Shown here in pieces: positions 1 through 43,214 of a stretch of 43,214 bases of DNA. The number at the start of each line of letters is the position of its first letter. Position 1 is the stretch's first letter. Where the stretch lies: the NCBI GenBank assembly GCA_011525945.1, contig WYBJ01000044.1, positions 1-43,214 on the forward strand, in the 5' to 3' direction. Source of the stretch: Burkholderiaceae bacterium. GTDB lineage: Bacteria > Pseudomonadota > Gammaproteobacteria > Burkholderiales > WYBJ01. A program made the position numbers and the translations under genes. The notes under the pieces are model-generated. The model was not told the origin of the DNA, ran no database searches, and saw nothing but the letters and a program-made list of their open reading frames with translations.

Positions 1-2
1 AT

Positions 3-3000
3 AGCGGCAACGACCGGATCGCCGGCGGCGCCGAGGGCGACATCATCGATGCCGGTGACGGCGACAACCGCGTATCCGGCGATGGCGGCGATGACGACAT
101 CACCGCCGGCGCGGGCGCGGACTGGATCGTCGGCGGGCTCGGCGCCGATACCGTCCATGCCGGCGGCGGCAACGACACTGTCTTCGGCGATCAGGAGTTC
201 GATCCCGCAAAGGCGGATCCGGCGCCGACATTCGGCAGCGCCGACCGGCTGTTCGGCGAGGACGACGACGATCGCATTTTCGGCAGCGGCGGCGACGACT
301 TCATCGATGCCGGCGCGGGCAACGACGCCGTGCGGGCGGGCGGCGGCAACGAAACCATCCTGGGGGGTGCGGGCGATGACCTCATCTTCGCCTGGATCGA
401 CGAGTCCGGCGCCGAGCTCGGCGCGCATCACGTCATCCACGGCGGCAGCGGCGTCGATCGCATTTACGGCGATCTCGGTGTCGACGAGATCTTCGGCGAC
501 GAGGACAACGACGCGATCTTCGCGCTACGCGGCGACGACATCGTCTCGGGCGGTGCGGGCGATGACCTGATCGTCGGCGAACTCGGCAACGACGTGCTGC
601 GTGGCGACGGCGGATCGGACCTCGTCTGGGGCGGCACCGAGGGCCGCGCGCGCGCCTTCTTCGACCTTTCGAACGCGGCCAACTTCGAGAACCCGGCCGG
701 CTGGGATGCAGCCGAACTGGAGCATCCGAGCGGGTTCCTCGTGCCGCGAATCGCGCCCGTCATTTTCGCCGGGCTGTCGTGGGACGGCGAGGTCGGCGAC
801 GGCGAGGACGACATCGACGGCGGCGCCGGCATCGACTTCGTGTTCGGCGGCGGTGATGACGACGTCGTGCACGGCGGCGCCGATGCCGACTATGTCGACG
901 GCGGCGCGCGCATCGATCAGGTGTTTGGCGACGCGGGCGATGACGTCGTTCGCGGCGGCGCCAACGACGATGTCGTGCACGGCGACTTCGACATCCCGAT
1001 CGGCGACGATCCGATCCGGGGCGGCGAAGGCATCGACCAGGTGTACGGCGACGGCGGCTCCGACCTGCTGTTCGGCGATGCCGGCCGCCAGGGTGCCCCC
1101 GGCGCGGGCGGCGATGCCAATGCCGCGCAGAACCAGCAGGCTGGGCAACGGCTGTTTGGTGGCGAAGGCATCGACTTCCTGTATGCGTTCGCCGCGAGCG
1201 GTTTCGACACGGCGTTCGACACGCTCATGTTCGAGGATCCGGCGCGCGCGACCGAAGCGCAGGCGCTGGTCGACTCGGTGCGCGCGCAAACCGCGGCCGA
1301 ACGCGCGCTCGCCGGCGACTACATGAACGGGGGCGCCGGCGGCGACTGGCTGTACGGCAACCTGCGCCAGGACATCCTCGAAGGCTCGACCGGCAACGAC
1401 TATCTGCACGGCGATTTCAACGCCGGGCCGCGCCTTGCACGCAACACACTCGCCGATGCCGTGGGCGGTGACGACCAGCTCTTCGGTGACAGCGGCGAAG
1501 ACCAGCTCCTCGGCGGCGGCGGGCGCGACGAGCTTTGGGGCGGTGCGGACACCGACTGGCTGGAGGGCCAGTTCGATCGCGACACGCTCTTCGGTGGCAC
1601 CGGCATCGATCTCATGGTGCTCGATGTGTCGCAATTCGATCGCGAGCAAGGCGGCATCATCGACGGCTGGTTCGGCAACCGCGCGCGCGGCGACGCCGGC
1701 GCGTTCGATCCGCAGACGGGCGAACTGATCGACGATGCCACCGACATCCTCATCATCGAGGGCACCAATCGCGAAGACACGATTCTGCTCGGGCAGACCG
1801 CGGCGGGCCGCAGCGACGGGCGCGAGCCGGGGCTCCTGCACGTCGACTACAACGGCCGCGAGATCTTCACCGATTGGCGCGACGACGCAGGCCATGCGCT
1901 GGTCGAACAGTTCCGCATCTCGGGCCTGGGCAGCGCCGACCGCATCGAGTTCCGCCAGCTCTCCGATGCGGCGCGCGGGGTCGATCCGCTGGCGATCGAC
2001 GATCTGATCGCACGTAGCGACGATTTCATCGGTGTGGTCGATGCCGGCCAGGGCAATGATTTCGTCATCGGCACCAAGGGCCGCGATCGCCTCGACGGCG
2101 GCGCGGGTTCGGACACGCTGTTCGGCCTGGCGGGCGACGATCGCCTTTGGGGCGACGGTGGCGAAGGCGATCCCGACGGCGACCTCGACACGCTGTTCGG
2201 CGGCCAGGGCGACGATGACCTGATCGGCGGGGTGGGGCGCAATCGCCTCAATGCCTGGACGCGCGATCCGGAAGCGGGTGGCGAGTTCGGCGTGTTCGTC
2301 GATGCGCAGGGTAACCTGCACGACAACGACGGCGACCTCGACAACGACGGCCTGCTCGACGCCGACGGCGTCTCGGCGCCATACGCGATCGAGGACACCG
2401 GCCTCAACCGCATGCTCGGCAGTGCCCAGAACGATCAGCTCTTCGGCGGCACCGGGCTCGATTTCATGTACGGCAACGGCGGCGAAGATACGCTCGTGCG
2501 TGCCGATGGTAGTACCTTCGAAGCCGCCGACGGTGGGCTGGGCGGCGACGAGTGGAAGGACTACGCCAGAGCGACCGGCAAGGTCTGGTACGTCGGTGCG
2601 AGCAACGCGAGCGATCTCATCACCGTCGACTTCGTCACCGAGCCGGGCCTGCTCGCCGGCCACCATCTGATCACCAGGCTCACCCAGAACAACGGCAACT
2701 TCAGCTTCGATGCGCAGGTGCGGCTCGACTTCGCCGCCACCGACGAAGACGGCAATCCGCTGTGGGATCCGAGCGACATCGTGTTGAACGCGCAGGCGAT
2801 GCGTACGCGCGCCGACAGCCAGGACGCCGCCGATCCGAACCGCGCCTTCGAGCTCGCGCCCGCCGCCTTTGCCGAACGCAAGCTCGTCGATGGCTTGCTG
2901 CCGCCCGAGGGCGATTTTCAGGCGATCATCATCGATGCCCTCGGAGGCAATGACATTGTCAATGTCGGCCCGACCACGCAAAAGACCGTGTGGATCGATG

Positions 3001-3060
3001 CCGGCGACGGCGACGACCGAGTCACGATCCAGGGCGGCAAAGTCATCCTCATCGACGAAA
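3..3060 (+). repeat. RTX (hemolysin-type calcium-binding) nonapeptide repeat block
   Basis: Part of the giant protein. Many copies of the G-G-x-G-x-D-x-h-x type are visible, for example GGAGDDLIF, GGAGIDFVFGG and GGGGRDELWGG, densest at 3-1620 and 2030-2480, with non-repeat spacers between. Repeats of this type coil into parallel beta-rolls that bind calcium and fold after export. The block runs off the left edge, so its full length is unknown. The last repeat-like stretch, around 2935-3045, leads into the PPC-like domains. Confidence 0.9.
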
Positions 3061-6000
3061 CCGAGCAGCCCGAGCGCAACGACGCGCCGTCGAGTGCGCA
3101 CGATCTCGGCGCCGATCTGCCGGCGGCAAGCAGCGGGGCGATCGAAGGCAATACGCGCTTCACCGGACTCACCATCGACAATCCCGACGATGCCGACTGG
3201 TATCGCTTCCGTTTCGCCAATGCGCCAGCAGCCGGCGCGCGGCTCACGCTCGACAGCGAATCGTCGCTCGATGGCCTGACGCTCTCGCTCTATGCGGCGG
3301 GCGATCCGTCGACGCCGCTCATCTCCGCCGATCCGCTGGCGCTGTCACGCGACGCGGCCGATGCGGGCGGCAGAAACAACGACACGCGGGGAGCCGCATT
3401 CGCGCTCTCGAACATCGCCGACATCGCACGGGTCACCGGGCTATCGATCCACTCGGCGGCCGATGAGGATTGGTTCGCCTTCAGCCTGGATCGGGTTGGC
3501 GATGCGCGTGATGAGATCGAGCTGGTGAAGGAGCGCGCAGCCGACAGCCTGGTGCTGGCGCTATTCGACGCCAACGGCGTTGCCGTGCCGGCGCCGGTTG
3601 CGACGACACCGCTGACAAGCGTGCTCGGCCTTGCCGGTCTCGCGCGCGGGGACTACTTCGTTCGCGTCAGCACCCAGAGTGCGGGCGGGCGCTACGAGCT
3701 GCGGCCGGTGCTGCCGGCAATTCTCACCGAGAGTTCGCTCACCGAGGGGGTTTTCAATTCCCGCTTCACGGCGCTCGACCTGGGTTTCATCGACGATGTG
3801 CGCGCGGTCACGGGGCTCACGATCGCGAATGCGGCCGACGCCGACTGGTTCCGCATCGCGCTCGATCGAACCGGCGGCGACGATACGAGCGTGACCCTGA
3901 CCCGCGCCAATGCCGGCGACAACTTGTCGCTCGAGCTGGTCGATCTCGACGGCGTCGTGTTGCCCGCGGTGCAGACGACGACCGACGGTGTCACCCGGCT
4001 CTCGCTCACCGGCAAGGCGGCGGGCGATTATCTGCTGCGCGTCACCTCCGCGGGCGCGGGCGGCAGCTACTCGCTGCAGGGCGCGGAGCGCGGCACCCGC
4101 AGCTTCGAGGAGTTGGTGCAGGCCGATGGCACGGCGCTGATGCGCGAGACGCGCGTGCTGCGCGAGCAAGGCCACAGCGTCGTCGACCTGTCGGCGGACG
4201 ATGCCGGCATCGATCTGGCAGGGCTATCGGCCGGCGTCGACTACCTCGCGCGCGTCACGGCGCCTAACCGCGCGCCTACGGTCTATGCGCTCGAGTTCGA
4301 GTTGAGCGCAAGCGGCCCGAGCGATACGCCGCTCGAAGTGAAGCTCGGCGCCCAGGCGGATACCAAGCGGCGCGACGTGATCCTGGGCGGGCGCGGCAAC
4401 GACGTTCTGCAAGGCGGCCCGGGCGAGGACTGGATCTTCGGCGGCGACGACAACGATGTCTTAAGCGGCGGCCTCGACCGTCAGGCCGAGGATCTGCTCT
4501 TCGGCAACGCGGGCGACGACACCTTCCAGATCGTTCCGGACGCGCTACCCTTCATCAAGGGCAGCGACCAGACGTTCGTGCCGACGCTGTCGGATCGCTT
4601 CGAAGGCGGTGCGGGCGATGACCAGGTGCTGTTCCTGGGGGGCGACTTCGATCGGCTCGGTGCCCCGGTGCCCGACTGGTTCGCGTTGCGCTGGAACCGC
4701 TTCCTGCATCGCTACGAGGCAACCGCGCTGCAATGGGATATCGCGAACCAGGATTTTGTCATCGAGCGCGAGGTGATCAGCGCCGCCAAGGTCGCGCCGA
4801 CCGATGGCCGCGTGCTGATCGCTGGCGAACCGGCGGACGCACGCTTCGAGCTCTCGGTGGGCGGCGGCGCCTTCGTGCCGATCGTGCTGCGGGCGCAGGC
4901 GACGAGCAGCAACGGCGATCGGGCCGAGCTCGCCGACGATCTGCGTGAGGCGCTGGACGCCGCACCCTGGCTGAGCGCGGGCTACACCGGGATTCCCGCG
5001 ATCGCGGTCGATTTCCCCGGCGGGATGCTGCGCATGGTGGCGCCCGGCAAGGGGTTCACGCTGCGCACGGCGTCGAACGATGCGACCGTGAGCGTACTCG
5101 GTTTCGAGCCGCTTAGCGCCGGCTCGCCGATCTACGCGCAGGACTACCTTTTCTACCAGACGCGCGATGTCGAGCGCACCGTGATCGACACGCGCGCCGG
5201 CGACGACGAGGTGCACGCCGATCCGGAGTACAAGTTCCCGAACGTCGATAGCGAATGGGGCATCGATCCGGGCGACTACGAGCAGCGTGGCCTCATCAGC
5301 GCGCTCGTGATCCGCGGCGGCGATGGCAACGACCGCCTGTTCGGCGGGGCGCGCGACGACCGGATCGAGGGCGGCGACGGCGCCGACGTCATCATGGGCG
5401 GCGGCGGTGATGACACGATCATCGGCGGTCCAGCCGACGATCTGCTGGTCGGCGATCGGACGCTCGTGCCCGACGGCTTCGAATTCGCCACGCTCGCGAG
5501 CGGCGCGTCGGGCCGCAACGACGAGGTGGCGTTCGCAACCCTGCTGCCCGCGCTGCTGCAGGGCTCGTCGATCGACGGGCTCAACTTTCATCCGGGCGAC
5601 GGCGGAGACTGGTACATCATCCGCACCCCGGATGCGCTCAAGCAGCTCGGCGATTCGCACGCGGCGCTCATCACGAGCGACATGATTCAGGCGTTGGAAG
5701 TCGTGCGCAACGAAGGGGTGTTGCGCGAAACGGGCGATGGGCTGCTCAGCTATCTCTTCCCCGCCGAGGACACCGACCCGGGCGAGGTGCTCGCGCTGGT
5801 GCCGCGCGAGCGGCTCTCCGGCGTGCCGGACTATTACCTCTTGCACGTGCTGCCCGAGGTCGCACCCTCGGAGCGCCGCGCCGGGCGCGCGCTCGAGTTC
5901 GACGGCGTTAACGACTTCGTGCAGATGGGGATCAAGCCCGAGCTTAACCTCGATACGCAGGCAAGTTTCGAGTTCTGGCTGAAGCCCACCGGCCCTGGCA

Positions 6001-9000
6001 GCGACCCCGTCAACGGCGGCATCGTTCTCAACCGCGAAGGCGAGTACGAGATCGCGCGCTTTGCCGACGGCAGCATCCGCTGGGCCTTCGCCAACACCAA
6101 TCCCGCGTGGGTGTTCCACAACACCGGCGTGATCGCACCGCCGAATGAGTGGACGCACATTGCCATCACCTACGACAACGGCATCGTCAAGACCTACAAG
6201 AATGGCGTGCTGGCCGAGACCTTCAACGGCTCGGGCGCCATCGGCGACGTCGACACGACCCGCGACGAGTTTCGCATCGGCGGCCGCCAGGCCGGCGGCC
6301 AGCTCTTCAAGGGCCTGATCGACGAGGTGCGCGTCTGGTCCGAGGCGCGCAGTTCGGATGAGGTGCGCGACTTCAAGGATCGCGTGCTCGCAGGCGACGA
6401 GGCGCAATTGCTCGGCTACTGGCGCTTCGAGGGCACCCGCAACGAGACCGCCGCGCTCGATCTCACTGCCAACGCGCTGCACGGCACGCTGCAAAGCGGG
6501 CTCGCCGCCGGCAGGCCCGATTCGGGTCGCCAGCTCATCACCCCATTCGGCGCGGGCGAGTATCGGCTGCGCTTTCTTGATCCGCTGGGCGAGATCATCC
6601 ATGTGCCGGCTGCCGAGGCCGACCGTGTGCTGTTCTCCACCGAGCTCGGTGGCCAGCCGGTATTCATCCCCATCGGCGATGTCGACGGCGACGGGCGCAA
6701 CGACGCCGTGGTCTCAGTGCGCGAGAATGTCCTCGACCCGGCCACGGGTCAGGTGCAGACCTTTGCGCAGATCGGCTTCGGCGACAGCGCCGGCGAGAAC
6801 TTCGCGCTCGTCACCTCCGGGGTCACGCTGGCACTGCCGGCGCCATTGCTCACCGCGGCGGCGGGCAAGCTCGCGCGCATCGCACCCGCGGGCGATCTCG
6901 ACGGCGACGGCATCGGCGACATCGTCGTCTCGGTCGGCGGCGGAGCCGCCTCGGGCAACGACGGGCTGTACCTTCTTTTCGGCCGGCCGCGCGACGAGTG
7001 GCAATCGGGCAACCAGGAGGCGCAGACCGGATTGCTCGGCGACTACTATCGGCTCGACATCCCACCCAACAACGGCCAACTCGTCGGCGGGCAGATCTTC
7101 AGTCTGGCGCAGCTCAATTTCTCGACGCTCACGCCCACCCAGTCGCGGATCGACTCGCAGATCCTGTTCCCACAGCAGTTCGTCGACGCGCCGATGGCGA
7201 ACGTGAACGGGACCGCGTTCACCAATCTGTTCGCGGTGCGCTGGACTGGCCAGATTCGCATCGACCAGCCCGGCGAGCATGTGTTCTACACCCAGAGCGA
7301 CGACGGCAGCCGGCTTTTCATCGACGGGCGCCTGGTGGTCAATAACGATGGCCTGCACGGGCATGCCGAGGCATTCGGTCGCATCACGCTGGACGCGGGC
7401 TTCCATGCGTTGCGCATGGAGATGTTCGAGAACGCCGGTGCTGCGAGCGCCGTCCTGCTGTGGGATCCGGCCGGGCCGACCGCCAAGCAGATCGTGCCCT
7501 CGACCGTGCTCGTGCGCGATGCGTCGAACTTCGTCAGTCTCGTCACCGACCGCGACGTGTTCATCGCCGGCGCGAATATGGCGGCGGCGCCGGCGGGCGA
7601 CATCACGCCGGTGATCGACGGCGGTCTGCTGGGCGAATACTACAAGTCCCCGCTACCCGACCAACTGCAGTTCAACGGCGACGATATTGTGCGCATCGAT
7701 CCCGACGCGAGTTTGGACATCAAGCGCACGCTCACAATCGAGACGCGATTGCGCGTCGATGTGCCGAACGCCGCCGACGGCTTCATGAATTTCGGTACCG
7801 ACCCGACCACGGGCGTGCGCGAGGACTGGATGCCGATCGTGCAAAAGGCCGACGGCAACTTCAATCGCGCTTATACGCTGTGGCTGCACCGGCAAGGCTT
7901 TCTGCATCTGACCTCAACCGATGCTTCGGGCCAGGAGAACATCGAATCGCCCAACCAGTCGATCCGGCCCGGCCAGACCTACGACATTGCCGCCGTGATC
8001 GACCGCGTTACCGGAGAGCTGCGCCTGTATATCGACGGGGTGTTGCAGGCGCCTTCGATCGGTGGCGGTGCGCCGGGGCCGAAGGCGCTGCGCACGACCG
8101 ACATGGTTACGCTACCGGATTCGCCGCTGCTGATCGGTGCGACGCTGGAAGAGTCTCAGTCGCCCGCGTTCGTCGGCTTCAAGGGCGCGATCGACCACGT
8201 TGCCCTGTGGAACGTCGCGCGCGGCCCTGCCCAGGTGCAGGCCGATCGCAGCGGCTTGACGGGCAGCGAAGCGGGACTGGTCGGGCTGTGGAAGTTCGAG
8301 GAGTCTGGCGCGCGCGTGCTCGACTCGAGCCCGTTCGGCAACGACGGCGTGCGCGGCGGGGCGCAGGTGCCGGTCGTGCCGGGAACGGCGGTGCGCCTGG
8401 ATGGCGTCAACGACCACCTGCTCACGCCCGATCTGCGCGCCGCGTTCCCGAACGAGAGCGTGACGCTGGAGGTCTGGTTCAACGCCGAACGCGGTGGCGT
8501 GATCGTCGCCGAGCTGGGGCAGGATGCGGTCAATACCGGTTGGCACGACAGCCAGATCGAGATTCTCGACAGCGGCGCGGTGCGCGTCCGCGTCTGGAAT
8601 CTGCCGGCGCTCGAGCTCGGCACCGTGGCCTTCAACGAGTGGCATCACGCGGCGCTGCGTTACGACAAGACGACGCAGCGGCTCGAGGGTTTCCTCGACG
8701 GCGCAAAGGCGGCCGGATTCATCGCCGGCGACCGCCAGTTGCCGTGGGAAGTGAGCACGCAGACCCAGTTGCGTTACGCGCTCGGCGCAACCGATACCAC
8801 CAATCTCGGCAATGGCGGCTGGTTCCAAGGGCGGCTCGACGAGTTCCGCGTCTGGAATGTCGCGCGTACCGATGCCGAAGTGAGCGGCAGCTACGATCGC
8901 GTGCTGAGCGGGATCGAGCGCGGTCTGGTGCTCAACTGGAAGTTGGACGTCGATGCGCTCGACACCTCGCCGGCGCAGCGTCACGGCATACCGTTCAACG

Positions 9001-12000
9001 GCGTGCTGTTCGACGCGCCGGTGCGGGTCGATGCATCGATCGTCGAGCTGCCCGACTTCACCGGGCTCGTGCCGACGTACACCCGGATCGACCCTGAAAT
9101 CCGCTTCCCGGTCACGTTCGGCGCATTCGGTTCCTACAGCGATCTGACCGATTTCTTCGCCGTGCGCTGGCGCGGCCAGATCTTCATCGATCACGATGGT
9201 CCGGTGCGCTTCTATCTCACCAGCGACGACGGCAGCCGCCTGCTGATCGACGGCGCCGAGCTCACGCAGGCAAGCTTCAACGGTCTGCAAGGCTTCGCCG
9301 AGCACAGTCAGGTGGTCGAGCTCACGCGCGGCTACCACGACCTCGAGGTTCAGTTCTTCGAGAACGGCGGTGCGGCGGGAATGATGCTCGAATGGGATCC
9401 GAACGGCGGTACCACCCGGCAAGCGATCCCCACGCGTTTCCTGGTGCGCACCACTGAGCAGCCGAACGACACGTCGCTTCGCATCTACGACGATCTGACG
9501 GTGAAAGACGGCCAGAGCATACGCATCCTGCACGGGCGCGCGCGCGAGGATTTTGCCGAAACCAATACACGCAACCTCCTGGGCGGCGTCATCGACAGCG
9601 GCGCGGGCTCGATCTCGCTCGCCGGCGTCGCGAATGCGTTCGGCGACGCGCGCGCCGATTTCGCCGCCATCGATTCGACCGGGCTCGTGGTTTACACCGG
9701 CGGCAGTGTGCCCGAACAGGATGCGCTGGCATTGAAGGTCATCGTGGCCGACAGCTCCGCGCACCCGTTCGACGGCAAGCAGTTGCGCGCGATCGGCGAT
9801 GTCGACGGCGATCTCGCCGCCGATTTCCTGATCGCGGGCCAAGCCGAGAGCTACCTCGTCTTCGGCGACAACGCCGATGCGACGCAGGCGTTCGGCCGCG
9901 CCTTTGGCACGCCGGTCTCGATCGACACGCTGATCGCCGAGAACCGTGCGATCGTGCTCGCCTCCGGGGAGTTTCGCGGCAGCGGCGACATCGACGGCGA
10001 CGGCCTCGGCGATCTCGCGCGCGAGACGGTGCGCCTCAACCCGACGCTGCGCGAAACCACCCAGATCGCACGCCGCGTCATCGAGGTTTATCTCGGCGCG
10101 CGCGATCGCAGCGCGTTCGCCGCCTCGCTTGCGGCGCCCGATTTCGTGCTCGAGCCCGGCAAGTCGGCCTTCACGGCCGCCGCCGCGGAACAACTGCAAG
10201 CGCTGCTCTTCGACGGCCTCGATCCGCTGTACGACGGCGCGAGTGCCGAGCTCCCGGCCGTCCTCGGGGTGGCGGGGCCGGCCGCGGATGCGCTGCGTCT
10301 GATGTTCGCGACCGCACTCGTTGACTTTGACGGTGTCCCAGTGGGATCGGGCGGCATCGGTGCCGAGGTGCCGGAACATTACCGTTACGACCTTGCGACA
10401 CCGCAACCGGTGCAAAGCGCGCAGCCGGGCGCGGGCGGCATCGATCTGACCGCGGGCGGAACGCCTTCGCTGCGCGACGCGTTCGTGTTGCAGGGTGCGA
10501 GCGCCGAGGAGGGGCTCTCTGGTCTGGTCGCGCTCGGCGACATCAACGGCGATCGCAACGCCGATTTCCTCGTCAGCGGTAACGTGAGCGCTTATGTGCT
10601 GCTCGGTCCGGTCGAGATCGATGCCGCCAGCGCTATCGTCACCGAGGCCGACATCCTGATCGACCCGAGTCTGGGCACGCCGCTGAGTCGCGGCGGCGAC
10701 ATCAACGGCGACGGCATCAACGATCTCGCTTTCTACCGGCGCACCGCGACCGAGTCCTCGCTCATCGTCGTCTTCGGCGGCTTCGACCTGCCGCGCACGC
10801 TCGACCAGGCCTGGGTGGACGCGCGTCTCGCCGAGCCGGGACAGAACCGGGTTCGTGTCGTCACCAACCTGCCCGCGGCGGGCGCACCGACGCTGCAGCT
10901 GCTCGACTTCGACGGCGATGCCTTCGATGACGTCTTCTACAGCAACCCGAGCGCGACCGTGGGCCGGGTGCTGCCGGGATCGGCTCTGCGCACCGGGGGC
11001 ACGATCTCCTGGCTCGTGCTCTCCGATTTCGGGATCGGCGGTGACTCGAGCAACAGGACCGATGTCGCCTCCGCCCTCGGCCGCGCCGGCGAGACGGTCG
11101 GGACGGCCACCGCGTTAAGCGGTATCGTTGCTGGCGATATCAACGGCGACAGCCTGGACGATCTCGTCTTCATCGACCCCGGCTACCTGACGCTCAGCTC
11201 GGGCGCGGAGAAGGTCGGGCGCGCGTATCTGATCCTCGGGCGCCCGGGCGCGAGCGGCGGCGGCACGCTGCTCTCCAACGCGCCCTTCATCGTACAGGAT
11301 TTCGATCTCGCCGCCGGCGTAGCGGCGCTCGGCGACATCGATCGCGATGGCTACGACGACTTTGCCATCAGCCGCTCGCGCGAGCTGCGCGGCCAGGTCG
11401 AGGGGGGGCTGTTCATATTCCTCGGCGGCGCCGACATCGGTTTCACCGGGATCACCACCCCGCAAGCGGCGGACATCGTGGTGAGCCGCGATGCATTCGA
11501 TGCGCTGCCGGCAGGGATCGCGTTCAACGGCGTGCTGCAGGCAGCCGCGGGCGATTTCAACGCCGACGGCCGCGTCGATCTCGCGGTGAGCGAGCCGCGG
11601 CGCGATCTCACCGTGGGCGGCACCACGGCGAGTATCGATCAGAACCTGCGCGGCAGCGTCGCGGTGTTCTGGTCGGTGACGGCGCGCGGCCGCTCGCTGG
11701 CGATGACCCAGGCCGACCTGCGGCTCGCCGGCGAGTTCGACGCCGACCTGCTCGGCAGCTTGAGCCGCTCGCCGCAGATCGACCTCAATGCCGATGGCAT
11801 CGACGATCTGGTGATCGGTGCCGCCGGCGCGGACTTGATTGCCGGCAATGTGTTCCCGCGCGCGGGCGAGATCGCGCTGCTGTACGGCTCGGGTGCGACC
11901 ATCACGCCGAGCGGTGAGGTGCTGCGGCTGTCCAATCGCGCCATCACCGGCAGCGGCGAGTTCCTGGTCGACAAGGGCACCGGCCGTCCGGAAGTCTTCC

Positions 12001-15000
12001 GCGGCTTCGATCTCGACAGCGACGGCAGTCCGGACTTCACGCTGTTCCAGGGGCAGCCCGAGCGCTGGTATCGCTACACCACGCTCGGCGACGGCCAGGC
12101 GGGCAATGCCATCCGGCTCACCCCGGGCGCCGAGGCCGAACGCCTGCTGCGGCCGGCGGACGTGAGCCTGCGCGCGGTGGGCAACGCGATCGGGCCGCGT
12201 TCGTTCACCGACACGGTTTCGGGTCTCCTGATGGTCGGGCCGCAGTTCGACGCGCCGGGGCGGCTGCGCGAATGGGAGTTCTTTGCCAACGCCGGCCTCG
12301 TCAACCGCACCGTCACGCCAGTCATCGTCACGCAGCTGTCGGCGGACGAGTTCCAGATCACCGGCGTGGGCCGCACGCGCGCCGTGACCTCCAACGCGGC
12401 GTCGGCGTATCGCTTCGATTTCGATCTGCAAGCGGGCAGCGACGCGGTCGGACCGAGTTCCTTCCTCGCCTGGAAGGACGGCTCGAATGTCGCCGACAAT
12501 GCAGGTGTCATCACGTTCACCGACGGCGGGGGAACGGCGGTGCGCCGGCTTGGCGAAAGCAGCGCAGCACAGAGCGGGGCAGTATTCGCCGGCAACAACC
12601 TGCCGGTCTTGCAGTCGCTGCTGCGCACCTATTCGGTGCGCGGCCACGCGAGCCAGGATGGCGTGCTCGAGTTCGACCTCGGCGCGTATCTCGATCGCGC
12701 CACCGACCCGTCCTCGCTCGAGCGCATCGCGCTCGTGTTCGATGTGGCGCGGAACTGGGATTCGAGCATCACGCTCGCCTCGATCGGCAACATCACGCCT
12801 GCGCTCGGCAAGGTGTTCTTCACCGCCAACAGCAGCGTGCGCGGGACCGAGCTGTGGCTGACCGACGGCACGCGCGCCGGCACCCGGCAGGTGGCCGACA
12901 TTGCCGCCGGCTTGGCAAGCTCCAATCCCGCGCACCTCACCGCTGCCGCCGGCACGCTCTATTTCGTCGCCGACGATGGCGGCGGCACGCGGCTGTGGAA
13001 GAGCGACGGCACCGCCGCGGGCACGGCGAAGGTAAGTGATGCGCCGAGCGGCGCGTTCGGCGAATTCGCCGCGCTCGGCGACCGGCTCTATTTCGTCGCG
13101 CGGCAAGCGGGCGAGAGCGCCGAGCTGTGGGAGAGCGACGGCACGCCGGCGGGTACGAAGCGCCACGATCTCGTCGCCGGCGCGGCGGGCTCTGCTCCCG
13201 CCGAGCTTACCGTCGTCGGCACTACGCTGTACTTCAGCGCCGATCCGGGCTCCGGGCGCACGCTCTATCGGGTGAGCGCCGGCGCCGATCCCGGCATCGT
13301 CGCGGCACAGACCTTCACCGGGGCGCAGGAGCTGGTCGATGCGGGTGGCGTGCTCGCGTTTACCGCCGTCCCCTCAGGGGAAGCGGATCGCGACGTGTAC
13401 GCGTACGACGGCGCCGATTTCATACGCTTGTCGGCGATTGCGCGCGCGGGCTCGAACCCGACCGGGCTGACGTTCCTGAACGGCGTACTCTACTTCACCG
13501 CGCAAGACGGCCCCGACGGCGCGACCAGCGACTTCACCCGCGCCGCGCTCGACCAGGATCATGGCCGGGAGCTGTGGCAGGCGGACCCCGGCAGTGCGTT
13601 GAGCGCCGTCCGGGCGGCCAACATCGGCGAACCCGATACCGATCCGCACACGACGACCATCCAGGTGCCGGTATTCCGCACCATCGATCTTGGGCCGTTC
13701 GGGTCGTTCCAGGTGTTCGATCATTTCGAGACTCAGGTGATCACGGTCGCGGGCACCATCACCAGCGCGACGCCGAGCGATCTCACCGCGGTGGGCGAGC
13801 GGCTTTTCTTCGTCGCGAACGACGGCACTCTGGGACGCGAGCTGTGGAAGTTCGAAAACGGCGCGGCCGCGCTCGTGGCCGATCTCGCGCCGGGCGGGGC
13901 GAGCTCGGCGCCGACCCAGTTGACCGCGTTCGGTGACGAGCTCGCGTTCGTGTTCGACGGTGCGCTGTGGCTGTCGGACGGCACCGCCGCGGGCACGCGC
14001 CGGCTCGCCGCCGTCGATGCCACACCGAACGCGCTGGTCGTGTCGGGCGGTCTGCTCTATTTGAACGCCGGCGATCGGGTGTGGGTGAGCAACGGGACCG
14101 AAGCCGGTACCGTCCGCTTCGATACCGTGCCGGCCGTCGATGGGCTGCTGCGCGTGAGCTTGCTCGCGCGCGAGGGCGACAACGCGGTCAGCGCGGCGGA
14201 TGCGACCACACCCGCGCACGTGACGCGCGAAGTGCCGATCCGGGTTGGCGAGGCGATCGAGCTCGACCTCACGGCCGACGTGCAGGCGTGGCTGCGCTCG
14301 GGCCAGACGCGGCTCACGCTGCGGCTCGATGGGACCAGCGGCGTCGACCTCACCTCGGCGCGGGTGGCCGCGGGAGCGGCCTCGGGCGAGGTGGGGCTTC
14401 GCATCACGCCGCGCGCGAACGGGGTTCTCGCCGATCTCTACTCGGGCGAGGGCCGTCTGCTCGCGCACGCGCAGAGCGCGATCGATTTACGCGCTTACGC
14501 CGCCGGCGATTTCCTGCTGCGCGTCTACAATCCGCAAGCCGCATCGCAGGTGGGCGACATCGAGTTCGCGCTCGAAGTCGACGCACCGATTCAGGGTGCG
14601 ACCCATCCCGAGACCGACCGCGACCGCATCTTCGGCGGCGACGGCGAGGATCTCATCGTCGGCAACGCCGGGCTCGACCGCTTCTTCGGCGAGAGCGGGT
14701 TCGATCGCGTGGTCGGTGAAGCGATCGAATGGCGCGATCAGGATGTCGCCGCGGGCGAGCGGCGCACGCAGCCGCCCGACTCGGAGCTCTCGGACATTCC
14801 GCTGCGCGCGGTCGATCCGATCATCGCCATCAACGACAACGCGCTCAAGATCGCGCTTGCCGCGACACTGGGCATTCCGGTGACCGAGAAGTACGACGGA
14901 GCCGCGTTCACGCGCGCAGTACTGCACGCGAGCGACCTGGCCGAGCTGAGCACGCTCGATCTTCATGCGCGCGGCATCACGGATATCACCGGCCTCGAGT

Positions 15001-18000
15001 TCGCGCTCAACGTGAGGACGCTCAATCTCGCCGGTAATGGCATCGACGGCGCCGATTTGCGGCGCCTCCTGCCCGGCCGCGCCACCACCGGCGATGTCGC
15101 CGGACTGCCGATCGGTCTTGCCCAGTTGCGTCATCTCGCGCTCGATTTCAATCCCATCGGCACATTGAGCGAGCTCGCGCAACTGCGCACACTCGTGTCG
15201 CTGTCGCTCGATCGCACGCGCATCGACACGCTGAGCGGCATCGAGGCGCTCGATCAGCTCGAGTTCCTGAGCGCCGATGGCATCGTCCTGCATGACGGCG
15301 CCTCGCCCACGCGCAATGGCCTTCTCGGGCGCTACTACGCGGTGAATCCCGCCGACCTCGACGCCGTGTCCGACTTCACCACGGTCGGGTTCGCCGTGTT
15401 TGACCAGGGCTATGCGGGGCGCAGCTTCGGTTCGCGTTTGCCGGCGCCGCTGGTGGACGCGCAGATCGATCCCAATGTGAATGTCGCGAGCTCCCTCAAC
15501 CCCTTCCCGGGGACGACGCTTTCGACCAATGTCATGGTGCGCTGGACCGGCCAGATCTGGATCGAAGCCGCCGGCGCGGTCACCTTCTTCACCGAAAGCG
15601 ACGACGGCTCGCGCCTGTACATCGACGATGCGCTGGTCGTGAACAACGACGCCATCCAGGCCATGACCGAGAAGAGCGGCACGACCGTTCTCACGCGCGG
15701 CTGGCACGATATCGAGCTCGATTTCTACCAGGGCGGCGGGCCGTTCGGCATCGTGTTGCGCTACGACCCGGTCGACGGGGACAAGCAGGTGATCCCGAGC
15801 GCGGTGCTGGTGCCGAGCGTCGAGCTCGCGGCACCGCTTGCCGAGCTTTCGCGGCTACGGGTGTTGAGCTTGACCGACAACCTCATCACCGACCTTACGC
15901 CGCTTGCGCGCTTGAACGCGCTCGCGACGCTGCGCCTGGACCGCAACGCCATCCGCGACATTTCCGCGGTGGCGGGCAATTACATTTTCGACGATGGCGA
16001 AGCGGCGTTCACGGCGAGCGGCAGCGGCTGGCAGACGAACCTTGCGCCCGTCGCGGATGCTCTCGACGGTGACTATCGCTTCGTTCCGTCCGGGAGCGAC
16101 AACGCGTTCGCGAGCTGGACGATCGCGGGCTTGCCGCCGGGGCGCTACCAGGTTTTCGTGAGCTACCCCGAGAGCGCGAGCCGCGGGATCGCCACCTACC
16201 TCCTGGAGGGCGCCGATCGCACCTTTGTCGCGCACGGGCTCGACATCCTGCGGCCCGATCTTCCGGGGCAGGTGGCCCCGGCCGCGGGCGAGGCACGCGA
16301 CGTCACCATCGATACCGATACGCTTTCCGTGAGCGGCGACGACGACGATCCGACCACCTTGTTCGGCACGCCGTTTACGGCACGGCACGAAGGCTCGCTC
16401 GCGCGCTTCTATATTGAGGGCGACCTGCACGTGCCCGCGGGGACCATCACCATCACCGGATCGCACGGCCTGTCGTGGGTGGTGGGCGATGACGTGTTCA
16501 TAGATAGCGGCGCGGTGTTCGATGTGTCGGCGCACGGCGCTCAGCCCGGCCCGGGTGGGGGTGCCGGGGGCGATAACGGCCTCGCCGGCAGCGGCGGCGC
16601 GGGCGGCGTCAACAGCGGCTCGTTCTTCCAGCCCGGCGCGCCGGGCTTCGGCGGCGGGGGTGGCGGCGGCGGCGGCATATTCTTCGGCGGCGGCAGAGCC
16701 GGCGGGGCCGGCGGCGCAAGCTTCGGCGGCAACCCCGGCGCCAGCGCTTCGGCCGCGAGCGGCGGCGCGGGCGGTGCGGCAGGGATCAACAACGCCGGCG
16801 GCGGCGGGATCGCGGGCAACCCCGGTTTGATGGGCAGCGGCGCTTCGGGCGGCTTCGGTCAGGGTGGCGGTTTCCCGGGCCAGCCGAACGGTGGTAATGG
16901 CGGGGCGGGCTTTGCCATGAACGGCTTCACCGGCGGCCAAGGCGGCAGCGGCGGCCAGGGCGGCAGCGGCCGCAACAACGGCGCGGGCCTCGATATCTCC
17001 GGTGGCGGCGGCGGCGGTGGTGGTGGTGGCGGCGGCGGTGGTGGCGGCGGCGGCGCCGGCAGCGGCGGTTCCGGCGGCGGCGGCGGCGCCGGCAACGGGG
17101 GCGGATTCTTCACCACCGGGGCCGCGGGCGGCGCGGGGGGCGTGGGTGGATTCGGCGGCCGGGGCGGCAGCGGCGGCAGCGGCGGCGCCGGTGGCGACGG
17201 CGGTGCGGGTGGGGGCGCGATGGAAATCGTCGCGCTGGGCCGCATCCTGGTCACGGGCGCGCAGTTCCTGGCGCAAGGCAGTGCAGGTACTTTCGGTGCC
17301 GTGCCGACCGCAAGCCCCACCGGGGGTTCGGCGGGCAGCGGCCCGGTTCTGGATCCGCAGTTCACCGCGGCGGGCGATGGCGGTCGGGGCGCGTTCGGCG
17401 GCGCCGGGGGCAGCGGAGGGTTTGCCGGATTCGGCGGTTCCGGTGGCGGCGGTGCCGGCGGTACGGTGAAGCTGTACGGCTCGGTGGTCGATAGCTCGGC
17501 GCTCGTGGTCGACACCTCGGGCGGCGCGCTGCCCCTCGGATTCGGCGCGGGCGACAGCGGCCGCTTCATCCTGGGCGACAACACGAGCGCCGCCTTTCCG
17601 GATTCGACCATCGTCGCGCGTCCCGGCGAGACATCGCACGCAGGCAGCCGCGAGGTCAATCCGTTCATCGGCGGGCCGGTGGCCACGCAGTCGCCCAATC
17701 TGGTCAACCTTGTCGGCGGCGCCGCGGCGTACGGCCTCATCGACATCTCGGCCGAGGACTTGCTGAGCGCAGCGGTGTTCGATTCCGCGCCCGCGGATGC
17801 GGCTGCTGCGGTGATTCGCCTTGCGCAGGCGCCGGAGTTCCTCGGCGGCAACTTCATCGGCTTCGACCTGCTGCTGTTCGCGAACCTGGCCGATGCACCG
17901 CTCGATCTGCCGCGTCTGGGGGTGAACGAATTCGGTTTCCAGACCGGGCTCGTGCTCGGCGGCCACAGCCGCGATCTGCGCTTCGGCGGCAGCGGCCCGG

Positions 18001-21000
18001 TGGCGCTGACGACCCTCGAACCGTTCGCGGTGTATGCCACGCTCATACCGGAGACGGTGGCGTTCTTCTCGGCGAGCGCCGAGCGCGGCAGCGGCGAGCT
18101 CGTGCTCGCGGCGAGCGACGCGCTGGCGCCGGGGGACGTGCTCTATCTGCGCAGCCCGGGCCAGAGCGCATCGGTCGATCAGCGCGTCGCGGCCGACGAC
18201 GCCTCGCTGGGCGGCAGCGGCTGGGAGAGCCTGGGCGAAGTCGAGATTTCCCCCTCCGTCGATGGCACGGGCTTCAAGGTCACGCTCACCCAGGCGAGCG
18301 ACGGCATCGTGGCGGCCGATGCGGTGCGCTTCGTTCCGCTCGATGGTGCGCAAGGCAGCCTGCGCGTTCTGACGCTCACCGGTAATCCGCTCGACAATCG
18401 CTCGCACGAGGCGCTGCTGCCCGCGGTGCAAGCGGCTGGGATCGACGTGGCGTTCGATGCCGAAGCGCCGCCGAGCCTCGTTGCGATCTCACCCCAGGCG
18501 GCCTTGCCGACGTCGCTCGCGTTCGATGGTGTCGACGACTACGTCGCCATCGATCACGATGCGAGTCTCGACATCGCCGGCGAAGTGACGCTCGAAGCCG
18601 TTTTCCGCGTCGACGGCTTCACCAATACGTGGATGCCGCTGGTGCAGAAGTCCGATGGCACGACGGGCGGTCATCGCAGCTACTCACTGTGGGCGAACAA
18701 CGCCGGCTTCCTGCTTTTCACTTCCGGCGACGGCACGAGCCAGATCACGGTCAATACACCCGCCGGCTCGATCCAGGCCGGGCGCTGGTACCACTTCGCG
18801 GGCACGATCGACCGTGGCACGGGCGAGGCGCGCGCTTATCTCGACGGCGTTCTGGTCGGATCGGCGAGCGGCAGCGGTGCGGCTACCGCATTCGTGCACG
18901 ATAGCCCGCTGCTGTTCGGGCGCACGCTGGAGGTGAATGCCGCCTTTTCTTCCTTCCGCGGGCAACTCGACGAGGTGCGGCTGTGGAATGTCGTGCGCTC
19001 GGGCGCCGACATCGCGGCCGACATGCATCACAGTCTCGACGGCGACGAAGCCGGATTGATGGGCTACTGGAAGTTCGACGAGCCAAGCGGCGCGGCCGTG
19101 CGCGATTCGTCGGTCAACGGCAATGACGGCACGCTGGGCGGGGGCGCACCGGCGCCGCTTACGGGCGAAGCGGCGGTGTTCGATGGCGTGAACGACTACA
19201 TCGTTTCGCCCGATCTGCGAGCGCTCGGTGTCGGCAGCAGCGTCACCTTGACGCTCTGGTTCAACGCCGAGCGCGCGGGTGTGGTGGTGAACGAACTCGG
19301 CGGCACCAATCCGAACAACGCGTTCTGGCACGACAGCATGATCGAAGTGCTGCCGGATGGGGAAGTGAAGGTCCGGGTGTGGCCGGCGGGCACCGCTTTC
19401 GGGCCACCGGCGCTGTCGCTCGGCCGGGTCGGCTTCGGTACCTGGCACCACGTGGCGCTACGCTACGACGCCGCGACGCAGACGCTCGACGGCTTCCTCG
19501 ACGGCGTCGAGGCCGCGGCCGATACGATCGTCGCGCGCACCGCATCGTTCCAGTTCGGCGGCGCCATGCACTATGCGCTCGGTGCGCAAGACAACTTCAA
19601 TCTGGGCAATGGCGCCGCGTTCAAGGGCCAGATGAGCGACTTCAGTGCCTGGAATCGCGCGCTCGGCGCGGCCGAAATCCAGGCCGCAATGACGCAACGC
19701 CTTGCCGGCAGCGAGCCGGGGCTGCTGTTCTATTGGCGCCTTGACGGCGCCGAAGCCGCGGATCGCAGCGGCCATGGCGCGAGCGGCAACCTGATCGGCG
19801 GCATCGGCAGCAGCGCGCTGTTCGATCCCGCGCGTGTTCGCGGCCCGCTACGCATCGGCGCCTCGGACGCCGACGGCGATCCGGTGGCGCTGCGCGTTCA
19901 CGTCGACGATCCGGATGTCGCGGCGACATTGCAGGGCTCGTTCCTGACACTGACTCCGGCGGCGGCGTTCCAGGGCACTGCGCACGTGACGATCGAGGCG
20001 CGTGACGGCGCCTTTCTGCCGGCCGCGAGCCACGCACGCCTGGCGAGCACCGGGTTCGACTTCACCGCCGGCGCGCATGCCGTATATGGCACCAAGTTCA
20101 ATGACCTCGACAGCGACGGTGCGCGCGATCCGGGCGAGCCCGGCATCGATGGCGTGCTGCTGTTCCTCGATGACAACGGCAACGGAATCGCCGATTCCGG
20201 CGAGCGCGTGACGTACTCGGACGCCAACGGCGCGTATGCGTTCACCGACATTGCCGATGCGCTGACTGACACCACCGTGGTGGAGGTCTCGCCGCCCGGA
20301 TGGGGAGCGACGACCAACCCCGGGGAAGCCGGCGGCCGCGTGATCGGGCAGGCGCCCATCGTTTTTGCCGAGTCGGGTGCGATCGCACTCGATCAGGACA
20401 TCGGCAACGCCCAGGTTCTGACGTTCGACCTCGGCGCCGATCGCAACGTATTCGAGGGCGAGGTCGTGCGCTTCGACGCCACCTCGGCGGCAGCGGGCGC
20501 TGCTCTGACCTGGACCGTCACGGCGAGCAACGGACAGCTCATCCCGGCCGGCAGCGGCGGCAGCTTCGAGTTCACGCCGATCGACGATGGCGAGTACCTC
20601 GTGCTTCTCAAGGCAAGCCGCAGCGGTGTCACGGCCAACGCGGACAGCGTTCGCATCACGGCGATCAACGTGGCGCCGGTGGTCGAGCCGGGTGAGGCGC
20701 TCGCCGGATTGGAAGGCAGCCCCATAGCCATCACGACCCACTTCTCCGATATCGGCACGCTGGATCGGCACACCGCGACGATCGACTGGGGCGACGGCAG
20801 CGTGCAGAACGATGCGCCGGTGGTCGAGGCCGGCGGCGTGGGCACGGTGAGCGCTTCACACAGCTACGCGCAGCAGGGCACTTACGTGGCCCGGGTCACG
20901 GTGATCGACGAAGACGGTCTCGCGCAAAGCAACCAATGGACGGTCGAAGTCGCGAATGCCGCGCCGGCGCTCTTGCTGGGCGACGCGCGCAGCGCGCAGG

Positions 21001-24000
21001 AGGGCACGCCGTTCGAGTTGGCGTTCGTCGTTGCCGACCCGGGAAGAGCGGATGCCCTCAGCGCGAGCGTCGATTGGGGCGACGGCGCAACCGAGGCGGT
21101 CGTCGTTGCTGCCGATGGCGGTGTGCGCGCGAGCCATGTTTACGCCGATAACGCGACCCACACGATCGCGGTCGAGGCAAGCGACGACAGCGGGTCGAGC
21201 GTGACCGGGACGGTCGAGATCAACGTGCAGAACGAACCACCACTGCCCGGTGCCGACGACTACTCCGTGCCCGAAGATGGCGTGCTGGAGGTAGCAGCAC
21301 CCGGTGTGCTCGGCAACGATGTCGATGTGGCCGCCGACACGCTGAGCGCCGCCCTGCTGACCGGCACGGTGCATGGCGTGCTCGAGTTCCACCCCGACGC
21401 GGGCTTCCGCTATACGCCGCAAGCCGATTTCAACGGCATCGATACGTTCACTTATCGCGTGAGCGACGAAGATGGCGGCTTCAGCGATCAGACCGTTACC
21501 CTGACCGTGACCCCGGTCAATGACGCGCCCGTGATCGAGCGCGTCGGTGATGGTGCGGTTGCCGAAGGGGCTGCGATCGAGCTCGAGATTCACGCCAGCG
21601 ATCCGGATGGCGACGCGCTCGTTTTCAGCCTCGATCAGGCGCCGCCCGGAGCCACGATCGATGCGCAAACGGGTCGCTTCAGTTGGCTTGCGCCGGACGG
21701 ACCGCTCACCGCGGCGGTGCAAGTGCGTGTAACCGACGCCGGCACGCCGAGCCTGTTCGCGACCACCGTGTTCGGCATCGAAGTGAGCAACGTTGCGCCG
21801 GAGCTGTCGATCGCGGGCAGCGGCGTCGGCCAGATCAACGAGCCATTCGCGCTCGCGCTCGGCGCGGCCGACGTGGGCGACGACGCGCTGCAGCTCTGGC
21901 GCATCAACTGGGGCGACGGGCAGGTGTCCGAGCTTGCGGGCGACGCATCGGCCGCCGGCCACAACTACGCCGTCGCGGGCCGCTACGCGGTCCATGCCGA
22001 GGGCATCGATGCCGACGGCGCATTCGCGTCCAATGCGCTCGAGGTCGTGATCACGGGCGATACGCTCACGCCGGTGGCATTGAGCGCGTACGACGATGGC
22101 TTCGGCGTGCGCTTCAATCGCGCGTTCGATCCGACGGTCGTCAATCTTTACGATGCGCAGTCGATCGCGATGGGTGCGGCCGACGTGCGAGTCTCAGGCG
22201 CGAGCGTGGGCGCTGTGCGCGGCTCGCTCGTGTTCGATCGCGACGGCATGGGATTGCGTTTCCTCAAGACCGGCGGCGTATTGCTGCCCGATGTCTACAG
22301 CGTGCGCCTGTCGAGCCGCGCCGATGGGCTGCGCGATCTCGCGGGCAACCTGCTCGACGGCAATCTGGACGGCGGCGGTGGCGATGATTACGTCGCCTCG
22401 TTCGCCGTAGCCGATTCCTCGTCACCCGTGCTGTCGTTGCCCGATTTCGTCCGCGGCCCCGGGCAGCCGGTCGACGTGCCGGCAACCGCGAGCGCCATTC
22501 CCGTCAGCATCTCGCAGGGCGATGGCATCAGCAAGCTCGCATTCACGATTCGCTACGACACGCGCTTGCTCGATGTCAGCGCGGTGCAGGCGAGCGCGGC
22601 GCTTTCCGGCGCCACGGTGGTAAGCCATGTGGATGATGACCTGGGCATGGTGACCATCGACATCGACGCCGCAGGCGGATTGGGCAGCGGCGCGCGCGAG
22701 CTCGTGCGCCTGATCGCCGCCGTGCCGGCCGATGCCGTCTATCGCGACAAGCACGTGCTCGACATCGGCGACATCGTCGTCAACGACGGTGCCGGCAGCG
22801 CGCGTGCCAACGACGGTCTGCATGTGGCAGCTTATGTCGGCGACGCGAGTGGCGACGGTAGCGACATTGTCTACACCACCCTGGACGTGCAGCGCATGGC
22901 ACGCGTCGTGGTCCGCTTCGATAGCGGTTTCGATCTTTATCCGAATGTCGACCCGGTAATCATCGGCGACATCACGGGCAACGCGGCCTTGAACGCGCTC
23001 GATATCACGCGCCTGCTGCAGGAGGTGAACTTCCTACGCCCGGGTGGTTCGCTCACCGATCGCCCCGAGATCCCCGCGCTGCCGGCGACGCGTCCGACGC
23101 AATTTGCGGGGCCAGATCCGGTAGTTGCCATCGCGGCCGAATTCCACGCGCATCGTGGCGATGTGGTCAGCGTTCCGGTGACGCTCGACAACGCTAGCGC
23201 CCTGGAGTCGGCACGGCTTCGCATCCGTTACGACGCGCGTAGCCTGGAAACGGTCGAGGTCCGGCGCGGATCGTTGACCGGGGATTTCGGCTGGTACATC
23301 GCCGGTAATCTGCCGGGCGAGCTCTACGTCGACATGTCGCGATTGCACGCGCTCAGCGGCGGATGGGGCACGCTGCTGGTCGTGGATTTCCGCGTGAAGG
23401 CGGATGCGCCGGCAGGTCGCGCTGCGCTCGATATGCAGGCGGTAGTCTTGAACGACGGGCGCATGGTGCTCAATCCGGCGCCCCAGCCAGGGACCGATGC
23501 AACCGACGGGGCGATCGACATCGCGGTACCGATGGATGCGGCGCGCACCGATGCCGCAACCGACGTCGCGGTGCCGGCAGATCCGGCGCCCACCGATGTC
23601 GTAATCGACGTCGCGGTTGCGCCGGGGCCGGCGCGCGCCGATACTGCAATCGATATCGCAGTTCCTGCCCAGCCCGCGCGGCGCGCCGTGTTGAACGCGC
23701 TGGGCGATGGCCTGCGCCGGCTGCTGTCGCGCACAGCGACGCACTCGGCAGCCGCGGACGAGCCGTTCTTGCCCGAAGTGATGGCGGCCGGTGCGATCAG
23801 CCCGGCGCCACCCCTGGCGGCCGATGCCGTGATTCGGCTCGCGAGCGTGCCATCGAGTTTCAGCGCCGGATCCGCCGAGCTGCCCATGAGCGAGTCGCAG
23901 CGCAAGTGGCTCAGCGCATTCGTCGCTCGCCCCGAACCGGCCGCGGTTTCGGCCAATAGCAATCTGCGGGTGAGCATCGCGCCGAAAGCAAGCGCCGAGG

Positions 24001-24026
24001 TCGCGCCGAAGCTGACGGCGTGGTGA
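3..24026 (+). CDS. Giant modular RTX/LamG/PA14/FG-GAP surface or secreted protein (5' partial)
   Basis: One frame runs from the left edge to TGA at 24024-24026 without a stop: 8,007 residues, N-terminus missing. An ATG at 330 exists, but the RTX repeats continue in frame upstream of it, so it is not the start. Domain order, seen by eye: RTX repeats, PPC-like domains, RTX islands, LamG, FG-GAP, PA14, two LamG, PA14, FG-GAP series, ELWxTDGT repeats, LRR with inserted PA14 and golvesin-like domains, Gly-rich block, two LamG, SdrD-B, PKD, cadherin-like, Ig-like, cohesin/dockerin-like modules, short C-terminal repeats. Such modules bind calcium, glycans or proteins outside the cell, so an adhesin or matrix role is inferred. 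RTX repeats suggest type I secretion, but they are not at the C-terminus here, no clear C-terminal secretion signal is seen, and no ABC/HlyD/TolC exporter genes are in the window. No catalytic domain was recognised. Confidence 0.93.
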   Translation, partial: SGNDRIAGGAEGDIIDAGDGDNRVSGDGGDDDITAGAGADWIVGGLGADTVHAGGGNDTVFGDQEFDPAKADPAPTFGSADRLFGEDDDDRIFGSGGDDFIDAGAGNDAVRAGGGNETILGGAGDDLIFAWIDESGAELGAHHVIHGGSGVDRIYGDLGVDEIFGDEDNDAIFALRGDDIVSGGAGDDLIVGELGNDVLRGDGGSDLVWGGTEGRARAFFDLSNAANFENPAGWDAAELEHPSGFLVPRIAPVIFAGLSWDGEVGDGEDDIDGGAGIDFVFGGGDDDVVHGGADADYVDGGARIDQVFGDAGDDVVRGGANDDVVHGDFDIPIGDDPIRGGEGIDQVYGDGGSDLLFGDAGRQGAPGAGGDANAAQNQQAGQRLFGGEGIDFLYAFAASGFDTAFDTLMFEDPARATEAQALVDSVRAQTAAERALAGDYMNGGAGGDWLYGNLRQDILEGSTGNDYLHGDFNAGPRLARNTLADAVGGDDQLFGDSGEDQLLGGGGRDELWGGADTDWLEGQFDRDTLFGGTGIDLMVLDVSQFDREQGGIIDGWFGNRARGDAGAFDPQTGELIDDATDILIIEGTNREDTILLGQTAAGRSDGREPGLLHVDYNGREIFTDWRDDAGHALVEQFRISGLGSADRIEFRQLSDAARGVDPLAIDDLIARSDDFIGVVDAGQGNDFVIGTKGRDRLDGGAGSDTLFGLAGDDRLWGDGGEGDPDGDLDTLFGGQGDDDLIGGVGRNRLNAWTRDPEAGGEFGVFVDAQGNLHDNDGDLDNDGLLDADGVSAPYAIEDTGLNRMLGSAQNDQLFGGTGLDFMYGNGGEDTLVRADGSTFEAADGGLGGDEWKDYARATGKVWYVGASNASDLITVDFVTEPGLLAGHHLITRLTQNNGNFSFDAQVRLDFAATDEDGNPLWDPSDIVLNAQAMRTRADSQDAADPNRAFELAPAAFAERKLVDGLLPPEGDFQAIIIDALGGNDIVNVGPTTQKTVWIDAGDGDDRVTIQGGKVILIDETEQPERNDAPSSAHDLGADLPAASSGAIEGNTRFTGLTIDNPDDADWYRFRFANAPAAGARLTLDSESSLDGLTLSLYAAGDPSTPLISADPLALSRDAADAGGRNNDTRGAAFALSNIADIARVTGLSIHSAADEDWFAFSLDRVGDARDEIELVKERAADSLVLALFDANGVAVPAPVATTPLTSVLGLAGLARGDYFVRVSTQSAGGRYELRPVLPAILTESSLTEGVFNSRFTALDLGFIDDVRAVTGLTIANAADADWFRIALDRTGGDDTSVTLTRANAGDNLSLELVDLDGVVLPAVQTTTDGVTRLSLTGKAAGDYLLRVTSAGAGGSYSLQGAERGTRSFEELVQADGTALMRETRVLREQGHSVVDLSADDAGIDLAGLSAGVDYLARVTAPNRAPTVYALEFELSASGPSDTPLEVKLGAQADTKRRDVILGGRGNDVLQGGPGEDWIFGGDDNDVLSGGLDRQAEDLLFGNAGDDTFQIVPDALPFIKGSDQTFVPTLSDRFEGGAGDDQVLFLGGDFDRLGAPVPDWFALRWNRFLHRYEATALQWDIANQDFVIEREVISAAKVAPTDGRVLIAGEPADARFELSVGGGAFVPIVLRAQATSSNGDRAELADDLREALDAAPWLSAGYTGIPAIAVDFPGGMLRMVAPGKGFTLRTASNDATVSVLGFEPLSAGSPIYAQDYLFYQTRDVERTVIDTRAGDDEVHADPEYKFPNVDSEWGIDPGDYEQRGLISALVIRGGDGNDRLFGGARDDRIEGGDGADVIMGGGGDDTIIGGPADDLLVGDRTLVPDGFEFATLASGASGRNDEVAFATLLPALLQGSSIDGLNFHPGDGGDWYIIRTPDALKQLGDSHAALITSDMIQALEVVRNEGVLRETGDGLLSYLFPAEDTDPGEVLALVPRERLSGVPDYYLLHVLPEVAPSERRAGRALEFDGVNDFVQMGIKPELNLDTQASFEFWLKPTGPGSDPVNGGIVLNREGEYEIARFADGSIRWAFANTNPAWVFHNTGVIAPPNEWTHIAITYDNGIVKTYKNGVLAETFNGSGAIGDVDTTRDEFRIGGRQAGGQLFKGLIDEVRVWSEARSSDEVRDFKDRVLAGDEAQLLGYWRFEGTRNETAALDLTANALHGTLQSGLAAGRPDSGRQLITPFGAGEYRLRFLDPLGEIIHVPAAEADRVLFSTELGGQPVFIPIGDVDGDGRNDAVVSVRENVLDPATGQVQTFAQIGFGDSAGENFALVTSGVTLALPAPLLTAAAGKLARIAPAGDLDGDGIGDIVVSVGGGAASGNDGLYLLFGRPRDEWQSGNQEAQTGLLGDYYRLDIPPNNGQLVGGQIFSLAQLNFSTLTPTQSRIDSQILFPQQFVDAPMANVNGTAFTNLFAVRWTGQIRIDQPGEHVFYTQSDDGSRLFIDGRLVVNNDGLHGHAEAFGRITLDAGFHALRMEMFENAGAASAVLLWDPAGPTAKQIVPSTVLVRDASNFVSLVTDRDVFIAGANMAAAPAGDITPVIDGGLLGEYYKSPLPDQLQFNGDDIVRIDPDASLDIKRTLTIETRLRVDVPNAADGFMNFGTDPTTGVREDWMPIVQKADGNFNRAYTLWLHRQGFLHLTSTDASGQENIESPNQSIRPGQTYDIAAVIDRVTGELRLYIDGVLQAPSIGGGAPGPKALRTTDMVTLPDSPLLIGATLEESQSPAFVGFKGAIDHVALWNVARGPAQVQADRSGLTGSEAGLVGLWKFEESGARVLDSSPFGNDGVRGGAQVPVVPGTAVRLDGVNDHLLTPDLRAAFPNESVTLEVWFNAERGGVIVAELGQDAVNTGWHDSQIEILDSGAVRVRVWNLPALELGTVAFNEWHHAALRYDKTTQRLEGFLDGAKAAGFIAGDRQLPWEVSTQTQLRYALGATDTTNLGNGGWFQGRLDEFRVWNVARTDAEVSGSYDRVLSGIERGLVLNWKLDVDALDTSPAQRHGIPFNGVLFDAPVRVDASIVELPDFTGLVPTYTRIDPEIRFPVTFGAFGSYSDLTDFFAVRWRGQIFIDHDGPVRFYLTSDDGSRLLIDGAELTQASFNGLQGFAEHSQVVELTRGYHDLEVQFFENGGAAGMMLEWDPNGGTTRQAIPTRFLVRTTEQPNDTSLRIYDDLTVKDGQSIRILHGRAREDFAETNTRNLLGGVIDSGAGSISLAGVANAFGDARADFAAIDSTGLVVYTGGSVPEQDALALKVIVADSSAHPFDGKQLRAIGDVDGDLAADFLIAGQAESYLVFGDNADATQAFGRAFGTPVSIDTLIAENRAIVLASGEFRGSGDIDGDGLGDLARETVRLNPTLRETTQIARRVIEVYLGARDRSAFAASLAAPDFVLEPGKSAFTAAAAEQLQALLFDGLDPLYDGASAELPAVLGVAGPAADALRLMFATALVDFDGVPVGSGGIGAEVPEHYRYDLATPQPVQSAQPGAGGIDLTAGGTPSLRDAFVLQGASAEEGLSGLVALGDINGDRNADFLVSGNVSAYVLLGPVEIDAASAIVTEADILIDPSLGTPLSRGGDINGDGINDLAFYRRTATESSLIVVFGGFDLPRTLDQAWVDARLAEPGQNRVRVVTNLPAAGAPTLQLLDFDGDAFDDVFYSNPSATVGRVLPGSALRTGGTISWLVLSDFGIGGDSSNRTDVASALGRAGETVGTATALSGIVAGDINGDSLDDLVFIDPGYLTLSSGAEKVGRAYLILGRPGASGGGTLLSNAPFIVQDFDLAAGVAALGDIDRDGYDDFAISRSRELRGQVEGGLFIFLGGADIGFTGITTPQAADIVVSRDAFDALPAGIAFNGVLQAAAGDFNADGRVDLAVSEPRRDLTVGGTTASIDQNLRGSVAVFWSVTARGRSLAMTQADLRLAGEFDADLLGSLSRSPQIDLNADGIDDLVIGAAGADLIAGNVFPRAGEIALLYGSGATITPSGEVLRLSNRAITGSGEFLVDKGTGRPEVFRGFDLDSDGSPDFTLFQGQPERWYRYTTLGDGQAGNAIRLTPGAEAERLLRPADVSLRAVGNAIGPRSFTDTVSGLLMVGPQFDAPGRLREWEFFANAGLVNRTVTPVIVTQLSADEFQITGVGRTRAVTSNAASAYRFDFDLQAGSDAVGPSSFLAWKDGSNVADNAGVITFTDGGGTAVRRLGESSAAQSGAVFAGNNLPVLQSLLRTYSVRGHASQDGVLEFDLGAYLDRATDPSSLERIALVFDVARNWDSSITLASIGNITPALGKVFFTANSSVRGTELWLTDGTRAGTRQVADIAAGLASSNPAHLTAAAGTLYFVADDGGGTRLWKSDGTAAGTAKVSDAPSGAFGEFAALGDRLYFVARQAGESAELWESDGTPAGTKRHDLVAGAAGSAPAELTVVGTTLYFSADPGSGRTLYRVSAGADPGIVAAQTFTGAQELVDAGGVLAFTAVPSGEADRDVYAYDGADFIRLSAIARAGSNPTGLTFLNGVLYFTAQDGPDGATSDFTRAALDQDHGRELWQADPGSALSAVRAANIGEPDTDPHTTTIQVPVFRTIDLGPFGSFQVFDHFETQVITVAGTITSATPSDLTAVGERLFFVANDGTLGRELWKFENGAAALVADLAPGGASSAPTQLTAFGDELAFVFDGALWLSDGTAAGTRRLAAVDATPNALVVSGGLLYLNAGDRVWVSNGTEAGTVRFDTVPAVDGLLRVSLLAREGDNAVSAADATTPAHVTREVPIRVGEAIELDLTADVQAWLRSGQTRLTLRLDGTSGVDLTSARVAAGAASGEVGLRITPRANGVLADLYSGEGRLLAHAQSAIDLRAYAAGDFLLRVYNPQAASQVGDIEFALEVDAPIQGATHPETDRDRIFGGDGEDLIVGNAGLDRFFGESGFDRVVGEAIEWRDQDVAAGERRTQPPDSELSDIPLRAVDPIIAINDNALKIALAATLGIPVTEKYDGAAFTRAVLHASDLAELSTLDLHARGITDITGLEFALNVRTLNLAGNGIDGADLRRLLPGRATTGDVAGLPIGLAQLRHLALDFNPIGTLSELAQLRTLVSLSLDRTRIDTLSGIEALDQLEFLSADGIVLHDGASPTRNGLLGRYYAVNPADLDAVSDFTTVGFAVFDQGYAGRSFGSRLPAPLVDAQIDPNVNVASSLNPFPGTTLSTNVMVRWTGQIWIEAAGAVTFFTESDDGSRLYIDDALVVNNDAIQAMTEKSGTTVLTRGWHDIELDFYQGGGPFGIVLRYDPVDGDKQVIPSAVLVPSVELAAPLAELSRLRVLSLTDNLITDLTPLARLNALATLRLDRNAIRDISAVAGNYIFDDGEAAFTASGSGWQTNLAPVADALDGDYRFVPSGSDNAFASWTIAGLPPGRYQVFVSYPESASRGIATYLLEGADRTFVAHGLDILRPDLPGQVAPAAGEARDVTIDTDTLSVSGDDDDPTTLFGTPFTARHEGSLARFYIEGDLHVPAGTITITGSHGLSWVVGDDVFIDSGAVFDVSAHGAQPGPGGGAGGDNGLAGSGGAGGVNSGSFFQPGAPGFGGGGGGGGGIFFGGGRAGGAGGASFGGNPGASASAASGGAGGAAGINNAGGGGIAGNPGLMGSGASGGFGQGGGFPGQPNGGNGGAGFAMNGFTGGQGGSGGQGGSGRNNGAGLDISGGGGGGGGGGGGGGGGGGAGSGGSGGGGGAGNGGGFFTTGAAGGAGGVGGFGGRGGSGGSGGAGGDGGAGGGAMEIVALGRILVTGAQFLAQGSAGTFGAVPTASPTGGSAGSGPVLDPQFTAAGDGGRGAFGGAGGSGGFAGFGGSGGGGAGGTVKLYGSVVDSSALVVDTSGGALPLGFGAGDSGRFILGDNTSAAFPDSTIVARPGETSHAGSREVNPFIGGPVATQSPNLVNLVGGAAAYGLIDISAEDLLSAAVFDSAPADAAAAVIRLAQAPEFLGGNFIGFDLLLFANLADAPLDLPRLGVNEFGFQTGLVLGGHSRDLRFGGSGPVALTTLEPFAVYATLIPETVAFFSASAERGSGELVLAASDALAPGDVLYLRSPGQSASVDQRVAADDASLGGSGWESLGEVEISPSVDGTGFKVTLTQASDGIVAADAVRFVPLDGAQGSLRVLTLTGNPLDNRSHEALLPAVQAAGIDVAFDAEAPPSLVAISPQAALPTSLAFDGVDDYVAIDHDASLDIAGEVTLEAVFRVDGFTNTWMPLVQKSDGTTGGHRSYSLWANNAGFLLFTSGDGTSQITVNTPAGSIQAGRWYHFAGTIDRGTGEARAYLDGVLVGSASGSGAATAFVHDSPLLFGRTLEVNAAFSSFRGQLDEVRLWNVVRSGADIAADMHHSLDGDEAGLMGYWKFDEPSGAAVRDSSVNGNDGTLGGGAPAPLTGEAAVFDGVNDYIVSPDLRALGVGSSVTLTLWFNAERAGVVVNELGGTNPNNAFWHDSMIEVLPDGEVKVRVWPAGTAFGPPALSLGRVGFGTWHHVALRYDAATQTLDGFLDGVEAAADTIVARTASFQFGGAMHYALGAQDNFNLGNGAAFKGQMSDFSAWNRALGAAEIQAAMTQRLAGSEPGLLFYWRLDGAEAADRSGHGASGNLIGGIGSSALFDPARVRGPLRIGASDADGDPVALRVHVDDPDVAATLQGSFLTLTPAAAFQGTAHVTIEARDGAFLPAASHARLASTGFDFTAGAHAVYGTKFNDLDSDGARDPGEPGIDGVLLFLDDNGNGIADSGERVTYSDANGAYAFTDIADALTDTTVVEVSPPGWGATTNPGEAGGRVIGQAPIVFAESGAIALDQDIGNAQVLTFDLGADRNVFEGEVVRFDATSAAAGAALTWTVTASNGQLIPAGSGGSFEFTPIDDGEYLVLLKASRSGVTANADSVRITAINVAPVVEPGEALAGLEGSPIAITTHFSDIGTLDRHTATIDWGDGSVQNDAPVVEAGGVGTVSASHSYAQQGTYVARVTVIDEDGLAQSNQWTVEVANAAPALLLGDARSAQEGTPFELAFVVADPGRADALSASVDWGDGATEAVVVAADGGVRASHVYADNATHTIAVEASDDSGSSVTGTVEINVQNEPPLPGADDYSVPEDGVLEVAAPGVLGNDVDVAADTLSAALLTGTVHGVLEFHPDAGFRYTPQADFNGIDTFTYRVSDEDGGFSDQTVTLTVTPVNDAPVIERVGDGAVAEGAAIELEIHASDPDGDALVFSLDQAPPGATIDAQTGRFSWLAPDGPLTAAVQVRVTDAGTPSLFATTVFGIEVSNVAPELSIAGSGVGQINEPFALALGAADVGDDALQLWRINWGDGQVSELAGDASAAGHNYAVAGRYAVHAEGIDADGAFASNALEVVITGDTLTPVALSAYDDGFGVRFNRAFDPTVVNLYDAQSIAMGAADVRVSGASVGAVRGSLVFDRDGMGLRFLKTGGVLLPDVYSVRLSSRADGLRDLAGNLLDGNLDGGGGDDYVASFAVADSSSPVLSLPDFVRGPGQPVDVPATASAIPVSISQGDGISKLAFTIRYDTRLLDVSAVQASAALSGATVVSHVDDDLGMVTIDIDAAGGLGSGARELVRLIAAVPADAVYRDKHVLDIGDIVVNDGAGSARANDGLHVAAYVGDASGDGSDIVYTTLDVQRMARVVVRFDSGFDLYPNVDPVIIGDITGNAALNALDITRLLQEVNFLRPGGSLTDRPEIPALPATRPTQFAGPDPVVAIAAEFHAHRGDVVSVPVTLDNASALESARLRIRYDARSLETVEVRRGSLTGDFGWYIAGNLPGELYVDMSRLHALSGGWGTLLVVDFRVKADAPAGRAALDMQAVVLNDGRMVLNPAPQPGTDATDGAIDIAVPMDAARTDAATDVAVPADPAPTDVVIDVAVAPGPARADTAIDIAVPAQPARRAVLNALGDGLRRLLSRTATHSAAADEPFLPEVMAAGAISPAPPLAADAVIRLASVPSSFSAGSAELPMSESQRKWLSAFVARPEPAAVSANSNLRVSIAPKASAEVAPKLTAW
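3140..4090 (+). other. Three PPC-like (pre-peptidase C-terminal) beta-sandwich domains in the giant protein
   Basis: Three successive segments carry the pattern 'TGLxIxxxxDxDWFxhxL' followed by a short sandwich and an ending like 'G-x-Y-x-L-R-V': TGLTIDNPDDADWYRF near 3160, TGLSIHSAADEDWFAF near 3435 and TGLTIANAADADWFRI near 3810. This matches the PPC family, usually found at the end of secreted peptidases. No peptidase is attached here. Boundaries are approximate. Confidence 0.7.
4378..5460 (+). repeat. Secondary RTX islands in the giant protein
   Basis: Two short RTX clusters are seen: 4378-4530 (GGRGNDVLQGG, GGDDNDVLSGG) and 5300-5460 (GGDGNDRLFGG, GGDGADVIMGG, GGGGDDTIIGG). They are separated by about 750 bp coding for non-repeat sequence that I do not recognise. 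A third minimal RTX patch lies far downstream at about 14620-14700. Calcium-dependent folding is therefore likely spread along the chain. Confidence 0.8.
5875..9450 (+). other. LamG / FG-GAP / PA14 / LamG / LamG / PA14 module cluster
   Basis: LamG-type jelly rolls, with an LEFDGVNDFV-type start, an 'EVRVWSEARS' strand and a 'GYWRFEG' end, lie at about 5884-6500, 7680-8360 and 8385-8960. FG-GAP-like DGDGxxD motifs (DVDGDGRND, DLDGDGIGD) lie at 6670-6960. PA14 domains lie at about 7030-7515 and 9000-9450. Each has a WTGQI or WRGQI strand, then SDDGSRL and IDG. These folds commonly bind carbohydrate, which fits a surface-binding role. Boundaries are by eye. Confidence 0.82.
9600..12060 (+). repeat. 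Long FG-GAP / integrin-alpha-like repeat series
   Basis: At least eight calcium-loop motifs of the form D-h-D-x-D-G-x-x-D are visible: DVDGDLAAD, DIDGDGLGD, DINGDRNAD, DINGDGIND, DFDGDAFDD, DINGDSLDD, DIDRDGYDD, DFNADGRVD and DLNADGIDD. They are spaced unevenly, with 'YLVFGD' or 'YLILGR' type strands between. In FG-GAP/VCBS families such repeats form a beta-propeller with calcium loops. Whether this is one large propeller or two cannot be decided by eye. Confidence 0.8.
12790..14130 (+). repeat. ELWxTDGTxAGT repeat series
   Basis: Repeated motifs of about 13 residues are seen: ELWLTDGTRAGT, RLWKSDGTAAGT, ELWESDGTPAGT, LWLSDGTAAGT and VWVSNGTEAGT. Between them are 'GxLYFVAxD' strands. The layout resembles the propeller-like repeats of other giant bacterial surface proteins. 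The repeats are separated by roughly 50 residues at first and then by a longer stretch at 13300-13840, where the motif is degenerate (ELWQADP, ELWKFEN). Confidence 0.75.
14930..18460 (+). other. LRR solenoid interrupted by PA14 and by a split golvesin-like domain
   Basis: Leucine-rich repeats occur in three pieces: 14930-15290 (LSTLDLHARGITDITGLE and similar), 15835-15975 (LRVLSLTDNLITDLTPLARL and similar) and 18355-18450 (LRVLTLTGNPLDN). Between the first and second is a complete PA14 domain (about 15315-15810: GLLGRYY, WTGQIWIE, ESDDGSRLYIDD). Between the second and third is a golvesin-like domain whose front half (15990-16220: GSGWQT, LPPGRYQVFVSYP) and back half (18165-18345: VDQRVAADD, GIVAADAVRFVP) are separated by about 1.9 kb. 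Reading these as insertions into one solenoid is inference from motif order. Confidence 0.7.
16540..17470 (+). repeat. Glycine-rich low-complexity block
   Basis: About 310 residues of the giant protein consist mostly of Gly with Ala, Ser, Asn and Phe, in GGxGG and GFGGxGG steps, with a run of 18 glycines at 17001-17054. The DNA is a GGC/GGT-rich imperfect triplet repeat that keeps the frame throughout. Similar blocks in other surface proteins may form glycine-rich helical sheets. A region of normal composition follows, from 17480 to 18160. Confidence 0.9.
18505..19800 (+). other. Second LamG-LamG pair
   Basis: Two LamG domains in tandem, about 18505-19110 (LAFDGVDDYVAIDHDASLDI at the start, MGYWKFDEP at the end) and 19170-19760 (VFDGVNDYI, LWFNAERAGVVVNELG, WHHVALRYD, FYWRLDG). 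They match, in order, the LamG pair at 7680-8960: shared features include 'WMPLVQKSDG' against 'WMPIVQKADG', and 'WFNAERGGVIVAELG' in the older copy. This looks like an internal duplication of a two-domain unit. Confidence 0.8.
19850..22400 (+). other. SdrD-B, PKD, cadherin-like and Ig-like stalk domains
   Basis: In order: a short domain with SDADGDPV-type start; an SdrD B-like domain at 20085-20400 (KFNDLDSDGARDPGEPGIDG, then DDNGNGIAD); PKD-like domains at about 20420-21225 with the repeated IDWGDG/VDWGDG strand; a tandem-95/cadherin-like domain at 21245-21520 (DDYSVPEDG, DTFTYRVSDEDGG); a putative Ig domain at 21530-21790; a further PKD-like domain at 21800-22050 (INWGDGQ); and an Ig-like 'VRFNRAFDP...DLAGNLLDG' domain at 22060-22400. 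Such tandem sandwiches act as stiff stalks in adhesins. Confidence 0.75.
22440..23460 (+). other. Cohesin-like / dockerin-like / cohesin-like modules
   Basis: Two cohesin-like beta-sandwich segments are seen at 22450-22830 (FTIRYDTRLLDV, then an LVRLIAAVP strand) and 23140-23460 (VPVTLDNAS, LRIRYDARSLETVEV, LLVVDFRVKADAPAG). Between them, 22835-23035 carries two calcium-loop segments typical of type I dockerin: VGDASGDGSDIVYTTLD followed by 'VQRMARVVV', and IGDITGNAALNALDITRLLQ. Cohesin-dockerin pairs normally join different proteins. Here both types sit in one chain, so self-association is possible but unproven. Confidence 0.68.
23502..23681 (+). repeat. Four in-frame 45-bp (15-residue) tandem repeats near the C-terminus
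   Basis: Units start at 23502, 23547, 23592 and 23637 and read TDGAIDIAVPMDAAR, TDAATDVAVPADPAP, TDVVIDVAVAPGPAR and ADTAIDIAVPAQPAR. The spacing is exact. They link the last cohesin-like module to a tail of about 115 residues that ends the giant protein. That tail has no transmembrane segment, LPxTG, PEP-CTERM or other sorting motif I can recognise. Confidence 0.9.
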
Positions 24027-24071
24027 GGGCCTTGCGCCGCGTCAGCGCGCTTGAGAGTGACGATGCTCAGC

Positions 24072-24153
24072 CGCCCTCATCTCCAGCCCATCTCCCGGCG
24101 GGAGAAGGGTGCGCACCGTTCCTCTCCCTCCGGGAGGGATCGAGGGTGATGAA
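24072..24153. repeat. Extragenic palindromic repeat between convergent genes
   Basis: The 161-bp gap between the giant gene and the convergent marR holds two GC-rich hairpins: TCTCCC/GGGAGA at 24091-24105 with a 3-nt loop, and TCCCTC/GAGGGA at 24125-24139 with a 3-nt loop. They are flanked by CCCTCATC and GAGGGTGATG at the outer ends. This resembles REP-like intergenic elements common in Proteobacteria. There is no T-run, so a role as terminator is uncertain. Confidence 0.55.
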
Positions 24154-24187
24154 AAGATCTTCACGCGCGTAGATGTGCTGAAGTTTG

Positions 24188-24646
24188 CTAATCGCGACGC
24201 GCTTTGCCGCGTTCCGATCGGGACAGCTCGGCGAAGAAGCGCTTGAACATCGGCCCGATACGCTGCAGCTCGTTGCGGTGCATCGCCGCGAGCTTCGCCA
24301 GCACCTGACGGCCCCGCCCGGTCAGGCGAAGCTCCACCTTGCGCCGGTCGGCGGTCGAATGTTCGCGCGCGACCAGCCCTTCCCGAGCCAGCCGGTCGAC
24401 CAGGCCGACGGCGCTGTTGTGCTTGATGAAAAGCTGCTGCGCCAGATCGTTGATCGTGATCGGCTCGCCTTCCGGACACGCCCGCAGGACCAGCATCGCC
24501 TGGTAGTGCTGGCTGGTGAGCCCCGCCTGCGCCGCCGCCTCCTCACCGAAGCGCAGAAATCCCCGCAGCGCATGGCGGAACTTCGCGACCTGTGCGTAGT
24601 CTTGAGTGCTCAATTTGTATCGCCTTTCGGCTTTCTTCAGTTGCAT
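24188..24646 (-). CDS. MarR-family transcriptional regulator
   Basis: 152 residues, the usual MarR length. The winged-helix core is visible: ITINDLAQQLFIKHNSAVG forms the helix-turn-helix, followed by VDRLAREGLV and the wing motif with ADRRK and LRLTGRG. MarR proteins bind palindromes as dimers and usually repress the neighbouring operon until a small, often aromatic, ligand binds. The gene is divergent from the ABC uptake operon starting at 24772, with 125 bp between them and a strong inverted repeat in that gap, so it probably controls that operon and itself. It ends facing the giant gene. Start chosen: ATG at 24646. Confidence 0.9.
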   Translation of the reverse strand: MQLKKAERRYKLSTQDYAQVAKFRHALRGFLRFGEEAAAQAGLTSQHYQAMLVLRACPEGEPITINDLAQQLFIKHNSAVGLVDRLAREGLVAREHSTADRRKVELRLTGRGRQVLAKLAAMHRNELQRIGPMFKRFFAELSRSERGKARRD

Positions 24647-24694
24647 GACCTGTCCCGGCGGCCCTTTCCACCACGAGGTATTGAATACGGGTAC

Positions 24695-24735
24695 TATCGC
24701 AACCCGATATAGTTTCGTAATATCGGCTTGCGATA
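24695..24735. promoter_or_regulatory. 41-bp imperfect inverted repeat, probable MarR operator
   Basis: The left arm at 24695-24710 is TATCGCAACCCGATAT. The right arm at 24720-24735 is ATATCGGCTTGCGATA, whose reverse complement matches the left arm at 15 of 16 positions. The spacer is 9 nt. The site lies between the divergent marR and the transporter operon, 37-77 bp before the binding-protein ATG. The outer half-site GCGATACAAA (24730-24739) recurs in reverse orientation inside the start of marR at 24614-24623. Operator function is inference. No confident -35/-10 pair was identified. Confidence 0.7.
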
Positions 24736-24771
24736 CAAACTACCCCATCGACATATTCGCAGGAGGACATT

Positions 24772-26124
24772 ATGCAAGATCGCAGTTCCAGATCGCAAAG
24801 CCAGAGTCGCCGCGAGTTCATCCGTACGGGTTTGTGCGTGGCCGGCGGGCTCGCCTTGCCGGTGGGGTTTGCGACGCGCGCGTTCGCCGCCGAGCATCCG
24901 CCGATCGGCACCTGGCCCGAAGGCAGCAAGGGGAGCTCGGTGTTCGTCAGCATCGCCGTACCCCGCACGGGAACCTACGCGGTGCAGGGCGAGGATGAAC
25001 TGAAGGGCTGGCAACTTGCAATCGAACACATCAACAACGGCCACGAGCTGATGCGCAAGATCTCGCCCAAGACCAAGAAGGGCGTGCTCGGAAAGAAGCT
25101 CGAGGCCGTCGTCGCCGATTCCGGCGCGAAGCCGAACAACGCGGTGCAGGCGCACCAGCGGGCCATCACGGAGAACAAGGCGATTCTGCTCACCGGTTCG
25201 ACCTCGAGTGCCGTAGCCGTTGCGAGCAACAAGTTCGCCCAGCGTGAGAAAGTGCTGTACCTGGCCGGGATTTCGGGCTCCAACGACACCACCGGAAAGG
25301 ACTGCGTGCGCTACGGTTTTCGCCAGAATTTCTTTGGCCAGACGGCGGCGGCGGCGATCGGCCCGGTCCTGCTCAAGCAGTTCGGCAAGGGCAAGAAGGC
25401 CGCCTTCATGACGCCGGACTACACGTACGGACATACCGTGACGAAGTCGACCAGCGACTACCTGATCCAGCATGGCGGATGGACGATGGTGACCAACCAG
25501 GTCTCGCCCCTCGGCGCGCTCGACTTCTCGTCCTACCTGCTCAATGTCGCCAACTCGGGCGCCGACGTGCTGGTCAATGTCAACTGGGGTCGCGACGCGG
25601 TGCTGTCGATCCAGCAGGCGAAGAAGTTCGGCATCCTCGACAAGATGAAGCTCGTCATTCCCTACCAGATCCCGTTCCTCGCGCCCGAGTGCGGCGGCAA
25701 CCTGCTCGCGGGCGTCTATGCAGCCACCGACTACTGGTGGACGGTCGAAGACAAGTACCCGCTCGCGAAGATGTTCAACGCCGAGTTCGTGAAGAAGTAC
25801 GGTCATCGCCCGGAATGGGGTGCGGAGAACGCCTATGTCAGCTTCGCCCACTGGGCCCACATGGTCGAGGAGGCCGGCACCTTCTATCCGCCGGACGTCA
25901 TCAAGACCTACGAGAAGGGCGAAACGATCCCGTCCTTGGTCGGCGACGTCCACTACCGGCCTCAAGACCATCAGTGCATCCGTCCGGTCGTCATCGTCCG
26001 CGGCAAAGCCGCCAAGGACATGAAGAACAAGGAGGACTTCTGGGAGGTTATCGAGGTCGTTCCGGGCGCGGGGCTAATGCAGAAGCCGGACGCGTTCGGC
26101 TGCAAGCCTGGCGACTACGTGTAA
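24772..26124 (+). CDS. ABC transporter substrate-binding protein, branched-chain amino acid/urea type, Tat-exported
   Basis: 450 residues, within the range of the Leu/Ile/Val-binding (periplasmic binding protein-like I) family. The N-terminus shows a twin-arginine signal: SRREFIRTG near residues 16-24, then a hydrophobic stretch ending AFAAEHPP. The mature part has the family layout: VFVSIAVPRTGTYAVQGED, ILLTGSTSSAVAVA for the ligand pocket, and AAFMTPDYTYGHTV at the start of the second lobe. It captures a solute in the periplasm for the LivH/LivMG/LivF importer encoded next. The ligand cannot be named from sequence. A strong ribosome site AGGAGG (24761-24766) supports the ATG at 24772. First gene of the operon, likely under MarR control. 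Confidence 0.9.
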   Translation: MQDRSSRSQSQSRREFIRTGLCVAGGLALPVGFATRAFAAEHPPIGTWPEGSKGSSVFVSIAVPRTGTYAVQGEDELKGWQLAIEHINNGHELMRKISPKTKKGVLGKKLEAVVADSGAKPNNAVQAHQRAITENKAILLTGSTSSAVAVASNKFAQREKVLYLAGISGSNDTTGKDCVRYGFRQNFFGQTAAAAIGPVLLKQFGKGKKAAFMTPDYTYGHTVTKSTSDYLIQHGGWTMVTNQVSPLGALDFSSYLLNVANSGADVLVNVNWGRDAVLSIQQAKKFGILDKMKLVIPYQIPFLAPECGGNLLAGVYAATDYWWTVEDKYPLAKMFNAEFVKKYGHRPEWGAENAYVSFAHWAHMVEEAGTFYPPDVIKTYEKGETIPSLVGDVHYRPQDHQCIRPVVIVRGKAAKDMKNKEDFWEVIEVVPGAGLMQKPDAFGCKPGDYV

Positions 26125-26185
26125 AAGTTGATCTGAGGGAGGGCGGCGGCGCGCGGCACACGCCCGTCGCGGCCCCGCGACTTGC

Positions 26186-27061
26186 ATGATCACCTGGGGC
26201 AACTTCGTCTCGCAGCTCGTCAATGGCCTGGCGCTGGGAGCGCTGCTCGCGCTCATCAGCTCCGGCCTGACGATCATCTACGGAACCTTGGGCGTGCTGA
26301 ACCTCGCGCACGGTGCGATGTTCATGCTCGGCGGCTATGCCGGCCTGGCCGCGTACCAGGCAACCCACTCCTTCACCGTCGCGGTGCTCGCCGGTACGCT
26401 TGCCCTGCTCGTGTTCGGCGTGGTGCTGGAGCGGCTGATCATCCGTCACTTCTACGCGCGTCCGCACGAGGATCAGCTCCTGGTCACGTTCGGCCTCGCC
26501 ATCGTGATCGTCGAAGTGGTGCGCTGGACTTTCTCGAGCGAGTCGCAAACCGTGCCGGCGCCGCAGATCTTCGCGGGCATCACCAACATGGGCTTCATGC
26601 TCTACCCCACCTACCGCCTCACGGTGGTGGGCATCTGCGCAGTTGCACTGCTTACCCTGTTCCTCGTGCTCTACAAGACGCGCCTGGGCATGATCGTGCG
26701 CGCCGGCATCGAGGACGCGGTGATGGTCGACTCGCTCGGCATCAACGTCGGACGCGTATTCATGGTCGTGTTCGGTGTCGGCGCGATGGCCGCAGGCTTT
26801 GCCGGCATCATCAACGCGCCGATCGTCTCGCTCACGCCCGACGTCGGCGAGGCCATCCTGGTGCAGACTTTCGTCGTGGTGGTCATCGGCGGCGTCGGCT
26901 CGTTTCCCGGCGCGGTGCTCGGCGGTCTGATCGCCGGTCAGATCATCAGTCTCACCTCCATGGTGAACCCTGCCTACGCGTACATCATGCTGTTCGCGGC
27001 GATGACGCTCGTGCTGGTGGCACGGCCGCACGGTCTGCTCGGCGTGCGCGGTCGCGAATGA
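26186..27061 (+). CDS. livH: Branched-chain amino acid-type ABC transporter permease LivH
   Basis: 291 residues, normal for LivH. It is highly hydrophobic with about eight membrane segments. Typical LivH features are visible: LVNGLALGALLALISSGLTIIYGTLGVLNLAHGAMFMLGGY at the start (described by its key motif NLAHG), RAGIEDAVMVDSLGINV for the ATPase-contact loop, and GGVGSFPGAVLGGLI near the end. It forms one half of the membrane channel with LivM. It starts 61 bp after the binding-protein gene and overlaps the next gene by ATGA at 27058-27061, so the two are translationally coupled. The ligand is unknown. Confidence 0.93.
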   Translation: MITWGNFVSQLVNGLALGALLALISSGLTIIYGTLGVLNLAHGAMFMLGGYAGLAAYQATHSFTVAVLAGTLALLVFGVVLERLIIRHFYARPHEDQLLVTFGLAIVIVEVVRWTFSSESQTVPAPQIFAGITNMGFMLYPTYRLTVVGICAVALLTLFLVLYKTRLGMIVRAGIEDAVMVDSLGINVGRVFMVVFGVGAMAAGFAGIINAPIVSLTPDVGEAILVQTFVVVVIGGVGSFPGAVLGGLIAGQIISLTSMVNPAYAYIMLFAAMTLVLVARPHGLLGVRGRE

Positions 27062-28875
27062 GCGCCCGCTATCGCGTCGAGATCGCGACCGCGCTGTGCT
27101 TGATCGCCGCGCCGTTCGTGCTGCCGCATCTCGGCATGGCGCCCAATACCGTCAACCGTATCCTGGTCTGGGGTCTTTTCGGGATCGGGTTCGACATCCT
27201 GTTCGGATACACCGGCCTGCTCTCGTTCGGCCAGTCGGCGCTCTACGGTACGGGCGGTTTCTTCGCTGCGTATCTGCTGACGCGCGCCGGCTTCCCGCAT
27301 GTCGTGAGCGCGATCGTCCTCGGTACGATCGTCGCGGCGGCGGCCGGCTACCTGGTCGGGCTCATCGCATTGCGCCGCACCGGCATCTACTTTGCGATGA
27401 TCACCGTGGCGATCGCCGAGGTTTTCTTCTTCGTCGAGTTCAACCCGCTCTCGGAGTGGACCGGCGGTGAGAACGGTCTGCCCGGGGTGCCGACGCCAAG
27501 CTTCAACCTCGGCTTTGCCACGGTCCGGTTCGACAGCGGCTGGTCGATGTATCCGTTTCTCGCCTTCTGGTATTTCCTCGGTATCGTCATTGCGCTTCGC
27601 ATCGTGCGCTCGCCCGTCGGTGTGGCGTTGCGCGCGATTCGCGAGAACCCGCTGCGCGCCACGGCGGTGGGCCACGATATCCATGGCTACAAGTTGACGG
27701 CGTTCGTCGTCGCTGCCGCGTATGCCGGGTTCGCGGGCGGGTTGCTCGGCACGATGCAGGGCTTCATGCCGCCGGAGGCGTTCCATTTCGACACCTCCGG
27801 GCAGCTCATCATGCAGACGGCAATCGGCGGCCGCGGCACTCTGTTCGGTCCGCTCGCCGGCGCCGCGGTATGGTTGTCGCTGGAGGACTTCCTGCAGGGC
27901 ACCCTCAAACTCGGTGCTGCGTGGAAGCTGGTGCTGGGCCTGGTGTTCGTGCTGCTCGTCTGCTTCCTGCATCAGGGCATTATCGGCGGCGCGCGCGACC
28001 TGTATCGCGTACTGCGGAGCCGCCGCGAGCAGGCGCCGAGTGCAGCCGCGCCTGTCCGCGCGAGTGTTGGCGCAGCAGCGACGTTGCATCACGCCGCGGC
28101 CGGCTACGCCGGTCCGATCCTGCAGGCGACCGGACTGAGCAAGCACTACGGCGGGGTGGTGGCCAATGAAGGCATCGACTTCACGGTGAACGCGGGCGAG
28201 ATGCGCGGCATCATCGGCCCGAACGGCGCTGGCAAGTCGACATTCTTCAAGATGCTCACCTGTGAGGTGCCGCCCAGCGCCGGCAGTATCGTGTTCGAGG
28301 GGCGCGACATCACCGGCATGAGCGTCACCGATGTGTGTCAGTTCGGGCTGACCAAGAGCTACCAGGTCAATCAGCTCTTCAACCGCCTCACGGTGCGCGA
28401 GAACCTGCGCGTCGCGGTGCTGGCGGAGCTGCGCGGCAAATTCAAGCTCGATCTGTTCGCGAGAACCGAGACCATCCCCGGCCTGGTGGAGCGGGTCGCT
28501 CACACCGCGGCGCTCGTGAACCTCGCCGCGCGCCTCGACACGCCGGTGTCGCAGCTCGCTTATGGCGAGAAGCGCAGGCTCGAGATCGGCCTCGCGCTCG
28601 CGTCCTCGCCCAGTCTGCTGCTGCTCGACGAACCCCTCGCCGGCATGAGCCCGAGCGAGCGCGCGGAGACGGTGCGCCTGCTGAAGTCGATCGGCCAGGG
28701 ACGCACCATGATCATCATCGATCACGACATGGATTCGCTGTTCGAGCTGGTCGAGCGCGTCACCGTCCTGCAGGAGGGCCGCGTCCTGGTGGAGGGCACG
28801 CCCGACGAGATCAAGCGCAACCCGCAGGTTCAGGAGGCGTATCTCGGCGGCATGCACGCGGAGGCCGCGGCATGA
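27058..28875 (+). CDS. LivM-LivG fusion: ABC permease plus ATP-binding protein
   Basis: 605 residues. The first ~320 are a LivM permease (NTVNRILVWGLFGIGFDILFG motif region near the start, LSFGQSALYG, RAIRENPLRATAVG contact loop, GGRGTLFGPLAGA). After a linker of about 30 residues, a LivG ATPase begins near residue 354. It has Walker A GPNGAGKST (from about residue 387), the LivG-type signature AYGEKRRLEIG, Walker B LLLLDEPLAG and the switch histidine in IIDHDMD. Fusion of these two subunits occurs in some Liv-type systems and fixes their 1:1 ratio. The start ATG overlaps the livH stop, and the stop overlaps the livF ATG, both as ATGA. No frameshift or internal stop separates the halves. Confidence 0.92.
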   Translation: MSARYRVEIATALCLIAAPFVLPHLGMAPNTVNRILVWGLFGIGFDILFGYTGLLSFGQSALYGTGGFFAAYLLTRAGFPHVVSAIVLGTIVAAAAGYLVGLIALRRTGIYFAMITVAIAEVFFFVEFNPLSEWTGGENGLPGVPTPSFNLGFATVRFDSGWSMYPFLAFWYFLGIVIALRIVRSPVGVALRAIRENPLRATAVGHDIHGYKLTAFVVAAAYAGFAGGLLGTMQGFMPPEAFHFDTSGQLIMQTAIGGRGTLFGPLAGAAVWLSLEDFLQGTLKLGAAWKLVLGLVFVLLVCFLHQGIIGGARDLYRVLRSRREQAPSAAAPVRASVGAAATLHHAAAGYAGPILQATGLSKHYGGVVANEGIDFTVNAGEMRGIIGPNGAGKSTFFKMLTCEVPPSAGSIVFEGRDITGMSVTDVCQFGLTKSYQVNQLFNRLTVRENLRVAVLAELRGKFKLDLFARTETIPGLVERVAHTAALVNLAARLDTPVSQLAYGEKRRLEIGLALASSPSLLLLDEPLAGMSPSERAETVRLLKSIGQGRTMIIIDHDMDSLFELVERVTVLQEGRVLVEGTPDEIKRNPQVQEAYLGGMHAEAAA

Positions 28876-29570
28876 GCCTGCTCGAAGTCAGGGGCTTGCA
28901 CAGCTACTACGGCGATTCGCACATCCTGTTCGACGTGTCGCTGCGCGTGGAGCGCAACGAGGTGGTGGCGCTGCTCGGGCGCAATGGCGCCGGCAAGAGT
29001 ACGACGCTGAAAAGCCTGATGGGTGTGGTGACTCCGCGCGAAGGATCGATAGTCCTCGACGGCGTGGAGCTCGCCGGCAAGAAAAGCCACGCGATCGCGC
29101 AAGCGGGGATGCAGCTCGTGCACGAGGAACGGCGCATCTTCGGCAGCCTCGATGTCGAGGAGAATCTGATCCTCGCCGGGCTGACCGCGCCGAGGAAGTG
29201 GCCGCTCGAGCGCGTCTACAGCATGTTCCCGCGGCTCAAGCAGCGCCGCGCGAGCCGCGGCACGGACCTCTCCGGCGGCGAACAGCAGATGCTCGCCATC
29301 GCGCGCGCCCTGGTGCGCGAGCCCAAGATCGTGCTGCTCGACGAGCCGTTCGAGGGGCTCGCTCCGGTGATCGTGCGCGATCTCATGGCGGCCTGCCGCA
29401 ACCTTGCCGCCGAGGGCCAGACGATCGTGCTGGTCGAACAGAACCTCGCCGCGACGCTTGCGCTCGCGCAGCGCGTGTACATCCTGAACAACGGCCATAT
29501 CGTGCACGAAGGCTCGGCGCAAGAGTTGCGGCTGCAACCGGAACTGCTCCAGCGTCACCTCGGTGTGTGA
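28872..29570 (+). CDS. livF: Branched-chain amino acid-type ABC transporter ATP-binding protein LivF
   Basis: 232 residues, usual for LivF. It has Walker A GRNGAGKST, the Q-loop region LVHEERRIFGSLDVEENL, signature LSGGEQQMLAIAR, Walker B IVLLDEPFEGL and the LivF-type VLVEQNLAATLALAQRVYIL. It pairs with the LivG half of the preceding fusion to drive import. The start ATG (28872) overlaps the preceding stop as ATGA. An in-frame extension upstream to 28335 exists but only shadows the livG half. Last gene of the operon. No clear terminator hairpin was seen in the next 100 bp. Confidence 0.93.
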   Translation: MSLLEVRGLHSYYGDSHILFDVSLRVERNEVVALLGRNGAGKSTTLKSLMGVVTPREGSIVLDGVELAGKKSHAIAQAGMQLVHEERRIFGSLDVEENLILAGLTAPRKWPLERVYSMFPRLKQRRASRGTDLSGGEQQMLAIARALVREPKIVLLDEPFEGLAPVIVRDLMAACRNLAAEGQTIVLVEQNLAATLALAQRVYILNNGHIVHEGSAQELRLQPELLQRHLGV

Positions 29571-29782
29571 AATCGGGCTGACGCGAACCCCAGCGCTACG
29601 GGCGTCGGGCCAAGACGCGCGACCTCACCCTCGCATTGTCCGATCGCCCGCGGAGGGCTTCTATCGCGATGAATGGCGGACGCGCCAACAAACCGCCACT
29701 TTCGTGTCGGAGGGTTTTACACAATTCGTTGACTTCTTCACGACTCGACTCCAAGCTATTGTTATAGCGGGCGATAAAAGGC
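29571..29782. other. Intergenic region after livF, no gene seen
   Basis: Short frames here have no recognisable protein features. The DNA is less GC-rich toward the right (29690-29780), as expected for an upstream regulatory region of the PEP-CTERM gene. No convincing rho-independent terminator for the liv operon was found. Confidence 0.5.
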
Positions 29783-29798
29783 TGGCATGGCAAGTGCT
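29783..29798 (+). promoter_or_regulatory. Probable sigma-54 (RpoN) -24/-12 promoter
   Basis: The sequence TGGCATGGCAAGTGCT fits the consensus TGGCACG-N4-TTGCA. GG lies at 29784-29785 and GC at 29796-29797, with the required 10 nt between them. It lies 93 bp before the PEP-CTERM gene start chosen at 29891. PEP-CTERM genes in floc-forming betaproteobacteria are known to depend on RpoN with the PrsK/PrsR two-component system, so the match is meaningful. Neither regulator is in this window. Confidence 0.65.
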
Positions 29799-29890
29799 CG
29801 CGGTTTAACCAAATGTGCGCTCGGCACGGCGATCGATGTCAAGCTCCGTGCCGGCACGGTTGCGATGGTCGTGGAGAAGAGAGTCAGCAG

Positions 29891-32515
29891 ATGCACCGCA
29901 TGCTAGCGACTAGTAGGTCTTGGTTCGTCATCCGTTCTGCGCGTCAAGCGCGCGCTCTGGCGTTGGCTGCGCTTGCTGGCGCCCTGCCTGCGGCCGGGTT
30001 CGCCGCCAACTCCAAGAGCTACGTGTGGACGGGAGGCGACTTTCCCGGCCTGGTGGTTCCCAATCCGCTCCCCGAGGGCGATACGCTGTTCATCGTCGGG
30101 ACCGATACCAACCGTTTTCTGGGCGACTCGTTCACCAACCTGGGCAGCGTTCGATGGCGCTCGGGCAGTGTGCAGGGCGCCAACGGGGCGACGGTTTTCA
30201 ATTCAGGACTTTGGGATTCGTCAGCCGACACCGCTCTCACCGTCGCGGGCAGCCCGCCCACCTTCACCAATAGCGGTACCCTGCGCAAGAGCGGCGGAAG
30301 CGCCGCCACGACGATCAGTTGGGTATTCGCCAACAATGCCGGGAGCATCGACGCGCAGACCGGCTCGATCGTGTTCAACGGCGCAAAGACCACATTCGAC
30401 GACGGCTCGAGCGTCCAGGGCGCTGGAATCGTGAGCATCACGGCCGATGCCGCGTTCAAGGGCAAGCTCTACGCCGACAACCTGGTCTTGGCCTCGGGCA
30501 TTTTCACCGGCGCCGACGCGCGGCTCGCGGGCGGCGTGGCCACGGCCGCCGGTCGGCTCGCCTGGGAAGGGGGGGATCTCGCCGGCACGTGGGAGATCGG
30601 CGCCGGGAACACCTTGACGGCGAGCGGCAAGGGCGTCAAACGTCAGACGGGCGGGTCGCTCGTCAACCTCGGCACGATCCTCTGGAATGACGCCACGGCC
30701 GGATTCCAGGGCGGCAACGGCGCTGCTTTGGTCAATCGAGGGCGTTACGAGGCACAAGTCGATACGCGCATCGGTACCTTCAGCCCGGTGAGCCGCAATT
30801 CCTTCGTCAACCACGCCTCCGGGCTGCTGCGGGCCGCCGATGGCGTCGCGCTCAGGATCGACGGCGTCTCGCTGGTGAACGAGGGGGGCGAGCTCAACGC
30901 CGGGACTGGCGCGAGCATCGCCTATGCGGGCGGGTTCGCGCGCTTCAACGACGGCACTCGGTTTACCGGGTCGGGATCGCACGTGTTCAGCAGCGACGCG
31001 CGCTTTGTCGGCGCATTCCAGGCCGCAAATGTGGCGTTTTCGGGCGGAACGCAATCGGGCGGCGATGGCGTGAGCGCGGGGTCCAAGGCGATCTTGCAAG
31101 GATCGCTCAGCTGGACGAGCGGTGCGCTCGCCGGCGCCTGGGAGATCGCCCCCGGAAGCGTACTGGATGTCTCGGGTGCGGGGGCAAAGCAGCACGCGGG
31201 CGGATCGATCGTCAACGACGGCAGCGTGTTCTGGGGTTCGGGGGCGGCATTGCAGGGCGGCAACGGCGCCGCGTTCGTCAACAACGGGCTGTTCGAGGTC
31301 GGCACGAGCGCGAGCTTCACGAATCTCGGCGGCGTTACGCGCAACACGTTCACCAACGCCGCGACCGGCATCGTGCGCGCCACCAACGGTGCGACGCTCA
31401 CGATTGATGCCGTCGCGCTCAGCTCGAATGGCGGCGAGTTCGAAGCCGGCGCGGGCAGCGCAATCGTGTATGCGGGCGGCTTTGCACAGTTCAACGACGC
31501 AACGCGTTTCAGCGGCGCGGGCACGCATACCGTCAGCAACGATGCCCGCTTCGTGGGTAGCTTCCGCTCGGCCAACCTGATCTTCGCGCCTGGTGGCGTG
31601 CGCGTTGGCGGTGAGGCGGGCGCGAGCGGATCGAAGGCGATCGCGCAAGGCACGCTCGAATGGCGTGGCGGAGAATTGCAAGGCGATTGGGAAGTGGCCG
31701 CCGGCGGCACGTTGACCGCCGCGGGTAGCGGCGCCAAGACGCAGCGCGGCGGCGCCGTGCTCAACAAGGGCGCGGTGGCGTGGAACGCGGATGCGCCGTT
31801 ACAACTGGCACAGAGCGCGCGCTTCGGCAACGAGGGCGTTTTCGACGTCGCCACCGACGCCGACCTGGTTTCGGCTGGGGCGCCGGGCACGTTCGTCAAC
31901 AGCGGGCGCTTCGTCAAGTCCAGTGGCGACGGCGTCACCTCCCTTGCGGGGGTGGCGTTGACCAGCACGGGCGTGATCGACGTTCGCAGCGGCACGATCG
32001 TGTTGCCGGACAATTTCCAGAACGCGGGCGTGCTGGCCGGTACGGGCACGTTCGCGCTCGCCGGCATGCTCATGAACGACGGTCATGTGGCGCCGGGCGC
32101 GTCTCCTGGCACGCTGACGATCGACGGCGATTTCGTGCAGAACGCCGGCGGTATTCTGGATATCGAGCTGAATTCGGCCACGATATACGACCGCCTGATC
32201 GTGAAGGGCACCGCCGTGTTGGGCGGCACGCTCGCCTTGCATTGCTTCGCCGATTGTCGCATGGCGGTCGGCGAGACCATCAGCGTTCTGGAGGTCCAGG
32301 GCGCCTTGATCGGAGCGTTCGATCCCATCACCATGATCGGGTTCGGCGCCGGCGCCTTCGCGCCGCCGAGCTATGACGGCGGCGTCATGCGACTGAGCGT
32401 CATCGAAGCGCTCGCGCCGGTGCCCGAGCCCGCAACCTATGTCCTGATGCTCGCAGGTATAGGCGTGATCGCCTGCATGGCCAGGCGCGGGCGGCGGGCG
32501 CAGCACGCCAGCTGA
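29891..32515 (+). CDS. PEP-CTERM sorting domain protein with 183-residue internal repeats
   Basis: 874 residues. The N-terminus has a signal peptide: basic residues, then ALALAALAGALPAAGFAA. The C-terminus has the PEP-CTERM signal: VPEPATYVL, a hydrophobic segment, then the basic RRGRR end. Exosortase (not in this window) would cut and process it during export. The body is a beta-rich repeat protein with strands like GGSIVNDGSVFWG and GGFAQFNDATRFSG, ending in an autotransporter-like stretch with VAPGASPGTLTIDGDF. No enzyme motif is seen. A longer frame opens at 29813, but the ATG at 29891 is preferred: it has a purine-rich GGAGAAGAGAG upstream, starts the signal peptide, and leaves room for a sigma-54 promoter at 29783. 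It ends 60 bp from the convergent cobW-like gene. Confidence 0.88.
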   Translation: MHRMLATSRSWFVIRSARQARALALAALAGALPAAGFAANSKSYVWTGGDFPGLVVPNPLPEGDTLFIVGTDTNRFLGDSFTNLGSVRWRSGSVQGANGATVFNSGLWDSSADTALTVAGSPPTFTNSGTLRKSGGSAATTISWVFANNAGSIDAQTGSIVFNGAKTTFDDGSSVQGAGIVSITADAAFKGKLYADNLVLASGIFTGADARLAGGVATAAGRLAWEGGDLAGTWEIGAGNTLTASGKGVKRQTGGSLVNLGTILWNDATAGFQGGNGAALVNRGRYEAQVDTRIGTFSPVSRNSFVNHASGLLRAADGVALRIDGVSLVNEGGELNAGTGASIAYAGGFARFNDGTRFTGSGSHVFSSDARFVGAFQAANVAFSGGTQSGGDGVSAGSKAILQGSLSWTSGALAGAWEIAPGSVLDVSGAGAKQHAGGSIVNDGSVFWGSGAALQGGNGAAFVNNGLFEVGTSASFTNLGGVTRNTFTNAATGIVRATNGATLTIDAVALSSNGGEFEAGAGSAIVYAGGFAQFNDATRFSGAGTHTVSNDARFVGSFRSANLIFAPGGVRVGGEAGASGSKAIAQGTLEWRGGELQGDWEVAAGGTLTAAGSGAKTQRGGAVLNKGAVAWNADAPLQLAQSARFGNEGVFDVATDADLVSAGAPGTFVNSGRFVKSSGDGVTSLAGVALTSTGVIDVRSGTIVLPDNFQNAGVLAGTGTFALAGMLMNDGHVAPGASPGTLTIDGDFVQNAGGILDIELNSATIYDRLIVKGTAVLGGTLALHCFADCRMAVGETISVLEVQGALIGAFDPITMIGFGAGAFAPPSYDGGVMRLSVIEALAPVPEPATYVLMLAGIGVIACMARRGRRAQHAS
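30563..31900 (+). repeat. Tandem 549-bp (183-residue) coding repeats in the PEP-CTERM gene
   Basis: The anchor strands WEGGDLAGTWEIGAG, WTSGALAGAWEIAPG and WRGGELQGDWEVAAG begin at 30563, 31112 and 31661, exactly 549 bp apart both times. The intervening sequence also aligns, for example YAGGFARFNDGTRFTG against YAGGFAQFNDATRFSG. Two full units are present. The third unit fades after about 31900, and a degenerate copy precedes 30563. Confidence 0.9.
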
Positions 32516-32575
32516 GTGCAACGCCGACCGGCGGCCCGCAATGGGGCGGCTCCCCGGACGTCGGGTCAGCGCGCG

Positions 32576-33652
32576 TCAGCGAAACCGACCTGAGATCGCA
32601 ACGAAGCGCGCATAGGCGTGCGCGTCGAGCAGGCGCTCGGACCTGGGGGCGAGCGCAAATCCGAGCGCATCGAGCGTGCGTTCCACCACTGCGCGCTCTA
32701 TCCCGCGCGTGATGAACACCAGGCGCGAGCGCCGCTCCTGATCCGGCCAGCGGGGCAGGAATACCGGCTCGTGCACGATCCGCTGCACCGCGTGTACGGC
32801 GACCGGCTCGCCTTCGACATTGAGCACGCCTTTCATGCGCAGCAGTTGCGCACCCTTGAGCCCGGCTAGTTTGTCCAGCCAGAGCACGAGTCCGGCGCGC
32901 GTCGCGGGCGCCTCGTGCCAGAGGGTAAACGTGTGCACCGACGCGGCGCTCGCCAGATGCTCGCGGCGATCGTCGCCGGCTGCGCGCGCAACTCGCTCGG
33001 CGCGAGCGAACCAGTCGAACGTACCCTCGGCCTCGGGATGCCAGGCGGCGCCGAGGGCCGTCGTCGCATCCGCCTCGGTCGTCACCATGCGCACGATCGG
33101 AGCGCCGGGATTGAGCGCGCGCAGTCGGGCTTCCAGTCGGTCGAGCGCTGCCGGCGCCGCAAGATCGGGCTTGCTGATAAGCAGCCGGTCGGCGATCGCA
33201 ACCTGCTTCACGGGTTCGGCAAATTCTTCGAACTGCCCGCCACCGTTGACGCCGTCGACCATGGTGATGACGCCGTGTGGCCGATAGCGGCTCGCCATGT
33301 GCGCGTCCTCGCACAGGGTTTCCATAAGCGGCACCGGATCGGCCAAGCCGGTCGTCTCGACCAACACCCGATCGAACGCCGGTACGCCTTGGTCATGATC
33401 ATGCGCCAGCGTACGCAGCGCGCCGGCGAGATCGCCGCGCGCGCTGCAGCAAATGCAGCCGTTGTCCAGCACGACCAGATGTTCGAGCGGCGCGGCCACC
33501 AGCAAGTGATCGATCGCCATCTCGCCGAACTCGTTCATCACCACCGCCGCGCGCTCGAATGCGGGCGTGCCGATCAGGCGGTTGAGGAGCGTCGTCTTGC
33601 CGCTGCCGAGAAAGCCGGTCAAGAGGGTGACCGGAATGCGTCCTGCGCTCAT
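32576..33652 (-). CDS. CobW/P47K (COG0523) family GTP-binding protein
   Basis: 358 residues, typical for the family. From the N-terminus: the P-loop GFLGSGKTTLLNRL (GFLGSGKT at residues 13-20), the metal-binding CICC motif at residues 66-69 in NGCICCSARGDL, a Walker B-like VETTGLADP, the base-recognition SKPDLA, and a CobW_C domain near the end (FDWFARAE through MKGVLNVEG). Members are GTP-driven metal chaperones, mostly for zinc, cobalt or iron enzymes. The longer frame upstream (to 34210) only shadows the amidohydrolase, so ATG 33652 is chosen; an ATG at 33661 is also possible. It is divergent from the amidohydrolase at 33918, with 265 bp between. No zinc-uptake-regulator box was recognised there. 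Confidence 0.9.
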   Translation of the reverse strand: MSAGRIPVTLLTGFLGSGKTTLLNRLIGTPAFERAAVVMNEFGEMAIDHLLVAAPLEHLVVLDNGCICCSARGDLAGALRTLAHDHDQGVPAFDRVLVETTGLADPVPLMETLCEDAHMASRYRPHGVITMVDGVNGGGQFEEFAEPVKQVAIADRLLISKPDLAAPAALDRLEARLRALNPGAPIVRMVTTEADATTALGAAWHPEAEGTFDWFARAERVARAAGDDRREHLASAASVHTFTLWHEAPATRAGLVLWLDKLAGLKGAQLLRMKGVLNVEGEPVAVHAVQRIVHEPVFLPRWPDQERRSRLVFITRGIERAVVERTLDALGFALAPRSERLLDAHAYARFVAISGRFR

Positions 33653-33917
33653 GCTGCGCATGCTATCAACCGCCCGGAGCCGCGCCAAGGCGCGCACGCC
33701 CGATCGCGTGATCTCAGTCGATACGGCGACGGTTCGGGCCGGTGTATGCGCATCACGGGGACGGGCGGGCGGCGGCGCAGCACCTTGGAGCCTGCCTGCG
33801 GGGGAACTTGTCATCGCGATGCCGCAACGGCGCCCGATCGACCGGTCGTTCTGCGCCGCGGTGCGCTGTGGCACACTCGCATCTTCGGATACGAACAATG
33901 CGCGGTGGAGGCGAAGC

Positions 33918-35291
33918 ATGGCGCAACGCAAAGGGTGGTGGAAGCCGGAAGCGCCCTGGCCCAAGCGGGCGGAAGGCGGCAAGCTGGTGGCCATTACCGG
34001 CAAGGTCTTGATCGACGGCAACGGCGGAGCGGTGTTGAAGAATCCGGTCGTCGTGCTCGAAGGCAGGCGTATCAAGGCGGTCGGGGTCAAGGGCGGGGTG
34101 CAGATACCGGCCAGCGCCGAGACGATCGACGCGTCCAAGTACACGTTGATGCCCGGCATGATGGATTGCCACGTGCACACCGGCATGTTCAATTGCATGA
34201 CCTTCCACAATCACCGCGTGGCGCAGTGGGAGGTGATGCCGCAGCTGCAGCAGATGTACGCGCTGTTCCACGCGCAGAACTGCCTCGACATGGGCTTCAC
34301 CACGCTGCGCGACCTGGGCATGAATTCCAGTCGCGGGCTCTTCACGCAGGAGCTGTGCGCGGTGCGCGATTCCATCAACGCCGGCATTGTCGAGGGTCCG
34401 CGGATGCTGATCGGCGGCTTTACCACGATCACCGGCTCGCACCTCGACCTCATCCAGCCGCGCGCCATGCCCCGCTCGGGGTTCAACAACGGCGACGGAC
34501 CGTGGGAGTTGCGCAAGCTCGCACGCCTCAACATCCTGTGGGGCTGCGACATCGTCAAGACCTGCGCGTCCGGCGGTGGCGGGACCGACAAGGAAGAGCC
34601 CGATATCCGCAACATGTGCCAGGAGGAGATCGATGCGATCGTGGACGAGGCGCACGCCTTTCACAAACCCTGCGCGGTGCACTGCTTCACCGTCAGCGGC
34701 CAGCGCATGGCGCTCAAGGCCGGCGCCGACACGATCGAGCACATGGTGTTCTCCGACGACGAGACGATCGACATGATCCGCGAGGCGGGCGTGGCGGTAA
34801 CCCCGACGCTCGCGCATCGCACTGACCACGCGATCGAGCTGCGGCGCCAGCTCGGCACTTCACCCTTCGTGCTGAACAAGCTGAAGAAGCTGCAACCGCA
34901 TTGCTACAACACGTTCCAGAAGATGTACACCGCAGGTGTCAATATCGCGATGGGCACCGACATGGGCTTCGAGCCGCATTTCGGCGACAACGGCTGGGAG
35001 CTGGAGGTCTACGTGGGGCTCGGCATGACGCCGATGCACGCGATCCAGACCGCAACCAGGAATGCAGCTCAGGCGCTTCGCCTCGAGCACGAGCTGGGCA
35101 CGATCGAAGCAGGCAAGCTCGCCGACATCGTTGCCGTCGACGGCGACCCGCTGGCGGACATCCGGGTGATTCAGGAAAGGAAAAATATCGCCCTGGTGCT
35201 GAAGGAAGGCCGCATATGCGTCGACCGGCGGCCCGGCAAGAGCAAGAACGTGGTTCAGGTTGCGGAATGGCAGAAGATCGACAATCTCTGA
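33918..35291 (+). CDS. Metal-dependent amidohydrolase (imidazolonepropionase/prolidase-like)
   Basis: 457 residues. The amidohydrolase superfamily signature is complete: HxH in MDCHVHTG (H85, H87), a candidate carboxylated Lys in DIVKTCASGG (K214), H255 in AVHCF, H275 in IEH and D348 in GTDMG. The terminal fold is also typical (NAAQALRLEHELGTIEAGKLADIVAVDGDPL). Members of this subgroup hydrolyse cyclic amides or blocked dipeptides with one or two metal ions. The substrate is not predictable. The start ATG at 33918 is preferred: upstream in-frame sequence is unlike the family. It lies 80 bp before an amino-acid ABC operon and is probably linked with it, suggesting the enzyme acts on an imported amino-acid derivative. 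Confidence 0.9.
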   Translation: MAQRKGWWKPEAPWPKRAEGGKLVAITGKVLIDGNGGAVLKNPVVVLEGRRIKAVGVKGGVQIPASAETIDASKYTLMPGMMDCHVHTGMFNCMTFHNHRVAQWEVMPQLQQMYALFHAQNCLDMGFTTLRDLGMNSSRGLFTQELCAVRDSINAGIVEGPRMLIGGFTTITGSHLDLIQPRAMPRSGFNNGDGPWELRKLARLNILWGCDIVKTCASGGGGTDKEEPDIRNMCQEEIDAIVDEAHAFHKPCAVHCFTVSGQRMALKAGADTIEHMVFSDDETIDMIREAGVAVTPTLAHRTDHAIELRRQLGTSPFVLNKLKKLQPHCYNTFQKMYTAGVNIAMGTDMGFEPHFGDNGWELEVYVGLGMTPMHAIQTATRNAAQALRLEHELGTIEAGKLADIVAVDGDPLADIRVIQERKNIALVLKEGRICVDRRPGKSKNVVQVAEWQKIDNL

Positions 35292-35371
35292 TTTGTGGCA
35301 TTACGGCGCCGACAGCGCTCGCGCCTGCTTTAAACTGTCGCACAATCGCACGGTTTCACTGAGGAGAACCC

Positions 35372-36280
35372 ATGAAACGCTTCGTCACGCTCACGGTCGC
35401 GCTTGCCGCCGCGATCGGTTTGGCGGCTCCCGCTGCGGCGCAACAAGCCAACACTTTGAAGAAGATCCAGGATTCCGGCGCGATCACCATAGGTCATCGC
35501 GACGCGTCGGTACCGCTCTCGTACTATGACGATAAGCAACAGCCCGTCGGCTACGCGATGGATCTGTGCATGCGCATCGTGGATGCCATCAAGACCAATC
35601 TCAAATTGCCCAAGCTCGAGGTGAAATACCAGCTCGTCACGTCTGCGAACCGCATTCCGCTGATGGCGAACGGAACGATCGATCTCGAGTGCGGCTCGAC
35701 GACCAATAATCTCGAACGCCAAAAGCAGGTCGCGTTCACGATCACGCATTTCGTGACGGCGAATCGCTGGGTGGCGAAGAAGTCTTCGAACATCAAGACG
35801 CTTGCCGACCTCAAGGGCAAGACGATCGTCTCGACGGCGGGCACGACCAACATCAAGCAGATCACCGAGATGAACGCCGCCCAAAACCTGGGGATGAACA
35901 TCATTTCGGCCAACGGCCATCCCGAGGCGTTCCAGATGGTCGAAACGGGACGCGCGGTCGCATTCGTCATGGACGATATTCTGCTCTACAGCCTGGTCGC
36001 ACAATCACGCGCGCCGGGCGATTACGTCATTTCGGCCGACGCGCTCTCGGTCGAGCCCTACGGAATCATGCTAAGGCGCGAAGATCCGGCTTTCAAGAAG
36101 GTGGTCGATAACGCGATGATCCAGACCTACAAGAGCGGCGCGATCAACGCGATCTACGAGAAGTGGTTTCTGAAGCCGATTCCGCCGCGCGGCATCAATC
36201 TCAACGTGCCGATGTCGGCTGCACTCAAGAAAGTGATCGCCAACCCGACCGACTCGGGCGATCCGAACGCCTACAAGTAG
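35372..36280 (+). CDS. gltI: Glutamate/aspartate-type ABC transporter substrate-binding protein
   Basis: 302 residues, normal for GltI. A Sec signal peptide is clear (MKRFVTLTVALAAAIGLAA, cut after AAAQ). The mature protein follows the GltI pattern: ITIGHRDASVPLSYYDD, then DLECGSTTNNLERQKQV, which is close to the E. coli glutamate/aspartate binder around its ligand arginine and glutamate, and KTIVSTAGTTN in the second lobe. It delivers an acidic or related amino acid to the permease pair encoded next. Good ribosome site GAGGAGA before the ATG. It begins an apparent four-gene operon, possibly read through from the amidohydrolase gene. Confidence 0.92.
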   Translation: MKRFVTLTVALAAAIGLAAPAAAQQANTLKKIQDSGAITIGHRDASVPLSYYDDKQQPVGYAMDLCMRIVDAIKTNLKLPKLEVKYQLVTSANRIPLMANGTIDLECGSTTNNLERQKQVAFTITHFVTANRWVAKKSSNIKTLADLKGKTIVSTAGTTNIKQITEMNAAQNLGMNIISANGHPEAFQMVETGRAVAFVMDDILLYSLVAQSRAPGDYVISADALSVEPYGIMLRREDPAFKKVVDNAMIQTYKSGAINAIYEKWFLKPIPPRGINLNVPMSAALKKVIANPTDSGDPNAYK

Positions 36281-36347
36281 CCAAGTCGCGTACTGAACGG
36301 GGGGCCATGGGTCCCCCGTTCACTTTACGTCCGGGGGGAGCCAGGGC

Positions 36348-37109
36348 GTGCGATACAACTGGGACTGGAGCATCTACTTCCAGCGTGCGTCGGACGGGTC
36401 CGGGACGTGGCTCCATTACCTTTTCGTGGGTCTTGCCTGGACGCTCGCCACCGCGCTCGCCGCATGGGTCATTGCGCTCGTCGTCGGCTCGATCGTCGGG
36501 ACGCTGCGGACCACGCCATCGAAGTGGATCGTGCGTCTGGGCAATGCTTACGTCGAGATCTTTCGCAACATCCCGCTGCTCGTGCAGATGTTCCTGTGGT
36601 TCTTCGTGCTGCCCGAGCTGCTGCCGAAAGGTCTTGGCGACGCCGTGAAACAGATCCCGCCGCCGTGGGGCTCGTACCTTCCGGCGGTGCTGTCGCTGGG
36701 TATTTACACATCGGTGCGGGTGGCAGAGCAGGTGCGCGCGGGTATACAGTCGCTGCCGCGCGGCCAGCGCATGGCCGGTACCGCGCTCGGACTTACGCTG
36801 CCGCAGAACTACCGTTTCGTGCTGCTGCCGATGGCTTTTCGCATCATACTGCCGCCGCTCACCTCCGAGTTCCTCAATATCATCAAGAACTCTTCGGTCG
36901 CGCTCACGATCGGCCTGCTCGAGCTGACGGGTCGTGCGCGCGCGATGCAGGAATTCAGCTTCAAGGTGTTCGAGGCATTCGCGGCCGCTACGGTCATCTA
37001 TCTCGTCACCAACATGATCGTCGTTGTGCTCATGCGTGCGCTCGAACGCCGCGTCCGCGTACCCGGGTTCATCGGTACAACTGCAAAAGCGCCGCAGGCA
37101 GGGCACTAG
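36348..37109 (+). CDS. gltJ: Amino acid ABC transporter permease GltJ
   Basis: 253 residues with about five membrane segments, typical of the His/Glu/Gln permease family. It has a YNWDWSIYF start as in GltJ, the NAYVEIFRNIPLLVQMFLWF segment, and the ATPase-contact loop AGIQSLPRGQRMAGTALGLT. It starts with GTG at 36348, preceded by the purine-rich site GGGGGGAG. It forms the membrane channel with GltK. It is 67 bp after gltI and 5 bp before gltK. Confidence 0.92.
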   Translation: MRYNWDWSIYFQRASDGSGTWLHYLFVGLAWTLATALAAWVIALVVGSIVGTLRTTPSKWIVRLGNAYVEIFRNIPLLVQMFLWFFVLPELLPKGLGDAVKQIPPPWGSYLPAVLSLGIYTSVRVAEQVRAGIQSLPRGQRMAGTALGLTLPQNYRFVLLPMAFRIILPPLTSEFLNIIKNSSVALTIGLLELTGRARAMQEFSFKVFEAFAAATVIYLVTNMIVVVLMRALERRVRVPGFIGTTAKAPQAGH

Positions 37110-37114
37110 GACTG

Positions 37115-37807
37115 ATGTTCTCCGGCTACGACTTCGACGTCATTCAGCGCTCCCTGCCCTATCTTTTCCGGGATGGGATGACGTTTACCGTCACGCTCAC
37201 GCTGCTGGCGATGACGGGCGGTATCGTCTTCGGCACGCTGCTCGCGATGATGCGTCTTTCGAGCTTCGCACCGTTTTCGCTCGTTGCCGGCAGCTACGTG
37301 AATCTGATGCGCTCGCTGCCGCTGGTGCTCGTGATCTTCTGGTTCTTCTTTCTCGTGCCCTACATCGGCGGCTGGATCGTCGGCGCACCGCGGCCGATCG
37401 CGGTGGGCGCGTTCTGGTCTGCGGTCATCACGTTCACGATGTTCGAAGCGGCGTATTACTGCGAGATCATGCGCGCGGGCATTCAATCGATCCCTCGCGG
37501 CCAGGTTGCGGCCGGACAGGCGCTCGGGTTGAACTACTGGCAGACCATGGGCCACGTCATTCTGCCGCAGGCGTTTCGCAACATGCTGCCGGTGCTGCTC
37601 ACACAAACCATCATCCTGTTTCAGGACACGTCGCTCGTTTACGTCATCTCGGCCACCGATTTTCTCGGGGCTGCCGCGAAGATCGCCAATCGGGATTACC
37701 GCCTGGTCGAGATGTACACGTTCGTTGCAGCCGTCTACTTCGTCATCTCGTTCGCGCTGTCCGCCCTCGTGAAACGGCTCCAGAGCCGCATGGCCATCGT
37801 CCAATGA
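37115..37807 (+). CDS. gltK: Amino acid ABC transporter permease GltK
   Basis: 230 residues, about five membrane segments. It shows the family features YVNLMRSLPLVLVIFWFFF and the contact loop AGIQSIPRGQVAAGQALGLN, with a hydrophobic C-terminus. Its partner is GltJ. The start ATG at 37115 lies 5 bp after the gltJ stop; a longer frame from 36407 is only a shadow of gltJ. The stop overlaps the gltL ATG by ATGA at 37804-37807. Confidence 0.92.
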   Translation: MFSGYDFDVIQRSLPYLFRDGMTFTVTLTLLAMTGGIVFGTLLAMMRLSSFAPFSLVAGSYVNLMRSLPLVLVIFWFFFLVPYIGGWIVGAPRPIAVGAFWSAVITFTMFEAAYYCEIMRAGIQSIPRGQVAAGQALGLNYWQTMGHVILPQAFRNMLPVLLTQTIILFQDTSLVYVISATDFLGAAAKIANRDYRLVEMYTFVAAVYFVISFALSALVKRLQSRMAIVQ

Positions 37808-38544
37808 ATTCCTCCATGATTGAATTTCGCGCTGTCAGCAAGTGGTACGGCAGTTTTCAGGTGCTGAAGCGTTGCAGTACCCGGGTCGACAAGGGGCAGG
37901 TCGTGGTCGTTTGCGGTCCGTCGGGCTCGGGGAAATCGACACTCATCAAGTGCGTGAACGGCCTCGAGCCCTTCCAGGAAGGCGAGATCATCGTGAACGC
38001 CGAGTCGGTCGGGGCGAAAGGCACGAACTTGAGCCGTCTGCGTTCGAAGATCGGTATGGTGTTCCAGCACTTCGAGCTTTTTCCTCACATGAGTGTGACC
38101 GAAAACCTGAACCTGGCGCAGGTCAAGGTGCTCGGGCGCAGCCGCGAGGAGGCGACGACGAAGTCGATGGCGCTCCTGAAGCGCGTGGGGCTCGAGGCGC
38201 ACGCAAAGAAATACCCGGGCGAGCTATCGGGCGGTCAGCAGCAGCGCGTTGCGATCGCGCGCGGGTTGGCGATGGATCCGATCGCGATGCTGTTCGACGA
38301 GCCGACTTCGGCGCTCGATCCCGAGATGATCAACGAAGTGCTCGACGTCATGGTCGAGCTGGCGCAGGAAGGAATGACCATGATGGTGGTCACGCACGAG
38401 ATGGGCTTCGCGCGCAAAGTCGCGCACCGCGTCGTGTTCATGGACAACGGCGAGATCGTCGAAGATGCGGCCACGGAGGAGTTCTTCGGCAGCCCCCGCT
38501 CGGATCGCGCGCAGTTGTTCTTGAGCAAGATACTGCAGCACTGA
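37804..38544 (+). CDS. gltL: Amino acid ABC transporter ATP-binding protein GltL
   Basis: 246 residues, standard for the polar amino acid ATPase. Walker A GPSGSGKST, Q-loop MVFQHFELFPHMSV, signature ELSGGQQQRVAIARGLA, Walker B AMLFDEPTSALDPE and the H-loop VVTHEMGFA are all intact. It drives uptake through GltJ/GltK. It is coupled to gltK by an ATGA overlap and is the last gene of the operon. An imperfect hairpin follows at 38549-38580. Confidence 0.94.
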   Translation: MNSSMIEFRAVSKWYGSFQVLKRCSTRVDKGQVVVVCGPSGSGKSTLIKCVNGLEPFQEGEIIVNAESVGAKGTNLSRLRSKIGMVFQHFELFPHMSVTENLNLAQVKVLGRSREEATTKSMALLKRVGLEAHAKKYPGELSGGQQQRVAIARGLAMDPIAMLFDEPTSALDPEMINEVLDVMVELAQEGMTMMVVTHEMGFARKVAHRVVFMDNGEIVEDAATEEFFGSPRSDRAQLFLSKILQH

Positions 38545-38548
38545 GAAA

Positions 38549-38580
38549 GGGCCAGAGACAACGCAAGCCCCAACTGGCCC
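38549..38580 (+). terminator. Weak inverted repeat after gltL
   Basis: GGGCCAG at 38549-38555 can pair with CTGGCCC at 38574-38580 across an 18-nt loop, 4 bp after the gltL stop. There is no T-run, so it is at best a poor intrinsic terminator. Confidence 0.3.
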
Positions 38581-38646
38581 AACGGCGCACGCATCGCCAT
38601 CATCGTAGCGGTCGTTCGAAAGCTGGTCGGAGGGCAAGCATGCCGC

Positions 38647-39072
38647 CTACTTTCCGCGTGCCAGCGCGCAGCGAGCACGCGCGCGTAATTCGCCGGCAGC
38701 CACTGCGACGCCGGCGGCAAAGGCGCTCAGCGCGCGCCACGCGTGCTGAGCGACGAGCCAGACGACCTGGCTGCGCATGCGCCGCGCTTCGAGCTCGACG
38801 ACTTCGCGCCGCATCCCGGCGGGCAGCGCGTGCAGCGCTCTTGCATCGGTGCGAGCGGTTACATGAGCGATCTCGGCCGCCAGCGAAGGGGTGCTCTTGC
38901 CTCGATACGGGGCGATCCGCGTAATCGAGCAGCGCCCGGGCTCGGAGCATGCCAGCACCGCATCGTGCGCCAGAGCATTGATCAGAACGGCGCCGGGACG
39001 GTCGATCGTGAAAGTCTCTCCGGCGACAAGGACGCGATCGAGCGGATCGCTTTCCTGCGTCAACCACGCCAT
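38647..39072 (-). CDS. DUF2917 protein, probably missing its true start
   Basis: From the ATG at 39072 it gives 141 residues that begin inside the conserved DUF2917 segment (WLTQESDPLDRVLVAGETFTI, quoted here by the key WLTQE and LVAGETF). Similarity continues upstream in frame: residues readable as RIEAIAGNRVACLRG precede the ATG, as expected for the family. No ATG, GTG or TTG occurs between that point and the in-frame stop at 39229-39231. The native start therefore seems lost; either the ATG at 39072 is used to make a shortened protein or a rare codon is used. The function of DUF2917 is unknown. The C-terminal half is rich in Ala and Arg. The adjacent LysR remnant on the other strand shares the break point. 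Confidence 0.6.
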   Translation of the reverse strand: MAWLTQESDPLDRVLVAGETFTIDRPGAVLINALAHDAVLACSEPGRCSITRIAPYRGKSTPSLAAEIAHVTARTDARALHALPAGMRREVVELEARRMRSQVVWLVAQHAWRALSAFAAGVAVAAGELRARARCALARGK

Positions 39073-39136
39073 GCCGCGCAGGCAAGCGACGCGATTGCCG
39101 GCGATGGCTTCGATTCGCAGCCTGATCGCGCAGTCG

Positions 39137-39562
39137 CGCCCGCTGACGGATCCGAACGAGCTCAGGCGTTTGCCTATTCTCTTCCTCGATGATCCGCACG
39201 CCGCGTGGTTCGACTGGAACCTGTGGTTTCACGCGGTGGGCTTGGTCGACTTCACTCCGGCGCGAAAGCTTCACTTCAGCTACTACGATCAGATGATCCA
39301 GGCGGCGGTGAACGCGCAAGGGGTCGCTCTCGGCCTCGACCCGCTGGTGCGGGACCTCGTCCGGGAAGGCAAGCTTGTGACGCCTTTCAAGCAGACCACG
39401 GTGCCGGCGCGCGCCTGGTATCTGCTGCGCGCGAGCGCCAGCGCGGATAAGTCCGATGTCGAGGCCTTCGTGGCCTGGCTGCTGGACGAGATTCGCACCG
39501 ACGGCGCGCGCCCTCGGCGTGCCTCGCGAGGCAGGCGTTCGAAGGCGTCGCGAAGGTCGTGA
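39137..39562 (+). pseudogene. C-terminal remnant of a GcvA-type LysR regulator
   Basis: In frame from 39137 the translation reads RPLTDPNELRRLPILFLDD, then WFDWNLWFHAVGL, QAAVNAQGVALGLDPLV and LVTPFKQ, and stops at 39562. This is the second lobe of the LysR effector-binding domain of the GcvA group (about 140 residues). The helix-turn-helix and first lobe (about 170 residues) are absent. The sequence upstream in this frame (38891-39136) is only the antisense of the DUF2917 gene. It cannot bind DNA as it stands, so it is called a pseudogene. Confidence 0.75.
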
Positions 39563-39688
39563 CTGGCAGGATGCAGGTAGAATTCCAGCCAACGGGCGAT
39601 TCGGCCGCGCACGTGCCGAAGCGCGCGGCGATGGTGGTGCACGCAAGCCTTTCGCCATCCCGGTTCACGTACACACGGGGAGAGATCG

Positions 39689-40492
39689 ATGCGATTCAAT
39701 CGAGTCAAGAAGTTGTGGCGCGAGGGCAAGCCCGCGGTCGGCGGCTGGCTTTCGATCCCGCATTGCTTCGCCACCGAAGTGATGGCGCATACCGGCCTGG
39801 ACTGGTTGTGCGTCGACATGCAGCACGGTTGCGTGGACTACTCCGATGCCGTGACCATGCTGACCGCGATTTCCACCACCGACGTGACGCCGCTGGTGCG
39901 CGTGCCGTGGAACGAGCCGGCGATGATCATGAAGGTGCTCGATGCCGGCGCCTATGGCGTGATCGTGCCGATGGTGAGCAATCGGGCGGAGGCCGAGCGC
40001 GCGGTTGCGGCGTGCCGCTATCCGCCCAAGGGCATGCGCAGCAACGGCCCCAACCGGGTGCTGCTCTACGCCGGATCCGATTATCAAAAGCACGCGAACG
40101 ACGAAGTGATTTGTGCGGCGATGGTCGAGACTGCGGAAGGGATCGAGAAGCTCGACGAAATCGCCGCCACACCCGGGCTGGATGCGATCTACATCGGTCC
40201 CACAGATCTCGCACTCGCGCTCGGCCTGCCGCCGGTCATGGACAACGACGAGCCCAAGCACATCGCGACGGTGAATCGCATCCTGGATGCGTGCAAGCGG
40301 CACAAGATCGTCGCCGGCATCCATACCAACAGCGCCAAATTCACCCAGCGCTATCTCGACCAGGGCTTCCAGATGGTCATGTTGGTCCCCGATCGCAATG
40401 CGATGATGAACTACGTCAAGGCCGAGATCGGCAGATTGACCGGCTGGTCGCCGATGACGCCGGTAGCGCCGCAGAGCGCGGGCGGCTACTGA
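39689..40492 (+). CDS. HpcH/HpaI family aldolase
   Basis: 267 residues, matching class II pyruvate aldolases of the HpaI type. Catalytic and metal residues line up with those known in HpaI: H46 in DMQHG, R71 in LVRVPW, E147 in MVETAEG and D173 in GPTDLA. These enzymes use a divalent metal to cleave or form 2-keto-4-hydroxy acids, releasing pyruvate. In this branch the natural substrate is often unknown, so no symbol is given. Ribosome site GGGGAGAG precedes the ATG at 39689. No other aromatic-degradation genes are nearby. The stop overlaps the end of the convergent beta-helix gene by 7 bp. Confidence 0.88.
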   Translation: MRFNRVKKLWREGKPAVGGWLSIPHCFATEVMAHTGLDWLCVDMQHGCVDYSDAVTMLTAISTTDVTPLVRVPWNEPAMIMKVLDAGAYGVIVPMVSNRAEAERAVAACRYPPKGMRSNGPNRVLLYAGSDYQKHANDEVICAAMVETAEGIEKLDEIAATPGLDAIYIGPTDLALALGLPPVMDNDEPKHIATVNRILDACKRHKIVAGIHTNSAKFTQRYLDQGFQMVMLVPDRNAMMNYVKAEIGRLTGWSPMTPVAPQSAGGY

Positions 40493-41874
40493 GGCGCTCG
40501 CGCCCGACGATCATGTGCTGGACGTCCGGTCGCGCCGACCGAGCGGTGTCGCGCGCAGATCGTCCGAGGCTTGATGCGAAGCGACGGCAACCAGCCTGGA
40601 TTGCGGCCGCTGCCCGCATAGGCGCCGCAGTAAGCGGTGCTGCGCCGGCTGCCGTTGAAGTCGCAGGCTGCTTCGGGCAGCGCCGCGATCACCTGAGCAT
40701 CGATCGGCGCGCAGCGCAGCCGCTCGTCCCTCGGATACGGATCGAACGGGCGCGTCTGCTCGACCGCATTCAAAACGGCAGCGGCGTCCTCGTAGCGAAA
40801 AGTTGCATTGTGCTCCTGTCTGCCACCCGAGATGGGGTGAGCGGAGAACACCGCGTTCGCGGCAACGACCTGCGTATACGCCGACGGCCCTTCGGGCATC
40901 CGCACGACGATCGGATTGCCGCTCGCGATGACGGTATTGAGAAAGAGGCTCACCTCGCGCGGCACGTCGTTGTGCGGCTGGATATGGATGCCGGGGCCGG
41001 AGGCGTTGCGCAGAACATTGTTGAAGATGGCGACGTTGCCTTCGGCCTGGATGAGTGCCTCGTGCGGATTGTCGGCGATGAAGTTGCCATAGACGAGGTA
41101 TCGATCTTGCGAGCCTGCGCCGGTGAGCGGCCAGTGACCGAGAAGAAGGTTCGGCCGGGCCGCCGGACCGGGTGAGCCGCCGGCCGCCTTGCTGAGCACG
41201 TTGTGCCGGATCACCGTGACGCGCCGGCCGCGCGCCGCGATTTCCAGCGCCGGTCGCGCGTGTTGATGCTTGATCTGGATCGCGTAGCCGCGCGGATCGG
41301 TGACGAGGTTGTATTCGATCACGCCGGCGTAGAAGGGATCGGAGCCGTCGGAATCGCCGAGGTACATACCGGTGCCGGCGCCATGGATGCGGTTGCCGCG
41401 GATGACCCAGCCCCATGCCGCACACTTCGTGGAGATACCCACGATCTGTTGGCTCGCACCGTGACCGACGATGGTCAAGTTTTCGAGCGTGATGTGATGT
41501 GCGTAGCGGGCGTGGCCTTCGGCCTTGACCGCATCGACCGGGATGTCGCGGCCGTCCAGAGTCAGATCGCGGATGTGGACGTAACCGGAGTCGACGATGC
41601 TCACTGTGTTGGCGCCCGCGCGAGCAATGAATCGCGCCGGGCGCGGGCCAGCCGGGCCACGGATCAGAATGGGTGCTTGCGCGCTCCCGGTGAGATGATG
41701 AATCCGCAGGCCGTCGCGGTATTCACCGGGCGCGAGCGCGAGCGTGTCACCGGGTTTGAGACGGGCGACCAAGTCCCGGTAGTCCTCGGGCGAGGCATTG
41801 ATGGTGCGGCCTGCGGAAAGTGCCAGCGAGGGCAGCAGCACGAGCAGTATGCCGAATCGCGTTCGCGCGAACAC
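40486..41874 (-). CDS. Exported right-handed parallel beta-helix repeat protein
   Basis: About 462 residues from a GTG at 41874. That start gives a signal peptide (FARTRFGILLVLLPSLALSAG). The body opens like polysaccharide-lyase-6-type beta-helices (PEDYRDLVARLKPGDTLAL, PGEYRDG, APILIRGP), and then has coils such as GYVHIRDLTLDG, HHITLENLTIVGHG, WGWVIRGNRIHG and VIEYNLVTDPRG. It ends with the common CDFNG...GAYAGSGRNPGW closure. Such proteins bind or cleave polysaccharides. No lyase catalytic set can be confirmed by eye. The frame is open to 42126 with other ATGs, but those N-termini lack signal-peptide character. No good ribosome site was found for the GTG, so the start is uncertain. It converges with the HpaI-like gene. 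Confidence 0.75.
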   Translation of the reverse strand: MFARTRFGILLVLLPSLALSAGRTINASPEDYRDLVARLKPGDTLALAPGEYRDGLRIHHLTGSAQAPILIRGPAGPRPARFIARAGANTVSIVDSGYVHIRDLTLDGRDIPVDAVKAEGHARYAHHITLENLTIVGHGASQQIVGISTKCAAWGWVIRGNRIHGAGTGMYLGDSDGSDPFYAGVIEYNLVTDPRGYAIQIKHQHARPALEIAARGRRVTVIRHNVLSKAAGGSPGPAARPNLLLGHWPLTGAGSQDRYLVYGNFIADNPHEALIQAEGNVAIFNNVLRNASGPGIHIQPHNDVPREVSLFLNTVIASGNPIVVRMPEGPSAYTQVVAANAVFSAHPISGGRQEHNATFRYEDAAAVLNAVEQTRPFDPYPRDERLRCAPIDAQVIAALPEAACDFNGSRRSTAYCGAYAGSGRNPGWLPSLRIKPRTICARHRSVGATGRPAHDRRARAPQ

Positions 41875-42179
41875 CGTGACGAGAGAACTGGAAATCGAGC
41901 GCGGGAAGCCATGAGCCGGTCGGCTCGAGCGAATGCGCGCGTTTGTTCGCCGGCAATCTACCGGGAGTTCCGGCTCGTGGCAATCCGAGTTGATCCACGT
42001 TAGGGATTGTGTGCGGTCTGAGATCGGCCGCGAGAGTGTCGAGATTTTTGACAGTGAGATCGCGGGTATGGTCATCCCGGTACTCCGGCTTCGGCGGCAT
42101 CGCCTTGATTTCAAACGTGAGCACACCGTCGGGAATAGTTAGTGCTTTGGCATGGGCGGAATCGAAGGGAGACGCAACG

Positions 42180-42857
42180 ATGCACATGAATGGGGTGAGG
42201 AAGCAACTTGTCGCGCTGGCATTGGGATGCTGTGCGGCGGTTCCGGCGCATGCGCTGGTGCTGAGCGCCACCAACTCGAATGAAGTTGTCGTGGATGCCG
42301 CTTCCGCGACCAGGACGGTGAGTATCGGGGCCGGTATCATTACAGGTGTGACCGTCACGCTCGATTTCATGAAGTGTGACGATCCTCTTACGACGCCGCT
42401 ACCGGCTGCTTGTCCGACGCCGGCCCCGTTTCCCGATGAAGGGGATGCCTACGCAAGAGAGATCATCTTCCGGCTGACGAGCCCCCTTGGCACGGAAATC
42501 GGCCTCGTCGAACCGGACACATACTTCCTGGGCTCGTTCGGCGAGGGGCCAAACCCCGGCGGCCGGATCACCGTCACCTTTGACGATAGCGCTGGCGCGC
42601 TTGTCGGATTCGGCGGATTTGTCACTGAAACGGCGGCGCCGGTCGAACCCCTTACGACTCTGCTTGGGGAACAGGCACTTGGCGTGTGGACCCTATACAT
42701 CGAGGACGACACTGGAGCCGATCCTCTCGGACTTGCGCGTTTCACCCTCGATATCACCGCCGATCCTTCCGTAACCGTTCCCGAACCCGCCACCCTAGGT
42801 CTCCTGGGTCTCGGTCTTGCCGGGCTTGGTGTCATCCGCCGGCGCCGCGCAGCGTAG
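42180..42857 (+). CDS. PEP-CTERM protein with proprotein-convertase P-domain-like fold
   Basis: 225 residues. Signal peptide: KQLVALALGCCAAVPAHA. The middle resembles the P/Homo B domain seen at the end of subtilisin-type proteases: IIFRLTSPLGTEIGLV, a loop with FGEGPNPGGRITVTFDDSA and the final strand GVWTLYIEDDTGADPLG, then FTLDI. The C-terminus is a textbook PEP-CTERM signal: VPEPATLGLLGLGLAGLG then RRRR. Exosortase processing is implied. No protease domain is attached. Ribosome site AAGGGAG precedes the ATG at 42180; the frame upstream to 42009 is not protein-like. A strong terminator follows at 42888. Confidence 0.88.
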   Translation: MHMNGVRKQLVALALGCCAAVPAHALVLSATNSNEVVVDAASATRTVSIGAGIITGVTVTLDFMKCDDPLTTPLPAACPTPAPFPDEGDAYAREIIFRLTSPLGTEIGLVEPDTYFLGSFGEGPNPGGRITVTFDDSAGALVGFGGFVTETAAPVEPLTTLLGEQALGVWTLYIEDDTGADPLGLARFTLDITADPSVTVPEPATLGLLGLGLAGLGVIRRRRAA

Positions 42858-42862
42858 CACGC

Positions 42863-42887
42863 GCGCCGAACCGTTCAAATTCGGCGC
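42863..42887 (+). other. Small hairpin before the terminator
   Basis: GCGCCGAA at 42863-42870 pairs perfectly with TTCGGCGC at 42880-42887 across a 9-nt loop, directly before the main terminator hairpin. The two hairpins together may protect the mRNA 3' end. Confidence 0.55.
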
Positions 42888-42922
42888 AACGAATCGCGGC
42901 CTTCCGGCCGCGATTCGTTTTT
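42888..42922 (+). terminator. Rho-independent terminator of the second PEP-CTERM gene
   Basis: A perfect 14-bp stem: AACGAATCGCGGCC at 42888-42901 and GGCCGCGATTCGTT at 42906-42919, loop TTCC, followed by a T-run to 42922. Because the left arm starts with AA, the hairpin can also act, less well, on the opposite strand. Confidence 0.9.
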
Positions 42923-43025
42923 GTGGTGCGCCCGGCTGCGTCACGCCGTCACGCCGTCGCTGCCAGCCTCGCTGATCCGCTCATTGGGTTGTTGGGCTGC
43001 TCAATGGTCGAATCGACGCGCGAGG

Positions 43026-43031
43026 TACAAT
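43026..43031 (+). promoter_or_regulatory. Possible -10 box upstream of hicB
   Basis: TACAAT at 43026-43031 matches a sigma-70 -10 element in five of six positions. The -35 region at the usual distance (about 43003-43008) is poor. It would give a very short leader before the ATG at 43052. Confidence 0.3.
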
Positions 43032-43051
43032 GGGCTCAGGGGGTTTCGGCC

Positions 43052-43214
43052 ATGAACCAGAGCTATACAGCTGTAGTTAAGCAGGACGGTCAGTGGTGGA
43101 TCGGTTGGATCGAAGAAGTTCCTGGCGTCAATTGCCAGGAGCGCACCCGCGATGAACTTATCCAGTCTCTGCGAATAACTCTTAGCGAAGCGCTACATAT
43201 GAACCGCGCCGACG
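43052..43214 (+). CDS. hicB: HicB-family antitoxin (cut by right edge)
   Basis: The first 54 residues are present: YTAVVKQDGQWWIGWIEEVPG, then NCQERTRDELIQSL and LSEAL. This is the HicB degenerate RNase-H-like fold. HicB neutralises the HicA mRNA-cleaving toxin and represses its own operon. No HicA-like frame is seen on the left, so a hicA gene, if present, should follow beyond the edge. Ribosome site AGGGGG lies about 8 bp before the ATG. Confidence 0.8.
   Translation, partial: MNQSYTAVVKQDGQWWIGWIEEVPGVNCQERTRDELIQSLRITLSEALHMNRAD

What the first reader, a model, noticed from the sequence alone, without database searches (positions are those of the whole stretch)
29891..32515. PEP-CTERM protein built from an exact 183-residue period
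Anchor strands repeat at exactly 549 bp twice, and similarity extends through the whole unit. The repeat is far longer than ordinary filament repeats and seems to be a beta-solenoid with 'GxVxNxGxVxW' strands. I do not recognise the unit as a named family.
Basis: seen in the sequence. Interest (0 to 1): 0.5.

Follow-up and report, generated by a model that had tools for sequence, protein, structure and literature searches.

The report
Repeating surface protein with sorting tag
This bacterial gene encodes a probably rod-shaped surface protein built from three copies of an undescribed block of about 180 residues; its end cap is of the kind seen in autotransporters, but where those carry a membrane barrel this one carries an exosortase sorting tag.

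Summary
The repeat is real but not exact. The 874-residue PEP-CTERM protein (29891-32515) holds three units starting at residues 95, 273 and 455, flanked by half-units; one anchor recurs at 549/549 bp, another at 534/546. No Pfam, NCBIfam or PDB sequence model covers the unit. It is a rare family (profile matches in 5 of 399 order genomes), with 3-4 units per protein, re-amplified in several lineages. An AlphaFold2 model with homologues (pLDDT 92) is a beta-solenoid; the top solved matches are autotransporter passengers, though global superposition is poor and other beta-helices score nearly as high. The distinctive part is the C-terminal cap: it matches the IcsA autochaperone in fold and autotransporter segments in sequence (profile-profile E 9e-17). 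So this is a passenger-like rod with a PEP-CTERM/XrtA tag instead of a barrel, behind a PrsR/sigma-54-type promoter. Of 60 cap matches in 200 order genomes, 20 are followed by PEP-CTERM-type tails (16 over Pfam's cut-off) and 12 by barrels. The function, holding exopolysaccharide or sister cells in flocs, is inferred. New variant of a known kind.

The parts
29705..29721 (+). PrsR-type box, 17 nt ending in TTTACA
   Evidence: Sequence fits motif 1 of Haft 2006 (passages). The strict two-part pattern occurs once in the genome, here; reversed control 0. Kept before the G001 orthologue.
29782..29798 (+). sigma-54 type -24/-12 site, 60 nt after the box and 92 nt before the start codon
   Evidence: spacing in the published range (mean 62.8, SD 10.6). 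Same 60-nt spacing in G001.
29891..32515 (+). whole gene, 874 residues
   Evidence: orthologue in G001
29891..30004 (+). probable Sec signal peptide, residues 1-38
   Evidence: Hydropathy and reading by eye only
29996..30163 (+). N-terminal half-unit, residues 36-91
   Evidence: Unit profile match, weak (14 bits) but at the same place in the homologues
30173..30706 (+). unit A, 178 residues
30707..31252 (+). unit B, 182 residues
31253..31798 (+). unit C, 182 residues
31799..32059 (+). C-terminal half-unit, residues 637-723
   Evidence: Unit profile matches residues 640-723
31955..32410 (+). autochaperone-type cap, residues 689-840 by profile; overlaps the half-unit
   Evidence: Profile A9; model residues 434-568 = protein 706-840 match the IcsA autochaperone 3ml3, Z 13.9, rmsd 2.7; hhalign with autotransporter segments
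32243..32257 (+). CxxxC pair in the cap (Cys 785 and 789)
   Evidence: Both Cys invariant in the 6 rows of A9; positions
32417..32497 (+). PEP-CTERM tag: PEP, hydrophobic stretch, Arg-rich end
   Evidence: PF07589; hydropathy

Best explanation
The gene encodes a secreted rod: signal peptide; a beta-solenoid made of half-unit, three units and half-unit; a C-terminal cap of autotransporter-autochaperone type; then a PEP-CTERM tag where an autotransporter has its barrel. Likely working: PrsR with sigma-54 switches the gene on; Sec exports the protein; the tag holds it in the inner membrane; the cap closes the C-terminal end of the solenoid and probably starts its folding; exosortase XrtA processes it at the PEP motif; the mature rod reaches the surface or matrix and there binds exopolysaccharide or sister rods, so that cells hold together in flocs. 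Shown here: repeat anatomy, homologues, promoter-like sites, the XrtA/EPS locus, and homology of the cap to autotransporter segments. Predicted: the fold. Inferred: switching, export, XrtA processing, the way across the outer membrane, the folding role of the cap, and the matrix or aggregation function.
For: Tag. Exosortase A with EpsI, amidotransferase, glycosyltransferase, deacetylase and FemAB of the XrtA system on contig C259. PrsR-type box plus -24/-12 site in the published spacing, unique in the genome and kept before the orthologue. Beta-solenoid model, pLDDT 92.1, pTM 0.85. Top Foldseek hits in the PDB are Ag43, a metagenomic beta-helix and pertactin; cap to IcsA autochaperone Z 13.9, rmsd 2.7, 130 of 156 residues. 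Cap by sequence: 12 of the 14 product names among the 30 listed of 93 plasmid records are autotransporters; hhalign probability 98.8, pairwise E 8.8e-17; best PDB hit of the cap profile is the autotransporter Ssp, E 0.0038; one A9 match, L167, holds Pfam AC_1 (E 3.5e-21) in the matched stretch. Cap followed by a PEP-CTERM-type tail in 20 of 60 matches. Floc role by analogy with Aquincola PepA (passages).
Against: Pfam AC_1 on the window cap is below cut-off (E 0.078) and four homologous caps had no Pfam hit. Foldseek TM-scores are low (query-normalised 0.2-0.35, rmsd about 15 over the whole length), and unrelated beta-helices (tailspike, AlgG, NosD) reach Z 13.9-14, so the solenoid alone says little. 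AF2 is known to favour solenoids for perfect repeats (PMC11795689, abstract). PrsK was not found over cut-off in this 87%-complete genome, nor in G002. No promoter pair was seen before the G174 and Roseateles homologues. The strict promoter pattern occurs before this one gene only, not before the other PEP-CTERM genes. No direct evidence on function; PepA itself was not compared in sequence.
Confidence: 0.5

Rival explanations
1. The cap is only a generic end-piece that many bacterial beta-solenoids share. The protein is an ordinary PEP-CTERM matrix protein, and nothing about autotransporters carries over to how it is made or works.
For: Cap matches also sit in proteins that end without a recognised anchor (6 of 60), with a short tail ending near a Cys (10 of 60) or inside longer frames (12 of 60); one of three autotransporters read has the match in mid-passenger.
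Against: It overlaps Pfam AC_1 in L167 and matches the IcsA autochaperone over 130 of 156 residues; 12 of 60 matches are followed by a PF03797 barrel.
Confidence: 0.3
2. The rod is an enzyme or receptor, for example a polysaccharide lyase or a periplasmic carbohydrate-handling beta-helix, not a glue.
For: Alginate lyases, AlgG, polygalacturonases and tailspikes are among the fold matches at Z 11-14; the gene lies beside transporter and amidohydrolase genes.
Against: The 19 columns invariant in 16 units are mostly Gly, Asn and Phe, with two Trp and one Lys, in every unit rather than at one site; no enzyme family matched.
Confidence: 0.1
3. The solenoid model is an AF2 artefact and the repeat region has another fold or none.
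For: AF2 over-predicts solenoids for perfect repeats (PMC11795689, abstract); the single-sequence run gave pLDDT 31.
Against: The units are 38-50% identical, not perfect; confidence appeared only with homologues; the cap's autotransporter homology rests on sequence as well.
Confidence: 0.07
4. The gene is decaying or its repeats are recent assembly or duplication debris without function.
For: Single copy in its genome and rare in the order.
Against: Open frame; orthologue at about 70% identity with the same units in the same order, same promoter pair and syntenic downstream genes; third positions near saturation.
Confidence: 0.03

Closest known systems
PEP-CTERM/exosortase A proteins (PF07589, TIGR02595; Haft 2006), e.g. 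PepA of Aquincola
   Same: Tag, XrtA/EPS locus, PrsR/sigma-54-type promoter
   Different: Long tandem unit and autochaperone-type cap; PepA's own sequence was not compared
Type Va autotransporters with an autochaperone domain (Ag43, TibA, IcsA, Ssp; Pfam AC_1 PF18883, barrel PF03797)
   Same: Predicted beta-helix with C-terminal cap, by fold and for the cap by sequence
   Different: No barrel: no PF03797 match up to E 10; a PEP-CTERM tag instead; AC_1 itself below cut-off
NCBIfam NF038126 (FxDxF family PEP-CTERM protein)
   Same: Residues 754-866 match its C-terminal part, E 6e-10
   Different: 39.6 bits, below the curated 50; does not cover the repeat unit
Other tandem-unit PEP-CTERM proteins of the genus (G002: four units of 228 residues; three of about 232)
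   Same: Tandem long units, related cap, same tag
   Different: The unit profile finds nothing in G002 at E 1e-6; two of the 228-residue units are 220/228 identical, a recent copy
Passenger-associated repeats (Pfam PATR, PF12951)
   Same: Short beta-strand repeats of passengers with similar look
   Different: No match in the window protein up to E 10, while three autotransporters read here do match

Membership tests
PEP-CTERM/exosortase A substrates | C-terminal PEP motif, hydrophobic stretch, basic end | tested here: met
   PF07589 31.6 bits, cut-off 20.7; hydropathy
PEP-CTERM/exosortase A substrates | Exosortase in the same genome, by EPS genes | tested here: met
   XrtA 350 bits, cut-off 208, with XrtA-system partners on C259
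PEP-CTERM/exosortase A substrates | N-terminal signal peptide | tested here: inconclusive
   Hydropathy and eye only; no signal-peptide predictor at hand
PEP-CTERM/exosortase A substrates | PrsR box and sigma-54 promoter upstream (99 of 167 proteobacterial genes in Haft 2006) | tested here: met
   PrsK not over cut-off in this genome, present in 4 of 5 relatives
PEP-CTERM/exosortase A substrates | Processing by the exosortase | not testable with these tools
   Needs protein chemistry
Type Va autotransporters | C-terminal 12-stranded barrel (PF03797) | tested here: not met
   No PF03797 match up to E 10; the frame ends after the tag
Type Va autotransporters | Beta-helix passenger | tested here: met
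   As a prediction only
Autochaperone domain (AC_1 type) | Fold of three rungs plus hairpin at the passenger end | tested here: met
   IcsA autochaperone 3ml3 Z 13.9, rmsd 2.7, 130 of 156; predicted model
Autochaperone domain (AC_1 type) | Sequence match to the family | tested here: inconclusive
   PF18883 E 0.078 below cut-off, no hit for four homologous caps; but hhalign E 8.8e-17 with autotransporter segments and AC_1 inside one A9 match
Self-associating autotransporters (Ag43 type) | Cell-cell aggregation through the passenger | not testable with these tools
   Needs an aggregation assay
PATR and other named short passenger repeats | Match to the repeat model | tested here: not met
   Only PEP-CTERM matches in Pfam up to E 10
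Two-partner (FHA-type) exoproteins | N-terminal secretion (TPS) domain | tested here: not met
   No such Pfam or NCBIfam match up to E 10

The most novel reading that the evidence does not exclude
Beta-helix passengers with an autochaperone-type cap are a portable module that bacteria place on the surface by more than one route. In Burkholderiales a class of PEP-CTERM proteins are barrel-less passengers, sorted by an exosortase instead of a barrel, with the cap folding the rod without any barrel, and serving as sigma-54-switched counterparts of Ag43 that glue cells and exopolysaccharide into flocs. The unit of about 180 residues is one of several independently amplified rods of this class.
Probability: 0.3. 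Interest if true: 0.7.

Novelty: new variant of a known kind. Interest (0 to 1): 0.5.

Why it matters
What PEP-CTERM proteins look like and do is largely open, although this genome alone has 22 over Pfam's cut-off. An autotransporter-type cap next to the tag would give part of them a fold, a starting point for folding and a testable role. It also makes a question about autotransporters testable: whether the autochaperone domain works without a barrel. If such rods hold exopolysaccharide or cells together, they would be a molecular part of flocs and biofilms, with rod length set by copies of a long unit.

Tried and rejected
Single-sequence AF2 of the full protein failed (pLDDT 31.2), so I used window units with homologues from named contigs. 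A first such alignment was misregistered, because window rows A-B and B-C share unit B, and was not used. The AF2 bias to solenoids for perfect repeats (PMC11795689, outline and abstract only) was weighed: it is less likely here, not excluded.

The first genome-contig scan with the whole protein found no relative. The unit profile against the PDB gave only chance-level hits (inosine monophosphate dehydrogenase, E 0.33), and NCBIfam a chance-level partial hit at 610-650 (E 0.0095). Class-wide search with A3: 3 of 369 genomes, one the window's own, the other two matching only parts (85 and 64-69 of 167 positions). HUN and SHNi-TPR Pfam hits in L087 are taken as noise. A recent-duplication origin of the window's array was rejected: third positions agree at 21/46, 21/50 and 27/59 conserved residues against 37% expected. 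tblastx synteny was too noisy; gene-by-gene blastp replaced it. The promoter look at 22 own-genome PEP-CTERM loci was poor: 12 of 22 gave no ORF, mostly because minus-strand loci were read on the wrong strand; none of the 10 read showed the pair, but one of these was this gene itself, cut before its promoter, so I draw nothing from it. In one search the promoter scan did not cover the likely start of L095, and L098 is cut by its contig end.

Literature: 0 papers with PEP-CTERM + autotransporter + passenger; 7 with PEP-CTERM + autotransporter (listing; passages of one, PMC4960237, which speaks of them as separate groups); other listings. The library is open-access only. Passages only were seen of PMC1569441, PMC9850573, PMC8993888 and PMC9289746. 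Recalled, not tested: autotransporter-type repeat annotations also occur on some PEP-CTERM proteins of Verrucomicrobia.

Full report
OBSERVATION. The ORF at 29891-32515 (+) encodes 874 residues and ends in a PEP-CTERM tag (PF07589, residues 843-869, E 1.5e-7). The repeat is real: over residues 41-740 offset 183 scores best of all offsets 20-399 and above all of 200 shuffles, and units A, B and C align 24-46 SD above shuffles. It is not exact: one anchor recurs at 549/549 bp, another at 534/546; units start at residues 95, 273 and 455 and a trailing half-unit at 637. Profile search shows half-unit, A, B, C, half-unit. The units' DNA is 51-59% identical, with third positions near saturation: an old array.

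THE UNIT. No Pfam or NCBIfam model covers it up to E 10, apart from a chance-level partial hit at 610-650, and no PDB sequence does. The window's genome holds the array once. Of 60 relatives only G001, same genus, has a near-full homologue, 72% identical. A profile of six units matches 5 of 399 order genomes at E 1e-6, the window's genome and G001 included; one of the five, G253, matches by 65 of 182 positions only. In genome contigs five loci came up: a Burkholderiales MAG (JAEUOR010000066, a contig of the same length as G174's), a Rubrivivax MAG, a Betaproteobacteria MAG (same length as a G223 contig), Roseateles toxinivorans DSM 16998 and a further Burkholderiales MAG. Arrays hold three units (window, G001) or four (L094, L095, L097, L098), with the half-units on both sides in these six; G223 has four in one frame and one in an overlapping frame, not joined. 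In a tree of 28 units, window and G001 units pair by position, the four units of L094, of L097 and of L087 each form one group, and those of L095 and L098 do not. So in at least three lineages the unit was copied anew to a similar array size.

FOLD. AF2 on window residues 273-842 with 12 further rows gives pLDDT 92.1, pTM 0.85, all beta, 23 strands of three or more residues per unit, recurring at a shift of 182-183. Without homologues it gave pLDDT 31. Foldseek's best solved structures are Ag43 (E 9.7e-6), a metagenomic beta-helix (7jvi) and pertactin, but with TM-scores of 0.2-0.35 and rmsd about 15 over the whole length. VIA-align, a second look at those hits, puts 7jvi (Z 16.3) and TibA (Z 16.1) first; a tailspike, NosD and AlgG come at Z 13.9-14.0, so the solenoid by itself is a common fold. 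The distinctive part is the C-terminal 135 residues of the model, which match the IcsA autochaperone: Z 13.9, rmsd 2.7, 130 of 156 residues.

THE CAP. tblastn of the cap against plasmids matches 93 records at E 0.01; 30 were listed, 14 of these carry a product name, and 12 of the 14 are autotransporters. I read three, from Dyella, Bosea and Nitratireductor: each has a PF03797 barrel; in the first two the matching segment is in the last part before the barrel, in the third it lies in mid-passenger. Profile-profile comparison of six caps with these three segments gives probability 98.8, pairwise E 8.8e-17. The best PDB sequence hit of the cap profile is the autotransporter Ssp, E 0.0038, the next ones being chance; Ssp is also a fold match. 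Against: Pfam's AC_1 matches the window cap only at E 0.078, below cut-off, and four homologous caps not at all. But one match of the cap profile, L167, holds AC_1 at E 3.5e-21 in the matched stretch and a barrel after it.

WHAT FOLLOWS THE CAP. In 200 order genomes the cap profile has 60 matches in 35 genomes at E 1e-7 (at most 19 candidates per genome were scored, so a lower bound). I read the frame after all 60 (30, 30). PEP-CTERM: 16 over Pfam's cut-off and 4 by eye only (L145 and L149 without a Pfam match, L162 below cut-off; L150, whose contig is not in the list). Barrel: 12, all PF03797-positive (in L170 the barrel is cut short). Short tail with a Cys in the last three residues or so: 10. 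No recognisable anchor: 6. Open to the end of the stretch held, so inside a longer frame: 12. Three of the 20 tagged cases are members of the profile itself, and five of the profile's six rows carry the tag, so the share is biased upward. The 20 come from 11 genomes of 5 families. The window's genome has a second such protein on C262, by eye, and one true autotransporter barrel on C149.

THE SORTING SYSTEM. The genome encodes exosortase A with its usual EPS partners and 22 PEP-CTERM matches over cut-off. Upstream of the gene lie a PrsR-type box and a -24/-12 site 60 nt apart, as described by Haft 2006 (passages). As a strict pattern the pair occurs once in the genome, here, which means that the other PEP-CTERM genes lack it in this strict form. 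It is kept before the G001 orthologue, and a similar pair precedes a G223 gene; none was seen before the G174 and Roseateles homologues. PrsK was not found over cut-off in this 87%-complete genome but is in 4 of 5 relatives, not in G002. Downstream genes (CobW-like GTPase, amidohydrolase, ABC transporter) are syntenic in G001; the upstream branched-chain transporter genes are not in the 7 kb that I held.

MECHANISM. Shown: the parts and their homology. Inferred: switching by PrsR and sigma-54, Sec export, tethering by the tag, capping and folding by the cap, XrtA processing, delivery to the surface, and binding of exopolysaccharide or sister rods. The analogy for function is Aquincola PepA, which turns released into bound exopolysaccharide and restores flocs (PMC9850573, abstract and passages), and Ag43, whose beta-helix self-associates through Asn, Thr, Asp and Ser contacts (PMC8993888, passages). 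The region between signal and tag is rich in Gly, Ala, Ser, Thr and Asn. My own odds: anatomy and cap homology 0.85, fold 0.85, floc or exopolysaccharide function 0.4.

NOVELTY. A new repeat unit and a little-noted combination, both made of known kinds of parts. In an open-access library I found no paper that joins PEP-CTERM proteins with autotransporter passengers.

Noticed in passing
window 330-24026 (+): One open frame of 7898 residues with RTX, Laminin_G_3, PA14, FG-GAP, LRR, PKD, Ig/cadherin and cohesin matches; it begins inside RTX repeats at the contig end, so its 5' part is probably missing.
   Followed up: partly
window 42009-42857 (+): A second PEP-CTERM gene in the window (PF07589 at 42774-42845).
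   Followed up: no
L034 1411-4749 (G002:C1): PEP-CTERM protein of the same genus with four units of 228 residues, the second and third 220/228 identical: a recent internal copy.
   Followed up: partly
L150 (G000:C262): An 833-residue protein of the window's genome with the same cap, a PEP-type tail below Pfam's cut-off and a different short repeat.
   Followed up: partly
L114, L115, L118, L119, L121, L126, L132, L153, L161, L163: Ten cap proteins end shortly after the cap with a Cys very near the C-terminus; possibly another kind of anchor.
   Followed up: no
L097 4659-7760 (Roseateles toxinivorans): The homologue ends in VPEVP + hydrophobic stretch + RRRK instead of a PEP motif.
   Followed up: no
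window 32243-32257; alignment A9: A CxxxC pair is invariant in the six caps of this unit family and absent from the three autotransporter segments aligned.
   Followed up: no
L087 2431-3528 and 3432-6023 (G223): The unit array is split over two overlapping frames, either a frameshift in the assembly or two genes; read as they stand.
   Followed up: no
G003:C17 (L122): An open frame of 10049 residues in a same-genus genome holds a cap match.
   Followed up: no
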